DNA of 64,000 nucleotides from Streptacidiphilus jiangxiensis. GTDB lineage: Bacteria; Actinomycetota; Actinomycetes; Streptomycetales; Streptomycetaceae. The number at the start of each line of letters is the position of its first letter. The stretch's first letter is position 1. A model generated the notes under the pieces. That model was not told the DNA's origin. It worked only from the letters and a program-made list of their open reading frames with translations, and made no database searches. Below are positions 1 to 64,000 of this stretch, piece by piece. Location of the stretch: the NCBI RefSeq assembly GCF_900109465.1, contig NZ_FOAZ01000017.1, forward strand, positions 62,001 through 126,000, given 5' to 3'. The position numbers and the translations under genes are program-made.

Positions 1-1
1 C

Positions 2-796
2 GGCCAGGGCGGCCGGGAGGCGGACGCCTACCTGGAGGCGGCGCTCGACCGGTTCCGGGCGATCGGCGAGCGCTTCGGCGTCTCCTTCGCGCTGACGGAG
101 CTGGCGGACCGGATCGCCGTGCGCGGCGACTTCGCCACCGCGTGCGCGTCCTACGAGGAGGCGATCGCGGTCGTCACCGAGCTCGGTGCCGTCGAGGACG
201 TCATCCGGATGCGGTCGTTGCAGGCGAAGCTCTACCGGCTGCTGGACGACGCACCGGGTGAGGCGGCGGCCCTCGACGAGGCGCAGCGCTGCGCGGAGCG
301 GGTCACCTGGCCGAACGCGCTGGCCGAACTGGCCCTGGCGAGAGCCGACCTCGCCCGCTGGGACGGCGACGCGCAGCAGGCGCGGCACCAACTCGACCTC
401 GCCACCGACCTGCTGGGCGAGGACGCGGCGCTGCCGAACATCCGTGCCCTGCGGCACGACGTGCTCGGCCGGCTGGCGGAGGACCTGGACACCGCCCGCG
501 CGCACGCGGCGGCGGCATGGGCGGCGACCGCGGAGGCGGGCATCGCGCCGCTGACCGCGCAGGTGCTGGTCGGCGTCGCGGAGTTGGCGCTGCGCCGCGA
601 GGACCCGGAGCTGGCCGCGCGGCTGCTCGCCGCGAGCGCACAGGCCCGCGGCCTGCCGGACCGCTCCGACCCGAGCGCGGCGCGCGTCGAGGACGACGCA
701 CGGAACCGCCTCGGTGACGTGGCGTTCGCCGAGGCGGTTCAGCAGGGCCAGGCGGCCGACCGGTCGCAACTGGTCGAGGCCGCGCTCGCGCCGTAG
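2..796 (+). CDS. TPR-rich regulator, C-terminal part (5' truncated)
   Basis: The reading frame is open from the first bases and stops at 794-796, so this is the last 264 residues of a longer protein. The sequence is a run of degenerate helical pairs rich in Ala, Leu, Arg and Glu, with TPR-like spacing (for example FATACASYEEAIAVVTELG and a later DLARWDGDAQQARHQLDLA). Such C-terminal TPR arrays are typical of large actinobacterial regulators of the AfsR/SARP and LuxR/MalT (LAL) classes, but no DNA-binding or ATPase domain lies inside the window, so the class is inferred. It is convergent with the DrrAB-like exporter, 24 bp away. Confidence 0.6.
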   Translation, partial: GQGGREADAYLEAALDRFRAIGERFGVSFALTELADRIAVRGDFATACASYEEAIAVVTELGAVEDVIRMRSLQAKLYRLLDDAPGEAAALDEAQRCAERVTWPNALAELALARADLARWDGDAQQARHQLDLATDLLGEDAALPNIRALRHDVLGRLAEDLDTARAHAAAAWAATAEAGIAPLTAQVLVGVAELALRREDPELAARLLAASAQARGLPDRSDPSAARVEDDARNRLGDVAFAEAVQQGQAADRSQLVEAALAP

Positions 797-820
797 GCAC
801 CAGCGGGCCGGACCCCGGGA

Positions 821-1582
821 TCAGGCGCGCTTCCGGAAGGTGGAGACCGCCCAGAGGTAGCCGACGACCGCGAACCCGACGCACCAGGCGAGGGCGACGA
901 CCAGGTGGCCGGTGTCCGGGTGGCCGGTCAGCAGTCCGCGCAGGGTCTCGATGACCGGGGTGAAGGGCTGGTACTCGGCGAACTGCCGCACACCCGCGCC
1001 CATCGTGTCGGCGGGGACGAACGCGCTGCTCAGGAAGGGCAGCATGATCAGCGGCACGGTGGCCATACCGGCCGACTCGACGGTCCTGGCGGCCAGGCCC
1101 ATGGCGACGGTGAGCCAGCTGAGCGCGAAGGAGAGCAGCAGCATCAGGCCGATCGCGCCGAACCAGTCCAGGGCACTGGCGTGGGGACGGAAGCCCATCG
1201 CGAAGCCGAGGCCGATGATGGCCGCGTCGGCGATCAGGGCGCGCACGGTCGTCGAGACGACGTGGCCGGCGAGCACGGCACCGTGGGAGACGTCCATGGC
1301 CTTGAACCGGTTGATGATGCCCTTGGTCATGTCGCCGTTGACGGCGGCGGCGGTCGGTCCGAGGCCGTAGCCGATGGCCATCACCAGCAGGCCCGGCACC
1401 GCGTAGTCGACGTACTTTCCCTGGACCTTGAAGGCCCCGCCGAAGACGTAGACGAACATCAGCATCATCACCAGCGGGAACAGCACCGCGTTGAACAGCG
1501 CGACGGGGTTCCGGAGGGTGTGCTTGGCGTTGCGGCGCAGCATGACGGCCGAGTCGCCGAACGAGGTCGCGAGGGTGCTCAT
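821..1582 (-). CDS. ABC-2 type drug exporter permease (DrrB-like)
   Basis: A 253-residue integral membrane protein with about six hydrophobic segments, the usual size for ABC-2 permeases of the daunorubicin-resistance (DrrB) family. The N-terminal part (residues 1-30) is cytoplasmic and is followed by the first helix, ALFNAVLFPLVMMLMFVYVFG. A family-typical PGLLVMAIGYG segment and a C-terminal helix ending in TFRKRA are visible. The ATG overlaps the stop of the ATPase gene upstream by four bases (ATGA), so the two are translationally coupled and should form one exporter. The substrate cannot be read from the sequence. Known relatives export lipophilic drugs or lipids. Confidence 0.9.
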   Translation of the reverse strand: MSTLATSFGDSAVMLRRNAKHTLRNPVALFNAVLFPLVMMLMFVYVFGGAFKVQGKYVDYAVPGLLVMAIGYGLGPTAAAVNGDMTKGIINRFKAMDVSHGAVLAGHVVSTTVRALIADAAIIGLGFAMGFRPHASALDWFGAIGLMLLLSFALSWLTVAMGLAARTVESAGMATVPLIMLPFLSSAFVPADTMGAGVRQFAEYQPFTPVIETLRGLLTGHPDTGHLVVALAWCVGFAVVGYLWAVSTFRKRA

Positions 1583-2535
1583 CGTGCGTTCGCCTCCAGG
1601 GCGTTCGTGTGGGTGGTGTCGGTGCGGCCGGTGAGGGCGAGGAAGACGTCGTCGAGGTCGGGGGTGTGCACCGAGAACTCCTCGGCGTTGACCCCGTGCT
1701 CGTCGAGGCGGTCGAGCACGGCCCGGAGCGAGCGCGAGCCCCCGTCGCTGGGCACCCGCAGGGTCAGCTCCTGGTCGTCACGGGTGGCGCCGGCGAGGAT
1801 CGCGGCCGCCGCGTCGAGCTCGTGGGCGGCGGTGAAGCGGAGCCGCACGTGGGTGCCGGGCACCTGGCGCTTGAGCTCGGCGGGCGTGCCCTGGGCGACG
1901 ATCCGGCCGTGGTCGAGGACGGCGACCTGCTCGGCGAGCTGGTCGGCCTCCTCCAGGTACTGCGTGGTGAGGAAGATGGTGGTGCCGTCCGCGACCAGCT
2001 CGCGGACGATGTCCCACATCGCGCGGCGGCTGCGCGGGTCCAGGCCCGTCGTCGGCTCGTCCAGGAAGATCACCTGCGGGCCGCCGACCAGCGTCATCGC
2101 CAGGTCCAGCTTGCGGCGCATGCCGCCGGAGTAGGTCGAGGCGAGCTTGTCGGCGGACTCGACCAGGTCGAACCGCTCCAGCAGCCCGGAGACGACCCGC
2201 CCGGCCGGGCGGATCCGCTTCAGGTCCGCCATCAGCTGCAGGTTCTCCCGGCCCGACAGCAGCTCGTCCACCGCGGCGAACTGGCCGGTCACGCCGATGA
2301 GCCTGCGGACCTGCCTGGTCGCCGTCGCGACGTCGTGCCCGGCGACGTGCACCGTGCCGGCGTCGGCCCGCATCAGGGTGGTCGCGATGTTCACCGTGGT
2401 CGTCTTGCCTGCCCCGTTCGGGCCGAGCAGGGAGAAGACCGATCCCGAGGCGACCTCGAAGTCGATGCCGTCGAGCACGACCTTGTCGCCGTATGCCTTG
2501 CGCAGTCCCTGGACCGCGATCGCCGAGTTCCTCAT
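1579..2535 (-). CDS. ABC exporter ATP-binding protein (DrrA-like)
   Basis: A DrrA-family ATPase with Walker A GPNGAGKTT, signature YSGGMRRKLD and Walker B VIFLDEPTTGLD, followed by the roughly 90-residue C-terminal extension seen in drug-resistance ATPases (ending near DLDDVFLALTGR). I chose the ATG at 2533-2535 (MRNSAIAVQGL), which gives 318 residues and the normal family N-terminus. An in-frame GTG ten codons upstream (2565) is possible. Neither start has a clear ribosome site. Transcribed first in a two-gene operon with the permease. Confidence 0.9.
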   Translation of the reverse strand: MRNSAIAVQGLRKAYGDKVVLDGIDFEVASGSVFSLLGPNGAGKTTTVNIATTLMRADAGTVHVAGHDVATATRQVRRLIGVTGQFAAVDELLSGRENLQLMADLKRIRPAGRVVSGLLERFDLVESADKLASTYSGGMRRKLDLAMTLVGGPQVIFLDEPTTGLDPRSRRAMWDIVRELVADGTTIFLTTQYLEEADQLAEQVAVLDHGRIVAQGTPAELKRQVPGTHVRLRFTAAHELDAAAAILAGATRDDQELTLRVPSDGGSRSLRAVLDRLDEHGVNAEEFSVHTPDLDDVFLALTGRTDTTHTNALEANAR

Positions 2536-2602
2536 GACCACTACGGTCGAGGGCGGTCCTGTCACCGCTCTGTCATCGGGCTGACACGGGCCCTGACACC
2601 GC

Positions 2603-2645
2603 GGCGCCGGTGCATCGCCCCTGGTCGGAGCGGTGCACCGGCGCC
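2603..2645 (-). terminator. Hairpin downstream of the secreted lipase
   Basis: Perfect 12-bp inverted repeat GGCGCCGGTGCA (2603-2614) and TGCACCGGCGCC (2634-2645) with a 19-nt loop, beginning 18 bp past the lipase stop. It separates the lipase from the promoter region of the DrrA-like gene. There is no T-run, as is common for terminators in high-GC actinobacteria. Confidence 0.6.
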
Positions 2646-2662
2646 TGCCCGGCGCGGGGACC

Positions 2663-4042
2663 CTAGGAGCCCGGTGTGGTGACCTGCTCCGGGGCCAGCG
2701 AGTTGCCCGCGGCGATGTCGCCGCAGCTGGACGGGGCGGTCCGGCCTGCGAAGCGGTCGGCCAGCCAGCCCAGCGCGGTGGGGGCCCAGGCGACGGCGGT
2801 GCCGATGTGGCTGAGCAGGTTGAACTGCTGGTACTGGATCGCCCGGTCGCCGGTGGCGCAGTACTGCCGGGCGAGGGCGCGCACGTCGCCGGCGACCATC
2901 ACACCGTCGCCGGTGCCGATGCCGGGCACGTTGCTGAAGGTGCCCTCGAAGACGCCGCCGTCGCCCTGACCGATGTAGCCGGGGACGGTGGGCGAGGCCG
3001 CCGAGCCGAGGTTGATCTTGTTGACGGCGTCGACGAAGGCCGGCACCGAGTCGGGGTTCGCATACTGCGGCTTGGCCATCTGCTTCCAGGTGAGCCCGGG
3101 GTGCTCGCCGAGCGCGTTGACGATCGAGGCCTGCTGCATGGAGTTGTAGATCTCCAGGCCGTAGCTGCTCAGGTAGGGCTTGAGGTCGAGGCCGTAGGAG
3201 CGGGCCACACCGATCAGCGCCATCGGGATGACGCCGGTCCACACCACCGAGCCGTCGACGTAGCGCAGGTTGTGCGCCGGGTCCACCAGCAGACCGCCCT
3301 CGGCGAAGCCGACCAGCCGGCGGTTGACCTCCGGCGCGTAGGCGGGGGCCAGGGCGGCGGCCCAGTCGGTGGCGATCGCGCCGCCGGAGTAGCCCATCAG
3401 CCCGAAGCGGGTGTCGCCGTCCACGCCGGTGCCGTCGGCCCGGGTGGCGGCCCGGATCGAGTCGAGCGTCGCGGCGCCGTACTCCGGGCCGGCCGCGAAG
3501 TCGGCGGTCTGGCCCTCGGTGTCGGGGATGACGACGCTGTAGCCCTGGGCCAGCAACGGGACGAGCAGGACCGTCTCGGCGTTGGGGATGACGCCGCCCA
3601 GGGTGAGGTTGCCCGCGATGGCCCGGGAGGGGCTGTCCGCCGGGTTCAGCGAGTCGTAGAACGACTGGTAGGAGACGGCGCGGGTGCGGTCTCCGGTGAG
3701 GCTGCGGATCACCGAGGTGACGCCGGCGACGGGCCGGTTCTGCGCGTCGACGGTGCGGTAGAGCAGCTGGATCACGGTCAGCGGCGTCGGGATGCCGAGG
3801 ACGTGGTACGGCAGCGTCCGCTGTTTCAGCACGGTGCCGGGCGCGATCGACGCCAGCGGGGTGCTGCCGTCGTAGGTGTAGAACGGGTCGTCCGTCGCCG
3901 AGGTCGTGACCCGCTGACTCGCGATCGCCGTGGTGGCGGCGGATGCGTGGGGCGCGGCGACGGCGGAGACGGCGGGAGCGGCGGCGGCTGTCGTGGTGGC
4001 GACGACGGCCGTGGCCAGGAGCCGGACGGCGGTTCTGGGCAT
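2663..4042 (-). CDS. Secreted lipase of the secretory-lipase (LIP) family
   Basis: 459 residues. The start is the ATG at 4040-4042, preceded by a strong GGAGGA site. Residues 1-36 form a signal peptide (MPRTAVRLLATAVVATTTAA, then an Ala-rich stretch ending near ASA). The nucleophile elbow is GYSGG with Ser219, and an FAEGG segment and a C-terminal LSHIG histidine region fit the secretory lipase alpha/beta-hydrolase family (fungal and actinobacterial LIP). It should hydrolyse acylglycerols or esters outside the cell. It is transcribed alone and divergent from the MprF-like gene, with a small inverted repeat in the shared intergenic region. Confidence 0.88.
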   Translation of the reverse strand: MPRTAVRLLATAVVATTTAAAAPAVSAVAAPHASAATTAIASQRVTTSATDDPFYTYDGSTPLASIAPGTVLKQRTLPYHVLGIPTPLTVIQLLYRTVDAQNRPVAGVTSVIRSLTGDRTRAVSYQSFYDSLNPADSPSRAIAGNLTLGGVIPNAETVLLVPLLAQGYSVVIPDTEGQTADFAAGPEYGAATLDSIRAATRADGTGVDGDTRFGLMGYSGGAIATDWAAALAPAYAPEVNRRLVGFAEGGLLVDPAHNLRYVDGSVVWTGVIPMALIGVARSYGLDLKPYLSSYGLEIYNSMQQASIVNALGEHPGLTWKQMAKPQYANPDSVPAFVDAVNKINLGSAASPTVPGYIGQGDGGVFEGTFSNVPGIGTGDGVMVAGDVRALARQYCATGDRAIQYQQFNLLSHIGTAVAWAPTALGWLADRFAGRTAPSSCGDIAAGNSLAPEQVTTPGS

Positions 4043-4094
4043 GGGTCCTCCACGGTTCGTGAAACGGCTCACACGGACCTGACGCCGGAGTAAG

Positions 4095-4108
4095 TTACCG
4101 CTTGGTAA
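4095..4108. promoter_or_regulatory. TetR-like inverted repeat in the lipase/MprF intergenic region
   Basis: TTACC-GCTT-GGTAA, perfect 5-bp arms, 53 bp upstream of the lipase start and 94 bp upstream of the divergent MprF-like gene. Size and symmetry resemble operators of TetR regulators of lipid genes. No TetR gene is present in the window, so the factor is unknown. Confidence 0.35.
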
Positions 4109-4201
4109 GTCACCTGCCCAGAGATCTGACCGAAGTTCATCAACATCGCAGGTCAGCGGCGTGCCCGCGCCGCGGCGGGCGAGCGGTGGAATCCTGGAGA
4201 C

Positions 4202-6715
4202 ATGACCGGAGCTGCTCTCGAGCAGACGGGTGGCGGTCGACTGCACCGCTGGTGGGCTGCGAGCGCCGGCGTCCTCGGCATCCTCGCCAAGGCGCCGCTG
4301 TCGCTCACCTTGGTCGTCGTCTTCCTTGTTCTCGGCCTCGGCGCGCGCGGCGCGACCGACTGGGCGGGCCTCGGCACCTCCACGGTCGCCGAGGGGCGCT
4401 GGTGGTCCCTGTTCACCTACGGCGTGTGGGAGTACGGCACCTTCGGCTTCCTCGTGGCGATCGGGCTCACCCTGATCACCCTGCTGCCCGCCGAACGACG
4501 CCTCGGCTCCGTCAAGGCCGGCTCGCTCTTCCTGCTCTGCCAGGTCGGCGGCGGCCTGCTGGCCGTCGCGGCCATGGAGATCGGCGGTGTCGCCGGGGAC
4601 GGCTGGCTGGGCGGCCTCATCGGCAACCGGACCGTCGGCCCCACGCCCGGCCTGGTCGGGGTGGGGCTGGCCTTCAGCGCCACACTGACGGCGCTGTGGC
4701 GACGCCGCCTGCGGCTGCTGCTGGTGACGGGCACGCTGCTGTTCCTGTTCTACGCGGGCGAGGTCGTCGACCTCGCCCGGACCGGCGCCGCGGCGATCGG
4801 CCTGACCGCCGGCGTGCTGCTGTTCACGAAGCGGCGCTCGCTGCGCGACCTGCGGCTGCTGCCGTCCTCCCACGCCGAGACGCGGCTGCTGGTCGCGGTC
4901 TTCGGCTCGGTCCCGGCGCTCGGCCCGCTGGTCACCTGGTTCACCCGCGACCACGACGGACCGCTCGCGCTCTACCGCGAGCTGTTCATCGGCGTGGACA
5001 CCTCGGCCGCCTCCGTCGACGCGGCCTGCGCCGGCCCCCTGGCCGGCACCCAGGGCTGCACCAACGCCCGCGTCGACTTCGCCCTGGCCAACAGCCCCGA
5101 CGTGTTCGTCTACTGGGTGCCGCTGCTGCTCATCGCCGTGGTCGCGGTCGGACTGTGGCGCGGGCGCAGCATGGCCTGGTGGGCGGCGGTGATCCTGCGC
5201 CTCCTGCTGCTCGCGGCCCTGTTGCGCTACTTCCTGCTCAAGCACGAGACCGCCACCGGGTCCTTCACCCTCTACTCGATCCTCCAGCTGTGCGTCCCGA
5301 CCGCGATGCTGGTGGTGCTCTTCCTGACCCGGCGCCACTTCCGGATCCGGGCCGAGCGGGAGACGGTGCTGACCTTCCTGTCGATCGCCGTGCTCACCTT
5401 CCTCGCCGTGGGCGCGGTCTACATCAAGTTCGGCTACGACGCGCGCGCCGAGTTCGACCCCGTCCCCGCCTTCCACCAGCTCGTCTCCGACTACCCCAAG
5501 CGCCTGGTGCCGCCCGCCTACCTGCCGTTGATGGGCAAGCACCTCGGCACCTTCCTGCCGGTCACCCTGCACGCGAAGGCGCTGTGGGAGTTCACCGGGC
5601 CGGTGTTCTGGCTGATCGTGCTGGGCGGGCTGCTGGTGGCCTTCTGGCGGGCCGGGGTCCGCCACAAGGTCGACAGCTCCGCCCCCGCCGAGGAGCTGCT
5701 GCTGCGCCACGGCGGATCGACGCTGTCGTGGATGTCCACCTGGCCGGGCAACGACCACTGGATCTCCCCCGACGGCGGGGCGGCGATCGCGTACCGCGTC
5801 ATCGGCAACACCGCGCTCACGCTGGGCGGCCCCTACGGCGATCCGGCGAGCCGTGGACCGGCCGTCGCCGAGTTCACCGCGAGCTGCGACGACCGGGGCT
5901 GGACGCCGTGCTTCTACAGCGTCTCCCAGGAGACCAAGGACGTGACCGACGCGCTCGGCTGGTCCTCGCTCCAGGTGGCCGAGGACACCCTGCTGCTCCT
6001 GCCCGACCTCGCCTTCACCGGCAAGCGGTGGCAGGACGTGCGAAGCGCCCTCAACCGGGCCGGCAAGGCGGGCGTGAGCGCCCACTGGTACACCTGGCCC
6101 ACGGCGCCGATCGCCGTGCAGGAGCAGGTCCGGGCCCTGTCGGAGGAGTGGGTTGCGGACAAGGGCCTGCCGGAGATGGGCTTCACCCTCGGCGGCCTGG
6201 CCGAACTGGAGGACCCCCGGGTGCGCATCCTGGTCGCGCTGGACCAGGAGAACACCCTGCAGGGCATCACCAGCTGGCTGCCCTGCTACCAGGACGGGCA
6301 GCCGGTCGGCTGGACGCTGGACTTCATGCGCCGCGGCAACGGATCGTTCCAGGGCGTCATGGAGTACCTGATCGCCACCGCGGCGCTGACGTTCAAGGAC
6401 GAGGGCGCGCAGTACCTGAGCCTGTCCGGCGCGCCGCTGGCCCGGATGGACCGCGGCGAGCAGGCAGCCCCGCTGCAGCGCCTGCTCGACGTCCTCGGCC
6501 GTGCGCTCGAACCGGCCTACGGCTTCCGCTCGCTGCTGCACTTCAAGGCGAAGTTCCAGCCCACCTACCTGCCGCTGTACCTGGTCTATCCCGACCCCGC
6601 CCAGCTGCCCGCCATCGCCAACGCGATCGGCAAGGCCTATCTGCCGCATGTGACGACCGGTCAGATGCTGCGTCTGAGCCGCCGTTTCACCGCCGGCCAG
6701 ACCCGTTGGGGTTGA
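4202..6715 (+). CDS. MprF-like membrane protein with C-terminal phosphatidylglycerol aminoacyltransferase (DUF2156) domain
   Basis: 837 residues; ATG preceded by GGAG. About the first 480 residues are membrane-embedded: an N-terminal rhomboid-like bundle (YGVWEYGTFGFLVAIGLTL, LLPAERRLGS), then further helices. The C-terminal 330 residues are a soluble acyltransferase-fold domain of the MprF/DUF2156 type, recognisable from GNDHWISPDGGAAIAYRVIG, GGPYGDP and the late LHFKAKFQPTYLPLYLVYPD. Family members transfer amino acids from tRNA to phosphatidylglycerol and flip the product, changing surface charge and resistance to cationic peptides. Unlike mycobacterial LysX there is no fused lysyl-tRNA synthetase, so it would use cellular tRNA. 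The amino acid used cannot be told. Confidence 0.85.
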   Translation: MTGAALEQTGGGRLHRWWAASAGVLGILAKAPLSLTLVVVFLVLGLGARGATDWAGLGTSTVAEGRWWSLFTYGVWEYGTFGFLVAIGLTLITLLPAERRLGSVKAGSLFLLCQVGGGLLAVAAMEIGGVAGDGWLGGLIGNRTVGPTPGLVGVGLAFSATLTALWRRRLRLLLVTGTLLFLFYAGEVVDLARTGAAAIGLTAGVLLFTKRRSLRDLRLLPSSHAETRLLVAVFGSVPALGPLVTWFTRDHDGPLALYRELFIGVDTSAASVDAACAGPLAGTQGCTNARVDFALANSPDVFVYWVPLLLIAVVAVGLWRGRSMAWWAAVILRLLLLAALLRYFLLKHETATGSFTLYSILQLCVPTAMLVVLFLTRRHFRIRAERETVLTFLSIAVLTFLAVGAVYIKFGYDARAEFDPVPAFHQLVSDYPKRLVPPAYLPLMGKHLGTFLPVTLHAKALWEFTGPVFWLIVLGGLLVAFWRAGVRHKVDSSAPAEELLLRHGGSTLSWMSTWPGNDHWISPDGGAAIAYRVIGNTALTLGGPYGDPASRGPAVAEFTASCDDRGWTPCFYSVSQETKDVTDALGWSSLQVAEDTLLLLPDLAFTGKRWQDVRSALNRAGKAGVSAHWYTWPTAPIAVQEQVRALSEEWVADKGLPEMGFTLGGLAELEDPRVRILVALDQENTLQGITSWLPCYQDGQPVGWTLDFMRRGNGSFQGVMEYLIATAALTFKDEGAQYLSLSGAPLARMDRGEQAAPLQRLLDVLGRALEPAYGFRSLLHFKAKFQPTYLPLYLVYPDPAQLPAIANAIGKAYLPHVTTGQMLRLSRRFTAGQTRWG

Positions 6716-6776
6716 TCCCGGCCCGCACCGCGCGTGGCGGGCTGCACTCGGGCCCGGCGGGGCCTATCGAGGAGGT

Positions 6777-7955
6777 ATGCGCCTCGGAATCCGCCACCGC
6801 AACCGCCTGGGCATCGCCGCGACGATCGCCGCCGCCTGCCTCGCGTCCGTCCTGCCCGCGGCGTCCGCCCCGGCGGCGCCCCGACCCGCGACGGCGCGCC
6901 CGTTGCCGGACACGGCGGCCCACCTCGACCGGGTCATCCAGGAGACGGCCGCCCAGGCCGGCGTCCCCGGCGTCATCGTCGGCATCTGGCGGCCGGGACA
7001 CGCGCGCTACGTACGCGCGTTCGGCCTCGCGGACAAGGCCGACTGCACGCCGATGAAGCCCGACCTGTTCATGCGCATCGGCAGCGAGACCAAGACCTTC
7101 ACCGTCACCGCACTGCTCCAGCTCGTCGACCAGGGCGTCGTCGGCCTCGACGACCCGATCGCGAGGTACGTCGCGGGCGTCCCGAACGGGCGCGACATCA
7201 CGCTGCGCGAGCTCGCCGGGATGCGCAGCGGCCTGTTCGCCTACAGCAAGGACAAGGGTTTCCAGCACCTGCTGCAGACCCAGCCGCACCGGCAGTGGAC
7301 CCCTCGCGAGCTGCTCGCCATCGCGTTCCGCCACAAGAACCAGTTCACGCCCGGGACGCGGTTCGACTACTCCAACACCAACACGGTGCTGCTGGGCCTC
7401 GTCGTCGAGAAGATGACGCACCGCACGCTGCGCGACGACTTCCGCGACATGATCACCCGACCCTCGGGCCTGGACCACACCTTCCTGCCGGTGGCCGCGG
7501 AGTTCCCACGCCCCCACGCGCACGGCTACACCGACGAGACCCCGACCGGCGCCGAGGCCGACGCGACGGACTTCAACCCCAGCTGGGGCTGGGCGGCCGG
7601 CGCGATGATCTCGGACCTGGAGGACCTGCGCCACTGGGCGGTGGACGTCGCGACCGGCCGGCTCCTGAAGCCGCAGACGCAGGCGGAGCGCCTGAACGCC
7701 CTCCCGACCGGCGCCCCGGGTGACGCGTACGGCCTGGGCATCGACATCAACCACGGCTGGGTCGGCCATGCCGGATCCCTGCCGGGCTACCAGAGCCTCA
7801 CCGTCCACCTGCCCGCCGAGCAGGCGACGCTGGTGATCCTGCTGAACACCGACATCCCGTCGAACGGCGAGAACCCGAGCACCCTGCTCGGGCGCGCGAT
7901 CACCCAGGTCATCAGCCCGAACAACGTCTACGGCGACGCCTCCGACCAGAGCTGA
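6777..7955 (+). CDS. Secreted serine hydrolase, beta-lactamase / DD-peptidase superfamily
   Basis: 392 residues with a signal peptide (RHRNRLGIAATIAAACLASV, cleavage probably after ASA). All three class-C motifs are present: SETK (Ser103-Lys106), YSN (Tyr198-Asn200) and HAG in VGHAGSLPG. Members act as D-alanyl-D-alanine carboxypeptidases, D-amino acid peptidases or esterases; the sequence does not decide which. An AGGAGG stands unusually close to the ATG (one base between). No other in-frame start gives a signal peptide, so the start is kept. The gene follows the MprF-like gene by 61 bp in the same direction, and both could affect the envelope. Confidence 0.88.
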   Translation: MRLGIRHRNRLGIAATIAAACLASVLPAASAPAAPRPATARPLPDTAAHLDRVIQETAAQAGVPGVIVGIWRPGHARYVRAFGLADKADCTPMKPDLFMRIGSETKTFTVTALLQLVDQGVVGLDDPIARYVAGVPNGRDITLRELAGMRSGLFAYSKDKGFQHLLQTQPHRQWTPRELLAIAFRHKNQFTPGTRFDYSNTNTVLLGLVVEKMTHRTLRDDFRDMITRPSGLDHTFLPVAAEFPRPHAHGYTDETPTGAEADATDFNPSWGWAAGAMISDLEDLRHWAVDVATGRLLKPQTQAERLNALPTGAPGDAYGLGIDINHGWVGHAGSLPGYQSLTVHLPAEQATLVILLNTDIPSNGENPSTLLGRAITQVISPNNVYGDASDQS

Positions 7956-7965
7956 CCGGCCCGCC

Positions 7966-8127
7966 TCAGTTCCAGTTCTCCTCGACGCGGGTCCGCTCGG
8001 CCTCGATCAGCGGGCGGACCACGTCCTCCACCGTGCGGTGGGAGATCTCAGCGAAGCCCTGGAGCCAGTCGACCAGGTCGGCGGGCAGGTGAAGGGCGAT
8101 CCGGCGGATGGGGGGCTGCTCGGGCAA
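7966..8127 (-). CDS. 53-residue ribbon-helix-helix-like protein
   Basis: A short gene starting at TTG (8125-8127) six bases after GAGGAG and ending at TGA 7966-7968. The protein begins LPEQPPIRRIALHLPADLVD, a beta strand then helix pattern, and continues with a second helix (TVEDVVRPLIEAERTRVEEN). The layout (strand, helix, turn, helix) and size match CopG/Arc ribbon-helix-helix DNA-binding proteins, though the match is by pattern only. It is convergent with the serine hydrolase (10 bp) and divergent from the trypsin-like protease. A 19-bp inverted repeat lies in the space between it and the protease. Confidence 0.6.
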   Translation of the reverse strand: MPEQPPIRRIALHLPADLVDWLQGFAEISHRTVEDVVRPLIEAERTRVEENWN

Positions 8128-8196
8128 CGGGGTCTCCTCTCGGTACGGTCCATTCCAGCACGGCGTTCCAGGGGAGGGCGTTCGCGCAGGTCAGAG

Positions 8197-8215
8197 CGGT
8201 GGAAACGTTCCACCG
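8197..8215. promoter_or_regulatory. 19-bp inverted repeat between the RHH-like gene and the protease gene
   Basis: CGGTGGAA-ACG-TTCCACCG, perfect 8-bp arms with a 3-nt centre. It sits 70 bp from the RHH-like start and 90 bp from the protease start, where an operator for one or both would be expected. The core TGGAAACGTTCCA resembles LacI-type operators, but autoregulation by the adjacent small protein is also possible. Confidence 0.5.
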
Positions 8216-8304
8216 TCCCGGGCTGTCGTGATCTTGTGGTCAGGCCGCGGGCGGCGGCCTCATCGTGGTGGCGAAGGGACCGCCGAGAGGGAGAAGAGAA
8301 CACG

Positions 8305-9066
8305 ATGACGTCGATCACGCGACGGGTGGCCGGGCTGCTGACGGGTGCCGCCGCGCTGGTGGCTGCCGCGACCGTGCCCGCCGCGGCCGTGCACGGGGGG
8401 ACGCAGGTGTCCGTCTCCGCCGCGCCGTACGCGGTGACGCTGGAGCTGCCGGGCGGACAGGAGTTCTGCGGTGGGTCGCTGATCGCGCCCACCAAGGTGC
8501 TCACCGCGGCGCACTGCGTCGTCAACGCGCCGAACCCGCTCCAGCTCACGGTCGTGTCCGGCCGGACGGACCTGCGCACCACCGCGGGCACCACCCGCCG
8601 TGTGGTGCGGTTCCAGGTGGACCCGGAGTGGAACGCCAACCGGTTCACCCACGACGCGGCCGTGCTCACCCTGGACCGCCCGCTGTCGTCCCCCACGATC
8701 CCGCTCGCGGGCGCCAAGGACACCGCCCTGTACGGCTACGGCCGCACCGCCACCGTCTACGGCTGGGGCTACACCGCGACCGGCGTCCCGGGCACGCACC
8801 TGAAGGCCGCGACGCTGCTGCTGGAGCCGCTCAAGGCCTGCGCACCCTGGACGGACCCGACCGACACCCCGCAGCTGAAGGTCTGCGGTCGGCCGCGTCC
8901 GAGCACGACCGACAGCGTCTGCCCGGGCGACTCCGGAGGCCCGCTGGTCGAGAACGGCGTGCTGATCGGCATCGTCTCGGCCGGCAACAAGTACTGCGAC
9001 GGGCAGAACCCCGACTCGGTCTTCACCCGCGTCAGCACTGTCGCGCCGGAGCTCGGCCTGTCGTAG
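8305..9066 (+). CDS. Secreted trypsin-like serine protease (family S1)
   Basis: 253 residues with a signal peptide (MTSITRRVAGLLTGAAALVA, then AATVPAAA) and a short propeptide before HGGTQVS. Catalytic triad: His70 in TAAHC, Asp117 in HDAAVL, Ser210 in CPGDSGGP. The S1-pocket region reads DSVCPGDSGG, with one residue more than the DSCQGDSGG of trypsin, so the specificity is uncertain although an Asp is present. Six cysteines can form the usual disulfides. The ATG is preceded by GGGAGAAGAG. It is released by Sec export and probably digests extracellular protein. Confidence 0.9.
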   Translation: MTSITRRVAGLLTGAAALVAAATVPAAAVHGGTQVSVSAAPYAVTLELPGGQEFCGGSLIAPTKVLTAAHCVVNAPNPLQLTVVSGRTDLRTTAGTTRRVVRFQVDPEWNANRFTHDAAVLTLDRPLSSPTIPLAGAKDTALYGYGRTATVYGWGYTATGVPGTHLKAATLLLEPLKACAPWTDPTDTPQLKVCGRPRPSTTDSVCPGDSGGPLVENGVLIGIVSAGNKYCDGQNPDSVFTRVSTVAPELGLS

Positions 9067-9081
9067 GAACGACGGCCGCGG

Positions 9082-9702
9082 CTACTCGAAGCGCGAGGTG
9101 TCACCGGCGCCCCGGCGGACGATCTCCGCGGCGCCGCTGGAGAAGTCGACCACCGTGGTGGGCTCGGTGCCGCAGTCGCCCGAGTCGAGGACCGCGTCCA
9201 CCTGGTGATCGAGGCGCTCCTTGATCTCCCAGCCCTGGGTCATCGGCTCCTCCTCGTCGGGCAGCAGCAGCGTGCTGGAGAGCAGCGGCTCGCCCAGCTC
9301 GGCGAGGAGCGCCTGGGTGACGACGTGGTCGGGGATGCGGACGCCGACCGTCTTCTTCTTGGGGTGCAGCAGCTGCCGCGGCACCTCGGCCGTGGCCGGG
9401 AGGATGAAGGTGTAGCTACCGGGAGTCGCGGCCTTGATCGCACGGAACACGTTGTTGTTGATCTGCACGAACTGGCCCAGCTGGGCGAAGTTCTGGCACA
9501 CCAGCGTGAAGTGGTGACGGTCGTCCAGCCGGCGGATCGACCGGATCCGGGCCAGGCCGTCGCGGTTGCCGAGCTGGCAGCCGAGGGCGAAACACGAGTC
9601 GGTCGGATAGGCGACGAGCGAGCCGGACCGGATCAGGTCGACCACGTTGTCGAGGATGCGGGGCTGGGGATTCTGCGGGTGCACGTCGAAGTACTTCGCC
9701 AT
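9082..9702 (-). CDS. YciO/YrdC/Sua5-family protein
   Basis: 206 residues with the YrdC-fold hallmarks: SLVAYPTDSCFALGC near the N-terminus, RIRSIRRLDDRHHFTLVCQN, GSYTFILPAT and KKKTVGVRIPDH. Sua5/YrdC enzymes make threonylcarbamoyl-AMP for tRNA t6A37. The length and the sequence TFILPATAEVPRQLL are closer to the YciO branch, whose role is less certain. No ribosome site precedes the ATG. Instead TACGCT stands six bases upstream, so the mRNA is probably leaderless. Convergent with the protease gene (15 bp). Confidence 0.85.
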   Translation of the reverse strand: MAKYFDVHPQNPQPRILDNVVDLIRSGSLVAYPTDSCFALGCQLGNRDGLARIRSIRRLDDRHHFTLVCQNFAQLGQFVQINNNVFRAIKAATPGSYTFILPATAEVPRQLLHPKKKTVGVRIPDHVVTQALLAELGEPLLSSTLLLPDEEEPMTQGWEIKERLDHQVDAVLDSGDCGTEPTTVVDFSSGAAEIVRRGAGDTSRFE

Positions 9703-9839
9703 TCGCCGAGCGTACGGGATCAGGCCCTGAACCCACCCGCATCACGGCTCTCGTCCACCCTCCTGGGTGTGAACCGGTCCTGACCGGGAAGTCTCATGGC
9801 CCGGGCGCAGACCCGGTGCACGAGGCGAGGAGTGACGGC

Positions 9840-10454
9840 ATGGTCACCTACCGACGGGACGACGCACACGCGCTGCCGCAGAACTACACCGCAGCGCTGG
9901 ACCTCTTCGGGCGGTTGGTCCGCCAGGTCGATCCCGGGCAGTGGGGCCTGCCGACGCCGTGCCGGCGCTGGACCGTGCGCGATCTGGTGCACCACGTGAC
10001 CGTCCAGCACCTGTGGGTGCCGCCGCTGCTCGCGGGGGTCCCGGCCGCGGTGGTCGACGACCGGGTGGACGGGGACCGGCACGCGGAGGACCCGGTGCTC
10101 GCCTGGAAGCGGGCGTCCGCCGAGGCCGAGGAGGCCGTCCACACCAAGGGCGCGCTCGACCGGCCGGTCACCCTGTGGACGGGCCCGGCGCCCGCCACGC
10201 ACCTGTGCAGCCAGCTGGCCATGGACACGGTCGTGCACGCCTGGGACCTGGCCCGTGCGATCGGCGCCGACACCCGGCTGCCGGACCCGCTGGTCTCCTT
10301 CGCGCTGCGCGAGCTGTCCGGCTACGCCGACCGGCTCGCCGCCTCCGGCCTGTTCGACCGGCCACGGCCGGTGCCGGCGCACGCCGACTCGCAGACCCGC
10401 CTGCTGGCGCTGACCGGCCGGGACGGTCAGACCGGGGTGGTCACCTCGTCGTAG
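9840..10454 (+). CDS. TIGR03086-type metal-binding protein (mycothiol-dependent enzyme family)
   Basis: 204 residues. AGGAG seven bases before the ATG fixes the start at MVTYRRDD rather than an upstream in-frame ATG. The N-terminal DinB/MDMPI fold shows LPTPCRRWTVRDLVHHV, and a later VVHAWDLARAIG supplies the third metal ligand. Relatives are maleylpyruvate isomerase-like, mycothiol-dependent proteins common in actinobacteria. The reaction of this one is unknown. Its 3' end overlaps the convergent small gene by 28 bp. Confidence 0.8.
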   Translation: MVTYRRDDAHALPQNYTAALDLFGRLVRQVDPGQWGLPTPCRRWTVRDLVHHVTVQHLWVPPLLAGVPAAVVDDRVDGDRHAEDPVLAWKRASAEAEEAVHTKGALDRPVTLWTGPAPATHLCSQLAMDTVVHAWDLARAIGADTRLPDPLVSFALRELSGYADRLAASGLFDRPRPVPAHADSQTRLLALTGRDGQTGVVTSS

Positions 10455-10651
10455 GCGGCCCAGCAGGACGGGCAGCGCCCCTCCATCCGCACGTCGTCGA
10501 TCAGCAGGATCTCCTGGAGCTCGCCGACGGGCGAGGTGAGCCGACCGCACAGGCCGAGCAGGCTGCCGTGCCGCACCACGTGCCAGTGGTGTCCGTTCCG
10601 GGCCATCTCACCCGGCTGGTGCTCGGCCCTGAGTTCGTACTGGCTGCTCAT
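10427..10651 (-). CDS. Small putative zinc-binding protein, function unknown
   Basis: 74 residues. The protein has GHHWHVVRHGS, a central LCGRL and a C-terminal CPSCWAAYDE, so three cysteines and several histidines are available for a zinc site. The pattern (His-rich start, lone CG, terminal CxxC) is like small hypothetical proteins seen in Streptomyces, but I cannot name a family. A GAGG lies five bases before the ATG. The last 28 bp overlap the end of the convergent TIGR03086-type gene. Confidence 0.55.
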   Translation of the reverse strand: MSSQYELRAEHQPGEMARNGHHWHVVRHGSLLGLCGRLTSPVGELQEILLIDDVRMEGRCPSCWAAYDEVTTPV

Positions 10652-10736
10652 GTCTCCCTCTCCACGCCTGATGACCCGCGTCTGCCCCGGCGGCGCCGGC
10701 TCACACGTCCGCGCGGGCCTCCGCGATCGAGTCGAG

Positions 10737-10829
10737 TCACAGAAATCGAGAGCGGAGCCGCAGCACGCACTCCCCCGCGCCGACGGTCTCCGTCACCCCG
10801 AACCGCTCACCCGCCCGCAACGGCCTCAC
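10737..10829 (-). CDS. Possible 30-residue ORF (uncertain)
   Basis: A GTG at 10827-10829, shortly after a GGGAGGAG, opens a short frame ending in a non-repetitive, balanced peptide (ERFGVTETVGAGECVLRLRS, then RFL). It overlaps the last 23 bp of the DUF3040 gene in a different frame. The good ribosome site is the only support. It may be chance. Confidence 0.2.
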   Translation of the reverse strand: MRPLRAGERFGVTETVGAGECVLRLRSRFL

Positions 10830-11022
10830 CGCCCGCTCCTCCCGCTTCGCCGCCGTCCCCGCACGCGCTGGAACGCCGACGGGGCAGCCAGCGCCGACGG
10901 CGGGGCCGCATGCTGCGCAGGGCGAGGTCGAGGGCCTCGTCCTGGCCGCGCAGCTGCTCCTCGATGAAGGCCAGGGTCCGTCGCTCCCGCTGGGTGAGGA
11001 CCGGGCCGTCTCGTCGCTCCAC
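10807..11022 (-). CDS. DUF3040-like small protein
   Basis: 71 residues from a GTG (11020-11022) placed six bases after GAGGAGG. The segment VLTQRERRTLAFIEEQLRGQ followed by DEALDLALRSMRP matches the N-terminal pattern of actinobacterial DUF3040 proteins (L-S/T-x-x-E-x-R-x-L-x-x-I-E-x-x-L). A basic stretch RPRRRRWLPRRR and a Gly/Ala-rich tail follow. Unlike typical DUF3040 proteins there is no clear pair of membrane helices, so it may be a shortened member. Its function is unknown. Confidence 0.55.
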   Translation of the reverse strand: MERRDGPVLTQRERRTLAFIEEQLRGQDEALDLALRSMRPRRRRWLPRRRSSACGDGGEAGGAGGEAVAGG

Positions 11023-11134
11023 GAGGCACCTCCTCGCATCCGTGTCCGCGCGCCTGCCCCGTCTGCGCGGACTCATGCAGCCGGTGTGAGGCCGCCGCCC
11101 GCACCCCGGAACCCGCCGTCACGCCGGGTCCCCC

Positions 11135-12871
11135 CTACGCGTGCGAGGGCGCCGACGCGTAGGGCCTGGGCAGCAGCGCCCTGCGGGCGTGCAGGACGCT
11201 GCCGTCCAGCGGCAGCGGGCCGCGGCCGACGAGGGTGAGCCCGGCGGCGGCGAGCAGGCGGGCGTAGTGGTCGGCGGTGCGCTCGCGGCCGCCGACGTTG
11301 CACATCATGTGCAGGTCCCAGGCGGTGGCCAGCGAGGGGGAGCCGTCGGCCGGCAGGACGCGCTCGACGACCAGCAGGTCGGCGTCGGCGGGCATGGCCC
11401 GGGCGCAGTGCCGCAGGATCTCCACGCAGCGCTGGTCGTCCCAGTCGTGCAGCACCCGGGACAGGACGTAGACCTGGGCGCCCGGCGGCACGTCCGCGAA
11501 GTCCCCGGCGACGTAGGCGCAGCGGGTGCCGCACCCGGCCGCGTCGAGGGTGCGCCGGGCGGCGGCGACGGCGTGCGGGCGCTCGAGGAGCACCCCGCGC
11601 AGCCGCGGGTGCGCGGTCAGCAGGCGGCCGATCAGCTCGCCGTTGCCACCGGCGATGTCGACGACGGTACCGGGGGTGGGCGCCTCGCCCGCGGCGGTGA
11701 CGACAGGGTGCGCGGTGAGCGGCTCGAAGAGGCGTGAGCTGGCGGCCATGGACCGGTCGAACAGCTCGGCCAGCTCGGGGTGGCGGGCGAAGTGGTCGAA
11801 GTGGTTCTCGCCGAAGAGGTGGTCGAAGGCGACCTCGCCGGTCCGCACGGTGCGCCCGAGGTCCGCGAAGGACCGGTAGAACGGGCCGCCGTACATCAGG
11901 GCCAGCGGCCGCATCGAGCCGGGGCTGTCGGCGCGCAGCAGCGCGCCGACCTCGGTGAGCCGGAACGCGTTCCCCTCCTGCGCCACCACGCCGAGCATGG
12001 CGAGGTAGCGCAGCAGCCGGGCCAGGCTCTCCGGGTGGGCGCCGACGGTCGCGGCCAGGGCTTCGGGGGTGGTCGCCTCCTCCCGGTCCAGGCCGTCGGG
12101 CACCCGCAGGTCCGCGAAGGCGGCCAGGGCCTGCGTGGTCCAGGCACCGGTCAGCAGCCGCAGGAGCGTTTCGGCGGGCTGCCGCGCGCGGTGCTCGTCG
12201 AGGTGGGCGGCCAGCACCTCGCGGTGGTCGCCGGGGGCGTAGAGCTCGACCCGGCCGTAGCCGGCCTTGGAGTCGGCGGGAGCGGTGAAGTAGAAGACCG
12301 TGCCGTCCTCGTGCGGGTTGTAGCCGCCGCCGTCGGCGGCCGCGCCGTGGCGGGCGAGGATCGCGCGCATGCCGCGCAGCACCAGCGGATCGGGGCTGTC
12401 GACCTCGAAGGCGAGGTGCGCCTCGTGCTGGTGGGAACGCTCGCTCTCGGCGATCGGGGTGAGCACGGAGCCGCGCGGCACGTCGAGCGCGAACACCTCG
12501 ACGGTGCGGTGCTCGCCCTGCGGGCCGGCCACGGGCGGGCGCAGGATCCGCACGTCCAGCTGCGCGGGCTCCCGCCCGTGCCGCGCGGCGAGGCGGTCAC
12601 GGACGACGACGCTGGGCAGCGCGCCGACGTCCGACGCCAGCCCGCAGTCGGCCAGTTGGGCGCGGAGTGCCTCGTCCGACGGCGGGAAGAGCAGCAGCGC
12701 GGCGTGCGAGAAGCGAGAGCGGTCGACCAGAGCCCGCAGCTCCACTCCGTCGAGGCCGGGCAGCAGCAGGGCGAGCAGGGAGGCGGTGTCCTGCTCCCTG
12801 ACGAAGTCGACTGTCGCGCGCAGGCGGGCGGCGTCGGTCGGGACCGCCGTCAGGGCAGGGGGCATCGTCAT
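11135..12871 (-). CDS. O-methyltransferase with an extra N-terminal domain (fusion)
   Basis: About 578 residues from the ATG at 12869-12871. A TTG at 12883 and an ATG at 12865 are alternatives. Residues from about 230 on are a plant-type/acetylserotonin O-methyltransferase: a dimerisation wing (LAATVGAHPESLARLLRYLA), the SAM site VVDIAGGNGELIG, then SRVLHDWDDQRCVEIL with the catalytic-type histidine. The first 230 residues are foreign to this family. They contain HEAHLAFEV, GGGYNPHEDGTVFYF and YGRVELYAP, a pattern recalling the vicinal-oxygen-chelate fold, but this is only a guess. It follows the flavin monooxygenase by 33 bp, suggesting hydroxylation then O-methylation of an aromatic compound. 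Confidence 0.78.
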   Translation of the reverse strand: MTMPPALTAVPTDAARLRATVDFVREQDTASLLALLLPGLDGVELRALVDRSRFSHAALLLFPPSDEALRAQLADCGLASDVGALPSVVVRDRLAARHGREPAQLDVRILRPPVAGPQGEHRTVEVFALDVPRGSVLTPIAESERSHQHEAHLAFEVDSPDPLVLRGMRAILARHGAAADGGGYNPHEDGTVFYFTAPADSKAGYGRVELYAPGDHREVLAAHLDEHRARQPAETLLRLLTGAWTTQALAAFADLRVPDGLDREEATTPEALAATVGAHPESLARLLRYLAMLGVVAQEGNAFRLTEVGALLRADSPGSMRPLALMYGGPFYRSFADLGRTVRTGEVAFDHLFGENHFDHFARHPELAELFDRSMAASSRLFEPLTAHPVVTAAGEAPTPGTVVDIAGGNGELIGRLLTAHPRLRGVLLERPHAVAAARRTLDAAGCGTRCAYVAGDFADVPPGAQVYVLSRVLHDWDDQRCVEILRHCARAMPADADLLVVERVLPADGSPSLATAWDLHMMCNVGGRERTADHYARLLAAAGLTLVGRGPLPLDGSVLHARRALLPRPYASAPSHA

Positions 12872-12904
12872 CTCGGTTCTCAACTCTCGGAATCGGAAGG
12901 GGCG

Positions 12905-14113
12905 TCAGACGCCGACGTAGTTCTCGGCGAACCAGTCCTGGTGGGCGCGCGAGGTGCGGAGCGACTCCAGCCGGGATCGCCGGAGCCCGTCGTGGAACAA
13001 CGTTTCGCCGTCGGCCGCCGGCGTGCCGTGCAGGAGCTGGACCATCCAGTGCGAGAACTCCTGGGCCCGCCACAGGTGGGCCAGGCACGCGGCGGAGTAG
13101 TGGTCGAGACCGGCGGGGTCGCCGTGGGCGAGGTCGTCGACGAGCGCCCGCGCGAGGAGCTCCGCCTCCAGCACGGCGAGGTTGGCGCCCTTGGCGGCGG
13201 AGGGGGCGAGCAGACCGGCGGCGTCGCCGGCGAGGAGGAGCGAGCCGTGGCGCAGCGGTTCGAGGACGTCGGACTCCAGGTCGACGACGGTGCGCTGGAC
13301 GATCCGGCCCCGGTGCAGGGCACCGTGCTCGGCGGCGCCGAGCCGCAGCTCCAGCTCCTCCCAGATCCGCTCCTCGGACCAGGCGTCGGCCGGGAGGCCG
13401 CGCTCCCACTGGAGGTAGTAGCGGGTGACCTCGGGGGTGCGCGCCATGTGTCCCGCGAAGCCGCGCGGGTGCACTGCGTAGCCGACCGCGTCCAGGCTCG
13501 GCGGCGCCTCGGCGAGCAGCCCGAGCCAGGAGACGCCGTGGTCACGGTGGTGACGGCGGACCGCGCCGGGCGGCAGGGAGCGCCGCGCGGCGCCGCGCCG
13601 GCCGTCGCACCCGGCGACGTAGCGGGCGTGCCACCGCTCCGACCCGCCGTCCGGTTCCTGAACCGTGACGGAGGGCCGGTCGCCGTGGGCGTCGAGCACG
13701 GCGAGGGCCTTCGTGCCAAAGCTGATCCGTCCGCCCGCGTCGAGGTAGTGCGCCAGCAGGTCAGCGACGAGCTCCTGCTGCGGGTAGACGGTGTGCCGCT
13801 CGCCCCGGCCCAGGGTGCCGTAGTCGAGGCGGAACCGGCCGCCCTCGGTGCGGAACTCGCAGACGGCGTGCTGCGTGCCGCGCCGGCGCAGGCCGTCGGC
13901 GAGGCCGTGGCGTTCCAGGATCCGTACGGTGTTGGCGGCGAGGTACCCGGCCCGTGCGCGGGCGTGCAGGTCGGCCTGCTCGGCCCGCTCCAGGATGGCG
14001 CAGTCGATCCCGTTCGCGTGGAGGAGGTTGCCGAGCACCAGCCCGGCGGGCCCGGCTCCGAGGATCACCACGTCGGCGGTGGTGTCCGTTCGAGTTCTCT
14101 GACTTGGCGTCAC
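12905..14113 (-). CDS. FAD-dependent aromatic hydroxylase (4-hydroxybenzoate 3-monooxygenase-like)
   Basis: 402 residues from a GTG. Rossmann FAD motif VVILGAGPAGLVLGNLL at residues 14-30, the PobA-like RAGYLAANTVRILERHGLAD, the DG motif VAGCDGRRGAARRS, and the second FAD motif LLLAGDAAGLLAPSAAKGAN. This order and length fit group A flavoprotein monooxygenases of the p-hydroxybenzoate hydroxylase type. The substrate is probably a phenolic acid. There is no ribosome site. TATGAT lies nine bases before the GTG, so the transcript has little or no leader. First gene of a two-gene operon with the O-methyltransferase. Confidence 0.87.
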   Translation of the reverse strand: MTPSQRTRTDTTADVVILGAGPAGLVLGNLLHANGIDCAILERAEQADLHARARAGYLAANTVRILERHGLADGLRRRGTQHAVCEFRTEGGRFRLDYGTLGRGERHTVYPQQELVADLLAHYLDAGGRISFGTKALAVLDAHGDRPSVTVQEPDGGSERWHARYVAGCDGRRGAARRSLPPGAVRRHHRDHGVSWLGLLAEAPPSLDAVGYAVHPRGFAGHMARTPEVTRYYLQWERGLPADAWSEERIWEELELRLGAAEHGALHRGRIVQRTVVDLESDVLEPLRHGSLLLAGDAAGLLAPSAAKGANLAVLEAELLARALVDDLAHGDPAGLDHYSAACLAHLWRAQEFSHWMVQLLHGTPAADGETLFHDGLRRSRLESLRTSRAHQDWFAENYVGV

Positions 14114-14137
14114 AGGGAGTCGATCATAAGGACCGGA

Positions 14138-14155
14138 TTGTCCCTACCCGGACAA
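14138..14155. promoter_or_regulatory. Inverted repeat upstream of the hydroxylase/methyltransferase operon
   Basis: TTGTCC-CTACCC-GGACAA, perfect 6-bp arms, 25 bp from the hydroxylase GTG and close to its -35 region. Probable repressor or activator site. No cognate regulator gene is adjacent. Confidence 0.4.
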
Positions 14156-14214
14156 GATTCACCCGTATGCACCCGGAAGCTCGCAATTCTGCGCAATCCG
14201 GTACCGCCCCGGCC

Positions 14215-14251
14215 GTTCACCTGACTCATAGCGAACACACAGCAAGTGAAC
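14215..14251. promoter_or_regulatory. PHO-box-like sequences upstream of the phosphoesterase
   Basis: GTTCACCTGAC at 14215-14225 and, on the other strand, GTTCACTTGCT at 14241-14251. Each matches the core of the Streptomyces PhoP direct-repeat unit (GTTCACC), but here they are inverted rather than in 11-bp direct tandem. The downstream gene is a phosphate-ester hydrolase, which would fit phosphate control. Confidence 0.35.
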
Positions 14252-14366
14252 TTCCGCGTAGGAGTGGCGGATTCCTCTTGTCATGCTCACGCGCGGGCAG
14301 CACCGTGTCCGAGGCGGCCTGATCCGGTCGCCACGCAGCGATTCGGGAAGCCTTCGGGAGACCACC

Positions 14367-16250
14367 GTGAACCGGAAGATCCGAACGGCCGCAGTCACGC
14401 TCGCGGCCACGGCCGCGGCGTTGGCCGGCCTCACCGCGCCCGCCATGACGGCCGCGCACGCGGCCACGTCGGTGCCGCACTTCGACCACGTCCTCGTCGT
14501 GATCGAGGAGAACCACGCGTACAACGAGATCATCGGCAGCTCCTCGGCGCCCTACATCAACAACCTCGCCTCGCAGGGCGCGGTGTTCACCCAGTCCTTC
14601 GCGGTCACCCACCCCAGTGAGCCCAACTACCTGGAGCTCTTCTCGGGTTCGACCCAGGGCACCACCTCCGACAGCTGCCCGCACACCTTCTCCGGGCCGG
14701 ACCTCGGCGGCGAGGCCCTCGCCGCGGGCGACAGCTTCACCGGCTACTCCGAGTCGATGCCCTCGGACGGCTACACCGGCTGCACCAGCGGTGAGTACGC
14801 CCGCAAGCACAACCCCTGGTCGTTCTTCTCGGACGTGCCCGCGGCCGACAACCGCACCTTCGGGGCCTACCCGAGCGACTACACCACGCTGCCGAAGCTC
14901 GGCTTCGTCGTCCCGAACCTGCTCGACGACATGCACGACGGCACGATCCAGCAGGGCGACAGCTGGCTGCAGAGCAACATCGACGGCTACGCGCAGTGGG
15001 CCAAGACCCACAACAGCCTCCTCGTCGTCACCTGGGACGAGGACGACTCCAGCGAGAGCAACCAGATCCCGACCCTGATGGTCGGCGCGGGCGTGACGCC
15101 GGGTCAGTACAGCGAGAACATCACGCACGACAACGTGCTGCGCACCCTCGAGGACAGCCTCGGCGTGGCGGCGACCGGCAACGCCGCGAGCGCGACGCCG
15201 ATCACCGACGTGTTCGGCGGCACCCCCGCGAACACGGTCACCGTGACCAACCCGGGCACGCAGTCCTCCACCGTCGGCACCGCCGCCTCGGTGCAGGTCG
15301 CCGCGAGCGACTCCGCCTCCGGCCAGACGCTCACCTACGGCGCGACAGGCCTCCCGGCCGGCCTGTCGATCAACTCCTCGACGGGCCTGATCTCCGGCAC
15401 GCCGACCACCGCCGGCACCTCGACCGTCACCGTCACCGCCACGGACCCGACCGGCGCCTCCGGCTCGACGTCCTTCACCTGGACGGTCAACGCGCAGCAG
15501 ACCGAGACGGTCTCGGTCACCAACCCGGGCAACCAGACCGGCACCGTCGGCACCGCCGTCTCCTCGGTCCAGGTCTCCGCGAACGACTCGGCCGGCAAGG
15601 CGCTGAGCTACTCGGCCACCGGTCTCCCGGCGGGCCTGAGCATCTCCTCCTCCGGTCTGATCTCCGGCACCCCGACCGCCGCGGGCACCTCCAACGTGAC
15701 CGTCACCGCGACCTCCGGCACCGCGTCCGGCTCCGCGTCCTTCACCTGGACGGTCAACCCGAGCGGCGGCGGCTGCACCAGCCCCGGCCAGAAGCTCGGC
15801 AACCCCGGCTTCGAGACCGGCAGCGAGTCGCCCTGGACCATGACCTCGGGCGTGCTGAACAACGACACCACCTCCGAGCCCGCCCACAGCGGCAGCTGGG
15901 ACGCGTGGCTGGACGGCTACGGCGCCGCCCACACCGACACCCTGGCGCAGTCCGTGGCCGTCCCGGCCGGCTGCAGCTCGACCTTCTCCTTCTGGCTGCA
16001 CGTCGACTCGGACAAGACCGGCACCACCGCGAGCGACACCCTCAAGGTCCAGGTCCTGAACAGCGCGGGCACCGTCCTGTCCACGCCGGGCACCTACTCG
16101 AACCTCAACGCGGCCTCCGGCTACACCCAGTACTCCTTCAACCTCTCCGCCTACGCGGGCCAGACGGTGACGCTGAAGTTCACCGGCGTCGAGGGCTCCG
16201 GGGCGCAGACCAGCTTCGTCGTCGACGACACGGCGCTGAACGCCTCCTGA
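14367..16250 (+). CDS. Secreted phosphoesterase with two Ig-like repeats and a C-terminal binding module
   Basis: 627 residues from GTG 14367 (GGAG six bases upstream). Signal peptide [20 protein letters not shown] to AHA. Residues about 35-275 are a phosphoesterase (acid phosphatase/phospholipase C-like, alkaline-phosphatase fold): [49 protein letters not shown]. Then come two putative Ig repeats (He_PIG type), each with [10 protein letters not shown] and SGTPT.AGTS. The last 160 residues form a beta-rich module starting [13 protein letters not shown] and ending in [10 protein letters not shown]. The repeats and end module recur in the secreted protein at 53373-55523. It probably releases phosphate from extracellular esters while bound to a polymer. 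Confidence 0.85.
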
Positions 16251-16275
16251 GCACCTGAGCACCACCCTTCGAACC

Positions 16276-16307
16276 CGACACGGCCGCTACCCCCGGCGGC
16301 CGTGTCG
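16276..16307. terminator. Bidirectional terminator between phosphoesterase and isochorismatase genes
   Basis: 12-bp perfect stem CGACACGGCCGC / GCGGCCGTGTCG with an 8-nt loop in the 76-bp space between two convergent genes, followed on the + strand by a pyrimidine-rich tract. Confidence 0.7.
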
Positions 16308-16326
16308 TCTCGTTTCTCACGGTCCC

Positions 16327-16914
16327 TCACGCCAGCGCGGACCCGTGGGCCACGACCACGCCGTACAGGTCGTGCACGGTGGCCAGCGCGGCCTCGTGCA
16401 GCTGCCGCGCGGACACCGCGCCGACGGGCGTGTCCAGCGCGCGGGTCGCGCAGGCGTCGGCGACGACCGTCACCCGGTCGCCGCGCAGGAACGCGCCCTG
16501 AGCGGTGAACGCCACGCACAGATGGGTCATGAACCCGGCGACGATCACGTGATCGCGAGCGGCCGCGTCGACGAGCTCGGCGAGCTCGGTCTCCAGGAAG
16601 GCGTTCGGCGCGGTCTTCACCACCGTCGGCTCACCCTCCGCCGGGGCGACGGTTGGGTGGATCCGGCCGATCTCGGCCCGGATGTCGTACGGCGTGCCCG
16701 GGCCGCCGTCGTTGACGACGTGGATCACCGCCGCGCCGGCCGCACGGGCCCGGGCCAGCAGCTCGGCGCCCGCCTCCAGCGCCTCCTTCCAGCCGTCGAG
16801 CTCCATCACGCCCTCGGTGTAGGTGTTCTGGTAGTCGATCAGGATCACCGTGGAGTCGGCCAGTCGCGCCGGGGTCGCGTCGAAGCTGTTGAGGTCACGC
16901 AAGGTCGTCGTCAT
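16327..16914 (-). CDS. Isochorismatase-family cysteine hydrolase
   Basis: 195 residues. The catalytic triad of the cysteine-hydrolase fold is visible: Asp27 in VILIDYQN, Lys100 in PTVVKTAPNAF, and Cys133 in GFMTHLCV. Members hydrolyse isochorismate, nicotinamide or other small amides and ethers. The substrate is not evident. No ribosome site is seen; TAGCGT lies seven bases before the ATG, so the transcript may be leaderless. It is divergent from the GlxA-type regulator with an 84-bp shared promoter region, so it is the probable regulatory target. Confidence 0.88.
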   Translation of the reverse strand: MTTTLRDLNSFDATPARLADSTVILIDYQNTYTEGVMELDGWKEALEAGAELLARARAAGAAVIHVVNDGGPGTPYDIRAEIGRIHPTVAPAEGEPTVVKTAPNAFLETELAELVDAAARDHVIVAGFMTHLCVAFTAQGAFLRGDRVTVVADACATRALDTPVGAVSARQLHEAALATVHDLYGVVVAHGSALA

Positions 16915-16944
16915 GGCTTCGACGCTACGATCCGGGCGGAGGAT

Positions 16945-16960
16945 CGGACAATGTCGTCCG
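16945..16960. promoter_or_regulatory. Inverted repeat between isochorismatase and its divergent regulator
   Basis: CGGAC-AATGTC-GTCCG at 16945-16960, 5-bp arms, 31 bp upstream of the isochorismatase start and 39 bp upstream of the regulator GTG. Likely operator of the GlxA-type regulator. Confidence 0.4.
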
Positions 16961-16998
16961 ACTTGCAGATACGGACATGGAAGCGAAGGAACGCGCAG

Positions 16999-17991
16999 GT
17001 GGGAGCGGTCGCACGACGCCTGGTCATCATGGTGTTCGAGGGGGTGGACCTGCTCGACGTCACCGGTCCGCCGGAGGTCTTCGCACTGCTGCAGCGCGAG
17101 ACGGCGGACGCGGCCGGCTACCAGGTGCTGCTGGCCGCGGCCACGCTGGAGCCGGTGCGTACCGCCGCCGGGGTGCGCATCCTGCCCGACGTGACCTTCG
17201 CGCAGGCGGCCGAGCGCCGGATCGACACCCTGCTGGTCCCCGGCGCCGTCGAGATGGACCCGCAGCGGCGCGTACGCGCCCTGACCGATCCGGAACTGGT
17301 TTGGCACGTCAAGGAGTTGGCGGCGCGTTCGCGACGTGTCGCCTCGGTGTGCGTCGGCGCCCACCTGCTGGCCGCCGCCGGGCTGCTGGACGGCAAACGG
17401 GCCACCACGCACTGGTCCACGGCGGACCAGCTCGCCCAGGAGTTCCCGGCCGTGACGGTGGACGCCGACCCGATCTTCATCCGCGAGGGCCGGGTGTGGA
17501 CCGGCGCGGGCATCACCGCCTGCCTGGACCTGTCGCTGGCGCTGGTGGCGGAGGACTTCGGCGAGGCGGTGGCGCTGCGCGTGGCCCGGCAGTTGGTGAT
17601 GTACCTGAAGCGGGAGAGCGGTCAGAGCCAGTTCAGTGTGCCGACGGAGCCCGCGGCCACCACCACCCGCCGCGTGGACGAACTGCGCCACCACATCCTG
17701 CGCCACCTGGACGCCCCACTGACCGTGACCGACCTGGCCCGCCACGCCAGCATCAGCGAGAGGCAGTTGGCGCGGGTCTTCAGGACGGAGCTCGGCGTCA
17801 CCCCGGCGGCGTACGTGGAGTCCGTCCGTCTGGAGGCCGCCCGCAACCGGTTGGAGGCCACCGACGACACCCTGGAGCGCGTGGCCGCCTCCTGCGGCTT
17901 CCACACCGTGGACACCCTGATCCGCGCCTTCCGCCGCGGGCTGGACACGACACCCACGGAGTACCGCAGGCGGTTCCGCACCCTGGGGTGA
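16999..17991 (+). CDS. GlxA-type AraC-family transcriptional regulator
   Basis: 330 residues from GTG 16999 (AAGGA eight bases upstream). An in-frame ATG at 16951 exists but lacks a ribosome site and would add non-homologous residues. Residues 6-170 are a DJ-1/PfpI (class I glutamine amidotransferase-like) ligand domain with Cys118 in SVCVGAHLLAAAGLLDGKRA and THW. Residues 215-325 hold two AraC helix-turn-helix units (LARHASISERQLARVFRTEL and RVAASCGFHTVDTLIRAFRR). It is divergent from the isochorismatase gene, which it probably controls. Confidence 0.88.
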   Translation: MGAVARRLVIMVFEGVDLLDVTGPPEVFALLQRETADAAGYQVLLAAATLEPVRTAAGVRILPDVTFAQAAERRIDTLLVPGAVEMDPQRRVRALTDPELVWHVKELAARSRRVASVCVGAHLLAAAGLLDGKRATTHWSTADQLAQEFPAVTVDADPIFIREGRVWTGAGITACLDLSLALVAEDFGEAVALRVARQLVMYLKRESGQSQFSVPTEPAATTTRRVDELRHHILRHLDAPLTVTDLARHASISERQLARVFRTELGVTPAAYVESVRLEAARNRLEATDDTLERVAASCGFHTVDTLIRAFRRGLDTTPTEYRRRFRTLG

Positions 17992-18012
17992 CCGCCCGGA
18001 CCGGGGCATCCA

Positions 18013-18093
18013 CTACGGCGTGACCAGGCGGGCGACGGCCTCGCGGTTCGCAGCGGCGGTGGCCGGCGTAGCGGGCTTCGGCTGGTAGGACAT
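18013..18093 (-). CDS. 26-residue ORF downstream of the SulP transporter
   Basis: An ATG at 18091-18093 follows AAGGAG by eight bases and lies 26 bp after the SulP stop. The peptide starts MSYQPKPATPATAAANREAV and ends ARLVTP; it is proline- and alanine-rich with no hydrophobic segment. The well-spaced ribosome site argues that it is translated, probably from the SulP transcript. I recognise no family. Confidence 0.4.
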   Translation of the reverse strand: MSYQPKPATPATAAANREAVARLVTP

Positions 18094-18119
18094 GCGTAGG
18101 GCTCCTTCGTCGTGCGGGG

Positions 18120-19823
18120 TCACTTCGAGGGGGCGCCGAGCGGCGCGTGGCTGAAGGCGTCGACGGCGTCGCCGACGGTGTCGAAGATGCGGCCCGGGCC
18201 GAGCTGCCTGCCCAGGCGGCTGGTCCCGATGAACTCGCGGGTCCACACCCGTGGGCGGCCGATCCACAGGTCGGCGTCGTGGTGCGCGAGTTCCTCGCGC
18301 AGCTCGCCGATGGTGTCCAGGACCTCGACGCCGAACCGGTAGCTCGCCGTCAGGTCGAGCACGACGACGCGGGCCCCGGCCTGCACCGCGAGGTCGACGA
18401 CGGCGTTCTTGACCCGGGACGCGTTGCCGAAGAAGAGCGTCCCGTCGGGGCGGGCGACGAGCAGACCGGGCGTGGTGACGGCTTCGTCGTGCTCGTCGGC
18501 GTCCGCGTACACCGTCGTGCCGGGGAGGTGGCCGAGGACGGAGACCTTGGGGCGGCTGGCGGCGGCGATGAAGAGCAGCAGCGAGAGCAGGACGGCCAGC
18601 AGCAGGCCGGGCAGCAGGTCGAAGACGAGGACACCCATCAGCGCGGTCGCCGCGACGGCGAAGCTGGGTCGGTCGCGCTCCCAGTAACGGCGCATCTCCT
18701 TGACGTTGAGGAAGCCGCGGACGGCGACGACGACGATCGCGCCGAGGACCGGCTCGGGCAGGTCGGTGAAGAGCGGCGTGAGGAACGCTCCGGTGATCAG
18801 CACCAGCACGGCGGCGACCACCGAGACCATCGGGCTGCTACCGCCCGCCGACTCGGCCGCGGCCGAGCGCGAGGCGCTGCCGGAGACGGCGAAGCCCTTG
18901 AACAGGCCGACGGCGGCGTTGGCGGCGCCCATGGCGGTCATCTCGCGGCTGGCGTCGACCTGGTCGCCGTGCTTGCGGGCGAAGCTGCCGGCGATGGAGA
19001 AGCCCTCGGCGAAGCAGATCAGCGCGACGCCCATGGCGCCGCCCGACATGGAGACCCAGTCGTGCAGCGGCATGCTCGGCCAGGCCGGGGTGGGCACCGC
19101 GCGTGGGATTCTGCCGACCACGTCGACGCCGTGGTCCTTCAGGTCGAGCGCGGCGGACAGGACGATCCCGGCGACCAGGACGATCAGTGCGGCGGGCAGC
19201 CTGGGCAGGAACCGTTCCAGCACCAGCAGCGCCACGATCGCCAACGCGCCGACCAGGACCGTGGCCCCGCTCCAGGCGCCGATCTCGGACAGCACGTGCC
19301 ACAGCCGCTGGAAGAAGTTGCCGTCCCCCGTCGACTGCCCGGTGAGCTTGGACATCTGCCGGACGATCATGGTCAGCGCCATGCCGAACAGGAAGCCGAC
19401 CAGCGCCGGTTCGGCGAGGAAGTCGGCGATGAAGCCGAGCCGGCACAGGCCCGCGACGATCAGGGCCGCGCCCGCCATCAGCGCGAGCGCGGCCGAGAAG
19501 ACCGCCGCCTTGTTCGGGTCGGTGGTCAGACCGGAGACCGTCGCCCCCGAGAGCACGGAGGCGGCGGACGTGGCACCGACGATCAGGAACCGGGAGCTCC
19601 CGAAGAGCGCGTAGGCGAGCAGCGCGATCGGGGCGGCGTAGAAGGCGTTCTGCGGCGGGACGCCGGCGATCTGCGCGTACGCGACGCACTCCGGCACGAT
19701 CAACGCCCAGGCGGTGGCCGCCCCGAGGGAGTCCGGGCCGAAGCGCTTCCACCGGTACCGCGGGAGCCAGCCCCCGACCGGCCACCGTCGCCCCGCCCGT
19801 TGCCCGGGGATCGTCTCCGCCAT
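18120..19823 (-). CDS. SulP-family anion transporter with STAS domain
   Basis: 567 residues from the ATG at 19821-19823, preceded by GAGGGAGG. Residues 20-430 form the membrane core with the SulP N-terminal signature LGAATAWALIVPECVAYAQI, followed by PPQNAFYAAP and GATSAASVLSGATV. The C-terminal 120 residues are a STAS domain (VLDLTASYRFGVEVLDTIGE). Such proteins import sulfate, bicarbonate or dicarboxylates. No carbonic anhydrase is fused here, so the anion is undetermined. Transcribed with the 26-residue ORF. Confidence 0.9.
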   Translation of the reverse strand: MAETIPGQRAGRRWPVGGWLPRYRWKRFGPDSLGAATAWALIVPECVAYAQIAGVPPQNAFYAAPIALLAYALFGSSRFLIVGATSAASVLSGATVSGLTTDPNKAAVFSAALALMAGAALIVAGLCRLGFIADFLAEPALVGFLFGMALTMIVRQMSKLTGQSTGDGNFFQRLWHVLSEIGAWSGATVLVGALAIVALLVLERFLPRLPAALIVLVAGIVLSAALDLKDHGVDVVGRIPRAVPTPAWPSMPLHDWVSMSGGAMGVALICFAEGFSIAGSFARKHGDQVDASREMTAMGAANAAVGLFKGFAVSGSASRSAAAESAGGSSPMVSVVAAVLVLITGAFLTPLFTDLPEPVLGAIVVVAVRGFLNVKEMRRYWERDRPSFAVAATALMGVLVFDLLPGLLLAVLLSLLLFIAAASRPKVSVLGHLPGTTVYADADEHDEAVTTPGLLVARPDGTLFFGNASRVKNAVVDLAVQAGARVVVLDLTASYRFGVEVLDTIGELREELAHHDADLWIGRPRVWTREFIGTSRLGRQLGPGRIFDTVGDAVDAFSHAPLGAPSK

Positions 19824-19993
19824 CAGCCCTCCCTCGTGCCCACGTCCTCTCCATCCTTTGGGCACTCCTGCGGACCGCGACGCCGGTGGGCCGGACGGGT
19901 GACGCACATCCGGACACACCGCCCGCGCCGGGACATCACGACTCGCACGCAACCCTCCCGGGGTCTTTCACAGCGTCGCCACCAACGCCCGCG

Positions 19994-20013
19994 ATTCATG
20001 GACGATCATGAAT
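19994..20013. promoter_or_regulatory. Inverted repeat upstream of the peptide-export locus
   Basis: ATTCATG-GACGAT-CATGAAT, perfect 7-bp arms, about 150 bp before the precursor start. A lower-GC tract with TATATC at 20064-20069 follows, a plausible -10 region. The 338-bp space between the SulP gene and the precursor holds nothing else recognisable. Confidence 0.4.
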
Positions 20014-20161
20014 GCGAACCGCCCGGAATGTTCACAGAAAATCCGGGCCGACCTCGGTGGACATATATCCGAGCAGACTGGTTGGATCATCACAGGAAAG
20101 GGAGCCGGGAATTTCGGTTCCCCCTGTTGGAAATACCCAGAGCATTGAGAGGAAAGTACTC

Positions 20162-20425
20162 ATGCGCAGCGACTTCACGCCTCAGGTCGAGACCCGCGAG
20201 ATCGACGACACCGACCTGGACGGCGTGGCCGGCGGCATCGGGCTGGGCGCCGGCATCGGCATGAACAGCGGCCTCGGTGCCGGTCTGCACCTGTCCGGCG
20301 TCTCCGACACCCTGGGCGCCGTCGGCAACGCCCTCCCCGTGGGCGGCCTGGTCAGCACCGTCACCGGCCTCACCGGCACCACCGGCACCGTCTCCGGCCT
20401 GACCGGCCTGCTCTCGGGTATCTGA
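20162..20425 (+). CDS. Double-glycine leader peptide precursor (bacteriocin-like, NHLP-exported)
   Basis: 87 residues. The leader MRSDFTPQVETREIDDTDLD ends in GVAGG (Gly24-Gly25), a classical double-glycine cleavage site after an acidic helix. The predicted 62-residue core has no cysteine and consists almost entirely of Gly, Leu, Val, Ala, Ser and Thr in near-periodic blocks (IGLGAGIGMNSGLGAGLHLS, later TGLTGTTGTVSGLTGLLSG). Similar leaders are annotated in Streptomyces as type A2 lantipeptides, but without Cys no lanthionine can form. A GAGAGGAAA precedes the ATG. It is followed by two hairpins and then by an adaptor and two ABC transporters, one carrying the peptidase expected to remove this leader. 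Confidence 0.82.
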   Translation: MRSDFTPQVETREIDDTDLDGVAGGIGLGAGIGMNSGLGAGLHLSGVSDTLGAVGNALPVGGLVSTVTGLTGTTGTVSGLTGLLSGI

Positions 20426-20441
20426 CCCGGATATCCGATAG

Positions 20442-20496
20442 CCGGGCGGAAAAGCCCGGATCCAGGCCCTGGGACGCTTTTCGTGCCCAGGGCCTG
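20442..20496 (+). terminator. Two consecutive hairpins between precursor and exporter genes
   Basis: First stem CCGGGC (20442-20447) / GCCCGG (20454-20459) with loop GGAAAA. Second stem CAGGCCCTGGG (20463-20473) / CCCAGGGCCTG (20486-20496), perfect 11 bp with further pairing around a CTTTT loop. They begin 17 bp after the precursor stop and end 30 bp before the HlyD start. Expected effect: partial termination or a processed, stabilised precursor mRNA, giving more peptide than exporter. Confidence 0.65.
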
Positions 20497-20525
20497 AATC
20501 ACGTCCTGGATTGAGGAAAAACCCT

Positions 20526-21356
20526 GTGCAGTTTCGGCAGAAAGCCCTTGCCAAACAGCGGTCGCCCGAGGACCTCCAGGTGCCCGCACAGCTGGCCCGG
20601 CCGCAGGGGCGGTTCGTTCTCCTGGTCACGGCGGCCGTGCTGGCCGCCGCCGGCTACTGGGCGGTGACCGGAACGATCGCCACCCGGGTGAACGAGCCAG
20701 GGATCCTCGTCCACGCGGAAGGCAGCTACGTCCTGCAGAGCCCCGTGGCCGGACAGGTCGTCGCCGTCTACGCCCGCGAGGGCGACACCCTGGCCGCGGG
20801 AGCCCCGCTCCTCGGCGTCCGGACCGGTCCCCGCCAGAAGCTGCAGACGGTGCGGACGGTCGCCGCCGGCCGGGTCGGCACGCTGGTGGCCGCACTCGGC
20901 TCGGTCGTCGCGACCGGCTCCGACGTGGCGACGGTGGAACGCGTCACCGGCCCGGACGAGCCGCTGGTCGCGGTGGTGTACGTGTCGGCGGACAGGGCCG
21001 CCGCCATCCCGGCCGGCGCGGCCGTGGACCTCACCGTCCAGTCCGTGTCCGTCCAGCAGTACGGCCTGCTGCTCGGGCGGGTCGCCCAGGTCGGCAGCAG
21101 CCCGCAGTCGCCGCAGCAGATCGCCGCCTTCCTCGGCAGCGACCGGCTCGGCCAGGCGTTCGGCGGCCAGGACGGACCGGGCGGACAGGACGGGAAGGTG
21201 GCCGTCGTCGTCCGGCTGGAACGGTCCGCGGCGACGGCGTCCGGCTACGCCTGGACCTCCGCCGAGGGCCCGCCGGGCCCGCTGCGCTCCGCCGTCCTGG
21301 TCAGCGCCGCCGTGCAGTTGCCCGGCCGGCACCCGATCGACTGGATCCTGCCGTGA
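20526..21356 (+). CDS. HlyD-family adaptor of an NHLP peptide exporter
   Basis: 276 residues from GTG 20526 (GAGGAAAAA upstream; a TTG at 20511 is possible). One membrane segment near residues 28-50 (GRFVLLVTAAVLAAAGYWAV). Then a biotinyl-lipoyl-like half (GSYVLQSPVAGQVVAVYARE, GDTLAAGAPLLGV) and a C-terminal barrel. No long coiled coil is present, so it is much shorter than Gram-negative adaptors, as in the NHLM HlyD type. It should link the two ABC transporters at the outer face of the membrane. Its stop overlaps the next GTG (GTGA). Confidence 0.82.
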   Translation: MQFRQKALAKQRSPEDLQVPAQLARPQGRFVLLVTAAVLAAAGYWAVTGTIATRVNEPGILVHAEGSYVLQSPVAGQVVAVYAREGDTLAAGAPLLGVRTGPRQKLQTVRTVAAGRVGTLVAALGSVVATGSDVATVERVTGPDEPLVAVVYVSADRAAAIPAGAAVDLTVQSVSVQQYGLLLGRVAQVGSSPQSPQQIAAFLGSDRLGQAFGGQDGPGGQDGKVAVVVRLERSAATASGYAWTSAEGPPGPLRSAVLVSAAVQLPGRHPIDWILP

Positions 21357-23578
21357 GCCCCCGACACGGCGACGCGCCGACCCAAGGGCGGCGCCGCGCC
21401 GCCCCCGCACCCCGCACCAGGCGTCAGCGGACGGTGCGCACCCCCACCGTGCTCCAGATGGAGGCCGTCGAGTGCGGCGCCGCCGCACTCGCCATGGTGC
21501 TCGGCCACCACGGTCGGCACGTGCCGCTCGAGGAGCTGCGGCTCGCCTGCGGCGTCTCCCGCGACGGCTCGCGCGCCGGCAACGTGCTGAAGGCCGCCCG
21601 TCGATACGGCCTGACCGCCAAGGGCATGCAGATGGAACCCAGCGCCCTGGCGACCGAGGTGCACGCACCGGCCGTGCTCTTCTGGGAGTTCAACCACTTC
21701 GTCGTCTACGAGGGCACTGTCGCCCGGCCCGGCCGGCACGGGGTCCGGCTCAACGACCCCGCGAGCGGACGCCGGTTCGTCGACGCGGAGGAGTTCGACA
21801 CGGCCTTCACCGGCGTGGTGCTGACCTTCGAGCCCGGCCCGGGCTTCCGGCCCGGCGGCCGACGGCCGGGCGTGCTCAGCGGCCTGCCCGCACGGCTGCA
21901 CGGCACCCGGGGCACCACCGCGGCGGTGCTCGTGGCGGGTCTGCTGCTGGTCACCGTCGGCGCGGTGGTGCCCGCGCTCAGCCGCACCTACATCGACGAC
22001 TTCCTGCTGGGCGGCCGGACCGAGGCGCTGCCGGTGCTGTTCGCGGCGCTGGCCGCTTCGGTGCTGCTGACCGCCGTGCTCACCGGCGTGCAGCAGGCCA
22101 ATCTGCTGCGCGGCCGGATGATCGCGTCGACGCTGACCAGCGCGCGGTTCCTGCGCCACCTGCTGCGGCTGCCCGTCCCGTTCTTCGGCCGACGCAGCCC
22201 CGCCGACCTCGTCCAGCGCCTGCAGTCCAACGACTCGGTGGCCGAGACCCTGGCCCGCGACCTCGCCGCCGCCGCGGTGGACACCGTGGTCGTGCTGCTC
22301 TACGCGGTGCTGCTGTGGACCTACGACCCGCCGCTGACCCTCCTCGGCGTCGGCGTCGCCCTGCTCAACGTGGCGGCGCTGCGGCTGGTGGTGCGGCTGC
22401 GGGGCGCGGGCGTGCAGAAGCTGCGCGCGGACAGTGCCCGACTGACCAACACCTCCTACAGCGGGCTCCAGTTGATCGAGACGATGAAGGCCACCGGCGG
22501 CGAGACCGGCTTCTTCCGGCGCTGGGCCGGACAGCACGCGGTCACCCTCACCGGCGAGCAACGGCTCGGCCTGCCGAGCGCGGCGCTGGCCGTGGTGGCC
22601 CCCACCCTGGCCGCGCTGAACAGTGCGCTGATCCTGCTGATCGGCGGGCTGCGCGCGGTGGACGGCCGGATCTCGGTCGGGCTGCTGATCGCCTTCCAGG
22701 CCCTGGTGGCGAGCTTCACCGCGCCCGTCACCCGGCTCAACGCGGTGGCGGGCCGGGCGCAGGACTTCGCCGCCGACGTGGCCCGGCTGCGGGACGTCGA
22801 GAACTTCCCCGTCGACCCGGTGTTCGCGCGGTCCCGGTCCGGCGGCGGCGCGCGCCGACTGAGCGGGCACGTGGTGCTGCAGGAGGTCACCTTCGGCTAC
22901 AGCTCGCTCGACGAGCCGCTGCTGCGCGGCTTCTCACTCGACGTCGGGCCCGGCCGCCAGGTGGCGCTCGTCGGCGGGTCCGGCAGTGGCAAGTCCACCG
23001 TGTCGCGGCTGATCTCCGGACTCCACCTGCCGTGGAGCGGCGCGATCAGCATCGACGGCCGACCGCTCGAGGAGATCCCGCGCACCGTCCTGACCGCCTC
23101 GGTCTCCTTCGTCGACCAGGACGTCTTCCTCTTCGAGGGCACCGTGCGCGACAACGTGGCGCTCTGGGACCCGTCCATCTCCGACGAGGCGGTCACCGAG
23201 GCGCTGCGCGACGCGGCCGTGCTCGACGCCGTCCGCGCGCGGGCGGGCGGCATCCACGGCCGGGTCGAGCAGGACGGCCGCAACTTCTCCGGCGGGCAGC
23301 GGCAACGGCTGGAGATCGCCCGCGCCCTGGCGCGCCGGCCCAGCGTGCTGGTCCTGGACGAGGTGACCAGTGCCCTCGACGCGGAGACCGAGCAGCTGGT
23401 CATGGACAACCTGCGCAGGCGCGGCTGCGCGTGCGTGGTCATCGCCCACCGCCTGAGCACGGTGCGCGACAGCGACGAGATCGTCGTGCTGGAACGCGGC
23501 GTCGTCGTCGAACGCGGCCGCCACGAGGAGCTGCTCGCCACGGGCGGCGCCTACGCGCGACTGGTCAGGGAGCACTGA
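21353..23578 (+). CDS. NHLP bacteriocin exporter: C39 peptidase / permease / ATPase
   Basis: 741 residues. N-terminal C39 peptidase with Cys41 in LQMEAVECGAAALAM, His115 in WEFNHFVVYEG and Asp135 in NDPASGRR, the full triad for cutting after double-glycine leaders. A six-helix transmembrane domain follows (about 185-460), then an ATPase with Walker A GGSGSGKST near 545, signature FSGGQRQRLEIARAL near 645 and Walker B VLVLDEVTSALD. The spacing and FTGVVLTFEPGPGF linker match the NHLM ABC1 type (TIGR03796). It probably cleaves and exports the peptide encoded at 20162-20425. Overlaps the adaptor gene and is followed after one base by the second transporter. Confidence 0.92.
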   Translation: MSPRHGDAPTQGRRRAAPAPRTRRQRTVRTPTVLQMEAVECGAAALAMVLGHHGRHVPLEELRLACGVSRDGSRAGNVLKAARRYGLTAKGMQMEPSALATEVHAPAVLFWEFNHFVVYEGTVARPGRHGVRLNDPASGRRFVDAEEFDTAFTGVVLTFEPGPGFRPGGRRPGVLSGLPARLHGTRGTTAAVLVAGLLLVTVGAVVPALSRTYIDDFLLGGRTEALPVLFAALAASVLLTAVLTGVQQANLLRGRMIASTLTSARFLRHLLRLPVPFFGRRSPADLVQRLQSNDSVAETLARDLAAAAVDTVVVLLYAVLLWTYDPPLTLLGVGVALLNVAALRLVVRLRGAGVQKLRADSARLTNTSYSGLQLIETMKATGGETGFFRRWAGQHAVTLTGEQRLGLPSAALAVVAPTLAALNSALILLIGGLRAVDGRISVGLLIAFQALVASFTAPVTRLNAVAGRAQDFAADVARLRDVENFPVDPVFARSRSGGGARRLSGHVVLQEVTFGYSSLDEPLLRGFSLDVGPGRQVALVGGSGSGKSTVSRLISGLHLPWSGAISIDGRPLEEIPRTVLTASVSFVDQDVFLFEGTVRDNVALWDPSISDEAVTEALRDAAVLDAVRARAGGIHGRVEQDGRNFSGGQRQRLEIARALARRPSVLVLDEVTSALDAETEQLVMDNLRRRGCACVVIAHRLSTVRDSDEIVVLERGVVVERGRHEELLATGGAYARLVREH

Positions 23579-23579
23579 C

Positions 23580-26498
23580 GTGACCTCCGTTCACCCGCCG
23601 GTCCACGCCGACGCCTCGGGCCTCACCACCCTCGCCACCCTCGGCACCCTCGGCACCCTCGGCACGCCGGTCGACTGCACGGGGCTGCGGCGGCTGTCCC
23701 TGGAGGGGCCCGACGTGGTCTGGCTGGTCGTCGCGGGGGCGATGGACCTGTTCGCCGTCGACGAGGCGCTGCAAGGCCGTTGGCAGCCCCTGGGTCGGCT
23801 GGAGCCGGGGGAACTGCTGCCCGGTCCGGCGGTCGGCCCCCGGCACACCCTGGTCGGCCGACCCCTGCCGGGCTGCGTGCTGCACCGGATCCAGCTCCGG
23901 GAGCTCTTCTTCCACCCCCACCACTCCCCCGAGTGGTCCGGCTACGGCGCCGGCGGCCTGCTGTCCCCGCTGGAGGACGCCTTCGCACAGGGCGTCGGCC
24001 ACGGACTGCGGTTGCTCTTCGAGGCGTGTGCCGACGGATGGGACTTCCGGGAGTTCGCCGACGAGGACATCCAGTGGCTGTCGCTCGCTCCCGGCAGCCT
24101 GGTCCACGGGGCCGTGCACGGTCACGCGACGGCACGCGACCTGTTCATCGAGCCGACGACCTGGCAGCGGCTCGTCGACCAGCAGAGCCGACTGCTGTTC
24201 GCCCTGGACCGCTGGATCGACGAGCTCGAACGCGCCCACCAGGACCGGGCGGAGGCCGGCGTCCAGGCGGGCGCGGCTGCCCGTGCCCAGGCCGACCGGG
24301 CCCTGCTCACCTCCCTCAGCGGATCGCCGCGCGACCGCTCCCAGCGCAAGCGCTCGGACCACGACCGCTCGGACCACGGCCGAGGCGGCGACCGGTCCGC
24401 AACGGCCCCCGCCACCGACGACGCCACGCTCACCGCCTGCCGCCTCGTCGCGGCGGCGGCCGGGATCGTGATCACCACGCCCGTCACCGGTGCCCCAGCC
24501 GAGGACGGCGCGGACGGCGCGGACGACCGGCAGTCGCCCGTCGAGCGCCTCGCCACGGCCTCCCGCTTCCGCACCCGACCGGTGCGGCTCTCCGGGCGCT
24601 GGTGGCGCGAGGACGCCGGACCGCTGCTGGGGTTCCGGGCCGGCTCCGGGGCCCCCGGCGCGCTGTTGTGGCGCCGTGGCGGCTACACCTGGGTGGACCC
24701 GACCACCCGCCGCCGCAGCCGGATCTCCGAGAGCAACGCCGACCACTTCGCACCCGAGGCCCTGCTCTTCCACCGGCCGCTCCCCGAGCAGCCACTGACC
24801 CTGTGGCGACTGCTGCGGTTCAGCCTGCACGGCACCCGGGCGGACCTGTACCGCCTGGTGCTCAGCGGTCTGGTGGCGGTGGCTCTGGGCACGCTCGTCC
24901 CCCTCGCCACCGGGCAGGTGCTCGGCACCTACGTGCCGAACGCCGAGAGTGACGCCGTCGTCCGCACCTCGGTGGCGATCCTCGCCACCACCCTGGTCTC
25001 GGCCGCGTTCCTGCTGATGGAGAACGTCTCGATCCTGCGCCTCGAGGGACGCGTCGAGGCCACCCTGCAACCGGCCGTCTGGGACCGGCTGCTGCGCCTG
25101 CCGACCCGGTTCTTCGCCGGGCGCTCCACCGGGGAGCTGGCGTCGGCCGCGATGGGCATCAGCGCGATCCGCCGGATCCTGTCCGGGGTCAGCTCGGTGG
25201 CCGTGCAGGCGGGCACCGTCGCCGTGGTCAACCTGGTCCTGCTGCTCGGCTACAGCGTCCCGCTGACGCTGGCCGCGCTCGCGGTGCTGGTGGTGATCGG
25301 GGCGGTCTTTCTCGGCCTGGGGCTCTGGCAGCTGCGCCACCAGCGGGCGTTGACCACGCTCACGAACAAGCTCAACAACCGCGCCTTCCAGACCCTGCGC
25401 GGCCTGCCCAAGCTGCGCGTCGCCGGGGCGGAGGACTTCGCCTACGGGGCCTGGGCGACCGAGTTCGCCCGCAGCCGCGAACTGCAGCGGCGGGTGGGCC
25501 GGATCCGGAACCTGACCACCGTGTGCAGCGCGGTCTACCTGCCGCTGTGCATGCTCGGCCTGTTCGCGCTGCTGGCGGGGCCGGCCCGGGGCGCGCTCTC
25601 CGCCTCCGGCTTCCTCACCTTCGCCTCCTCGCTCACCATGGTGCTCACCTCGGTGACCCAACTGACCGGCTCCCTGCTGGCGGTGGCTGCAGCGCTGCCG
25701 CTCTTCGAGCAGCTGCGGCCGGTCCTGGACGCGGCCCCCGAGGTGCCCGGCGGCAGTGCGCTGCCCGGGACCCTGTCCGGCGCGATCGAGGTCGCCAACC
25801 TGTCCTTCCGCTACGACGAGGACGGCCCGCTGGTCCTGCACGACCTCTCCTTCCGCATCGAGCCGGGCGAGTTCGTGGCCGTGGTCGGCGCCAGCGGGTG
25901 CGGCAAGTCGACGCTGCTGCGGCTGCTCGTCGGGTTCGAGCGACCCACCACCGGCGCCGTGCGCTACGACGGGCAGGACCTCGCCGGTCTCGACCGGGCG
26001 GCGGTGCGCCGCCAGTTGGGCGTGGTGCTGCAGGACGCGCAGCCGTTCGGCGGCTCGATCCTGGACTGCGTGCGCGGCACCGAGCCGCACACCGTCGAGG
26101 AGGTGTGGGAGGCCGTCGCGATGGCCGGCCTGGCCGAGGACGTCAGGGCGATGCCGATGGGCCTGCACACCGTGCTGGCCGACGGCGGGGGCACCGTCTC
26201 CGGGGGCCAGCGCCAACGCCTCATGATCGCCCAGGCCCTGGTCCGGCGCCCGCGCATCCTCCTGTTCGACGAGGCCACCAGCGCCTTGGACAACGAGACC
26301 CAGGGCATCGTCACCGCCGCCACGCGCGCGCTGCACGCCACCCGGGTGGTGATCGCCCACCGGCTCTCGACGGTGATGGACGCCGACCGGGTGCTCGTGC
26401 TGTCGCACGGGCAGATCGTCCAACAGGGCACGCCCGCGCAGCTGCTGGCCGAAACCGAGGGGCTCTTCCGCGAGCTGGTCCGCCGCCAGCTGGGCTGA
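23580..26498 (+). CDS. NHLP bacteriocin exporter: second permease / ATPase subunit
   Basis: 972 residues from a GTG. The first 270 residues resemble a cyclic-nucleotide-binding-like barrel region (VVWLVVAGAMDLFAV), then comes a low-complexity stretch, the family segment RLSGRWWREDAGPLLGFR, six membrane helices (about 420-700) and an ATPase with GASGCGKST near 770, VSGGQRQRLMIAQALVRRPR and LFDEATSALDNETQ. This architecture is the NHLM ABC2 type (TIGR03797). It has no peptidase and would pair with the preceding transporter. The N-terminus contains repeated Thr-Leu-Gly (TLGTLGTLGT). Confidence 0.92.
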   Translation: MTSVHPPVHADASGLTTLATLGTLGTLGTPVDCTGLRRLSLEGPDVVWLVVAGAMDLFAVDEALQGRWQPLGRLEPGELLPGPAVGPRHTLVGRPLPGCVLHRIQLRELFFHPHHSPEWSGYGAGGLLSPLEDAFAQGVGHGLRLLFEACADGWDFREFADEDIQWLSLAPGSLVHGAVHGHATARDLFIEPTTWQRLVDQQSRLLFALDRWIDELERAHQDRAEAGVQAGAAARAQADRALLTSLSGSPRDRSQRKRSDHDRSDHGRGGDRSATAPATDDATLTACRLVAAAAGIVITTPVTGAPAEDGADGADDRQSPVERLATASRFRTRPVRLSGRWWREDAGPLLGFRAGSGAPGALLWRRGGYTWVDPTTRRRSRISESNADHFAPEALLFHRPLPEQPLTLWRLLRFSLHGTRADLYRLVLSGLVAVALGTLVPLATGQVLGTYVPNAESDAVVRTSVAILATTLVSAAFLLMENVSILRLEGRVEATLQPAVWDRLLRLPTRFFAGRSTGELASAAMGISAIRRILSGVSSVAVQAGTVAVVNLVLLLGYSVPLTLAALAVLVVIGAVFLGLGLWQLRHQRALTTLTNKLNNRAFQTLRGLPKLRVAGAEDFAYGAWATEFARSRELQRRVGRIRNLTTVCSAVYLPLCMLGLFALLAGPARGALSASGFLTFASSLTMVLTSVTQLTGSLLAVAAALPLFEQLRPVLDAAPEVPGGSALPGTLSGAIEVANLSFRYDEDGPLVLHDLSFRIEPGEFVAVVGASGCGKSTLLRLLVGFERPTTGAVRYDGQDLAGLDRAAVRRQLGVVLQDAQPFGGSILDCVRGTEPHTVEEVWEAVAMAGLAEDVRAMPMGLHTVLADGGGTVSGGQRQRLMIAQALVRRPRILLFDEATSALDNETQGIVTAATRALHATRVVIAHRLSTVMDADRVLVLSHGQIVQQGTPAQLLAETEGLFRELVRRQLG

Positions 26499-26528
26499 CG
26501 ACGGACCGTGGTGGGTCCGGGTCAGCCC
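26492..26528. terminator. Bidirectional terminator spanning two convergent stop codons
   Basis: GGGCTGAC-GA-CGGACC (26492-26507) pairs with GGTCCG-G-GTCAGCCC (26514-26528). The TGA codons of the second transporter and of the penicillin-binding protein both lie inside the stem. Confidence 0.7.
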
Positions 26529-28192
26529 GCCAGCAGCACGTCGCGGGCGACGTAACCGGCCGACAGGACGCCCTCCTTGCCGCCGATGACGAGCGCGTCG
26601 ACGGCCAGGTGGTTGGCGGTGTCGTAGGCGGCGAACCAGCCGTTGGTGCCCGTCGCGGTCTCCGCGGTACCGGTCTTGGCGCCGCCGTTGATGCCCGTCA
26701 TCCGCGGCTCCGCGGTGCCGTAGGAGGCGGTCGCCGTGAGCAGCATCATCTGCCGCAGCGCGGACGCGGTGGCCGTGGTGATCGGGCGCTTGGCCGACTG
26801 CTGCGCCAACCCGGGCACCAGGATCGGCTGGTGGAAGGCGCCGTCGGCGATGGTCGCCGCGACCGAGGCCATGGCCAGGGTGTTCATGGTCACCCGGCCC
26901 TGCCCGATGGACTGCGCGGCCACCTGGTTGGTGCTGCCGCCCTCGTCCGGCACGTTGCCGTCGGTCGTCGGCACGCCGATGTTCCAGTCGCCGATGCCGA
27001 ACACGTCCTGGGCCTCCTCGCGCAGGTCCCCGGAGTGCAGGTGGGCGGTGGCGGCGTCGATGAAACCGGTGTTGCAGGAGATCGCGAAGTCCTTGGCGAT
27101 GTCGGCCTTCGGGTCCATCTCGTTCTGGAAGTTGTGGAAGGTCTGACCGTTGATCACGGTGCTCTTCACGCACGGGGACGAGGAGGCGGGGGTGAGGCCC
27201 GCCTTGTCGAAGAGTGCGGCCGAGGTGATCATCTTCATCGTCGACCCGGGCGCCGCGGCTCCGTTGAAGGCCGCGTCGCCGCCCCGGAAGGCCATCGCCC
27301 GGATCTCGCCGGTGGTGTAGTCGATCGCGACGACGTCGGACGGCATGGTGCCGATGTGGGAGTCCTTCACCGCCCGCTCGGCGGCGGCCTGGAGGCCGGC
27401 GTCCAGCGTGGTACGGATCGTGCCGGACACGGCCGGGTGGATCACCCGCAGCACCTTGGCCGTGGCGGTCCCGCCCTCCTGCGTGATCGAGACGCCCCGG
27501 CCGGGCGTGCGGGTGGCCTTGCCCGCGTAGCGGGTCTGCAGGGCATGCAGCACCCCGGCGAGCGAGGGGTAGGCCTTGCCGGTCAGCACCACGCCGTGGC
27601 GGTCCTCGACCTTCGCCGTGGTGGCCGGGATGCTCCCGTAGGTCAGCGACTGGCCGCTCTGCAGCCCGGGGTAGAGCACCGAGGGCGCCCAGTGGACCAG
27701 CGGCTTGCCGTCGACGACCACCACGTCGGCCGTGCCGGTGTAGTCGAAGCTCCCGCCGCCGCCGAGGGCGGCGGTCGCCTTGAACGAGGTGCGCAGCGCG
27801 TCCGCGACCGCCGGGTCGGGCGTGCCGGCGGCCACCCCGGTGAACGAGACGGCCGTCGTGTGCAGGCCGAGACCGTAGGTCTGCAGAGCGGGCTGGGCGG
27901 CGGTGGGCTGGTCGGTGTCCTGCGCGGCGGCGGTCGTGTCCGCGCCGGCCCAGGAGGCGAGGAACGCCTGCGTCGCCGCCACCGCCTGCACGGCCGTGGG
28001 CTGGGTGACCACCGGCACGTGGGCGGCGGGCTTGGCCGCGGGCTGCGAGGCGTGCGCGTAGGCAAGGGCGGCCACGGTCCCGGCGCCCCCGACGGCCACC
28101 GCGGCGATCGAGGCGATCAGCCACTTCCTGCTCCGCCGCCGGGAGGCGCGGTCGTCCCCCGACCACGTGGGCATGTCGAGGTCGCGCTGCAT
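26522..28192 (-). CDS. Penicillin-binding protein (transpeptidase) with NTF2-like N-terminal domain
   Basis: 556 residues from ATG 28192 (GGGGAG upstream). One membrane anchor at 24-46 follows a basic stretch RRRSRKW. Residues about 65-185 look like the MecA_N/NTF2-like domain, then a dimerisation linker, then the transpeptidase: SxxK in PGSTMK (Ser317-Lys320), SCN (372-374), KTG (506-508). This is a class B PBP that crosslinks peptidoglycan but has no transglycosylase. Its layout recalls PBPs linked to antibiotic tolerance, for example MecA-like forms. It is convergent with the peptide exporter, so not part of that operon. Confidence 0.9.
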   Translation of the reverse strand: MQRDLDMPTWSGDDRASRRRSRKWLIASIAAVAVGGAGTVAALAYAHASQPAAKPAAHVPVVTQPTAVQAVAATQAFLASWAGADTTAAAQDTDQPTAAQPALQTYGLGLHTTAVSFTGVAAGTPDPAVADALRTSFKATAALGGGGSFDYTGTADVVVVDGKPLVHWAPSVLYPGLQSGQSLTYGSIPATTAKVEDRHGVVLTGKAYPSLAGVLHALQTRYAGKATRTPGRGVSITQEGGTATAKVLRVIHPAVSGTIRTTLDAGLQAAAERAVKDSHIGTMPSDVVAIDYTTGEIRAMAFRGGDAAFNGAAAPGSTMKMITSAALFDKAGLTPASSSPCVKSTVINGQTFHNFQNEMDPKADIAKDFAISCNTGFIDAATAHLHSGDLREEAQDVFGIGDWNIGVPTTDGNVPDEGGSTNQVAAQSIGQGRVTMNTLAMASVAATIADGAFHQPILVPGLAQQSAKRPITTATASALRQMMLLTATASYGTAEPRMTGINGGAKTGTAETATGTNGWFAAYDTANHLAVDALVIGGKEGVLSAGYVARDVLLAG

Positions 28193-28329
28193 GATCTCCC
28201 CGGAGGACTGGGTGCGGACGGGCGCAGAGGCGGAAGGAAGCAGGTAGATCGTATGGGGCTTTCCGGAACGCCCGTCACCCACTCCCGGATTGTGGACGTT
28301 TCGTTACACGCCGTCACGGCTGCGGGTCG

Positions 28330-28671
28330 TCACGGCTGGGGTGGGGCGTCCCAGCGGTAGAGGTCGGGCATGTTGTGCCGGCCGCCGTCGTTCTGGTTCA
28401 CGATCTCCGCGTTGGCCGTGTAGGAGGTCCCGTCCTTGAAGACCACCACGCAGCGCAGGTGGGCGGTGTCGCCGCGCATCGTGTCGCGGACGTGCGGGGT
28501 GCACGACACCGAGGCCACCGGCCGATGGTCGACGTTGGTGATGTGGTTCTGGATCGCCGTCTGCAGCTCGTAGTAGGCGTCGGTGTTCGGTCCGCACCCG
28601 GCCGCGCCCGCGAGAGTGAGGAGCGTCGCCGCCGAGGCCAGGATCCGTCCGCCGGTTCGGGCCGTCGTCAT
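28330..28671 (-). CDS. DUF4333-like lipoprotein
   Basis: 113 residues from ATG 28671, six bases after AGGAG. Lipoprotein signal: hydrophobic SAATLLTLAG, then AAGC with the lipidated cysteine. The mature part has VASVSCTPHV and HLRCVVVFKDGTSYTANAEI, the two-cysteine, strand-rich pattern of DUF4333 proteins common in actinobacteria. Function unknown; membrane-anchored on the outer face. It lies between the PBP and the BNR protein, all on the same strand but well separated. Confidence 0.72.
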   Translation of the reverse strand: MTTARTGGRILASAATLLTLAGAAGCGPNTDAYYELQTAIQNHITNVDHRPVASVSCTPHVRDTMRGDTAHLRCVVVFKDGTSYTANAEIVNQNDGGRHNMPDLYRWDAPPQP

Positions 28672-28758
28672 CACGCACTCCTGGTCGTTCGGTCGTCGTT
28701 CCGTCGGGGGCGCGGCAGAGCGTAGCGCGATCGGGGTACGCCGTCCGTCACCGTGGCG

Positions 28759-30114
28759 TCACGGAATGACGACGCCCACGGTGGAGGCCCAGATGTCGTC
28801 CTTGGTGGCCGTCGGCGCGACCGCGCTCCCCCAGGCCAGGGCGAGGCGGGTCGGTGTCAGCGCGGAGAACCCGAAGGTGTCGCCGGGCCACACCGAGCTC
28901 GTCCCGAAGCCCTGCGAGACCTGGACCGGCGCCGACAGCCAGCCCTGGGTGGTGGAGAAGGTCCGCAGGTACTGGGCGTAGCCGCGCGGGTCACTGTCGG
29001 AGAGCCAACCCACGTAGGCGATCCCGGCGGGCCCCGCGACGACCTGGACGACGTGCGGCACCTGGAGGGTGTCCGCCGGCGCCTGGACCGGAGCGGACCA
29101 GGTGGCGCCGTGGTCCCGGGAGTACGAGAGCCAGCCGGTGTCGCTGCTCGCCCCCTGGGTGTCCCACGTCGCGTACAGGGTGCCGTCCGGGCCGAGGGCC
29201 TCGGCGCCGTCGATCCACCACTCGGCGGTGTTCATCGTCCCGACGGAGGCGCCGACGGCGACGGGCGGGGAGAAGGTCGCGCCGCCGTCCGTGGAGCGTG
29301 TCGCGTAGAGGGAGGCGACGGTCAGGGTGTCGGTCGGGATGTTCGTGACGGCGTAGCCCTGGTAGACGACGTCGAGCGAGCCGTCCGGCTCGACGGTGAT
29401 CGGCGCGCTGTCGGCGCCGCTGTTCGGGTAGCCGGGGCTGATGTGCGTCATCGCGGACCAGGTCCGCCCGCCGTCGGTGGACTTCTGCAGGACCGCGTTG
29501 ACGTCCCCGGTCGCGAACGAGCAGCTGCCGCTCGTCGCGCACAGGAAGGTCACCGCGGCCGAGCTCGGCCCGTAGTCCCAGGTGAGGTAGAGCGTCCCGT
29601 CGGGTGCGGCGGCGATGAAGTCCCGGTCGCCCCAGTTGCCCGCGTCCGGCGGGGTGATCACGCCCGCGGTCCGGAAGCTCGCACCGTGGTCGGTGCTGAC
29701 GTCGACCGTCGGATAGGTCTGCCCGGCACGGGACACCATGAACGCCACGTAAACGGTGCCGTCGGGCGCGACGGTGACGGCCGGGTCCCAGGACCGACTG
29801 CCCTTCTGCCCGATGCTGCCGGGCATGGTGAGCGGTGTGCCGAAGCTCGTCCCGCCGTTCAGCGAGGCCGAGAAACCGATGCCCTTGCACCCCATCCACG
29901 CGTCGTAGACGCCGCCGACGGCGGGGTCGGTGGCCTGGATGGTCTCGGCGTCCTGCCCCGCGCAGGAGGCGGAGAGATTCACGGGCGGGGAGGCGTTGTA
30001 GGAGGCGGTTCGGGGCGCGGCGTGCGCGGGGACGGCCGCGAGGGCGAGTGCGGCGACGACGCCGACGGCGAGGGTACGGGCGCGGGTACGGATGCGGATC
30101 CGGGCTGCCTGCAC
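28759..30114 (-). CDS. Secreted BNR/Asp-box repeat protein (sialidase-like fold)
   Basis: 451 residues from GTG 30114 (GGAG eight bases upstream). Signal peptide TRARTLAVGVVAALALAAVP to AHA. Five Asp boxes are seen: SLNGGTSF, STDHGASF, STDGGRTW, STDGGATF and SRDHGATW, each following a beta strand, the mark of a six-bladed sialidase-type propeller. The sialidase arginine triad and FRIP motif are not obvious, so enzymatic sialidase activity is not established. It may bind or cleave another extracellular glycan. Gene stands alone. Confidence 0.8.
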   Translation of the reverse strand: MQAARIRIRTRARTLAVGVVAALALAAVPAHAAPRTASYNASPPVNLSASCAGQDAETIQATDPAVGGVYDAWMGCKGIGFSASLNGGTSFGTPLTMPGSIGQKGSRSWDPAVTVAPDGTVYVAFMVSRAGQTYPTVDVSTDHGASFRTAGVITPPDAGNWGDRDFIAAAPDGTLYLTWDYGPSSAAVTFLCATSGSCSFATGDVNAVLQKSTDGGRTWSAMTHISPGYPNSGADSAPITVEPDGSLDVVYQGYAVTNIPTDTLTVASLYATRSTDGGATFSPPVAVGASVGTMNTAEWWIDGAEALGPDGTLYATWDTQGASSDTGWLSYSRDHGATWSAPVQAPADTLQVPHVVQVVAGPAGIAYVGWLSDSDPRGYAQYLRTFSTTQGWLSAPVQVSQGFGTSSVWPGDTFGFSALTPTRLALAWGSAVAPTATKDDIWASTVGVVIP

Positions 30115-30214
30115 GTGCTGGTCTCCTTTGCCGGAAGGGGACTTGCGCAGTACAGCGATCCAGTGCAGCAGACGGGGGCCGGTACCACCAGAGTTGTGGC
30201 AGCACCTGCGGGAC

Positions 30215-30781
30215 TCAGGGAACGACGGTCACGTCCAGTTGCCAATGCGTCGTCACTTCCGCTGGGGCACCCAGGTGTTGGCGGGTGTCGGCGGACAGGA
30301 CGGCGGTCCCGGCGGCCACGGCCCGGGCGGTGGCGTCGACGGCCCCGGCACCGACGGTGTCGTCGAGCAGGGCCACGACCTGCGGAGCGCTGGTGACCAC
30401 GGCCCGCCAGGGGGCGCCGGGCCGGGCGTCCAGGGTGATCCGGATCCGGGTGCCGACGTGGACGCAGACGCTGCGCACCTGGTCACCGCCGCCGGGAAAG
30501 GTGACGTCCACGGTGCCGCCGAGGCAGCCCGGACGACTGCTCGGCGTACCGGCCGCCCCCGCCGGGGTCGACGCTGTCGCGGTGGTCGGCGTTCCCGGCG
30601 CCGCGGAGGCGCTCACCCCGTCCACCGACCCGCCGCTCGCCGTCGGGCTCCCCACGAGCGACGGGACCGGTGCGACCGCCGCACCCGTCGGAGCGGCGGC
30701 GGGCCCACCACCAGCGCAGGCGGAGAGCCCGGCGACGGCCAGGACGGCTGCGGCGACCAGCGCGGTGCGGGGGTGAGGCAT
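30215..30781 (-). CDS. Lipoprotein of unknown function
   Basis: 188 residues from ATG 30781, five bases after GGGAG. Signal TALVAAAVLAVAGLSAC with lipobox LSAC. A Ser/Thr/Ala/Pro-rich linker of about 65 residues follows, then a domain of about 105 residues beginning PGCLGGTVDVTFPGG with two cysteines (GCLGG and RSVCVHVG) and predicted strands. I recognise no family. The layout is that of a cell-surface sensor or binding lipoprotein. Confidence 0.65.
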   Translation of the reverse strand: MPHPRTALVAAAVLAVAGLSACAGGGPAAAPTGAAVAPVPSLVGSPTASGGSVDGVSASAAPGTPTTATASTPAGAAGTPSSRPGCLGGTVDVTFPGGGDQVRSVCVHVGTRIRITLDARPGAPWRAVVTSAPQVVALLDDTVGAGAVDATARAVAAGTAVLSADTRQHLGAPAEVTTHWQLDVTVVP

Positions 30782-30862
30782 CGAGGCTCCCGGGGTCACA
30801 GTGGCGTCTGCGCGCGTTGGACGCCACTCGCCTCCTCCCGGTTCCGAGGTCCGGTGCGATAG

Positions 30863-30910
30863 GACCCGGCACGGCCCGGTGCGACCCGGCACGGCCCGGT
30901 GCGACCCGGC
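30863..30910. repeat. 20-bp tandem repeat
   Basis: Two exact head-to-tail copies of GACCCGGCACGGCCCGGTGC (30863-30882, 30883-30902) plus eight bases of a third. It lies in the non-coding space between the lipoprotein and the transglycosylase. Confidence 0.85.
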
Positions 30911-31142
30911 GCGACGCGCGACTGTCGATCTTGCCCGGTTTTGGTCGTGACCGGCCCGTGACCCGAATCGGCGCCCGCGGGTTCGATTCGTGGACGACCG
31001 TGCCTTGGCGCGCCCGGCCCGGCCCGCGATCCCACCCGCGGAGACCTCTCCGTGACCTCTGAGACGCAGGTCACCGACCCCGTGTGGCGTGCCGCACGTT
31101 ACCGGCGGTATGGCTTGCTCCGCTTGTGAAGGGCATGTGACG

Positions 31143-31181
31143 GTGCTCGAGGCAGGCGGACCGATCGCCTGCCGGGAGCAC
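31143..31181 (+). promoter_or_regulatory. Structured leader upstream of the transglycosylase
   Basis: Outer stem GTGCTC (31143-31148) / GAGCAC (31176-31181) and inner stem GGCAGGCG (31151-31158) / CGCCTGCC (31166-31173) with a 7-nt loop. A second small stem CGGCGC/GCGCCG follows near 31188. It lies about 170 bases before the start codon in a 566-bp non-coding region (30782-31347). Some actinobacterial lytic enzymes are controlled by c-di-AMP riboswitches, but I do not find the conserved ydaO bases here. The rest of the region shows only the 20-bp tandem repeat. Confidence 0.35.
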
Positions 31182-31347
31182 GGTGACCGGCGCCCAGCGC
31201 CGACCTGTCAAACACCGAACGCTCCCCTGCTCGGTCGGGCCGTGCCCGAATGCCGCCGAGCGCACCCTGCGTTGCGACGCCGTCCCGGCGTGCGCGTGGT
31301 TCCGTGCGCTCTGCGGTGGTGGGCAGCCCCCTCGACATCGGAGTGTC

Positions 31348-32205
31348 ATGCGTCCCCGGATCCGTCTTTCCCTCGTGCACCTCAACAAGCGCCTCTCCGC
31401 GGTGCGCATGAACAAGCGCATCACCGCCGGCGTCGGCGCCGCCCTCCTGGTCACCGGCGCCGCGACCGGTACCGCCGTCGCCCTGACCGGCAGCGACACC
31501 CCCCACACCGCCGCCGTGGCCTCCACCTCGGCCGTGGCGCGCCCCACCACCAACACCGCCAACCGCTCCGAGCAGCGCGCCCCGCTGGCCTCCGCCTCCG
31601 CCTCCGCGGACGCTGCCAAGGCCGCCGCCGCCGCGAAGGCGAAGGCCGACGCCGAGGCGAAGGCCAAGGCGGACGCCGCTGCGAAGGCGAAGGCCGAGGC
31701 CGACGCCAAGGCCAAGGCGCAGGCGCAGGCCGCGGCCCAGGCGCAGGCGGCTGCCGCCGCCAAGGCGAAGGCCGACGCCGCCGCGAAGGCCCAGGCGCAG
31801 GCTCAGGCCGCTGCCGCCGCGAAGGCCCAGGCCGCTGCTGCGGCTGCGGCTGCCGCCGCTGCGACGCCGACCTACTCCAACGACCTGAGCGGCTGGATCG
31901 CCCAGGCCCAGGCGATCCTGTCCGCCGACGGCGACCACGTTCCGCCGGCCGCCGCGATCCAGGCCCGCGCCATGACCGAGTCCTCGGGCAACCCCAGCGC
32001 CATCAACAACTGGGACTCCAACGCCGCCGCCGGCACCCCGTCCAAGGGCCTGATGCAGGTCATCGACCCGACCTTCGCGACGTACGCCCTGCCGGGTCAC
32101 ACCGACATCTGGAACCCGGTCGACAACATCGTCGCCGCCGTCCGCTACGCGAACGCCACCTACGGCGCCTTCGAGAACGTCGCCTACGGCAGCAGCGGCT
32201 ACTGA
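31348..32205 (+). CDS. Lytic transglycosylase (SLT) with Ala/Lys-rich coiled region
   Basis: 285 residues from ATG 31348 (GGAG upstream). A basic N-terminus (MRPRIRLSLVHLNKRL) and membrane or signal segment near 25-50 precede a 100-residue stretch of Ala, Lys, Asp and Gln (AAKAKADAEAKAKADAAAKA), probably a long helix spanning the wall. The last 95 residues are the SLT domain with catalytic Glu in RAMTESSGNPSAINNWDSNA, then SKGLMQVIDPTFATY and NIVAAVRYA. It should cleave peptidoglycan glycan chains. A strong terminator follows immediately. Confidence 0.88.
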   Translation: MRPRIRLSLVHLNKRLSAVRMNKRITAGVGAALLVTGAATGTAVALTGSDTPHTAAVASTSAVARPTTNTANRSEQRAPLASASASADAAKAAAAAKAKADAEAKAKADAAAKAKAEADAKAKAQAQAAAQAQAAAAAKAKADAAAKAQAQAQAAAAAKAQAAAAAAAAAAATPTYSNDLSGWIAQAQAILSADGDHVPPAAAIQARAMTESSGNPSAINNWDSNAAAGTPSKGLMQVIDPTFATYALPGHTDIWNPVDNIVAAVRYANATYGAFENVAYGSSGY

Positions 32206-32228
32206 CCTCACCGGTCACCCGCACCCCC

Positions 32229-32278
32229 CAACACCCCGGGCCCGCCCAGCTCCCACGCTGCGCGGGCCCGGGGTGTTG
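32229..32278 (+). terminator. Terminator of the transglycosylase gene
   Basis: Perfect 17-bp stem, CAACACCCCGGGCCCGC (32229-32245) with GCGGGCCCGGGGTGTTG (32262-32278), 16-nt loop, starting 24 bp after the stop. The remaining space to the next terminator (32279-32511) holds no gene or signal that I can support. Confidence 0.85.
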
Positions 32279-32511
32279 CGTTGCCCTTCTGCTCGTCGGG
32301 GCTGCGGCGGTCGGTGCCCTTGAACGCGAACCAGCGAGCGCGAGCGCGGCGCACGCGGATCCGATCCGTCCTGTCGATCAGGCGGCCTTGTCAGCCGGTT
32401 GCCGCCCCGGGCCGTTCACCGAACTCGCAGGGGAAACCCCGGTCGACAAGGCACCGGGGCAGCAGCTCTCGGACACGAGTGCGCCGCCTGGAGGCCGACG
32501 GAGCCGACAAG

Positions 32512-32553
32512 CCGAAGAGGCGCCGTCCGCATACGCGGACGGCGCCTCTTCGG
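32512..32553 (-). terminator. Terminator of the DEAD-box helicase gene
   Basis: Perfect 19-bp stem, left arm 32512-32530 (starting CCGAAGAGGCGCC), loop ATAC, right arm 32535-32553 (ending GGCGCCTCTTCGG), eight bases beyond the helicase stop. Confidence 0.85.
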
Positions 32554-32561
32554 GGTGTCGG

Positions 32562-34187
32562 TCAGGCCTGGCTCTGGCCGCGGCCGCGGCCGTCGGGGCG
32601 GGGCTGACGGCGGGGGCGGTTGTTGGAGGCGGCGCGGGGGCCGGACTGGCCGGCGCGGGGGCTCTGCTCGCCCTGGCCGCTGCGGCCACTGCGCTGGGGG
32701 CGGCCCGAGCCCTCGGCACGGCGGGGGCGCTGCGAGCGCTCCGCCCGCGGCGCGGGCGCCGCCGCGGTCTGGACCGGGACGGGGATGGTGACCGGGACGC
32801 CGGACGGGCGCCGGGCGCCCGTGATCCGGACCAGCTCCGGGTCGCCAGGGCGGACCCGGTCGTCGTTGGGCCGGACGCCCGCGTCCCGCAGCAACTGCGT
32901 CATCTCACGGCGCTGGTGCGACAGCACCAGGGTGACCACGGTGCCGGACGCGCCCGCGCGGGCGGTGCGGCCGCCGCGGTGCAGGTAGTCCTTGGGGTCG
33001 GTCGGCGGGTCGACGTTGACGACGAGGTCGAGGTCGTCCACGTGGATGCCGCGGGCCGCGACGTTCGTCGCGATCAACGCGGTGACCTGGCCCTGCTTGA
33101 ACTGCTCCAGGACCCGGTTGCGCTGCGGCTGCGACTTCCCGCCGTGCAGGGCCGCGGCGAGCACGCCGTTGGCGAGCAGGTCCTTGGCCAGGCGGTCGGT
33201 CGCGCGCTTGGTGTCCACGAACATGATCACGCGACCGTCGCGGGACGCGATCTCCAGCGTCACGTCGCGCTTGTCGCCGTCGTTCACGTAGAGCACGTGG
33301 TGCTCCATGCTGGTGACCGCGCCGGCGCTCGGGTCGACGGAGTGGGTGACCGGGTCGCTCAGGAAGCGGCGGACCAGGCGGTCCACGTTCTGGTCGAGGG
33401 TCGCGGAGAACAGCAGTCGCTGCCCGTCCGGACGGACCTGCTCCAGCAGCGCGGTGACCTGCGGCAGGAAGCCCATGTCGGCCATCTGGTCGGCCTCGTC
33501 GAGCACGGTGATCTCGACGCGGTCGAGACGGACGTCGCCGCGGTCCAGCAGGTCCCGCAGGCGACCGGGCGTGGCGATGAGCACGTCGACGCCGCGCTTC
33601 ATCTCGCCGGCCTGGCGGCCGATGGACAGGCCGCCGACAACGGTGGCGACGCGCAGGTTGACGGCGGTCGCGTAGGGGGCGAGCGCGGCGTGCACCTGCT
33701 GGGCCAGCTCGCGGGTCGGCACCAGGACCATCGCCAGCGGCGCCTTGGTGTCGGCGCGGCGTCCGGCCGTGCGGGCCAGCAGTGCGAGACCGAACGCGAG
33801 GGTCTTGCCGGAGCCCGTGCGGCCGCGGCCGAGGACGTCACGTCCGACCAGCGCGTTGGGCAGGGTGGCGGCCTGGATCGGGAACGGCTCGGTGACGCCC
33901 TCGCGCACCAGCGTCGCCTTCAGGGCGCGCGGCAGCTCCATGTCCTCGAAGGACGCGACCGGCGGCAGACCCGGCGTCTCCGGCGTCGGCACCTCGAACT
34001 CGCCCTGCGGGGCGAGGACCTGACGCTTCGCCGGACGGCGCTTCGGCGCCCCGTAGGAGGAGCCGGCCGAGGGGCCGCCACGGCGCTGGCCGCCGCCCTT
34101 CTTCCCGGCGCGCTCCTCCGGGGAGAGGGGACGTCCGAAGCGCGTCGCCGGACGCTGATCGTTGGACCGATTGGTGCGGTGGTTCAC
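32562..34187 (-). CDS. DEAD-box ATP-dependent RNA helicase
   Basis: 541 residues from GTG 34187 (GGAAGG six bases upstream). Helicase core: Q motif region VREGVTEPFPIQAATLPNAL, motif I GRTGSGKTLAF, Ia PTRELAQQV, Ib TPGRLRDLL, II DEAD, III SAT, V TNVAARGIHV and VI HRGGRTARAG. Basic Gly/Arg/Gln/Pro-rich tails at both ends (RPRRAEGSGRPQRSGRSGQG near the C-terminus) should bind RNA. It is of the RhlE-like kind that aids ribosome assembly or mRNA decay at low temperature. The initiator tRNA gene lies upstream on the same strand, separated by a terminator. Confidence 0.93.
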   Translation of the reverse strand: MNHRTNRSNDQRPATRFGRPLSPEERAGKKGGGQRRGGPSAGSSYGAPKRRPAKRQVLAPQGEFEVPTPETPGLPPVASFEDMELPRALKATLVREGVTEPFPIQAATLPNALVGRDVLGRGRTGSGKTLAFGLALLARTAGRRADTKAPLAMVLVPTRELAQQVHAALAPYATAVNLRVATVVGGLSIGRQAGEMKRGVDVLIATPGRLRDLLDRGDVRLDRVEITVLDEADQMADMGFLPQVTALLEQVRPDGQRLLFSATLDQNVDRLVRRFLSDPVTHSVDPSAGAVTSMEHHVLYVNDGDKRDVTLEIASRDGRVIMFVDTKRATDRLAKDLLANGVLAAALHGGKSQPQRNRVLEQFKQGQVTALIATNVAARGIHVDDLDLVVNVDPPTDPKDYLHRGGRTARAGASGTVVTLVLSHQRREMTQLLRDAGVRPNDDRVRPGDPELVRITGARRPSGVPVTIPVPVQTAAAPAPRAERSQRPRRAEGSGRPQRSGRSGQGEQSPRAGQSGPRAASNNRPRRQPRPDGRGRGQSQA

Positions 34188-34224
34188 GACGGACCTTCCA
34201 CAGGGAGCCACAAGAAGAAGCCAC

Positions 34225-34264
34225 AAAAAAGCCCTGTGGGCCCGGCCTTCTGGCCGGGCCCACA
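34225..34264 (-). terminator. Intrinsic terminator of the first initiator tRNA
   Basis: 13-bp stem TGTGGGCCCGGCC / GGCCGGGCCCACA with a 4-nt loop, and on the minus strand a run of six T (34225-34230) a few bases after the stem. Located 10 bp past the tRNA. Confidence 0.9.
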
Positions 34265-34273
34265 GAGTCGTAG

Positions 34274-34347
34274 TAGCGGGGACAGGATTTGAACCTGCGA
34301 CCTCTGGGTTATGAGCCCAGCGAGCTACCGAGCTGCTCCACCCCGCG
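34274..34347 (-). tRNA. Initiator tRNA-fMet (CAT), copy 1, no encoded CCA
   Basis: 74 nt. On the minus strand it begins CGCGGGGTGGAGCAGC and ends GTCCCCGCTA. Anticodon loop CTCATAA is closed by three G-C pairs (GGG/CCC), and position 1 (C) faces T at the acceptor end, both marks of an initiator tRNA. The genomic bases after the discriminator are CTA, so the CCA end must be added. Identical in sequence to the copy at 51487. Confidence 0.95.
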
Positions 34348-34421
34348 TCGGTACTTGAACCGTAACAGAGTTTCGCCGTCCATGTCGGATCCGCCGGGTG
34401 TGACGGCGCCCACGATGCCCC

Positions 34422-34736
34422 TCACTCGGCGGCCGGAGTCCCCCCGGCCAGGGCGGCCCGCAGCTCGTCGACGCCCGGAGCGCCCTGCACGGCACCGCTC
34501 GCGGACCGGTAGAGACGGCAGGACAGGCTCGGCACCGCCCCGGGCACCGCGAACGGGTCGACGCCGTCGACCAGCAGGGTGGGCGACCCCGTCATTCCGG
34601 TGGCCGCGGCCTGCTCGGCATCCCGCACCTCGACCCACTCCACCAGAACCTTCCGCCCGGCCAGCGCGGCGTCGAGCCGCTCGCCGACCAGTCCGGCGTT
34701 CGGGCAGTCCGGGACGGTGAGCACCGTGATCCGCAT
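34422..34736 (-). CDS. Thioredoxin-like protein
   Basis: 104 residues from ATG 34736 (GGAGGAG upstream). It opens MRITVLTVPDCPNAGLVGER, a thioredoxin-fold strand followed by CPNA in place of CxxC, and has the cis-proline region MTGSPTLLVDGVDPF, with another cysteine in PSLSCRLYR. The single N-terminal cysteine suggests a thiol carrier or sensor rather than a dithiol oxidoreductase. It lies between the tRNA and the divergent two-component system. I infer no specific role. Confidence 0.75.
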   Translation of the reverse strand: MRITVLTVPDCPNAGLVGERLDAALAGRKVLVEWVEVRDAEQAAATGMTGSPTLLVDGVDPFAVPGAVPSLSCRLYRSASGAVQGAPGVDELRAALAGGTPAAE

Positions 34737-34839
34737 CGTCGACTCCTCCCGCTCTCCTCGCTCCGGTCTCTCGACGCTCCATCCTCTCAATACCGGGTTC
34801 AGGACGAGAGCGGAGGCAGCGGGGTTCTACGCTGGGGCA

Positions 34840-35595
34840 ATGGCACAGGTCGGCGACACGGCAGCGGGAGCGGGACCGGCGGCGACGGCGGGTAACGCAC
34901 TGGCCGTGCTGGTCGTGGAGGACGACCAGGGGATCGCCGACTCGCTGGTGCGCGGCCTGACCCGGGCCGGTTACCTGGTGCGCCGGGCCGGGACCGGAGC
35001 GGAGGCGCTGGCCGCGCGGCCCACCCCCGACGTGGTGCTGCTCGATCTCGGGCTGCCGGACCTGGACGGGGTGGAGGTCTGCCGACGGCTGCGCCGCCAG
35101 ACGGACGCCGCCATCATCGTGGTCACCGCGCGCGGCGAGGAGGCCGACCGGGTGGCCGCCCTGGACGAGGGCGCGGACGACTACCTGGTCAAGCCGTTCG
35201 GCCTGGCCGAACTGCTGGCCCGGCTGCGCGCGGTGCTGCGTCGCACCCGGCCCAGCGGCGGCGAACTGGTCGTCCACGGGCCGCTGACCGTGGACCCGCG
35301 CACCCAGCGGGTCACCGTCGGCGGGCAGGAGGTCGCGCTGACGCCCAAGGAGTTCGACATCCTGCGCTGCCTGGCCGTGGACCCGGGCCGGGTGGTGACC
35401 CGGCAGGAGATCCTGGAGCGTGCCTGGGACGCCCACTGGTACGGGCCGACGAAGGTGCTGGACGTCCACATCGCCGCACTGCGCCGCAAGCTCGGCGTGC
35501 CGGGCCTGGTGGAGACCGTCTACGGCCGGGGCTTCCGGCTGGGCGACACCGACGCCGCGACGACCCCCTCGGCCGTCCCGGGGCCCGACGCGTGA
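34840..35595 (+). CDS. OmpR-family response regulator
   Basis: 251 residues. Receiver domain with VVEDD near residue 25, phosphoacceptor Asp69 in VVLLDLGLPD, Thr in VVTARG and Lys in DYLVKPF. Winged helix at about 150-235 (ALTPKEFDILRCLA, KVLDVHIAALRRKLG, VYGRGFRLG). No ribosome site precedes the ATG; TACGCT is exactly six bases upstream, the same arrangement as at 9702, so the mRNA is probably leaderless. The stop overlaps the kinase GTG. It may control the electron-transfer operon immediately downstream. Confidence 0.92.
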   Translation: MAQVGDTAAGAGPAATAGNALAVLVVEDDQGIADSLVRGLTRAGYLVRRAGTGAEALAARPTPDVVLLDLGLPDLDGVEVCRRLRRQTDAAIIVVTARGEEADRVAALDEGADDYLVKPFGLAELLARLRAVLRRTRPSGGELVVHGPLTVDPRTQRVTVGGQEVALTPKEFDILRCLAVDPGRVVTRQEILERAWDAHWYGPTKVLDVHIAALRRKLGVPGLVETVYGRGFRLGDTDAATTPSAVPGPDA

Positions 35596-36989
35596 CCAGG
35601 CGCATCGCCCTCAGCGTGCTGAGTCTCGTGCTGGCCCTGCTGGTGCTCGCCGTGGTGCCGCTGGGCATCTCCATCACCGCCCGGGAGAACGACTCCTTCC
35701 GCGAGGAGACCGCCGCCCGGGCGCGGACCGTCGCCTCCGCCGCGGAGGAGCACCTGTCGGACCATCGCTCCGACGCGGACGCCCGTGAGCAGCTCGACGC
35801 CGCCGCGGCGCGTGGGGACTGCGCCCAGGTCTACGACGCGCACGGCACCCTCCTCTACGCGACGCCCTGCCCCACCGGCGCCCTGCCGCCCGGCGCGCCG
35901 GCCGAGGTGCTGCGCACCGGGAAGCCGCAGTCCGCCCAGCGCGACGACCGGTTGACCCTGGCCGTCCCGATCGGCGACACCGTGCCGCCGTCGGGGGCGC
36001 TGGTCTACTCCCGTTCCACCGACGGCCTGGACGAGCAGTTGCTGGCCATCTGGGGCTGGCTCAGCCTGTGCGCGCTGGGCGCACTCGGCGCGGGCGTGCT
36101 GGTGGCGGTGCGGTTGGCCCGCTGGGTCAGCCGCCCCCTGGTCGACCTGGACGAAACGGCGGCCCGGCTGGGCGAGGGCCGGCTCGACGCCCGCGCGACG
36201 GTCACCCGCGGCCCGCCCGAGGTGCGCCGGCTCGCCACCACGTTCAACACCATGGCCTCCCGCACCGAGAACCTCATGCACGGGCACCGCGCGGTGATCG
36301 CCGACGTCTCGCACCAGCTGCGCACCCCGCTCACCGCGTTGCGCCTGCGGCTGGACCTGCTGGCGGCCGACGCGGACCCGGAGACCGCACAGGAGCTGGG
36401 CGGCGCGCAGGACGAGATCGCCCGGCTGTCCCGGCTCGTCGACGGTCTGCTCGCGGTCGCCCGCGCGGAGAACTCCGTCCCCCGGCAGGTGGCGGTGCGC
36501 CTCGACGCCGTGGTGGCCGACCGGATCGCCGCCTGGGAGCCGGTGGCCGAGGAGCGCGGCGTCCGGCTCGCCACTCAGGGCCCGGCCGGGCTGACCGCGC
36601 TGCTGACCTCCGGCGATCTGGAGCAGGTGCTCGACAACCTGTTCGCCAACGCCCTGGACGCCGTCCCGACTGGCGGCCGGATCGTCGTCCGCGCGGTGCC
36701 GGACCCGAAGCAGGGCGAGGTGCTGCTCTCCGTCGTCGACGACGGCCCCGGCATGGACGAGGCGGCACGGGAGCGGGCGTTCCGCCGGTTCGACACCGGG
36801 CGGGCGAGCGGCACCGGGCTGGGCCTGGCCATCGTGCACCGCCTGGTCACCGCGAACGGCGGGCGGGCCGCGCTGGAGCCGACCCCGGGCGGCGGCCTCA
36901 CCGTCCGACTGTGGTTGCTGGCCGCCCCGGTGGCCTCGCGTTCCGAGCGGCGGGAGCGCCGCGACCGCCGGGATCGGCCGAACGACTGA
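35592..36989 (+). CDS. Sensor histidine kinase
   Basis: 465 residues from a GTG overlapping the regulator stop (GTGA). Two membrane helices (about 5-27 and 155-178) flank an extracytoplasmic sensor of about 125 residues with two cysteines. HAMP follows (RLARWVSRPLVDLDETAARL), then HisKA with the phosphorylated His near residue 240 in ADVSHQLRTPLTALRLRLD, and the ATPase boxes NLFANALDAV, DDGPGMD and GTGLGLAIVHRL. The signal is unknown. Context suggests redox or envelope stress. A 16-bp palindrome lies directly after the stop. Confidence 0.93.
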   Translation: MTRRIALSVLSLVLALLVLAVVPLGISITARENDSFREETAARARTVASAAEEHLSDHRSDADAREQLDAAAARGDCAQVYDAHGTLLYATPCPTGALPPGAPAEVLRTGKPQSAQRDDRLTLAVPIGDTVPPSGALVYSRSTDGLDEQLLAIWGWLSLCALGALGAGVLVAVRLARWVSRPLVDLDETAARLGEGRLDARATVTRGPPEVRRLATTFNTMASRTENLMHGHRAVIADVSHQLRTPLTALRLRLDLLAADADPETAQELGGAQDEIARLSRLVDGLLAVARAENSVPRQVAVRLDAVVADRIAAWEPVAEERGVRLATQGPAGLTALLTSGDLEQVLDNLFANALDAVPTGGRIVVRAVPDPKQGEVLLSVVDDGPGMDEAARERAFRRFDTGRASGTGLGLAIVHRLVTANGGRAALEPTPGGGLTVRLWLLAAPVASRSERRERRDRRDRPND

Positions 36990-36991
36990 AC

Positions 36992-37007
36992 CGTCCGCAT
37001 GCGGACG
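36992..37007. promoter_or_regulatory. 16-bp perfect palindrome after the kinase gene
   Basis: CGTCCGCATGCGGACG, perfectly self-complementary, starting two bases past the kinase stop and about 16 bp before the TTCTTAGT element. It could be an operator for the downstream operon or a compact terminator; there is no T-run. Confidence 0.4.
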
Positions 37008-37022
37008 CTGCATGTTTGCCAC

Positions 37023-37030
37023 TTCTTAGT
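37023..37030 (+). promoter_or_regulatory. TTCTTAGT element, copy 1
   Basis: AT-rich octamer TTCTTAGT about 83 bp upstream of the proline-rich protein gene, in otherwise very GC-rich DNA. The same octamer recurs before the cytochrome gene at 40900. Possible binding site of the neighbouring OmpR-type regulator. Confidence 0.4.
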
Positions 37031-37113
37031 ACTTCCTGAACCGGAATCCGACGCTCTGCTGGGCACGCTGGACGGGCAGACCAGCCGTCGCCGACCGCCC
37101 GAGGAGAGCCAGG

Positions 37114-37602
37114 ATGGACTCGTCCGAGCAGCAGCCCGCCGCCCGCGCCCGTTCCCACCGCAGGGACCGCTCGGTGCGCCGCGTGGGCAGCGCCACCCGC
37201 TGGGTGACCGTGGCCGCCGCGGCCGGATCCGTCGCGCTGGCCACCGGCTACGCCCAGGCCTCCACGGGCGGCGGCTCGACAGGCACCACGAGCCCGTCGC
37301 CCTCCCCCTCCGCGTCCACGACGAGTCCGTCCCCGAGCGCGTCCGCGAGCAGTCCCTCGGCGCGCCCGAGCAGCGCCTCTCCCACGCCCACGCCCACCCG
37401 GACGGCGCCCAGCCCGACGACGCCTCGGCCGACGCCGCGCCCCACGCACAGCCTGATCCCCGCCCAGGTCGCCCCGGCGACCACCCGCGCCTACGTGCCG
37501 CCCGCCCCGGCCCCCACCACGGCCGCCCCCGCGCCGACCCAGGCCGCTCCGCCGCCCGCGCCGACCCCGCAGCCCACACACACCACCACGGGTGGCTCAT
37601 GA
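37114..37602 (+). CDS. Membrane-anchored Ser/Pro/Thr-rich protein
   Basis: 162 residues; GGAG seven bases before the ATG. A basic N-terminus (RARSHRRDRSVRRVG) and one hydrophobic segment (WVTVAAAAGSVALATGYAQA) lead into about 115 residues made almost only of Ser, Pro, Thr and Ala. In comparable actinobacterial operons this position is held by a protein with an FMN-binding domain, the ApbE substrate. Here I see neither that domain nor the SGA[ST] flavinylation motif. It may be a surface spacer or a degenerated carrier. The stop overlaps the ApbE start (ATGA). Confidence 0.7.
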   Translation: MDSSEQQPAARARSHRRDRSVRRVGSATRWVTVAAAAGSVALATGYAQASTGGGSTGTTSPSPSPSASTTSPSPSASASSPSARPSSASPTPTPTRTAPSPTTPRPTPRPTHSLIPAQVAPATTRAYVPPAPAPTTAAPAPTQAAPPPAPTPQPTHTTTGGS

Positions 37603-38567
37603 CCATCCCTCCCGTCGCCGCGGCGGAGCCCGGCCAGTCCTCCTTCCCGGTGTTCGGGACGACCGCGCATCTGCTGGTCACCGACCCGGGCACGCTGCCG
37701 CAGGCACTGCGGCTGCTGCGCACCGAGCTGGCCGCGATCGACGCGGCCTGCAGCCGCTTCCGCCCCGACTCTGAGCTCTCCCGCGTCAACGCGGCCGCCG
37801 GGACGGGCCACGCCGTGACCGTGGGCCTGCGGCTGGCCGAGGCCCTGGAGGTGGCGCTGACGGCGGCCGAGGAGAGCGGCGGCCTGGTCGACCCGACGGT
37901 CGGCGCGGCGGTGGTCGGCCTCGGCTACGACCGGACCTTCGCCTCCCTGCGCCCCGAGCAGCTGGGCACCCCCGTGACGGCGCCGGCGCCCGGCCGGCGC
38001 GCGATCGAGTGGGATCCGGCGCGACGTCGGCTGCGCCTGCCCGCCGGCACCGCCCTCGACCTCGGCGCGACGGCCAAGGCCTGGGCCGCCGACCGCGCCG
38101 CACGGCTGCTGGCCGCGTCGATCGGCTGCGGCGTGCTGGTCAACCTCGGCGGCGACCTGGCCGTCTCGGGCGCCACCCCGGCGGGCGGCTGGCGCATCGC
38201 CGTCGCCGACGACCACCGCGCGCCCGCCCCCGACTCCCCCGTCGTCGCCGTGACCGGCGGCGGGATCGCCACCTCCGGCACCGCCGTGCGCACCTGGCGG
38301 CGCGACGGCCACCCGGTGCACCACGTCGTCGACCCGCGCAGCGGCCGCAACCCCGAGCCGTGCTGGCGCACGGTCACCGTCGCCGCCGCGACCTGCGTGG
38401 CCGCCAACACCGCCGCGACCGCCGCCCTGGTCCTGGGCCCCGAGGCCCCGACCGTGCTGCGGCACGCCGGGCTGCCCGCGCGGCTCGTCCACGTGGACGG
38501 CACCGTGCTGCGCCTCGGCGGCTGGCCCGAGGACACCCCTGCGCCTGCCCCGGGAGACGCCGCATGA
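37599..38567 (+). CDS. apbE: FAD:protein FMN transferase (ApbE-like)
   Basis: 322 residues. ApbE landmarks: FGTTAHLLV at the start, AIDAACSRFRPDSELSRVNA, SGGLVDPTVGAAVVGLGYDR, ALDLGATAKAWAADRAARLL, GVLVNLGGDLAVSG and GIATSGTAVRTWRRDGHPVH followed by HVVDPRSGRNP. The enzyme moves FMN from FAD to a Ser/Thr of an exported or membrane flavoprotein. No signal peptide is clear, so it could act inside or be exported with a partner. It sits in a chain of overlapping genes with redox membrane proteins. No acceptor protein with the flavinylation motif is visible in the window. Confidence 0.9.
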   Translation: MTIPPVAAAEPGQSSFPVFGTTAHLLVTDPGTLPQALRLLRTELAAIDAACSRFRPDSELSRVNAAAGTGHAVTVGLRLAEALEVALTAAEESGGLVDPTVGAAVVGLGYDRTFASLRPEQLGTPVTAPAPGRRAIEWDPARRRLRLPAGTALDLGATAKAWAADRAARLLAASIGCGVLVNLGGDLAVSGATPAGGWRIAVADDHRAPAPDSPVVAVTGGGIATSGTAVRTWRRDGHPVHHVVDPRSGRNPEPCWRTVTVAAATCVAANTAATAALVLGPEAPTVLRHAGLPARLVHVDGTVLRLGGWPEDTPAPAPGDAA

Positions 38568-39295
38568 ACGCCGCCCTGCTCGCCGCGAGCACCGCGCCGA
38601 GCCCTCTGTGGTACGCCACCCGCGCCGGCGGCACCGTGGCGCTGGTGCTGCTCACGGCCACGGTCGCGCTCGGCATCGCCGTCGGTGGCCGGCACGCGCC
38701 GCGCACCGTGGCCCGGTTCGAGGTCTCGGCGCTGCACCGGAACCTGGCGTTCCTGACGCTCGTCTTCCTCGCCCTCCACATCGTCACCGCGGTCCTGGAC
38801 ACCTTCGTCCACCTGGGCTGGTGGATCACGCTGGTGCCCTTCACGGCGAACTACCGCACGCTGTGGCTGGGGCTCGGCACGGTCGCCCTCGACCTGCTGC
38901 TCGCGGTCGCGCTGACCAGCGCGACCAGCGGGATCCGGCTCCGGCTCGGGCAGCGCCGGTGGAAGGCCGTGCACTGGCTCGCCTACGCCTCCTGGCCGAT
39001 CGCCGTCTTCCACGCCGCCGGGACCGGGACGGACACCCGCGACACCCTCCAGCTCGCCCTCTACCTGATCTGCCTCGGCGCGGTCGTGCTCGCGGTGTGG
39101 TGGCGGCTGTTCCGGGCCGGGCCCGGACACGCCGTGGCCCGGTGGACGGCCGGACTGGCCACCCTGGCCGTGCCGCTGGCCCTGGTCGGCTTCCTGCACG
39201 TCGGCCCGCTCGCCCCCGGCTGGTCCCACCGCGCCCTCGCACCGGCCGTCACGACGACCGCCGCGCACGCAACGACGGAAGGGGTGACCCGATGA
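38564..39295 (+). CDS. Ferric-reductase-like transmembrane protein
   Basis: 243 residues, six or so membrane helices. Histidines in pairs of helices (SALHRNLAFLTLVFLALHIV, KAVHWLAYASWPIAVFHAAG) are placed as heme ligands of the ferric reductase/YedZ-like transmembrane domain. It has no FAD/NAD domain, so electrons must come from another subunit, for which the NuoF-like protein encoded next is the obvious candidate. Start and stop overlap neighbouring genes by ATGA. Likely role: transfer of electrons across the membrane to an extracytoplasmic acceptor. Confidence 0.85.
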   Translation: MNAALLAASTAPSPLWYATRAGGTVALVLLTATVALGIAVGGRHAPRTVARFEVSALHRNLAFLTLVFLALHIVTAVLDTFVHLGWWITLVPFTANYRTLWLGLGTVALDLLLAVALTSATSGIRLRLGQRRWKAVHWLAYASWPIAVFHAAGTGTDTRDTLQLALYLICLGAVVLAVWWRLFRAGPGHAVARWTAGLATLAVPLALVGFLHVGPLAPGWSHRALAPAVTTTAAHATTEGVTR

Positions 39296-40644
39296 CCGCC
39301 GAGGCCGCCTACGACGAGGCCCACGACGCCACCAGAGCGCTGCCGCTCGCCGACGGCTCCCGTCCCGGCCCGCACGGGACCAGGCTGCTGGCAGGCTGGT
39401 TCCGCACCGGCCGCGCCGCCGACCTGACCGACCACCTGGACCGCTACGGCCCGCTTCCCGCCACTGCTCCCGCACCGCTGCGGCAGGCCGTCGACGAGGC
39501 CGGGCTGACCGGTCGCGGCGGCGCCGCCTTCCCGACCGGCCGCAAGCTGAGCACCGTGGCGGCCGGACGCGGCCCCGCCGTCGTGGTCGCCAACGGCATG
39601 GAGAGCGAGCCGGGCAGCCTCAAGGACCAGACGCTGCTGCAACTGGCCCCGCACCTCGTGCTGGACGGGATCGCGCTGGCCGCCCGCGCCGTCGGCGCGA
39701 ACGCCGCCCACCTGTGCGTGGCCCGGACCCGCACCGAGCAGGTCCGCGCGCTGCGCGGCGCGCTCGCCGAGCGCGTCCGGCTGCGGCTCGACCCGGTCCC
39801 GGTCCAGCTGCACGAGCTGCCGCACCACTACGTCTCCAGCGAGGAGAGCGCGCTGGTCCACTGGCTGAACGGCGGCGACGCCCGGCCCACCGCCACCCCG
39901 CCGCGCCCGTTCGAGAGGGGCGTCGGCAAGCGCCCGACGCTCGTCGACAACGTCGAGACGCTGGCCCAGCTGACCCTGATCGCCCGTTACGGCCCCGCCT
40001 GGTACCGCGAGGCGGGCGCGCCCGACGCGCCCGGCACCACGCTCGTCACGCTCAGCGGCGCCGTCCACCACCCCGGCGTCTACGAAGCCCCCATGGGCGC
40101 ACGACTGGGGCAGCTCCTCGACCATGCGGGCGCGGCGGCCGAGCGGCTGTCCGCCGTCCTGGTCGGCGGCTACTTCGGCAGCTGGCTGCCGGCCGAGGCC
40201 GCGCTGTCGGCCCGGTTCACCAAGCAGGACCTCGCCCAGCTCGGCGCCGGTCCCGGCGCGGGCGTGCTGGTCGCCCTGCCGGAGCGCGCCTGCGGCCTGG
40301 CCGAGACCGCCGACGTCCTGGGTTTCCTCGCCCGCAACAGCGCCCAGCAGTGCGGCCCGTGCCGGTTCGGCCTGCCCGCCGTCGCCGAGGACTTCGCCGC
40401 GCTGGCCGCGGGCCGCCTCGACGGCCCGTCCCTCACGCGCCTGGAGCAGCGCGTCGGCCTGCTCGCCGGCCGCGGCGCCTGCCGCCACCCCGACGGCGCG
40501 TCCCGCCTGGCGGCGACCGCACTGCAGACCTTCGCCGCGGACGTCGCCCGGCACGTGCAGTTCGGCCCGTGCGGTGGCGCGTCCACGTCGCCGGTGCTCG
40601 CCGTGCCGCAGGGTGCGGTGCCCGGCCCCCAGGAGTGGAGGTGA
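39292..40644 (+). CDS. NuoF-like NADH-binding flavoprotein (complex I 51-kDa family)
   Basis: 450 residues. FMN/NADH fold: GRGGAAFPTGRKLSTVAAG, VVANGMESEPGSLKDQTLLQ, then YVSSEESALVHWLNGGDARP and PTLVDNVETLAQL, an SLBB segment (VTLSGAVHHPGVYEAPMG) and a C-terminal iron-sulfur region. The cluster motif reads SAQQCGPCRFG with a distant GACRHP: the first of the four cysteines in NuoF (SCGxCxPC) is Ala, leaving three. It would oxidise NAD(P)H on the inner face and feed the ferredoxin and the membrane protein in the same operon. It is not a complex I subunit by context. Confidence 0.85.
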   Translation: MTAEAAYDEAHDATRALPLADGSRPGPHGTRLLAGWFRTGRAADLTDHLDRYGPLPATAPAPLRQAVDEAGLTGRGGAAFPTGRKLSTVAAGRGPAVVVANGMESEPGSLKDQTLLQLAPHLVLDGIALAARAVGANAAHLCVARTRTEQVRALRGALAERVRLRLDPVPVQLHELPHHYVSSEESALVHWLNGGDARPTATPPRPFERGVGKRPTLVDNVETLAQLTLIARYGPAWYREAGAPDAPGTTLVTLSGAVHHPGVYEAPMGARLGQLLDHAGAAAERLSAVLVGGYFGSWLPAEAALSARFTKQDLAQLGAGPGAGVLVALPERACGLAETADVLGFLARNSAQQCGPCRFGLPAVAEDFAALAAGRLDGPSLTRLEQRVGLLAGRGACRHPDGASRLAATALQTFAADVARHVQFGPCGGASTSPVLAVPQGAVPGPQEWR

Positions 40645-40874
40645 GCGTCGTGCCGTTCACACGATCCCGTGAACTGGCGCTCCGGATCGACCGGATCGCC
40701 TGCGAGGGCCACGGCGCCTGTGCCGAGTTGCTGCCCGAACTGCTCTCCCTGGACGAGTGGGGCTTCCCGATCGTCCACCGCGCCGCCGTCCCGCCCGAGC
40801 TCGCCGCGCACGCGCGGCGCGCGGTCGCCGCCTGTCCGGTGCTGGCGCTGCGTCTGGAGCGTGGCCGGTCGTGA
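40641..40874 (+). CDS. Three-cysteine ferredoxin
   Basis: 77 residues from a GTG overlapping the NuoF-like stop (GTGA), with AGGAG upstream. Cysteines occur as CEGHGAC and, 40 or so residues later, ACPVLAL. The C-x5-C...C-P pattern is that of actinobacterial 3Fe-4S ferredoxins which usually serve cytochromes P450. Here the neighbours suggest it accepts electrons from the NuoF-like protein. Confidence 0.88.
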   Translation: MSVVPFTRSRELALRIDRIACEGHGACAELLPELLSLDEWGFPIVHRAAVPPELAAHARRAVAACPVLALRLERGRS

Positions 40875-40899
40875 CCCTGTCGACGCCGGGCTGAACGAG

Positions 40900-40907
40900 T
40901 TCTTAGT
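40900..40907 (+). promoter_or_regulatory. TTCTTAGT element, copy 2
   Basis: Same octamer as at 37023-37030, same orientation, 69 bp upstream of the cytochrome b-like gene, in the only sizeable gap of the redox cluster. Suggests common control of the operon and the cytochrome gene. Confidence 0.4.
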
Positions 40908-40968
40908 CACCGATCATGCAGACTCTGCGGACAGGTCCCCCGTCGGCCCGCCCGGAAGGAAGCACCCG

Positions 40969-41574
40969 GTGACCACAGCACCCGTCGCCACCTCGCGCCA
41001 GGAGCAGCGACAGTCACGCGGCCCCGAGGGCAACGCCCGGCTGACCGCCTCGGTGGGCACGGTCCTGCTCGTGCTGCTGGCCGTCCAGGGCTTCACCATC
41101 CTGTCCCTGACGCAGCTGCTGACGATCCACTTCTTCGTCGGCATGACGCTGCTCGGCCCCGTCGCGCTCAAGATCGGCACGACCTGTTACCGGGCCTACC
41201 GCTACTACCGCGGCGACCCCGCGTACCGCCGCGCCGGCACCCCGCCGCTGCTGCTGCGCCTGCTCGGCCCGCTGCAGATCCTGATGACGGTCGCGGTGCT
41301 GGCCACCGGCTGCACGCTGGCCCTGGTCGGCCCCGGCGATCTCGCGCACACCGTGCTGTTCCTGCACAAGGCCGCGTTCTGGCTCTGGGTCGGCCTGACC
41401 TCCGTCCACGTCCTGGCCCACCTCCTGCGCCTGCCGCGCCTGGTGAGCGCGGACCTCCGCCGCAGCGACCCCGTGACCGGCCGCGCCCTGCGCTGGACCC
41501 TCCTCGGCGCGTCCCTCGCCACCGGTGCGCTGATCGCTCTCGCAGGCGTGCACCTGGCCGCGAACTGGGGATAG
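40969..41574 (+). CDS. b-type cytochrome-like membrane protein
   Basis: 201 residues from GTG 40969 (GGAAGGA eight bases upstream). Four membrane helices with histidines at family-like places: LLTIHFFVGMTLLGP, LFLHKAAFWLWVGLTSVHVL and AHLLRLP, consistent with two b hemes or one heme pair of the cytochrome b561 type. A short basic insert RAYRYYRGDPAYRRAG joins helices 2 and 3. It has its own promoter region with the TTCTTAGT element but belongs functionally with the upstream redox genes. Quinone or menaquinone contact is an inference. Confidence 0.75.
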   Translation: MTTAPVATSRQEQRQSRGPEGNARLTASVGTVLLVLLAVQGFTILSLTQLLTIHFFVGMTLLGPVALKIGTTCYRAYRYYRGDPAYRRAGTPPLLLRLLGPLQILMTVAVLATGCTLALVGPGDLAHTVLFLHKAAFWLWVGLTSVHVLAHLLRLPRLVSADLRRSDPVTGRALRWTLLGASLATGALIALAGVHLAANWG

Positions 41575-41592
41575 CCCTCAGGGGAGTGCAAC

Positions 41593-42375
41593 TCACGCTT
41601 CGCCGGAGCGTCTGCGATGAAGGCGGACCGCCAGGATCGCCGGGGCGAACGCCGCAAGCAGGCCGGCGAGTACCCACGGCAGGGTGCGCAGGGCCTCCCG
41701 CGCCGGGCTCACGCCCGGCGACGCGGCCGGCGCCGCGTGGTGCGTGACGCGGACCAGCGCGTAGTCGCCGAGGCCCGGGAGCGGGGACTGGTAGATGTCG
41801 TTGCCGACCCGGGTCGTGCGGAGGTCCTGCCAGGGCGCGCCCGGCGTCGCGCGGTACTCCATGACCGGCGCCGGCTGCTGCGCGCTCGGCGCGCGCAGGC
41901 TGATGACGCTGTCACTGGTCGGCCGCCCCGTCGCCGCGACCGGGCCCCGGTCGCTCGTCACCGTCACCCGGTAGACGTTCCCCCACACCGTCCCGTCGGA
42001 CGGCGCAGCGCCGGTCAGCGCCAGCGGCGTTGCCTTCGCGGCCAGTTGGGTCGTGCCCGCCGGGATCGACAGCTGCGAGGCCGGAATGCCCGCCTGCACC
42101 TGCGGCCCGTTCTCGTCACTCACCGGCAGGAGCAACTGGGGGCCGACGCCCTTGAACACGATCCCGTCGTCCTCGCCCACCGACGGCGCCGCGGTGTGCT
42201 GGTAGCCGGGCGGTGCGACGACGTAGCGGTAGGGCTCGTCGGGGAAGCCGAGGCCGTCGTAGAGCGGTGGCGTGGCCGTCAGCGGGGTCAGCAGCCAGCC
42301 GAGCGCCAGCAGGCCGAGGCAGAGCGCGGACATCCGGACCGTCCGGCTGCGCGGACGCCTGAGCATCGCGCTCAT
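41593..42375 (-). CDS. Bitopic membrane protein of unknown function
   Basis: 260 residues. An N-terminal hydrophobic segment (MSALCLGLLALGWLLTPLTA), an extracytoplasmic region of about 185 residues rich in strands and Pro/Thr, and a C-terminal helix (ALRTLPWVLAGLLAAFAPAI) followed by a basic tail RLHRRRSGEA. I recognise no family. Its start overlaps the CPBP protease stop (ATGA), so it is the last gene of a three-gene membrane operon. Confidence 0.65.
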   Translation of the reverse strand: MSAMLRRPRSRTVRMSALCLGLLALGWLLTPLTATPPLYDGLGFPDEPYRYVVAPPGYQHTAAPSVGEDDGIVFKGVGPQLLLPVSDENGPQVQAGIPASQLSIPAGTTQLAAKATPLALTGAAPSDGTVWGNVYRVTVTSDRGPVAATGRPTSDSVISLRAPSAQQPAPVMEYRATPGAPWQDLRTTRVGNDIYQSPLPGLGDYALVRVTHHAAPAASPGVSPAREALRTLPWVLAGLLAAFAPAILAVRLHRRRSGEA

Positions 42376-42941
42376 CGGAGCCACCAGCCGGCCAGGTCGG
42401 CAAGCGTGTGGGCGACGGCGGGGGCCGTCACCGACCCGGCGGCCAGGCGCACCGCGCCCAGGCAGACGCCGACGGCCAGGTCCAGCGGCAGCACCTGCCA
42501 GCCGTAGACGGGCACGTGCAGCAGGGCGAACGCCAGGGCGGTCACCGCGACGGCGGCCACGTCGCCGCTCCGCTCCCTGGCCCGCTCGAACAGGGCGCCG
42601 CGCAGCAGCAGTTCCTCCGCCACCGCCACGTAGGCGACGACGGCCGACCAGAGCGGCAGCATCCCCTCCGGCTCGGCCACGCCGCCCATCGTCACCCGGC
42701 GCACGGCCGGGACGACGCACAGCACCGCCGCCAGCGCGGCACCCCACCCGGCCTGGCGGAGGTTCAGCACTGGCCTGGGCAGGCCGCAGACGAGCGCGAG
42801 GACGACCAACGCGGTCCCGAAGACCACTCCGGCGGTGGGCGACCCCGCCCCGGCCCGGCCTGCCAGGCTCACCCGCAGCGCGACCGCCAACGCCAACCCG
42901 ACCAGTCCGCCCACGAACGGGAGATCCCGGGCGACCCTCAT
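42372..42941 (-). CDS. CPBP-family intramembrane metalloprotease
   Basis: 189 residues, five or six helices. The metal and catalytic motifs are present: EELLLRGALFERAR (EExxxR), FALLHVPVYG (His) and APAVAHTLADL (His with a distal polar residue). Family members (CaaX protease and bacteriocin-processing type) cleave substrates in the membrane or act as immunity proteins. Both ends overlap neighbours by ATGA, so it is translationally coupled to the large membrane protein before it and the bitopic protein after it. Confidence 0.85.
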   Translation of the reverse strand: MRVARDLPFVGGLVGLALAVALRVSLAGRAGAGSPTAGVVFGTALVVLALVCGLPRPVLNLRQAGWGAALAAVLCVVPAVRRVTMGGVAEPEGMLPLWSAVVAYVAVAEELLLRGALFERARERSGDVAAVAVTALAFALLHVPVYGWQVLPLDLAVGVCLGAVRLAAGSVTAPAVAHTLADLAGWWLR

Positions 42942-44368
42942 CGCGCCACCACCTCGCCGATCGCCGCCGAGGTCGCCGGCTTCGCGGGTGCCTCCTTGAC
43001 CAGCGGTTGGGCCATGAGCACCAGACTCACCATCGTGTAGGCGACCATCGCCGCGACCCACGGCCACTCCGAGGCCTTCGCCGCCCGCTCGTCGCGACCG
43101 CTGCGCGCGAGGTGCCCGTGCGCGACCACCACGGCCACCACGTGCACCGCGACGATCACGACCACCGCGACGTACCAGAAGGCCGCACTGGGCAGCAGGT
43201 GCGTGTGCGGCTCGAAGCTGTCGTCGAACGGCGCAGGCAGCCACTGGCCACCGTCCAGCCCCGTCGGGTTGCCCAGCAGCGGGACCAGCAACTGGCCGTT
43301 GACCAGCAGGTACTGAAGATTGTGCGCGAACAGGTAGCCGTACGCGATCGGCAGCAGCGAGGGCAGGAGCCCGTGCAGCGCGGCGACGGGCCGCACGTCG
43401 TGCCCGCCCAGGCGCGCCACCGCGTGGGCGAACCCGCCGAAGACCAGCCAGGTCGCCAGCCCCAGCAGGGCGAACGCCGCGACGGTCTCCCACTGGACCG
43501 TCGTCGCCGAGGCCGTGGCGGCGTCCAGCACGTCCAGCCGCGCCCGCGACCACAGCGGCGTCGCGAGCAGCCCGTCGAAAGAGACCGAGACCAACAGCAG
43601 CAGCAGGAAGGCCATCCGGCTCGGCACGGCCTCGAACCCGGCCGCCAACCCACCACCGAAGCCCGACCGCCCCGGCGCCCCGAACCGGAACCGGCCCAGG
43701 CGCCCCCACGTCGCGAACAGCACCGAGAACAGCTCGCCCCGCGCAGTCCACGCCGGGGCACCGAAGAACAGTCCCGCCCCCGCCGACAGCGCCGCCCAGC
43801 CGAACAGCCCCCACGCGGTGACCCGCGGCAGCGTCGCGCTCTGGTTGAACACCAGCTCCCCGCAGGCCGCCGCGAAGAACGCGACCGTGGCCGGCCACCA
43901 CCCGAGCCGGGCGGGCCACTGCACCGGCCGCGCGCTGCCGAGGAGCAGCCGCCGTGCGGTCGGGCTGTCGCCGAGACGGGCAAGGGCGGCGAAGGGGTTC
44001 AGCGGCCGGGTCCAGTCACCCAGCAGCCCGCAGGAGAGCGGCACGGCGATCCACACCACCAGCCAGAAGACCGTCGGCAGGATGTTCTCCGCCACCGTCT
44101 GCGAGCCGACCAGCCCCACCACGACCAGGCCGGCGAGCCCCACCACGACCAGGCCGGCGAGCCCCATCACGCCCACTGCGGGCGCCAACCACCCACGCGG
44201 CAACGGGGCTTCGAACTCGGCGCGCGCCGCGTCGACGGTGCCCGCCGCGACGCGTCGCGGCAGCACCACCAGGAAGGAGGCGAAGACCACCAGGGCCGCG
44301 CCGAGCACAAAATACGCCAAAGGGATCGGTAGTTCGTACCGCTTCCCGAACGCGTGCGCCAAGTACAC
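42938..44368 (-). CDS. Polytopic membrane protein of unknown function
   Basis: 476 residues from GTG 44368 (GGAGGGG upstream), about ten membrane helices. The N-terminus VYLAHAFGKRYELPIPLAYF and a TRPLNPFAALARL motif are probably family marks; LFAHNLQYLLVNGQ and HTHLLPSAAFWYVAVV contain histidines that could bind metal or heme. Actinobacterial homologues are sometimes labelled fenitrothion hydrolase-like, but I cannot support an enzymatic role. Residues around 75-90 are an exact eight-residue duplication (GLAGLVVV twice) caused by a 24-bp tandem repeat. First gene of the membrane operon. Confidence 0.65.
   Translation of the reverse strand: MYLAHAFGKRYELPIPLAYFVLGAALVVFASFLVVLPRRVAAGTVDAARAEFEAPLPRGWLAPAVGVMGLAGLVVVGLAGLVVVGLVGSQTVAENILPTVFWLVVWIAVPLSCGLLGDWTRPLNPFAALARLGDSPTARRLLLGSARPVQWPARLGWWPATVAFFAAACGELVFNQSATLPRVTAWGLFGWAALSAGAGLFFGAPAWTARGELFSVLFATWGRLGRFRFGAPGRSGFGGGLAAGFEAVPSRMAFLLLLLVSVSFDGLLATPLWSRARLDVLDAATASATTVQWETVAAFALLGLATWLVFGGFAHAVARLGGHDVRPVAALHGLLPSLLPIAYGYLFAHNLQYLLVNGQLLVPLLGNPTGLDGGQWLPAPFDDSFEPHTHLLPSAAFWYVAVVVIVAVHVVAVVVAHGHLARSGRDERAAKASEWPWVAAMVAYTMVSLVLMAQPLVKEAPAKPATSAAIGEVVAR
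44113..44160. repeat. 24-bp exact tandem duplication inside a membrane-helix coding region
   Basis: Two identical copies (44113-44136, 44137-44160), each beginning GCCCCACCACGACC, in frame, adding eight hydrophobic residues to a transmembrane segment. The exact identity implies a recent slippage event. Confidence 0.9.
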
Positions 44369-44551
44369 CGCGCACCCCTCCACCTCGCCACACACCCCCC
44401 GGAGCAACGGCGACTATCCCACGCCCGGCTCACCTCGCGCGACGCGCCCGTGACGACTCGCGGGGACGTGCCCGACGCTGTGTCGGCCACTACCCCTATC
44501 GTGGTGGCCCACCGCCACCCGTCACCGACTCAGCCAGGGAACCATCCGCTT

Positions 44552-46675
44552 ATGACTGTCGCCTCCGCCCACAGCAGCAGCGCCCTTCCCGCACCACTCC
44601 TGTCCCCCGAAGCCCGGGAGGACCTGCACCGTTACGCGGAGGCAGGCGGCTTCACCCTCCGCGCCGAGACCAACCCCTGGTACGCGGCGTTCGACTCCGT
44701 GGCCCGGATGGACGACGCCCGCGCCGCCTCCACGGTCCTCGCCGAGCTGCGCGGCCACCACGTCCCCGGCCTCCAGCAGGCCGCCGAACGGCTGGAATCC
44801 GTGCGCGGCCTGCGCACCCCCGCGACGGTCCACGAGACCGCGGCCGTCGTCGCCGTGCTCGCGCGGGTCCGCGCCACGCTCTCCGTCCTGCAGCCGCAGG
44901 CGTACGTCGCCTCCGCGGACACGCTGCACGCGCTGGCCGCCGCGACCGGGTCCGCCGCGTGGCGCACCGAGCAGGGCGTCAGCCAGTCCTGGTGGCGCCG
45001 CAGTCAGCTCGGCCGCCGGGCCCGCGCGCTCGCCGCGGGGCGCGCCCGCCGCGAGGACCTCCACCAGGCCCTCGGCGAGGCGTCCGCAGCGCGGGCCAAG
45101 TGGGCGTCCCTCACCGGCGACGACACCCCGCCGGCGCTCCCCCAGGACCTCACCTTCCTCGACGCGGCGGCGGACGCGGCGGAGGCGGCGCTCGCCGGCC
45201 TGGACGAGCTCTCCGCACTCCTCCAGCCCGGCACCGCGCTGGAGGAACTGCCCCTGGCGGACCTGGCCTCCCTCCTCGACGCCCTGGCGGCGGACGAGGG
45301 CACCCTCTACCGCCTCCCGCGCCTCCGCGAGCTCCACGACTCCCTCACGGCGCAGGGTCTCACCGACCTCCTCACCGAACTGACGGCGGAGCAGGCGGAC
45401 GTGACCACCACGTCCTCCCTTCTCTCCCAGCGCAGTGCGCCTCCGGCGGAGTCCCTCCCGGACACGTCCACCCCCGCGGCGACCACGCCACAGACTGCGG
45501 AGGAGCCGGAGACCAAGGCCGAGGCCGAGGCCGAGGCGACCGCCGACCTCGAGCTCATCGACGCACCGGAGACCGACGCCGAAGCCAAGGCCGAGGCTGA
45601 CCTGTTCGCCGAGGCCGAGCCGGAGGCCGACACCGAGCTCCTCACCGAGCCGGAGACCGAGCCCGAGGCCGCGGCGACCGCCGAGGCAGCAGGCGAGCTC
45701 CTCACCGAGCCGGAGACCGAGGCCGACACCGACGCGGCAGCCGAGCTGGTCACCGAGGACGGCGCCCCGGCTGACACAGAGCCGGAGGCCAGCACCGAGG
45801 TCGCTCAGGAGCCGGAGGCCAACGCGGACACCGACGCGGCAGCCGAGCTGGTCACTGAGGACGACGCCCCCGCTGACACAGAGCCCGAGGCCACCACCGA
45901 GGTCGAGCCGGAGGCCGACGCCGAACTCCTCACCGAGCCGGAGACCGAGGCCGACGCCACGGCCGAGCCGGCTCAGGAGCCGGAGGCCGAGGCCGACAGC
46001 GACGCGGCAGCCGAGCTGGTCACCGAGGACGACGCCCCGGCTGACACAGAGCCCGAGGCCACCACCGAGGTCGAGCCGGAGACCGAGGCCGACGCCACGG
46101 CCGAGCCGGCTCAGGAGCCGGAGGCCGACGCCACGGCCGAGGCCGCTCAGGAGCCGGAGGCCGACGCCGACGCCGAGGCCGACGCGGACACCGACGCGGC
46201 AGCCGAACTGGTCACCGAGGACGACGCCCCCGCTGACACGGAGCCCGAGGCCACCACCGAGGTCGAGCCGGAGACCGAGGCCGCAAGCCCGAGCGTCGGT
46301 GGCGAGACGGAGGCGGCCGCGGAGCTCATCGCCGAGGGCGACGCTGGGCCCGTCACGGAGGCGGAGCCGGAGGCCGAGGCGGCCGCCGCCGACGTCGTGG
46401 CGCCGGTCGTGGAGCCTGTGGTGGAGGTTCCCGCTGAGGCCGCGCCGCAGGCGCAGGCGGGCGGCGGGAAGCCGGACATCACGCCCGGGCGACCCGTCAC
46501 GGCGTACTCCGCCGCGCAGCTCGAAGCGCTCGTGCGGTGGATCGACGCCGACGGCGGTGGCAGCCTCTCCGACGAGGAGCTGCTGCGGGCGGCGATGAAG
46601 GAGCTGGGCTTCTCCCGGCTCGGGCCGCGCATCAAGGAGGCGCTCGGCGCCGCCATCTCCGCCGCGCGCGGCTGA
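44552..46675 (+). CDS. Large acidic repeat protein with helical N-terminal and small C-terminal domain
   Basis: 707 residues; ATG with only a weak upstream AGGGA. Residues 1-295 are helical (SPEAREDLHRYAEAGGFTLR, ETNPWYAAFDSVARMDDARA, RATLSVLQPQAYV). Residues about 300-640 are extremely acidic, built from Glu, Ala, Asp, Thr and Pro, with four copies of a 24-residue unit (DAAAELVTEDDAPADTEPEA then TTEV). The C-terminal 65 residues are a separate domain (YSAAQLEALVRWIDADGGGS, LSDEELLRAAMKELGF, RIKEALGAAI). DADGGGSLSDEE resembles an EF-hand loop but lacks the residue-5 ligand; the pattern also recalls C-terminal segments of DUF4011-type helicase-nucleases. Function unknown. Convergent with the DUF1003 gene. 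Confidence 0.75.
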   Translation: MTVASAHSSSALPAPLLSPEAREDLHRYAEAGGFTLRAETNPWYAAFDSVARMDDARAASTVLAELRGHHVPGLQQAAERLESVRGLRTPATVHETAAVVAVLARVRATLSVLQPQAYVASADTLHALAAATGSAAWRTEQGVSQSWWRRSQLGRRARALAAGRARREDLHQALGEASAARAKWASLTGDDTPPALPQDLTFLDAAADAAEAALAGLDELSALLQPGTALEELPLADLASLLDALAADEGTLYRLPRLRELHDSLTAQGLTDLLTELTAEQADVTTTSSLLSQRSAPPAESLPDTSTPAATTPQTAEEPETKAEAEAEATADLELIDAPETDAEAKAEADLFAEAEPEADTELLTEPETEPEAAATAEAAGELLTEPETEADTDAAAELVTEDGAPADTEPEASTEVAQEPEANADTDAAAELVTEDDAPADTEPEATTEVEPEADAELLTEPETEADATAEPAQEPEAEADSDAAAELVTEDDAPADTEPEATTEVEPETEADATAEPAQEPEADATAEAAQEPEADADAEADADTDAAAELVTEDDAPADTEPEATTEVEPETEAASPSVGGETEAAAELIAEGDAGPVTEAEPEAEAAAADVVAPVVEPVVEVPAEAAPQAQAGGGKPDITPGRPVTAYSAAQLEALVRWIDADGGGSLSDEELLRAAMKELGFSRLGPRIKEALGAAISAARG
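45731..46264. repeat. Four 72-bp acidic repeat units within the coding region
   Basis: Near-identical 72-bp units start at 45731, 45833, 46001 and 46193, in frame, spaced by variable shorter PEADA/PETEA-coding segments. The spacing (102, 168, 192 bp) and high nucleotide identity suggest ongoing expansion and contraction. Confidence 0.85.
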
Positions 46676-46691
46676 CACGCGGGTGCCGACC

Positions 46692-46734
46692 CAGCGGCCC
46701 GGCCGGACGCCTCAGGCGTCCGGCCGGGCCGCTG
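46692..46734. terminator. 20-bp perfect bidirectional terminator overlapping a stop codon
   Basis: Left arm 46692-46711 (CAGCGGCCCGGCCGGACGCC), loop TCA, right arm 46715-46734. The three-base loop is exactly the complement of the TGA stop of the DUF1003 gene; the acidic protein stops 17 bp to the left. Confidence 0.9.
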
Positions 46735-48412
46735 CTGCCACCGCCTCCATCGCCGCGGATTCGCGCGGCGTCCGCGGACGGGCGCCGAGACCGAAGAAGC
46801 CGCCTTCGTTGTTCGCCTCCGCGACGACCTCGGCGATGCGGACCAGGAAGGCGCGGAACTCCGCCAGCTCCGCGGGGGCGACCCGGGCGATGACGACACT
46901 CGCCGCGTGGACGGTCTCCAACGCGGGCTTCTCGTAGTCGGCGTAGCGGGCGTCGGGGCGCAGGCCGGTGTCGAAGGACGAGGCCGCCGCCAACTCCCGG
47001 ATCAGCCGCCGGGGGTGGGAAACGCTCGCCTCGCGCAGCAACTGCACCATCGCGACGATCTCGTCGGCGTCGACGTCGCCCTCGGCGAGGGCGACCAGCA
47101 CGCCGGAGACGATCAACGCCCGTTGCAGAGTGATCCAGTCGTCGGCGTGGAAGTCCAGCTCGCCCACCCCGTCGCCGCCGCCGGTCCGCAGCACCTGGAA
47201 GCCGACATCCGCCAGGACGGTCGGCAGGTAGCGGACCGCGTCGACCGCCTGCGCCCGTGCGCGCTGGGACAGTTCGTCCCACGGGACGCCCTGCGGCTGC
47301 TGCTCGTGCTCCAGTCGCGCGAGCACCTGGGCCTCCTGCTCCTCGAAGGCCACGAGCATCCCGGCGTCCGGCGAGTCCTCGCCCGTCGTGGGGAACATGA
47401 GGCAGCCGATCGCCGCCAGGCTCTCACCGACCCGGCGCGCGTGCGCACGGCTCGTCTCCCGTGACTCCTCCGGCAGTTCGTGCCAGGGTCGCAGCGCGGA
47501 CCGTCCACCCGCGCCGGTCTCGGCCGCAGCCGCCTGCATCCGGCTCTGGTGCAGCGCCTGGGCGAGATGCTCGGTGACCTGTGTGGACGTGTAGTCGGAG
47601 AGGCTCTCCACGACACGGTCCTGGGCGACCAGGCGGGCCTTCATGCGTCGGCATTCGTGCAGGATCGCCTCGGCGTCGAGGAAGGTCTGTTCGGAGCGGC
47701 GGTCGCCCGCGAGGCTCAGCACCTTCTGGCCGACCATGATCACGATCATGAAGACGAGCTGCGCGAAGGTCGACAGGAAGGTCATGAACGCGAACGGGTA
47801 CGGGTCGAACCGCTGGAAGCCGAGCTCGGCCATGCCGATCCAGACCACCTGCGTGCCGGCGGCGATGTAGAACGCGCCCATGCTGCCCAGGCGCTGGGTG
47901 AGCCACGCGGCGATCCTCCCGTTGGCGCCGACGACCTGGTCGATCGCCTGCGGGGGCGCCTGGACCCGGTGCCGACGGATCCACGGGTGCGGGGTGGAGT
48001 CCAGCAGGCTGGCACCGCGGCCGAGGACCCGGTCGTGGCGGTCGAGATGCGCCTGGAGGTCCGCGACCTGCGCGAAGATGGCCTCGGCGTTCTCGTAGGT
48101 CTGCACCGCCCGGCGGTCGGCGGCCACGCCGAGCACCCGCTGCCCGACCAGGATCACGGCGCACAGCACCAACTGCACGACGTTGTTCAGGAACAGCAGG
48201 AACGAGAACGGGTACGGGTCGACCCCGTGCAGCGGGCCCCAGGTGGCCAGGGCCATCCAGCCGCCGCAGAAGACGAGGGTGACGTAGAGGGCGGGCATCG
48301 AGCCCACGCCCTGGGTCAGCGCCGCGGCGATCGCGCCGTTGACGCCGACCCGCTCGTCGGAGACCGTGACCGGCTGCTTGGGCAGGACGGCCGCTGCGCC
48401 GACTTCACTCAC
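46712..48412 (-). CDS. Tandem DUF1003 membrane protein with RyR-like and TerB-like regions
   Basis: 566 residues from GTG 48412 (GGGGAG five bases upstream). Two DUF1003 units in tandem (about 25-110 and 150-235), each with two helices and the signature DPYPFxF (WGPLHGVDPYPFSFLLFLNN; FQRFDPYPFAFMTFLSTFAQ) and a following coiled segment. Then two stretches resembling RyR domains: PWHELPEESRETSRAHARRV and PWDELSQRARAQAVDAVRYL, each ending in a Gly-turn. The last 160 residues (LIVSGVLVALAEGDVDADEI, then LLREASVSHPRRLIREL) look TerB-like. RyR and TerB domains are known from bacterial signalling and conflict systems; the role here is inferred. Convergent with the acidic repeat protein. Confidence 0.72.
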   Translation of the reverse strand: MSEVGAAAVLPKQPVTVSDERVGVNGAIAAALTQGVGSMPALYVTLVFCGGWMALATWGPLHGVDPYPFSFLLFLNNVVQLVLCAVILVGQRVLGVAADRRAVQTYENAEAIFAQVADLQAHLDRHDRVLGRGASLLDSTPHPWIRRHRVQAPPQAIDQVVGANGRIAAWLTQRLGSMGAFYIAAGTQVVWIGMAELGFQRFDPYPFAFMTFLSTFAQLVFMIVIMVGQKVLSLAGDRRSEQTFLDAEAILHECRRMKARLVAQDRVVESLSDYTSTQVTEHLAQALHQSRMQAAAAETGAGGRSALRPWHELPEESRETSRAHARRVGESLAAIGCLMFPTTGEDSPDAGMLVAFEEQEAQVLARLEHEQQPQGVPWDELSQRARAQAVDAVRYLPTVLADVGFQVLRTGGGDGVGELDFHADDWITLQRALIVSGVLVALAEGDVDADEIVAMVQLLREASVSHPRRLIRELAAASSFDTGLRPDARYADYEKPALETVHAASVVIARVAPAELAEFRAFLVRIAEVVAEANNEGGFFGLGARPRTPRESAAMEAVAAAARPDA

Positions 48413-48422
48413 ACGTGCTCCC

Positions 48423-48479
48423 CGGATAGATCCGACGCGGTGGCCGTTCCGGCACCCGCGCATCCCTGCAATCTATCCG
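48423..48479 (-). promoter_or_regulatory. Widely spaced inverted repeat in the leader of the DUF1003 gene
   Basis: CGGATAGAT (48423-48431) and ATCTATCCG (48471-48479), perfect 9-bp arms separated by 39 bp, ending 11 bp before the GTG. Could be a leader hairpin covering the ribosome site region or a looped operator. Confidence 0.3.
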
Positions 48480-48541
48480 CATGCGTCCGACTGATCACGA
48501 TCGCCTGACGAACGGCCAATCTCCCTGCCCCCGAAGGCCGG

Positions 48542-48952
48542 TCACTCCATGGCGGCGGTGCTCGGGCGGCGGGCGCGGGCCAAGCCGGCGGGCAGGGCGA
48601 CGCGCTGGGCGTGGTCGAGCTCGCCGACGAGGGTCGCCTCGGTGGCACGGAGGTGGGCGAGGATCTCGTGGGCCGTGAGCGGACCCATTCCGGGGACGGC
48701 ACGCAGCAGCGCGCCGAGCGACATACCGGCGGCCACGGCGTCGCCGCCGTCCCAGGCGTCGAGGCAGATGTGCGCGAGGCGGGCGGTGCCACCCTCGGCG
48801 ACGGCGGCGAGCAGCAGCTCCTGGGCGCGGTGCAGCTCAGGACTGAGGGCGTCCGAGCCCGCCCCGGACCGGGCCGACGAACCACGACGGGCCCTGCGGG
48901 ACGTGGCAGACGTGGCAGACGTGGCAGACGTACGAGACGTGCGACCGATCAT
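48542..48952 (-). CDS. Paralogue of actinobacterial integration host factor (mIHF-like)
   Basis: 136 residues. A basic, repeat-bearing N-terminus (TSRTSATSATSATSRRARRG) is followed by a domain aligned by eye with mIHF: ALSPELHRAQELLLAAV, then the helix-two-turn-helix MSLGALLRAVPGMGPLTAHE and ILAHLRATEATLVGEL. In mIHF the turn is LLxxLPGVGKxxAxxIM; here PGMGPLTAHEIL keeps both glycines. So it probably bends or coats DNA. The true mIHF is normally encoded next to gmk, which is absent, marking this as a second, specialised copy. GGAG stands only three bases from the ATG. Divergent from the MarR gene. Confidence 0.75.
   Translation of the reverse strand: MIGRTSRTSATSATSATSRRARRGSSARSGAGSDALSPELHRAQELLLAAVAEGGTARLAHICLDAWDGGDAVAAGMSLGALLRAVPGMGPLTAHEILAHLRATEATLVGELDHAQRVALPAGLARARRPSTAAME
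48901..48927. repeat. 9-bp tandem repeat in the mIHF-like gene
   Basis: ACGTGGCAG repeated three times exactly, followed by two altered copies (ACGTACGAG, ACGTGCGAC), encoding the Thr-Ser-Ala repeats of the N-terminal tail. Confidence 0.85.
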
Positions 48953-48974
48953 GATCTCCGCCTTCCTCCGTGGC

Positions 48975-49021
48975 TTGCTGTATACAAGGCTACCTCTGGG
49001 CAAGTCTTGCTGCATGCAATA
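48975..49021. promoter_or_regulatory. Two matching operator-like palindromes between the mIHF-like and MarR genes
   Basis: TTGCTGTATACAAGG (48975-48989) and TTGCTGCATGCAATA (49007-49021), 32 bp apart, both with an 8-bp self-complementary centre (TGTATACA, TGCATGCA) and sharing TTGCTGyATrCAA. The second overlaps the putative -10 (AATACT) of the MarR gene. Probable sites of the MarR regulator acting on both divergent genes. Confidence 0.6.
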
Positions 49022-49029
49022 CTTCTCCC

Positions 49030-49524
49030 ATGGCCAATCAAGCGACTCGCACCCCGCAGGCGACCCCGAGCGCGGACGAGATCCAGGCGTTCCAGCGCGC
49101 GACCCGCGATCTGATCGGCGTTGCTCTGCACAGCCTGGAGGCTGCGGGCGGCGGCATCTCGCTGCCGCAGATGCGCATGCTGCTCGCGCTCGACGACCTC
49201 GGGCGATGCCCCTCCTCCACGGTGGCCCGCACGCTCGGACTCGGCGCGTCGTCCGTCACCCGGCTGGCGGACCGGCTGGTCGGATCGGGTCATGTGCTGC
49301 GCGGCTCGGACCCGCACCACCGCAGCGTGGTCACCCTGGAGCTCGCCCCGCTCGGGCAGACCCTGGTCGACCAGGTGCTGCGGTGGCGCGAGCAGGAGCT
49401 GGCACGGATCCTCGCGCGGATCCCCCCGATGCTCCGCGCCGCCACGGCCGACGGCCTGGACGCCTTCCACCAGGTCGTGGGTGAGGAGTACGCCGCCGAC
49501 CTGCACGGGCCCGTCCCCCTCTGA
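49030..49524 (+). CDS. MarR-family transcriptional regulator
   Basis: 164 residues from ATG 49030. Winged helix with ISLPQMRMLLALDDLGRCPS, the recognition helix TLGLGASSVTRLADRLVGSG and the wing LRGSDPHHRSVVTLELAPLG. N- and C-terminal helices complete the dimer. No ribosome site precedes the ATG, and AATACT lies six bases upstream, so it is probably leaderless. Two palindromes between this gene and the mIHF-like gene suggest autoregulation and control of the divergent gene. The ClC channel follows by 67 bp and may be co-transcribed. Ligand unknown. Confidence 0.9.
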   Translation: MANQATRTPQATPSADEIQAFQRATRDLIGVALHSLEAAGGGISLPQMRMLLALDDLGRCPSSTVARTLGLGASSVTRLADRLVGSGHVLRGSDPHHRSVVTLELAPLGQTLVDQVLRWREQELARILARIPPMLRAATADGLDAFHQVVGEEYAADLHGPVPL

Positions 49525-49591
49525 CACCCACCTGCCCCATGCCCGTCGCCCGTCCCTCACGAGCGGCGAGAAGAAGAGAAACCGGAGCAAC

Positions 49592-51412
49592 ATGCGTACC
49601 GCGCACGCCTCCACGCCCGTCCGCCTCGGTGACTTCACCGCCCGACCCCGGATGCTGGCCATCACGGCCCTCGCCCTGGTCGTCGGCGGCATCGGCTCGC
49701 TCGCCGCGCTCGCCCTGCTACGGCTGATCGGGCTGGTCACCAACCTCGTCTTCTACCAACGTCTCAGCACCGCACTGGTCGCACCCGGCGCGGTGCACCA
49801 CCCCTGGTGGCTGGTGCTGGGCGCGCCCGTCGTCGGCGGCCTGGTCGTGGGCCTGATGGCCCGCTACGGCTCGGAGAAGATACGCGGGCACGGCATGCCG
49901 GAGGCGATCGAGGCGATCCTGACCGGCGGCAGCCGGGTCCAGCCGAAGGTCGCGGTGCTCAAGCCCGTCTCGGCCGCGATCAGCATCGGCACCGGCGGCC
50001 CGTTCGGCGCCGAGGGTCCGATCATCATGACCGGCGGCGCGATCGGGTCGATCCTGGCCCAGCTCCTGCACCTGACCGCGAACGAACGCAAGACGCTGCT
50101 GGTCTCCGGCGCCGCCGCCGGCATGGCGGCGACGTTCAACTCGCCGCTCGCCGCGATCCTGCTCGCGGTCGAGCTGCTGCTCTTCGAGTGGCGCCCACGC
50201 AGCTTCGTGCCGGTCGTCGCCGCCGTCTCGGTGGCGACGGTCTGCCGCGGCTACCTGCTCGGCACCGCGCCCGTCTTCCCGGTGAACGCCGCCGGTCTGC
50301 ACCTGGACCCGACCCTCGACGTGCTGGCCGCGATCGTGGGGCTGACCGGCGGGGCGCTGGCCGTGGCCGCGACCTGGCTGGTCTACCGGGCCGAGGACAC
50401 CTTCGCGCGACTGCCGTTCCACTGGATGTGGTGGCCCACCATCGGCGGCGCGGTCATCGGCCTCGGCGGCCTGATCGAGCCGCGCGCGCTCGGCGTCGGC
50501 TACGACGTCATCGACCAGCTGCTGACCGGCCGCGCCACGCTCGACCTGATCATCGGCATCCTGACCGTCAAGACGGTCATCTGGGCGCTCTCGCTCGGCT
50601 CGGGCACCTCCGGCGGCGTGCTCGCTCCGGTCTTCATGATCGGCGGCGCGCTGGGCGCCTGGGAGGGCATGCTCTTCCCGCACGCGATCCCCGGCTTCTG
50701 GGGCATCCTCGGCCTCGCCGCCGTGGTCGGCGGCGTCATGCGCTCGCCGCTCACCGGCGTCGTCTTCACCCTCGAGCTCACCCACGCCTGGGGCATGCTG
50801 CTCCCGCTGGTGGTCTCCGCCACGGCCGCCTACGCGCTGTCCGCGCTGGTGCTCAAGCGCTCGGTCCTGACCGAGAAGATCGCGCGGCGCGGCCTGCACC
50901 TCACTCGTGAGTACTCGACCGACCCGCTGGAGACCTTCTTCGCCCGTGAGGTGATGCTCCCGCTCGACGGCGGCGGGCTGCTCACCGAGCACGACGACGT
51001 CACCCGCGAGCGGATCGGCGCCCTCAGCGGGCCGGACGACGCACTGGTGCCGGTCGTGGACACCCTCGACGGCACGCTCGTGGGCGTCACCACCCGCCGC
51101 CGGCTGGCCGATGTCGCATCCCCGCACACCGTGCCGCCCACGGTCCGCGAGGCCACGTCGCCGTGCCGGTTGGTCGTTCACCAGGACCAGACACTGCGCC
51201 AGGTCGCCTACCTCTTCGCGGAGACGGGCCTCAGCAGCGCCCCGGTCGTCGACCCGGCGACGCGGCGCCCACTCGGCGTCATCACGCTGCGCCACCTCCT
51301 GCACGCCCGGCTCCACGACCTCACCGAGGAGCACCACCGCGAACGCGTCCTCCCCCGCCAGGCCACCGGCGAGCGTCCGGCCGCTCTCGGGTCCGTCACC
51401 ACCGGCGGCTGA
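49592..51412 (+). CDS. ClC-family chloride channel or H+/Cl- antiporter with CBS domains
   Basis: 606 residues from ATG 49592 (GGAG five bases upstream). Membrane core with the ClC selectivity motifs: GTGGPFGAEGPIIMTGGAIG (contains the gating Glu of GxEGP), GAAAGMAATFNSPLAAILLA and SGTSGGVLAPVFMIGGALG. Two CBS domains occupy the C-terminal 140 residues (for example REVMLPLDGGGLLTEHDDVT and LSSAPVVDPATRRPLGVITL), where nucleotides could regulate transport. The gating glutamate favours an antiporter or gated channel. Lies downstream of the MarR gene in the same direction. Confidence 0.93.
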   Translation: MRTAHASTPVRLGDFTARPRMLAITALALVVGGIGSLAALALLRLIGLVTNLVFYQRLSTALVAPGAVHHPWWLVLGAPVVGGLVVGLMARYGSEKIRGHGMPEAIEAILTGGSRVQPKVAVLKPVSAAISIGTGGPFGAEGPIIMTGGAIGSILAQLLHLTANERKTLLVSGAAAGMAATFNSPLAAILLAVELLLFEWRPRSFVPVVAAVSVATVCRGYLLGTAPVFPVNAAGLHLDPTLDVLAAIVGLTGGALAVAATWLVYRAEDTFARLPFHWMWWPTIGGAVIGLGGLIEPRALGVGYDVIDQLLTGRATLDLIIGILTVKTVIWALSLGSGTSGGVLAPVFMIGGALGAWEGMLFPHAIPGFWGILGLAAVVGGVMRSPLTGVVFTLELTHAWGMLLPLVVSATAAYALSALVLKRSVLTEKIARRGLHLTREYSTDPLETFFAREVMLPLDGGGLLTEHDDVTRERIGALSGPDDALVPVVDTLDGTLVGVTTRRRLADVASPHTVPPTVREATSPCRLVVHQDQTLRQVAYLFAETGLSSAPVVDPATRRPLGVITLRHLLHARLHDLTEEHHRERVLPRQATGERPAALGSVTTGG

Positions 51413-51486
51413 GGACTGCGGGCCGCGACCTGCAGGGAATCGATTTCGGGTACCGGGCCGGGCTCTGTTAGAGTCTGAATCACCGA

Positions 51487-51563
51487 CGCGGGGTGGAGCA
51501 GCTCGGTAGCTCGCTGGGCTCATAACCCAGAGGTCGCAGGTTCAAATCCTGTCCCCGCTACCA
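51487..51563 (+). tRNA. Initiator tRNA-fMet (CAT), copy 2, with encoded CCA
   Basis: 74-nt body identical to the copy at 34274-34347, with CCA encoded at 51561-51563. Initiator features as for copy 1: GGG/CCC pairs closing the CTCATAA loop and an unpaired first position. A TAGAGT about 20 bp upstream is a plausible -10. Confidence 0.96.
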
Positions 51564-51566
51564 AGG

Positions 51567-51606
51567 CCCTGGGGCCCGGCCGTCACGGCCGGGCCCCAGG
51601 GTTTTT
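51567..51606 (+). terminator. Intrinsic terminator of the second initiator tRNA
   Basis: 16-bp stem CCCTGGGGCCCGGCCG / CGGCCGGGCCCCAGGG, 3-nt loop, then five T. It starts four bases after the CCA and probably also stops transcription of the convergent secreted-protein gene. Confidence 0.9.
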
Positions 51607-51627
51607 CCATGCCCCGGGGCCCCTGGG

Positions 51628-53076
51628 TCAGTGCGCGCGCACGGTCCAGGTGAAGGTGGTGCGGGCCAGCGCACCCGTCGCGTCCTTGGCCTGGACGGTC
51701 ACGTGGAACGTGCCGCGCAGGGTCGGACGGCCGGTGATCACACCGGTGCGGGCGTCGATGTGCAGACCGGCGGGCAGACCGGCCACCGTGTAGGTGAGGC
51801 GCGAGCCGGGAGCGCTGTCGTGCCCGATGACCGCGACGCGGACGGCGCGGCCCACAGGGCTGTTCTGGTTGGCGATGTGACCGACCGTCACAGCATGGGC
51901 GTTGGTGACGATCGGGTGCGAGCCCTCGCAGCCACCGGCGCCGTGGTTGGCGTCGTTCGCCCAGGTCGTCTGCACCGGGAAGGAGCCGGTGGACAGCGCC
52001 AGGTTGAACGAGGCGCCGACTCCGGTACGGACCCAGGCGCACTTGTCGCCGTTCTCGCCACCCGAGCTGTCGTTGTCGGTGATCCAGCCACCGCTCGTGA
52101 GCACCGGGGAGGTGGGGTTGGCGGAGTAGGGGAACTGGTCGGTGATCGTCTCGGCGTACTCGTGACCGCCGACGATGGTGACCCCGTCCAGCGCACCCGC
52201 CGCACCGTTGACGAAGCCGGCGCCGCAGCTCTTGCCGGCGTCGGTCAGGTAGGGCATGTTCGTGAACGCGACCGAACCCACCGGGGAGTTGACCGCGCCG
52301 CCGCCGTCCAGGCCCGGGTCGCCGGTGAAGTCGTGCCAGGCGCAGAAGTTACCGCTGGCGGTGTTGAAGCCGTCGGGCGTGGTGCCGGTCGGCGAGGTGA
52401 TCACGTACTGGACGTTGCGGTTGACCGCGGCCGTGTTGTTGCCGAAGTGCTGGGCGGCCTTGACCGCCTCCTGCGCGATCTGGTTGGCGGTCGCGGCACC
52501 CGGCGCCAGGGCCGAGTCGTCGTACCAGACGCCGGCGAGCGCGCCGCCCGTCGGGTAGCCGACGTGGGCGCTGGTGGCGGGGCAGCTCTTGGCCCCGGTG
52601 GGGATGCCCTGGCAGTACTGGGTCATCACCCCGGACCACTTCTCGGCCTTGGTGCCGAGGCCCTTGAAGAAGGCCTGCTGGCGGGGGGCCATGCCGGCCG
52701 TGTCACCGGACAGGGTGGTGTAGCCGTTGCCGTCCTTCGCGGCGGTGCCCCACTGGGAGCCCCAGTAGATCACGTAGACCTTGGGCGCACCGGTGGTGAC
52801 GCCGACCCCGCCGGTGCCGCCGTGGTAGGTCATCGGCTTGGTCTCGTTGGCCTTGCCGCCGCCCGCGGACAGCGGTGCCGTGGCGTGCAGCTCGTGTCCG
52901 GCCCCGAGCTGCGGGAACGCGCCGTGCCGGTAGGCGTGGCCGCCGACCCCCGAGGTGAGCGTGACCGGCGCGGCGGAGGCCGACGCGGTGGCAGGCAGGA
53001 CCGCGACCGCGGTGGCCGCGACTATCGCGGCCGCAGCGGACCCGGCCATGAGGGTCTGGGTACGGGTGAACGCCAT
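51628..53076 (-). CDS. Large secreted protein with conserved HE/D motif and one Ig-like repeat (paralogue A)
   Basis: 482 residues from ATG 53076 (AGGA upstream). Signal peptide through AGSAAAAIVAATAVAVLPAT to ASA. The 330-residue main domain has KVYVIYWGSQWGT, NVQYVITSPTGTTPDGFNT and NFCAWHDFTGD, and a motif GGHEYAETITDQFP resembling the metal site of extracellular metallopeptidases, although HExxH is not complete. Overall it recalls the EXORDIUM/PHI-1 family of secreted proteins. Residues about 395-482 are a He_PIG-type Ig repeat (VAGLPAGLHIDARTGVITGR). It follows paralogue B on the same strand, 296 bp away with a terminator between. Confidence 0.75.
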   Translation of the reverse strand: MAFTRTQTLMAGSAAAAIVAATAVAVLPATASASAAPVTLTSGVGGHAYRHGAFPQLGAGHELHATAPLSAGGGKANETKPMTYHGGTGGVGVTTGAPKVYVIYWGSQWGTAAKDGNGYTTLSGDTAGMAPRQQAFFKGLGTKAEKWSGVMTQYCQGIPTGAKSCPATSAHVGYPTGGALAGVWYDDSALAPGAATANQIAQEAVKAAQHFGNNTAAVNRNVQYVITSPTGTTPDGFNTASGNFCAWHDFTGDPGLDGGGAVNSPVGSVAFTNMPYLTDAGKSCGAGFVNGAAGALDGVTIVGGHEYAETITDQFPYSANPTSPVLTSGGWITDNDSSGGENGDKCAWVRTGVGASFNLALSTGSFPVQTTWANDANHGAGGCEGSHPIVTNAHAVTVGHIANQNSPVGRAVRVAVIGHDSAPGSRLTYTVAGLPAGLHIDARTGVITGRPTLRGTFHVTVQAKDATGALARTTFTWTVRAH

Positions 53077-53324
53077 GCAGGAGTTCCTCTCGCTTCGTGT
53101 CGAGGGGTCCTGCGCACCGACGACCGGCCAGGACCCCGGACGCGCGGCGGGGCCGCCAGGGCCTGTCCGGGGGACGTCCGGTGATCCGCGCATCGATGGA
53201 ACACCTTCTCGAATTCCACAGACCGGACGCACCCCCGCACCGGTGGACGTTTCACCCCCGAGACGGCTGGTTCTCCTCCCCCGACCGGGGGGTGTCACCT
53301 GGTCGTACGTCGCGAAGCGACACA

Positions 53325-53358
53325 GCGGCCCCCTCCCCGCGAACGAGGAGGGGGCCGC
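53325..53358 (-). terminator. Terminator of paralogue B
   Basis: Perfect 12-bp stem GCGGCCCCCTCC / GGAGGGGGCCGC with a 10-nt loop, 14 bp beyond the stop of the gene at 53373-55523. Confidence 0.85.
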
Positions 53359-53372
53359 CAACTACTGCTGGA

Positions 53373-55523
53373 TCAGGAGGCGTTCACGGCGGTGTCGTCG
53401 ATGACGAAGCTGGTCTGCAGGCTCGCGTCCTCACTGCCGGTGAACTTGAGGGTGACGGTCTGTCCGGCGTAGCTGGACAGGTTGAAGGAGTGCTGGCTGT
53501 AGCCACTGTTGGCGTTCAGGTTCGAGTAGGTCGCCAGCGTGCCGAGGACACTGCCGGTGCTGCTCAGGACCTGGACCTTCAGGGTGTCGTACGCCGTGGT
53601 CGTGGTGGTCTCGTCGGTGTCGATGTGGAGCCAGAAGGAGAAGGTGTCGGTGCAGCCGGCCGGGACGGCCACCTTCTGGGCCAGGGTGTCGGTGTGGGTG
53701 GTGCCGTAGCCGTCCAGCCACGCGTTCCAGCTGCCGCTGTGGGCGGGCTCACTCGGACCGTTCTGGCCGATGACGCCGGCCGTGGCGGTCCAGGAGGCGC
53801 TGCCGGACTCGAAGCCGGGGTTGGCGAGCTTCTGGCCGGGGCTGGTGCAGCCGCCGCCACCGCTGGGGTTGATCGTCCAGCTGAAGGACGTCGAGCCGGA
53901 CGCGGTGCCGGAGGTCGCGGTCACGGTCACGCTCGAGGTGGCCGCGGTGGTCGGCGTGCCGGAGATCAGACCGGAGGAGGAGATGGACAGGCCCGCCGGG
54001 AGGCCGGTCGCGGAGAAGGTCAGCGACTTGCCGGCCGAGTCCGTCGCCGAGATCTGCTTGGAGACCGCGGTGCCCACCGTGCCGGTCTGGCTACCGGGGT
54101 TGGTGACCGAGACGGTCTCCGTGCTCGACGGGTTGACCGTCCAGGTGAAGGACGTGGAGCCGGAGGCGCCGGTCGAGTCGGTCGCGGTGACCGAGACGGT
54201 GGAGGTGCCCGAGGCGGACGGCGTGCCGGAGATCAGGCCGGAGGAGGAGATGGACAGGCCCGCGGGCAGACCGGTGGCGGAGTAGGTCAGGCTCGCGCCA
54301 CCCGAGTCCGAGCCGTTGATCTGCAGCGAGACGGCGGTGCCGACGGTGCCGGTCTGGTTGCCGGGGTTGGTCACCGTGACGGAGTTGCCGCCGTGGTTGA
54401 CGATGGGGTGCGAGATGGCGCACGCGTTGGTGTCGTTGGACCAGCTGGCCTGCTCGGTGAAGGTGCCGGTGCCCATGGCGACGTTGGCGGCGCCGCCGGC
54501 CTGGCCCGCGGCGATCCAGGCGCACTCGTCGGAGTTCTCCTGACCCGAGCTGGTGTTGGTCCAGCCGCCCGCCGGGAACTGGTCCGACATCATCTCGTGC
54601 CACTCGTGGCCGAGGGTCATCGTCCAGCCGTCCAGCGTGCCGGGGCTGTTGACGAAGCCGACGCCACAGCCGGAGCCGGAGTCCATGTTGTAGGGCTGGT
54701 TGGAGAACGCCAGCGGCCCGTCGGGAGAGTTGACGGCGCCGCCGGTCAGCGAGGAGTCGCCGGTGTAGTCGTGCCAGGCGCAGTACTGACCCTGGTAGTT
54801 GTCCGGGTTGGTGCCGGTCGGCGAGAGGATCACGTAGTACGCGTGCCGGTTGGACGCGGCAGTGGTGTTGCCGAAGTGGGTGGCGGCCTTGACGGCCTCC
54901 TGGCCCAGCTGGTTGCCGGTCGCCGCGGACGGGGAGGCACCGGAGTTGTCGTACCAGACTCCGGACAGGATGCCGCCGCTCTGGTACGGGACGTAGCTGG
55001 CGCCGGAGGCCGGGCAGCTGGTCGCACCGGTCGCCACGCCGTTGCCGTCACACCACTGGGTCAGGTCCGCCGACCACAGCTCGTTGCCGGTACCGATGCC
55101 CTTGAACATCTCCTGGGTCACCGGGGCCGCGCCGTCCGGGTCGCCGGAGAACGTCGCGTCGCCGGAGCCGTTGGTGCTCTGCGTGCCCCACTGGCTGCCG
55201 TAGAAGACCAGGTAGACCTGCGACTTCCCGTCGTTGACACCGACCCCGCCGATGCCGCCACCGTACGACAGCGTGTTCGCGCTGGTCGCCGTCGGCGAGG
55301 CGTGCGAGGACGCCCACTGCTTCATCTTCGCGCCCTGTGCGACGGTCGGAATCACGCCATGACGGTACGCGTGGCCGGTGGCCGGGTTGTACGGATTGGC
55401 CGTCGCCGGGCTCGCCGCGCCGGCCACGGGGGCCAGGCCCAACGCCAGTGCGCCGGCCAGGGAGAACGTCGTCAGCCCGGTCAGGGCCGCACGCCGCACT
55501 CCACCACGAAGGGATATGCCCAT
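53373..55523 (-). CDS. Large secreted protein with HE/D motif, two Ig-like repeats and C-terminal module (paralogue B)
   Basis: 716 residues from ATG 55523 (an ATG eight codons upstream is possible). Signal peptide [20 protein letters not shown] to AGA. The main domain is a paralogue of the protein at 51628: [40 protein letters not shown] and [13 protein letters not shown]. It is followed by two Ig repeats with [20 protein letters not shown] and a terminal beta-rich module ([13 protein letters not shown] to [10 protein letters not shown]). The repeats and end module are closely similar, also in DNA, to those of the phosphoesterase at 14367-16250. Probably an extracellular enzyme or surface protein attached to a polymer. 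Confidence 0.75.
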
Positions 55524-55883
55524 CGTCGAGGGATCCTCTCTCATCGGCAGCCCGGTGGGCTGCCCGGGGGGATGGGAACGGGCAGGGAAGAGCGGAGACG
55601 GCAAGAAATGTCGTGCACGCATCAAAAGACAACGCGCACGGGTGCGATGCCGCCGTGACTCCAGAGCGTTTGCCTTGCCACCACATGTGGGGGTGCTGTG
55701 TCTTGCATGCAAAGAGAAGCAGGAGCCTGACACCGCGTCAACAAGGACAGAAGAGGGGATTTATCGGGCCAAAGATCACCTGTCGCGGCCGCGCGGGGAC
55801 GCGCGAGGGCTCACCCCAGGTCAGCGCACGCGGCACCCGACGCGGCCCGGCGCGGAAGGGTGGGGCCGGGCGCCGGATTCACA
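55524..55883. other. 360-bp intergenic region
   Basis: Non-coding space between the start of paralogue B and the end of the PadR gene. It holds a 10-bp perfect palindrome CCACATGTGG (55681-55690) and a relatively AT-rich tract at about 55700-55780, where the paralogue B promoter probably lies. No other signal seen. Confidence 0.4.
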
Positions 55884-56480
55884 TCAATGCGACGGATCCT
55901 CGCCCGCCCGCGCGGCCAGCATCGCATCAAGGTCCACCCGCAGCCCCTCCATCAACTCCGCCTGGGCCGCGTAGTACCGCTCGGACCACTTGAGCGCCAA
56001 CAGCGGATAGGCCCAGCCGGGCTCGTCCGCCGCCCGGGCCAGATCGGCGGCGGCCCGGGCGCGCAGCCCCTCGGCATCCGCCCGGTGGTCCTCCAGGGTC
56101 CGCCGCAGCCGGTCCGGCTGCGCCAGGTGGCCGAGCCAGAGCCGCAGCAGCGGCGGGTGCTTGAGCATCGGTGGATCCACGGGCGCCTCCCGCGCCCAGA
56201 CGCGGACGGCGCCCAGGCCCGCATCCGTGATCCGGTAGAGCCGCTTGGGCCGGGCACCGGCCTCGGGCTCCACCAGCCGCGAGGTGACGCAGCCGGCGCC
56301 CTCCAGGCGCCGCAGCTCGGCGTAGATCTGGCTGAAGGACGGGCTCCAGTAGAAGTAGCGCAGCGAGGCGTCCGCCCACTTCTTCAGGTCGTAGCCGGAG
56401 AGCTCCTCGCCGAAGGAGAGCAGCCCGAGCACCGCCCAACTGGTCGCGGGCAGTTGGAGAGGGGCATCGTCGTCGGCCAT
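55884..56480 (-). CDS. PadR-family transcriptional regulator
   Basis: 198 residues. PadR winged helix at the N-terminus: SWAVLGLLSFGEELSGYDLK, the helix SPSFSQIYAELRRLEGAGCV and wing PKRLYRITDAGLGAV. A longer C-terminal helical domain follows (RLRRTLEDHRADAEGLRARA). No ribosome site; TACACT lies seven bases before the ATG, so probably leaderless. It is divergent from the monooxygenase operon, with a 19-bp perfect palindrome in the 92-bp gap, the likely binding site. Confidence 0.92.
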   Translation of the reverse strand: MADDDAPLQLPATSWAVLGLLSFGEELSGYDLKKWADASLRYFYWSPSFSQIYAELRRLEGAGCVTSRLVEPEAGARPKRLYRITDAGLGAVRVWAREAPVDPPMLKHPPLLRLWLGHLAQPDRLRRTLEDHRADAEGLRARAAADLARAADEPGWAYPLLALKWSERYYAAQAELMEGLRVDLDAMLAARAGEDPSH

Positions 56481-56527
56481 GACCGCGAGTGTAGGCAGAT
56501 CCCGGTGACTTCTCTTCCCTCTGCACG

Positions 56528-56546
56528 ATATGACTGCTAGTCATAT
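56528..56546. promoter_or_regulatory. PadR operator candidate
   Basis: ATATGACT-GCT-AGTCATAT, perfect 8-bp arms, 26 bp upstream of the monooxygenase ATG and 47 bp from the PadR start. AT-rich and symmetrical as PadR sites are; well placed to repress the operon. Confidence 0.75.
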
Positions 56547-56572
56547 TTCACACCGGCATATCAGGAGGCTCC

Positions 56573-57709
56573 ATGAAGTTCTCCATGATCTTCGAAGCCC
56601 AACTCGCCGACCCCACGCCCGAGCGCGAGCAGCAGTTGCTCCGCGACAGCGTGGAGCAGGCCGTTCTCGCCGAGGAGGCGGGCTTCGACCGCATCTGGGC
56701 GGTCGAGCACCACTCCCTCACCCAGTACGCGCACATGAGCGCGTCCGAGGTCTTCCTCGCCTTCGTGGCGGCGCGGACCTCGCGCATCCGGATCGGGCAC
56801 GGCGTGGTCACCCTGCCCTTCGGCTACCAGCACCCGGTCCGCGTCGCCGAACGCGCCGCGATGCTGGACGTGCTCTCCGGCGGACGGGTCGACATCGGCG
56901 GCGGACGCGGCGCGACCCGTCAGGAGATGTCGATGTTCGGCGTCGACCCGGACGACACCTATCCCCAGCTCGAGGAGGCCCTGCGGATCATCTCCGCCGC
57001 CTGGCGCGAGGAGCGCTTCGAGTGGCACGGCGGCATCGACATCGGCCCCGGGGCCGTGCTGCCGCGCCCCGTCCAACATCCGCACCCGCCGCTCTTCCTG
57101 GCCTGCAGCAAACGCGAGACACTGCACGCCGCCGCCGAACTCGGGCTCGGCGCCCTGGTGCTGGGATTCGCCGGGGCCGAGGACGTGGCCGCGATGCGCG
57201 CGGTCTACGACGCGGCGATCGCCGGGCGCAGCGGCAACCGCCTCGTCTCCGACCAGGTCAACGACCACTTCGCGGCGCTGTGCCCGACCGTCGTGCTGGA
57301 CGACGCGGAGCGCGCCTACCGCCTCGGGACGCGCGGGCAGCGCTTCTTCGCCGAGTCCATCGCCCACTGGTACGGCGGCGGGCCGGCACCCGACCCGGCC
57401 GGCTACGCGGAGGAGGAGGATCACGTCGGCGCGCTCGCCCGCGAGCGGGACCAGCTGGTGGCCAGGCTCCACGAGGCCCGCGTCCCCGTGCGCCCGAGCG
57501 CAACGGGCACCTTCAACGCCGACCACGCGTACGGCGACGCAGGCACCGCACTGGCCTACGTCGAGCGGCTGCGCGCGATCGGGGTGGACGAGGTCATCTG
57601 CCTGATCCAGATGGGCACGGTGCCGCAGGAGGTGTGCCTGGAGACCATCCGGCAGTGGGGCGAGCGGGTCATCCCGCAGATACGGGCGAAGGAGTTGGCG
57701 GGCGTATGA
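56573..57709 (+). CDS. LLM-class flavin-dependent monooxygenase
   Basis: 378 residues; AGGAGG well placed before the ATG. Bacterial luciferase-like TIM barrel: MKFSMIFEAQLADPTPEREQ, EEAGFDRIWAVEHHSLTQYA, RIRIGHGVVTLPFGYQHPVR, SGGRVDIGGGRGATRQEMSM and a C-terminal IGVDEVICLIQMGTVP. These enzymes use reduced FMN or F420. With the SDR and esterase in the same operon, a Baeyer-Villiger-type or monooxygenation step in breakdown of a ketone or terpenoid is plausible. First gene of a PadR-controlled operon with overlapping downstream genes. Confidence 0.9.
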   Translation: MKFSMIFEAQLADPTPEREQQLLRDSVEQAVLAEEAGFDRIWAVEHHSLTQYAHMSASEVFLAFVAARTSRIRIGHGVVTLPFGYQHPVRVAERAAMLDVLSGGRVDIGGGRGATRQEMSMFGVDPDDTYPQLEEALRIISAAWREERFEWHGGIDIGPGAVLPRPVQHPHPPLFLACSKRETLHAAAELGLGALVLGFAGAEDVAAMRAVYDAAIAGRSGNRLVSDQVNDHFAALCPTVVLDDAERAYRLGTRGQRFFAESIAHWYGGGPAPDPAGYAEEEDHVGALARERDQLVARLHEARVPVRPSATGTFNADHAYGDAGTALAYVERLRAIGVDEVICLIQMGTVPQEVCLETIRQWGERVIPQIRAKELAGV

Positions 57710-58494
57710 GCGGGCGTACGGGCGAGCGCACGAGCGGGCGTACCAGCGGCACCGCCGTTTCGCTGGACGGGAAGGTGGTCCTGCTCACCGGCGCGGCCAG
57801 GGGCCAGGGCGCGGAGGAGGCACGGCAGTTCGCCGCGTCCGGGGCGCGCGTGCTGCTGACCGACGTGCGGGAGGAGGAGGGACGTGCGCTGGCAGCCGAA
57901 CTCGGGCGCGAGCACGCGGTGTTCGTCACCCACGACGTCACCGACGCGGACGACTGGGCCAAGGCGGTCGAGCAGGCGGTCACCGCCTTCGGGCGCCTGG
58001 ACGGGCTGGTCAACAACGCCGGGGTCTGGCGTGCCACGCCCGTCGGCGAGGAGACCCGGGCCGGCTTCGAGGCGATGCTCAAGGTCAACCTGGTCGGCCC
58101 GTTCCTCGGCCTGCAGGCGGCGCTGCCCGCGCTGCGGGACGCGGGCGGCGGCTCGGTGGTCAACATCTCCTCGATCGCGGGCCTGACCGGCATCCGCGGC
58201 CACGCCGCTTACGGCTCCAGCAAGTTCGGCCTGCGCGGCCTCACCCGCTGCGCGGCGCTCGACCTCGCGGCCGACCGGATCCGGGTCAACTCCGTGCATC
58301 CGGGCGTCATCGACACCCCGATGCTGCCCGAGGCCACCCGGGCCGCGACCCAGTGGCCGCACATCCCGCTCGGCCGGATGGGGACGGCGGCGGAGGTGGG
58401 CGAGATCGTGGCCTTCCTGCTCTCGGACGCCTCCGCCTACGTCACCGGCGCCGAGTTCACCGTCGACGGCGGCTCCACGGCCGGGAGGAGTTGA
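57706..58494 (+). CDS. Short-chain dehydrogenase/reductase
   Basis: 262 residues; ATG overlaps the monooxygenase stop (ATGA). Rossmann TGAARGQG near residue 29, NNAG in DGLVNNAGVW, catalytic Ser in VVNISSIAGL, and YGSSK (Tyr and Lys). PGVIDTPML and the C-terminal VDGGSTAG are typical of classical SDRs close to 3-alpha/20-beta-hydroxysteroid dehydrogenase. The first 15 residues are an Arg/Thr/Ser-rich extension (SGRTGERTSGRTSG). Probably interconverts an alcohol and a ketone that the monooxygenase uses. Joins the esterase gene by a TGATG overlap. Confidence 0.92.
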   Translation: MSGRTGERTSGRTSGTAVSLDGKVVLLTGAARGQGAEEARQFAASGARVLLTDVREEEGRALAAELGREHAVFVTHDVTDADDWAKAVEQAVTAFGRLDGLVNNAGVWRATPVGEETRAGFEAMLKVNLVGPFLGLQAALPALRDAGGGSVVNISSIAGLTGIRGHAAYGSSKFGLRGLTRCAALDLAADRIRVNSVHPGVIDTPMLPEATRAATQWPHIPLGRMGTAAEVGEIVAFLLSDASAYVTGAEFTVDGGSTAGRS

Positions 58495-59444
58495 TGACGT
58501 CGGGCGACGACGCCCTGCCGCCGTCGGCACGGCGCCTGTGCGACGCGATGACGGCGGCCTTCCCCGACCCCGCCCGCGCGCCGCTGGAGGCGGCGGCGCT
58601 GCGCCGCGCGGCGAGCGGCGGAGTCGCCCCGCGCGGCGGGCCGTCACGCCCGCTGCACGCCGTCGGCCCGTGCGTGGGCGCGCCCGTGCCGACGCGCGCC
58701 TACGACCCGGGCGGGGCCGACGGCGGGCGCCCGCTCGTGGTCTTCCTGCACGGCGGCGGCTGGGTGCTGTCCGGGCTGGAGACGCACGACCGCCTCTGCC
58801 GCGAGCTCGCGGCGCGCACCGGCGCCCTGGTGCTCGCCGTGGACCACCGCGCTGCTCCCGAGCACCGCTTCCCCGCCGCCGCGGACGACGCGGCGGCGGG
58901 GCTCGGCTGGGCCCTGGCCGAGGCCGGACGCCTCGGCTGCGACCCCGGGCGCGTGGTCGTCGCGGGCGACTCCAGTGGCGGCAACCTCGCCGCGGCCGCG
59001 GCCCTGGCCCTCCGGGACTCCCCTGTGGCCCCGGGCCAGGGCCTGGCCGGGATGGCGCTGGTCTACCCCGTCCTGGACGCCCTCCTCGACGGCGAGTCCA
59101 CGACGCGGTTCGCGACCGGCTACTTCCACACCATCGCCCACCAGCGCTGGTACTGGCAGCAGTACCTGGGCCCGGACGGCGACCCGTTCCACCCCCGGGC
59201 CTCCCCCGGCCTCGCCCCCGATCTGGCGGGGCTCCCGCCCACGCTGCTGCTCCTCGCCGACTGCGATCCGCTGCGCGACGAGTCCCTCCGCTTCGCCCGC
59301 CGCCTGGCCGTCGCGGAGGTCCCCGTCCGCGTGGACCTCCGCCCCGGCACCTTCCACGGCTTCCTGGGCTGTCTCGGCGCCCTCCCGGCCGCGGCGGACG
59401 CGCTGGACGGGTTGGCGCACTGGATCACCGAAAGGCGTCGCTGA
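58494..59444 (+). CDS. Alpha/beta-hydrolase, hormone-sensitive-lipase type esterase
   Basis: 316 residues; GGAGG before the ATG. Oxyanion motif HGGG in VVFLHGGGWVLSGLETH, nucleophile Ser in VVVAGDSSGGNLAAAAAL, Asp in LLLADCDPLRDES and His in PGTFHGFLG complete the family IV esterase triad. In the operon it could hydrolyse the ester or lactone made by the monooxygenase. A UUCG-loop hairpin follows 17 bases after the stop. Confidence 0.92.
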   Translation: MTSGDDALPPSARRLCDAMTAAFPDPARAPLEAAALRRAASGGVAPRGGPSRPLHAVGPCVGAPVPTRAYDPGGADGGRPLVVFLHGGGWVLSGLETHDRLCRELAARTGALVLAVDHRAAPEHRFPAAADDAAAGLGWALAEAGRLGCDPGRVVVAGDSSGGNLAAAAALALRDSPVAPGQGLAGMALVYPVLDALLDGESTTRFATGYFHTIAHQRWYWQQYLGPDGDPFHPRASPGLAPDLAGLPPTLLLLADCDPLRDESLRFARRLAVAEVPVRVDLRPGTFHGFLGCLGALPAAADALDGLAHWITERRR

Positions 59445-59461
59445 GGCACGGGGCGGGCCCC

Positions 59462-59481
59462 AGCAGCCCTTCGGGGCTGCT
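59462..59481. terminator. UUCG-tetraloop terminator between two convergent genes
   Basis: AGCAGCCC-TTCG-GGGCTGCT, 8-bp stem closed on a stable UUCG loop, ending at the stop codon of the small secreted protein gene. Confidence 0.8.
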
Positions 59482-59909
59482 CAGTCCTCGATCTGGATGT
59501 TCTGGCCGGAGCCGGCGCTCGAGGTCACGCCCATGGTGGTACCGGGCAGCACGTTGGTGCAGAGGACGATGGATCCGCTGCCGGAGTACCGGACGTACCC
59601 GGCCTGGCAGGCGCCCCAGTTCCCGTTGCCGTAGTAGAGCCAGCCCTCGTAGCTGACGCCGGCCTGGCCCTTCCACAGGTTGAGGTCCTGGCAGGTGGTC
59701 AGGGACGTGCTCGGCTTGGTGAAGGGCGTGCCGCCGTACCACTCGGGGAGACCGTGCGCGTTCGTGCCGGACGTCCCCGTCGTGCCGCTCGGGAACTGGC
59801 AGCGGACCGTCGCCGTCGCCGCCTCGGCCGGCGCGGTGGCGACCGCCGACACGCCCCCGATGAGCGCGATGGCCGACAGGCCGGTCACCATTCGCTGAGG
59901 CATCCTCAT
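59481..59909 (-). CDS. Small secreted protein of unknown function
   Basis: 142 residues from ATG 59909 (GGAGGGG six bases upstream). Signal peptide QRMVTGLSAIALIGGVSAVA to AEA. The mature 110 residues contain four cysteines (VRCQFPSG, TTCQDLNLW, GACQAGYV, VLCTNVLPG), likely two disulfides, and many Gly, Thr and Tyr, as in small extracellular binding proteins. No family recognised. Confidence 0.72.
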   Translation of the reverse strand: MRMPQRMVTGLSAIALIGGVSAVATAPAEAATATVRCQFPSGTTGTSGTNAHGLPEWYGGTPFTKPSTSLTTCQDLNLWKGQAGVSYEGWLYYGNGNWGACQAGYVRYSGSGSIVLCTNVLPGTTMGVTSSAGSGQNIQIED

Positions 59910-60131
59910 CTGCTTCCCCTCCTGGGAGTCGAGGCTCCGGGCCGGAGCACGCCGATCCTTGCCGGGTGGTCGTCCCGACGGCCAGAGCCGCCGACCAGAT
60001 GACGGATTCCCGGGACGGCACCGCCGTGACCTGTGGGAACGCGGCAGCCGGTGCAGACGCCGGGGGACGGCCGCGACCGGGTGCCCGCGCGCCTGCTTGG
60101 CCGCCGCGCCGTGCCCGTCTTGAATCGGCAC

Positions 60132-60554
60132 GTGGACTGCACGTTCTGCGCGATCGCCGCCGGTGAGGCCGAGGCCGCGGTCGAGACGGTGTTCGAGGAC
60201 GAGCTCGTGGTGGCCTTTCTCGACCACCGGCCGCTCTTCCCGGGTCACGTGCTGGTGATCCCCCGCCGCCACGTGCGCACCCTGACCGACCTCACCGACG
60301 AGGAGGTCGGGCCGTTCTTCGTCCGGGTGCGGCGGGTCACCGCCGCCGTGGAACGCGGGATGGAGGCGAAGGGCAGCTTCGTCGCCATGAACAACCGGGT
60401 CAGCCAGTCCGTGCCGCACCTGCACGTGCACGTGGTGCCGCGGAATCCGCGCGACGGGCTGCGTGGGTTCTTCTGGCCGCGCACCCGCTATCCGAGCCCC
60501 GCGGCGGCGGCCACGACCGCCGCAGCCGTGCGAGCGGCCGTGACCCCGGACTGA
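60132..60554 (+). CDS. HIT-family protein
   Basis: 140 residues from GTG 60132, giving the usual start VDCTFCAIAAGEAEAAV. An upstream TTG (60120) and GTG (60111) are in frame. HIT motif HLHVHVVPR with the catalytic middle His; the N-terminal CTFC and His in RRHVRTLTDL may bind zinc. Members are nucleotide hydrolases or transferases acting on dinucleotides or nucleotidylated substrates. No ribosome site; TTGAAT lies six bases before the GTG, suggesting a leaderless mRNA. Confidence 0.85.
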   Translation: MDCTFCAIAAGEAEAAVETVFEDELVVAFLDHRPLFPGHVLVIPRRHVRTLTDLTDEEVGPFFVRVRRVTAAVERGMEAKGSFVAMNNRVSQSVPHLHVHVVPRNPRDGLRGFFWPRTRYPSPAAAATTAAAVRAAVTPD

Positions 60555-60562
60555 CCGGCCCA

Positions 60563-60620
60563 TTGACAGACGGGTGGGTGGAGACGACACTACCGCCAAA
60601 ACATGAGGAGATCTCATGTT
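60563..60620 (+). promoter_or_regulatory. Promoter and palindromic operator of the beta-glucosidase operon
   Basis: -35 TTGACA at 60563-60568 and a -10-like GACACT at 60586-60591, 17 bp apart. Just downstream lies AACATGAG-N5-CTCATGTT (60600-60620), perfect 8-bp arms, covering the expected transcription start. Position and symmetry are those of a LacI-type repressor site for a sugar operon. The repressor is not in the window. Confidence 0.65.
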
Positions 60621-60640
60621 CCCCCATGAGAGCGGTGCAC

Positions 60641-62008
60641 ATGACGACCACGTCCGCCGAGCCGAACCCCCTCCCCCGGTTCCCCGCCGACTTCGTCTGG
60701 GGCGCCTCGACCGCCGCCTACCAGATCGAGGGCGCCGCCGAGGAGGAGGGCAAGGGGCCGTCGATCTGGGACACCTTCGTCCGGCGCCAGGGCGCGGTCC
60801 GCGACGGACACACCGGGGACACGGCCTGCGACCACTACCACCGCTTCGGCGAGGACGTCGCGCTGATGCGACGGCTCGGGTTGGACGCCTACCGCTTCTC
60901 GATCTCCTGGCCCCGGGTGCTGCCGACCGGCGAGGGCAAGGTCGAAGCGCGCGGGCTGGACTTCTACGACCGGCTCGTCGACGCCCTGCTGGAGGCCGGG
61001 GTCGAACCGACCCCGACGCTGTTCCACTGGGACCTCCCACAGGCGCTCGAGGACGAGGGCGGCTGGATGTCCCGCGCGACAGCGCACCGGTTCGGCGAGT
61101 ACGCCGCCGCCGTCGCGGGGCGGCTCGGGGACCGGGTGCGGCGGTGGATCACCCTCAACGAGCCGTTCGTGCACATGTCCTTCGGCTACGGCTTCGGCGT
61201 GCACGCGCCGGGCCGGGCCCTGCTGCTCGACGCCCTGCCCGTCGCCCACCACCAACTCCTCGGCCACGGTCTGGCCGTGGCGGCGATCCGTGCCGCCGCG
61301 CCGGACGCGCAGGTGCTCATCGCCAACAACTGCTCCCCGGTCCGACTCCGCTCCGACGCCGACGCCGCGACGGACCGTCAGGCCGCCGACGCCTACGACG
61401 TCCTGCACAACCGCCTCTTCAACGACCCGCTGCTGACCGGCGCCTACCCCGACCTCGGCGCCTACGGGCAGCCCGACCCGGGCTGGGGCGGCATCGTCCG
61501 GGACGGCGACCTCGACGTGATCGCCGCACCGCTGGACGGGCTGGGCATCAACTACTACAACCCGACCTGGGTCACCGCCCCCGCCGACCCGGCCGGCGGC
61601 CTGCCGTTCGACCTCGCCGAGCCCGAACAGGCCTACCCCCGGACCTCCTTCGACTGGCCGGTCGTCCCGGACGGCCTGACCGAGCTGCTCGTGGGCCTCA
61701 AGGCCCGCTACGGCACGGCGCTGCCGCCCGTCTGGATCACCGAGAACGGGTGCAGCGCGCCGGCCGGTCTCGAGGACCGCACCCGCATCGACTACCTGGC
61801 CGGCCACCTGGACGCGGTCGCCCGTGCCCGCGCCCAGGGCGTGGACGTGCGGGGGTACTTCACCTGGTCGCTGCTCGACAACTTCGAGTGGGCCGAGGGG
61901 TACCACCAGCGCTTCGGCCTGGTCGAGGTCGACTTCGCCACCCAGGCCCGCACCCCCCGGGCCAGCTTCGAGTGGTACCGCGCGCTGATCGCCTCGCAGA
62001 AGTCCTGA
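60641..62008 (+). CDS. Glycoside hydrolase family 1 beta-glucosidase
   Basis: 455 residues from ATG 60641; an ATG at 60626 is in frame and both have weak ribosome sites. GH1 barrel: FPADFVWGASTAAYQIEGAA, acid/base Glu in WITLNEPF, nucleophile Glu in VWITENGCSAP, and the C-terminal GYFTWSLLDNFEWAEGYHQR. No signal peptide, so it acts inside on imported disaccharides such as cellobiose or related beta-glucosides. The MFS transporter gene follows by 74 bp and should supply the substrate. A palindrome lies at the promoter. Confidence 0.95.
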   Translation: MTTTSAEPNPLPRFPADFVWGASTAAYQIEGAAEEEGKGPSIWDTFVRRQGAVRDGHTGDTACDHYHRFGEDVALMRRLGLDAYRFSISWPRVLPTGEGKVEARGLDFYDRLVDALLEAGVEPTPTLFHWDLPQALEDEGGWMSRATAHRFGEYAAAVAGRLGDRVRRWITLNEPFVHMSFGYGFGVHAPGRALLLDALPVAHHQLLGHGLAVAAIRAAAPDAQVLIANNCSPVRLRSDADAATDRQAADAYDVLHNRLFNDPLLTGAYPDLGAYGQPDPGWGGIVRDGDLDVIAAPLDGLGINYYNPTWVTAPADPAGGLPFDLAEPEQAYPRTSFDWPVVPDGLTELLVGLKARYGTALPPVWITENGCSAPAGLEDRTRIDYLAGHLDAVARARAQGVDVRGYFTWSLLDNFEWAEGYHQRFGLVEVDFATQARTPRASFEWYRALIASQKS

Positions 62009-62082
62009 GTCACCGCGCACCGCACGCGCTCCACCGTCTGCACGCCCCCACACCCGGCACGACCAGGCACGAAGGAGCCGCC

Positions 62083-63348
62083 ATGAGCCAGGCCCTGCAG
62101 GAGGAAGAGAGAGACGGCGCCGCCGTCCTGGACGAACCGACCGTCCCGGTGCGGGCCGGCTGGACGACGTCGCTCTCACTGGCCACGCTCGCGGTCTTCA
62201 TGGCCTTCATGACGCCGATCCAGATCCTGCTGCCGCTCCAGCTCCAGCACATCGACCCGCACGGCAAGAGCGGGGCACTGTCCCTGGTCACCGGTCTCGG
62301 TGCGCTGGTCGCCGTCGTGGTCAACCCGCTCGCGGGCGCGCTGTCGGACCGGACCACCAGCCGCTTCGGCCGCCGACGGCCATGGGTCCTCGGCGGCGCG
62401 CTCGCCGGCGCGGCGGGGCTGGCCGTCACCGCGGCCCAGCACAGCGTCGCCGGGGTCGCCGTCGGCTGGTGCCTGGGGCAGGCCGGACTGAACGCCATGC
62501 TGGCCGGGGTCACCACCCCCATCGCCGACCGGGTGCCCCTCTCCCAGCGCGCCCAGGTCTCCGGCTGGACGGGCCTGATGCAGTCCTTCGGCCTCGTACT
62601 CGGCGCCCTGATCACCACCCTGCTGGTCACCGGCGTCTGGTCCGGCTACGGCACCCTCGCCGTGCTCACCGTCGTTCTGGCCCTCCCGTTCGTGCTGCGT
62701 CACCCCGAGCCCGCGCTGCCGCGCGCCCTGCGGCCCGCCTTCGACGGCCGGGCGTTCCTGCGCTCCTTCTGGGTCAGTCCCCGCCTGCACCCCGACTTCG
62801 GCTGGGCCTGGCTCACCCGTTTCCTGATCAACCTCGGCAACGCGCTGGGCACGCTCTACCTCTTCTACTTCCTCTCCGACGCCGTCCACTACGGCGACCC
62901 CGGCACGGGCGTGCTGATCCTGACGGTCGTCTACACGCTCTTCGCCGCGCTGACCGCGATACCCGTCGGCCGCGTCTCCGACCGCGTCGGGCGCCGGAAG
63001 TCGTTCGTCGTCCTGTGCTCCGTGGTGATGGCCGTCGCCGCGGTGCTGCTCGCCCTGGAGCACACCTGGCCGGCCGCGCTCGCCGCGGCTGCGGTCCTCG
63101 GCGCCGGCTACGGCGTCTACCTCGCCGTCGACCAGGCCCTGGTGACCCAGGTCCTGCCGCAGGCCCGCGACCGGGCCAAGGACCTCGGTGTCATCAACAT
63201 CGCCAACTCCGGCCCCCAGGTCCTGGCCCCGGCCCTGGCCGCGCCGATCATCGCCAACCTCGGCGGCTACACCGGCCTCTACCTCGCCACCGCCCTGGTC
63301 ACCCTCCTGGGCGGCCTCCTGGTCCGCCGCGTCCGCGGCGTGGCATAG
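62083..63348 (+). CDS. MFS sugar transporter (probable beta-glucoside importer)
   Basis: 421 residues from ATG 62083 (AAGGAG five bases upstream). Twelve membrane helices with MFS loop motifs: GALSDRTTSRFGRRRPWVLG between helices 2 and 3, and GRVSDRVGRRKSFVVL at the equivalent place in the second half. The GRRRPWVLGG motif is typical of GPH/sugar-type MFS proteins often paired with glycosidases. Likely imports the substrate of the GH1 enzyme upstream. Confidence 0.9.
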   Translation: MSQALQEEERDGAAVLDEPTVPVRAGWTTSLSLATLAVFMAFMTPIQILLPLQLQHIDPHGKSGALSLVTGLGALVAVVVNPLAGALSDRTTSRFGRRRPWVLGGALAGAAGLAVTAAQHSVAGVAVGWCLGQAGLNAMLAGVTTPIADRVPLSQRAQVSGWTGLMQSFGLVLGALITTLLVTGVWSGYGTLAVLTVVLALPFVLRHPEPALPRALRPAFDGRAFLRSFWVSPRLHPDFGWAWLTRFLINLGNALGTLYLFYFLSDAVHYGDPGTGVLILTVVYTLFAALTAIPVGRVSDRVGRRKSFVVLCSVVMAVAAVLLALEHTWPAALAAAAVLGAGYGVYLAVDQALVTQVLPQARDRAKDLGVINIANSGPQVLAPALAAPIIANLGGYTGLYLATALVTLLGGLLVRRVRGVA

Positions 63349-63384
63349 GCGCTCCCCGACGACTCGCTGCCTACAGTGGCCGGG

Positions 63385-63942
63385 ATGTGGAACGACATGT
63401 TCATCGCGGGCATCTCCTACGGCGAGAAGGCCGCGCGCACGATCATCGTCTACCTGGCCCTGCTGATCCTGCTCCGCATGGTCGGCAAGCGCGGGCTCGC
63501 GCAGCTCAACACCTTCGACCTGGTGGTGATGCTGCTGCTGTCGAACGTGGTCCAGAACGCGGTCATCGGCAACGACAACTCCGTCAGCGGCGGGCTGTTC
63601 GGCGCGGCCGTCCTGCTGCTGACGGACTCCGTGCTGGTGCGACAGGGCGCCAGGTGGCCGTGGTTCGCCCGGCTGCTGGAGGGCACACCGACGGTGCTGG
63701 CCGAGGACGGCGTCCTGAACCTGCCGGCGATGCGCCGACAGGGCATCTCCCGAGGGGACGTCAGCCTCGCCGTGCACACCCAGGGCGGCGACGGCATCGA
63801 GGAGACGTCCCTCGTCCAACTGGAGCCCGGTGGCTCGGTCCTGGTCCGTCTGCGGAAGGGCGACCAGGTCGCCGACAAGGACGACGTGGCCGCGCTCCGA
63901 GCCCTGCTCGAACGGATCGAGGCGCGGCTGCCGCCTCAGTAG
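63385..63942 (+). CDS. DUF421 membrane protein (YetF/YcaP-like)
   Basis: 185 residues. Three N-terminal helices (RTIIVYLALLILLRMVGKRG, FDLVVMLLLSNVVQNAVIG, GGLFGAAVLLLTDSVLV) then a cytoplasmic domain (LLEGTPTVLAEDGVLNLPAM, RGDVSLAVHTQGGDGIEETS) ending in a short helix. GKRGLAQLNTFDLVVMLLLS is the DUF421 hallmark. Role unknown; relatives occur in spores and the cell envelope. TACAGT stands six bases before the ATG with no ribosome site, so probably leaderless. Confidence 0.87.
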   Translation: MWNDMFIAGISYGEKAARTIIVYLALLILLRMVGKRGLAQLNTFDLVVMLLLSNVVQNAVIGNDNSVSGGLFGAAVLLLTDSVLVRQGARWPWFARLLEGTPTVLAEDGVLNLPAMRRQGISRGDVSLAVHTQGGDGIEETSLVQLEPGGSVLVRLRKGDQVADKDDVAALRALLERIEARLPPQ

Positions 63943-64000
63943 CCGGCGGCCACGCCGTTGAAGACGTCGGCTCCGAAGTCCGAGGCCGTCGCCGCGAAGC
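63936..64000 (-). CDS. C-terminal end of a truncated gene
   Basis: On the minus strand an open frame enters from the right edge and stops at TGA 63936-63938. The visible end is FAATASDFGADVFNGVAAGY. It overlaps the last seven bases of the DUF421 gene. Too short to assign. Confidence 0.4.
   Translation of the reverse strand, partial: FAATASDFGADVFNGVAAGY

Follow-up and report, generated by a model that had tools for sequence, protein, structure and literature searches.

Among the closest described relatives of the locus analysed here are the MsrQ-like flavinylation clusters, which in the accessible parts of Meheust et al. (2021; PMC8238504) 'typically include' a gene for an FMN-binding domain, and of which 31 are reported there with a NuoF-like protein; genes without a predicted signal peptide were left out of that survey. 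The attachment motif of ApbE, D-x-x-[ST]-G-A-[ST], also underlies an engineered flavin tag, and the available portion of that report states that seven residues suffice, that the tag performs best at a terminus and that changing the leading Asp to Ala has little effect (PMC12052999). In the literature covered, the ApbE substrates described so far are proteins with folded domains, and the accessible parts of open-licence PMC texts, including PMC4767422, gave no description of a disordered or C-terminal-tail ApbE substrate.

The window, by which we mean the whole 64,000-nucleotide stretch that was analysed, holds a related cluster (Table 1). Pfam searches and the reading frames uphold the sequence-only reading both in the existence of the cluster and its extent (37114-41574) and in the gene overlaps, which are ATGA at 37599, 38564 and 39292 and GTGA at 40641. 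As in the MsrQ-like clusters, a putative ferric-reductase-like membrane protein is encoded together with an ApbE and a NuoF-like protein; in the place of the FMN-binding-domain gene typical of those clusters (PMC8238504), however, there is a domain-free protein with a Ser/Pro/Thr-rich tail, which we call the tail protein. Our preferred reading, to which we give a probability of about 0.7, is that this small exported protein is the ApbE substrate, bearing a putative flavin on its C-terminal Ser without a folded flavin domain and acting as a swinging carrier in an NAD(P)H-fed chain. It is the best explanation of what was observed directly, namely which genes are present and how far they are conserved, the motif at the C-terminus, and a division of ApbE types within the class according to their neighbours; from these we infer flavinylation, tail disorder, topology, which way electrons flow and what accepts them.

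Table 1. Features of the putative electron-transfer operon and its regulatory genes, in window coordinates
Feature	Coordinates	Strand	Evidence
Response regulator	34840..35595	+	Reading frame, start codon inferred
Sensor histidine kinase	35592..36989	+	NCBIfam histidine-kinase matches; homologue in 29/35 related loci
Tail protein, putative FMN acceptor (Arg-rich N-terminus, single hydrophobic helix, tail rich in Ser, Pro and Thr)	37114..37602	+	Homologue alignment
TGGS end of the tail protein (residues 159-162), putative site of flavinylation at Ser162	37588..37599	+	[ST]G[AG]S end in 36/37 homologues
ApbE-family FMN transferase, N-type (Asn270 replaces catalytic Asp)	37599..38567	+	PF02424 E 5.8e-51; predicted fold
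Ferric-reductase-like (MsrQ-like) membrane protein, four invariant His	38564..39295	+	PF01794 27.4 bits; homologue in 35/35 related loci
NuoF-like NAD(P)H-binding flavoprotein	39292..40644	+	PF01512, PF10531, PF10589
Single-cluster ferredoxin	40641..40874	+	PF13459; homologue in 34/35 related loci
Cytochrome-b561-like membrane protein, looser association	40969..41574	+	Weak Pfam match E 0.0022; homologue in 17/35 related loci

The response regulator stop and the histidine kinase start overlap by four bases, and the tail protein stop and the ApbE start share an ATGA, with a shift of one base, in 20 of the 23 loci measured. In a second operon of the same genome, C75, a TTSGGS tail protein is encoded together with a ferric-reductase-like protein and an ApbE that is again N-type. 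The ferric-reductase-like protein of the window scores just under the PF01794 cut-off (27.4 against 28 bits) and has six long helices along with its four invariant His residues; STEAP and NADPH oxidase structures are its best Foldseek matches but weak ones, none reaching E 0.001 or better. The domain content of the cluster fits electron transfer from NAD(P)H.

The earlier view of the 37114-37602 product as a small exported protein devoid of an FMN_bind domain stands, with no match to PF04205, to any other Pfam family or to NCBIfam. The accompanying statement that it has no SGA[ST] motif is correct for the literal string and probably wrong in substance, for the protein ends in ...HTTTGGS. This end is the best conserved stretch of the low-complexity region: among 37 homologues, chosen by eye on position and N-terminal motif, 36 end in [ST]G[AG]S-COOH, against 0.14 expected from shuffled tails (SGAS or TGAS in 15, SGGS or TGGS in 21, the window having TGGS), and 6 of 2914 internal four-residue words match. 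The ending matches [ST]GA[ST], the central part of the motif recognised by ApbE, literally in the 15; in 21 of the 37, the window among them, the putative acceptor is preceded by Gly and not by Ala, and the Asp six residues upstream of it is missing. The DNA pattern behind the motif is not rare, with 38 matches in this genome compared with 56 for the reversed control, and the motif draws its weight from where it lies and how well it is kept. An acceptor motif in the redox partners was rejected, as none is conserved: [ST]GA[ST] is absent from all of the reductases (37), ferredoxins (35) and cytochromes (17), and its occurrences in 5 of 36 NuoF proteins are scattered in position.

Conservation is higher for the last Ser and the small residue preceding it than for the motif's Gly, as might be expected if the conserved C-terminus were a recognition tail for a protease, an assembly factor or the membrane partner, the protein being a stalk or spacer and any resemblance of its end to the ApbE motif being due to chance. 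We consider this unlikely in view of the literal agreement with the ApbE core in 15 of the 37 tails, and of three E-type loci (L061, L064 and L072) where TGAS lies inside the tail and not at its end, so that the motif is not merely a C-terminus signal. The operon at L007 also speaks against it. It lacks an ApbE, and its tail, ending in PSHSAYRAS where that of L006 ends in PSHTTSGAS, is the single exception to the [ST]G[AG]S ending among the homologues; the only ApbE of that genome is D-type and adjoins FMN_bind, while in each of the nine further genomes that lack an adjacent ApbE an N-type enzyme is encoded elsewhere. We read the decay of the motif and the absence of an N-type ApbE in L007 as co-loss.

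That the tail protein is the ApbE substrate is also consistent with the distribution of ApbE types, named here by the residue at the catalytic Asp position. Across the class, FMN_bind adjoins 31 of 32 D-type loci and none of the 31 N-type or 16 E-type loci; these 47 often adjoin tail proteins instead, with no tail candidate found in 7 of the N-type and 6 of the E-type loci. Candidates were defined blind to the C-terminus. Of the 26 at N-type loci, 15 carry the strict terminal motif (0.20 expected), and the looser ending [ST]x[AG]S covers 22 (0.73 expected); the tails are not independent, because N-type ApbEs share one origin. All 15 strict tails have Gly before the putative acceptor, seven candidates show the looser ending with the Gly replaced, and four match neither pattern. 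At D-type loci none of four tail candidates ends in the motif, and [ST]GAS anywhere in the N-type candidates shows no enrichment (1 observed, 2.92 expected). Eight other genomes have a single ApbE match, of N-type, and no FMN_bind match; a tail protein is present in six of them, and neither tail nor reductase was seen in G013 and G150.

In other classes of the phylum, where tails are looser, the ApbE residue at 40 loci is Glu in 19, Asp in 18 and Asn in three. A narrow FMN_bind model found no such domain near any of the 40, although it misses distant members, since Pfam finds FMN_bind within two of these stretches (G257 and G185) and, at any position, in 14 of the 18 genomes with a D-type locus. 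Four D-type loci outside the class (L140, L141, L153 and L159) have a reductase in genomes without an FMN_bind match, so that the substrate cannot in every case be read from the ApbE residue. Four plasmid records were viewed, including a Nonomuraea record without annotation; the operon is present in those of Rhodococcus and Cnuibacter, and no ApbE occurs in the stretch viewed of the Streptomyces NBC_00648 record.

The ApbE of the window is predicted with a pLDDT of 88.8, and its best 39 Foldseek matches are ApbE, Ftp or FmnB structures. The catalytic Mg2+-binding Asp (Asp285 in Vibrio, Asp301 in Listeria) is replaced by Asn in this protein, as it is in each of the 24 ApbEs from related loci, and according to the available parts of PMC8906456, Asp301 of Listeria FmnB binds both Mg2+ ions and Ala at the Mg2+-binding residues greatly reduces or abolishes activity. 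An Asn-bearing ApbE could therefore be inactive or catalyse other chemistry, and the protein might no longer be an FMN transferase, serving instead to bind or hydrolyse FAD or as a scaffold in an operon without a flavinylated product. We hold this to be improbable, as Asn270 is invariant together with the active-site Ser226 and His241/242 in an alignment of 13 sequences (A1), which speaks for a working active site, and as the neighbouring tail protein retains an ApbE-like motif. A crude hydropathy measure gave no clear signal peptide on the 24 ApbEs, so that with the tail predicted to lie outside, flavin attachment would precede export; the signal-peptide filter noted above (PMC8238504, as far as its text was available) may hide ApbEs of this kind. 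The ApbE of the window itself has one SGAT, at residue 190, and [ST]GA[ST] occurs in none of the other 24, so that a site for self-modification would not be conserved.

The lack of an FMN carrier in the cluster had been put down to an acceptor encoded elsewhere, to loss of the FMN domain or to a novel attachment site. Local loss is contradicted by the 35 orthologous loci, none of which gave an FMN_bind match and 34 of which encode a small domain-free protein of this type; the absence is thus not local, and deletion or assembly error is rejected. A Pfam search of the genome, which divergent members may escape, found one FMN_bind protein, outside the cluster at C41. Although this canonical protein offers a possible target, it is very improbable that the window ApbE modifies it or some other protein while the tail protein merely tethers the complex, given that the C41 protein lies between a D-type ApbE of its own and a reductase, that the eight genomes with a lone N-type ApbE have no FMN_bind match, that NqrB/RnfD is unmatched in six of those eight and in this genome, and that DUF2271 was matched once only, under the cut-off, in the same genomes. 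The novel attachment site is the option we favour, and its putative position is the [ST]G[AG]S with which the spacer protein itself ends.

The tail protein would resemble FMN_bind (PF04205) carriers such as that at C41 in carrying electrons outside the cell and in being the substrate of an adjacent ApbE, but those carriers have a folded domain with SGAT as an internal site, and their ApbE has retained its Asp. The proposed site has a parallel in FMN_red proteins, whose C-terminal extension is unstructured and bears the ApbE site, although, in the accessible text of Huang et al. (2024; PMC11334425), the extension is attached to a folded flavin-binding domain, and the tail proteins show no domain. 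The engineered tag is similar in being a short terminal ApbE motif that needs no flavin-binding domain for attachment; as described in the portion available (PMC12052999) it differs in being man-made, in having [ST]GA[ST] with the leading Asp, and in its use of an ordinary ApbE.

If the tail protein is indeed the substrate, the N-type ApbE from the overlapping gene would place FMN, derived from FAD, on it through a phosphoester bond to the hydroxyl of the C-terminal Ser of [ST]G[AG]S. One helix would anchor the protein in the membrane, and about 100 low-complexity, presumably disordered residues would form an arm on which the flavin could swing from the outward side of the membrane to acceptors within the cell wall or outside it. 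The path of the electrons would lead from NAD(P)H to the NuoF-like protein, the ferredoxin, the putatively two-haem ferric-reductase-like protein, the FMN of the tail and finally an extracytosolic acceptor, and the two-component system would control the operon.

There is perhaps an even chance that Actinomycetota in general make widespread use of domain-free covalent flavoproteins of this kind, in which disordered, membrane-tethered arms would carry FMN on or next to the last residue after modification in the cytosol by Asn- or Glu-bearing ApbEs and later export, and would thus constitute a natural flavin tag. If true, extracytosolic electron transfer by flavins would be possible without a flavin-binding domain, and apbE genes without an FMN_bind partner would gain a substrate. 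It would also raise the questions of how catalysis proceeds without the usual Asp and how a cofactor-loaded protein is exported.

The content, order and overlaps of the gene cluster described in the sequence-only reading are borne out by the reading frames and Pfam matches in the window: three ATGA overlaps and one GTGA overlap join the genes from the tail protein to the ferredoxin, and directly upstream are the genes of a response regulator and a sensor kinase. The tail protein, a small predicted exported protein with one helix and a Ser/Pro/Thr-rich tail ending TGGS, is the proposed FMN acceptor.

Genes of the operon, in window coordinates
Product	Position	Remark
Tail protein	37114-37602	matches 0 Pfam or NCBIfam families
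ApbE	37599-38567	
Ferric-reductase-like protein	38564-39295	
NuoF-like protein	39292-40644	
Ferredoxin	40641-40874	
Cytochrome-b561-like gene	40969-41574	after the five overlapping genes

The S. jiangxiensis genome has three ApbE genes (four matches, two in one gene). The genome-wide search for the folded carrier FMN_bind (PF04205) proposed in that reading gave a single match, at locus C41, to a protein with the site VSGATYT that is flanked by its own ApbE and by a reductase whose sequence resembles ferric reductases that carry fused FAD and NAD domains. The third ApbE (locus C75) carries Asn at the catalytic Asp position (N-type, as against D- and E-type) and is part of a second tail operon with a ferric-reductase-like protein; its tail protein ends TTSGGS, and no NuoF-like gene occurs within the stretch read.

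With the NuoF-like protein as query, 35 orthologous loci were collected, all Actinobacteria by their titles. The ferric-reductase-like protein is present in all 35, ferredoxin in 34, the kinase in 29, ApbE in 23 (plus a fragment in L027) and the cytochrome in 17, and neither BLAST with the C41 protein nor our custom model found an FMN_bind protein in any of them. In 34/35 the reductase is preceded by a small protein built like the tail protein of the window. Together with the window protein and the C75 paralogue, and leaving out L027, which begins within ApbE, these gave a set of 37 tail proteins, chosen by eye on position and an Arg-rich N-terminus preceding the hydrophobic helix; 36 end in [ST]G[AG]S, the third residue being Ala in 15 and Gly in 21, with 0.14 expected by chance on shuffling the region after the helix. 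Only R23, P148, G160 and S162 are invariant in a 20-sequence alignment. One locus has two tail proteins, in tandem (L033:3844-4676), ending TTTSGAS and TTSGGS. In the NuoF-like proteins the CxxCxxC typical of the NuoF iron-sulphur region has lost its first Cys, replaced by Ala or Ser in 35/35 readable homologues; many have an additional Cys close to the C-terminal end (GPC) that may be a relocated ligand.

An ApbE match occurs in at least 89 of the 148 genomes of the class. We surveyed 78 neighbourhoods from other genomes, following the order of the match list approximately, with omissions and with more than one from several genomes, and two from the own genome; by alignment 32 ApbEs are D-type, 31 N-type and 16 E-type, and one (L106) is unreadable. 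An FMN_bind neighbour was found at 31/32 D-type, 0/31 N-type and 0/16 E-type loci, using a model built from two seed proteins and iterated on the same loci; Pfam concurs in 7/7 cases checked, two of them scoring under its cut-off. NuoF-like genes were found at D 0/32, N 24/31 and E 9/16 loci, and tail candidates defined blind to the C-terminus at N 24/31, E 10/16 and D 3/32. The N candidates number 26: the strict end is present in 15 against 0.20 expected, each time with Gly, and the looser end [ST]x[AG]S in 22 against 0.73 expected; [ST]GAS anywhere is not enriched (1 vs 2.92 expected). None of 11 E candidates has the strict end, two have the looser one against 0.10 expected, and four contain [ST]GAS against 0.76 expected. 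None of four D candidates has either end. The blind definition missed the tails of L054 (TGAS), L095 (TSGGS) and L086 (SSGS) and a second tail in L061 (TGAS). The background in these loci is 21 motif ends among 3276 six-frame reading frames of at least 100 residues. A longer, probably secreted protein, seemingly with a folded domain (L081:4168-4716, opposite strand), ends TPTTSGGS, and an FMN_bind protein (L110:1066-3687) that carries the VSGATYT site and the FMN_bind stretch three times each is predicted to be multi-flavinylated.

The structure model of the window ApbE has the complete ApbE fold, with Ser226 and His241/242 retained and Asn270 in place of Asp. In FmnB the corresponding Asp binds both Mg2+ ions, and Ala in place of such residues is reported to reduce activity greatly or to abolish it (PMC8906456). 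No clear signal peptide was seen in 24 ApbEs (hydropathy maxima 0.62 to 1.95, a crude measure over the first 45 residues); ApbEs of cytosolic type are already known (PMC12052999). In an 82-row tree the N-type forms one group (100/100); two changes are needed for D and three for E. The N loci are thus related to one another, and the tail test is one of conservation against drift of the remaining tail rather than of independent origins.

The one exception among the 37, in L007, ends PSHSAYRAS; its operon is without ApbE, and the sole ApbE gene found in that genome is D-type and adjoins an FMN_bind protein. Ten further loci without an adjacent ApbE, in nine genomes, have an N-type ApbE elsewhere in 9/9. 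The single co-loss of motif and N-type ApbE is suggestive, not proof. Eight genomes (G123, G093, G021, G057, G049, G038, G013 and G150) have one ApbE each among the matches listed, N-type, and no FMN_bind match at E 0.001, an absence made uncertain because Pfam misses some divergent FMN_bind proteins. In the first six no NqrB/RnfD was found, and DUF2271 gave one match, in G049, under the cut-off; four have strict tails, and those of G049 and G038 end TQGS and THGS. Neither tail nor reductase was seen in G013 and G150. FMN_bind matches occur somewhere in 18/33 N-type genomes searched (G001 left out), usually in genomes that also have other ApbEs.

Forty loci from other classes have E (19), D (18) or N (3) at this position. 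At many of the E-type loci a reductase is accompanied by a low-complexity protein terminating in, for example, SRAS, SDGS or SGSR. Four D-type loci have the reductase in genomes without an FMN_bind match, so the association of this residue with the partner is valid in the surveyed class and not everywhere. For this reason we lowered from 0.55 to 0.5 the probability that domain-free flavoproteins, with FMN on or near the last residue, made by Asn/Glu ApbEs and exported afterwards, are widespread in Actinomycetota. Three ApbE loci of other classes (L147, L151 and L155) encode a second small protein, whose long C-terminus is rich in Asp and Glu. The operon is present on plasmids too (L174 and L175); a VIT-family protein near the Rhodococcus and Cnuibacter copies hints at an iron connection. 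The tail proteins of these two copies terminate in RSAGS, in a protein annotated as hypothetical, and in TTKGS, respectively.

Searches of open-licence PMC papers turned up no natural ApbE substrate of the tail-protein kind; one may be published elsewhere. The genes, their conservation and the split of ApbE type with neighbour are the observed part of the mechanism. Most likely, with flavinylation, disorder, topology, electron path and acceptor all predicted, FMN would be attached to the Ser that ends a tethered arm, and this arm would receive electrons from the two-haem membrane protein.
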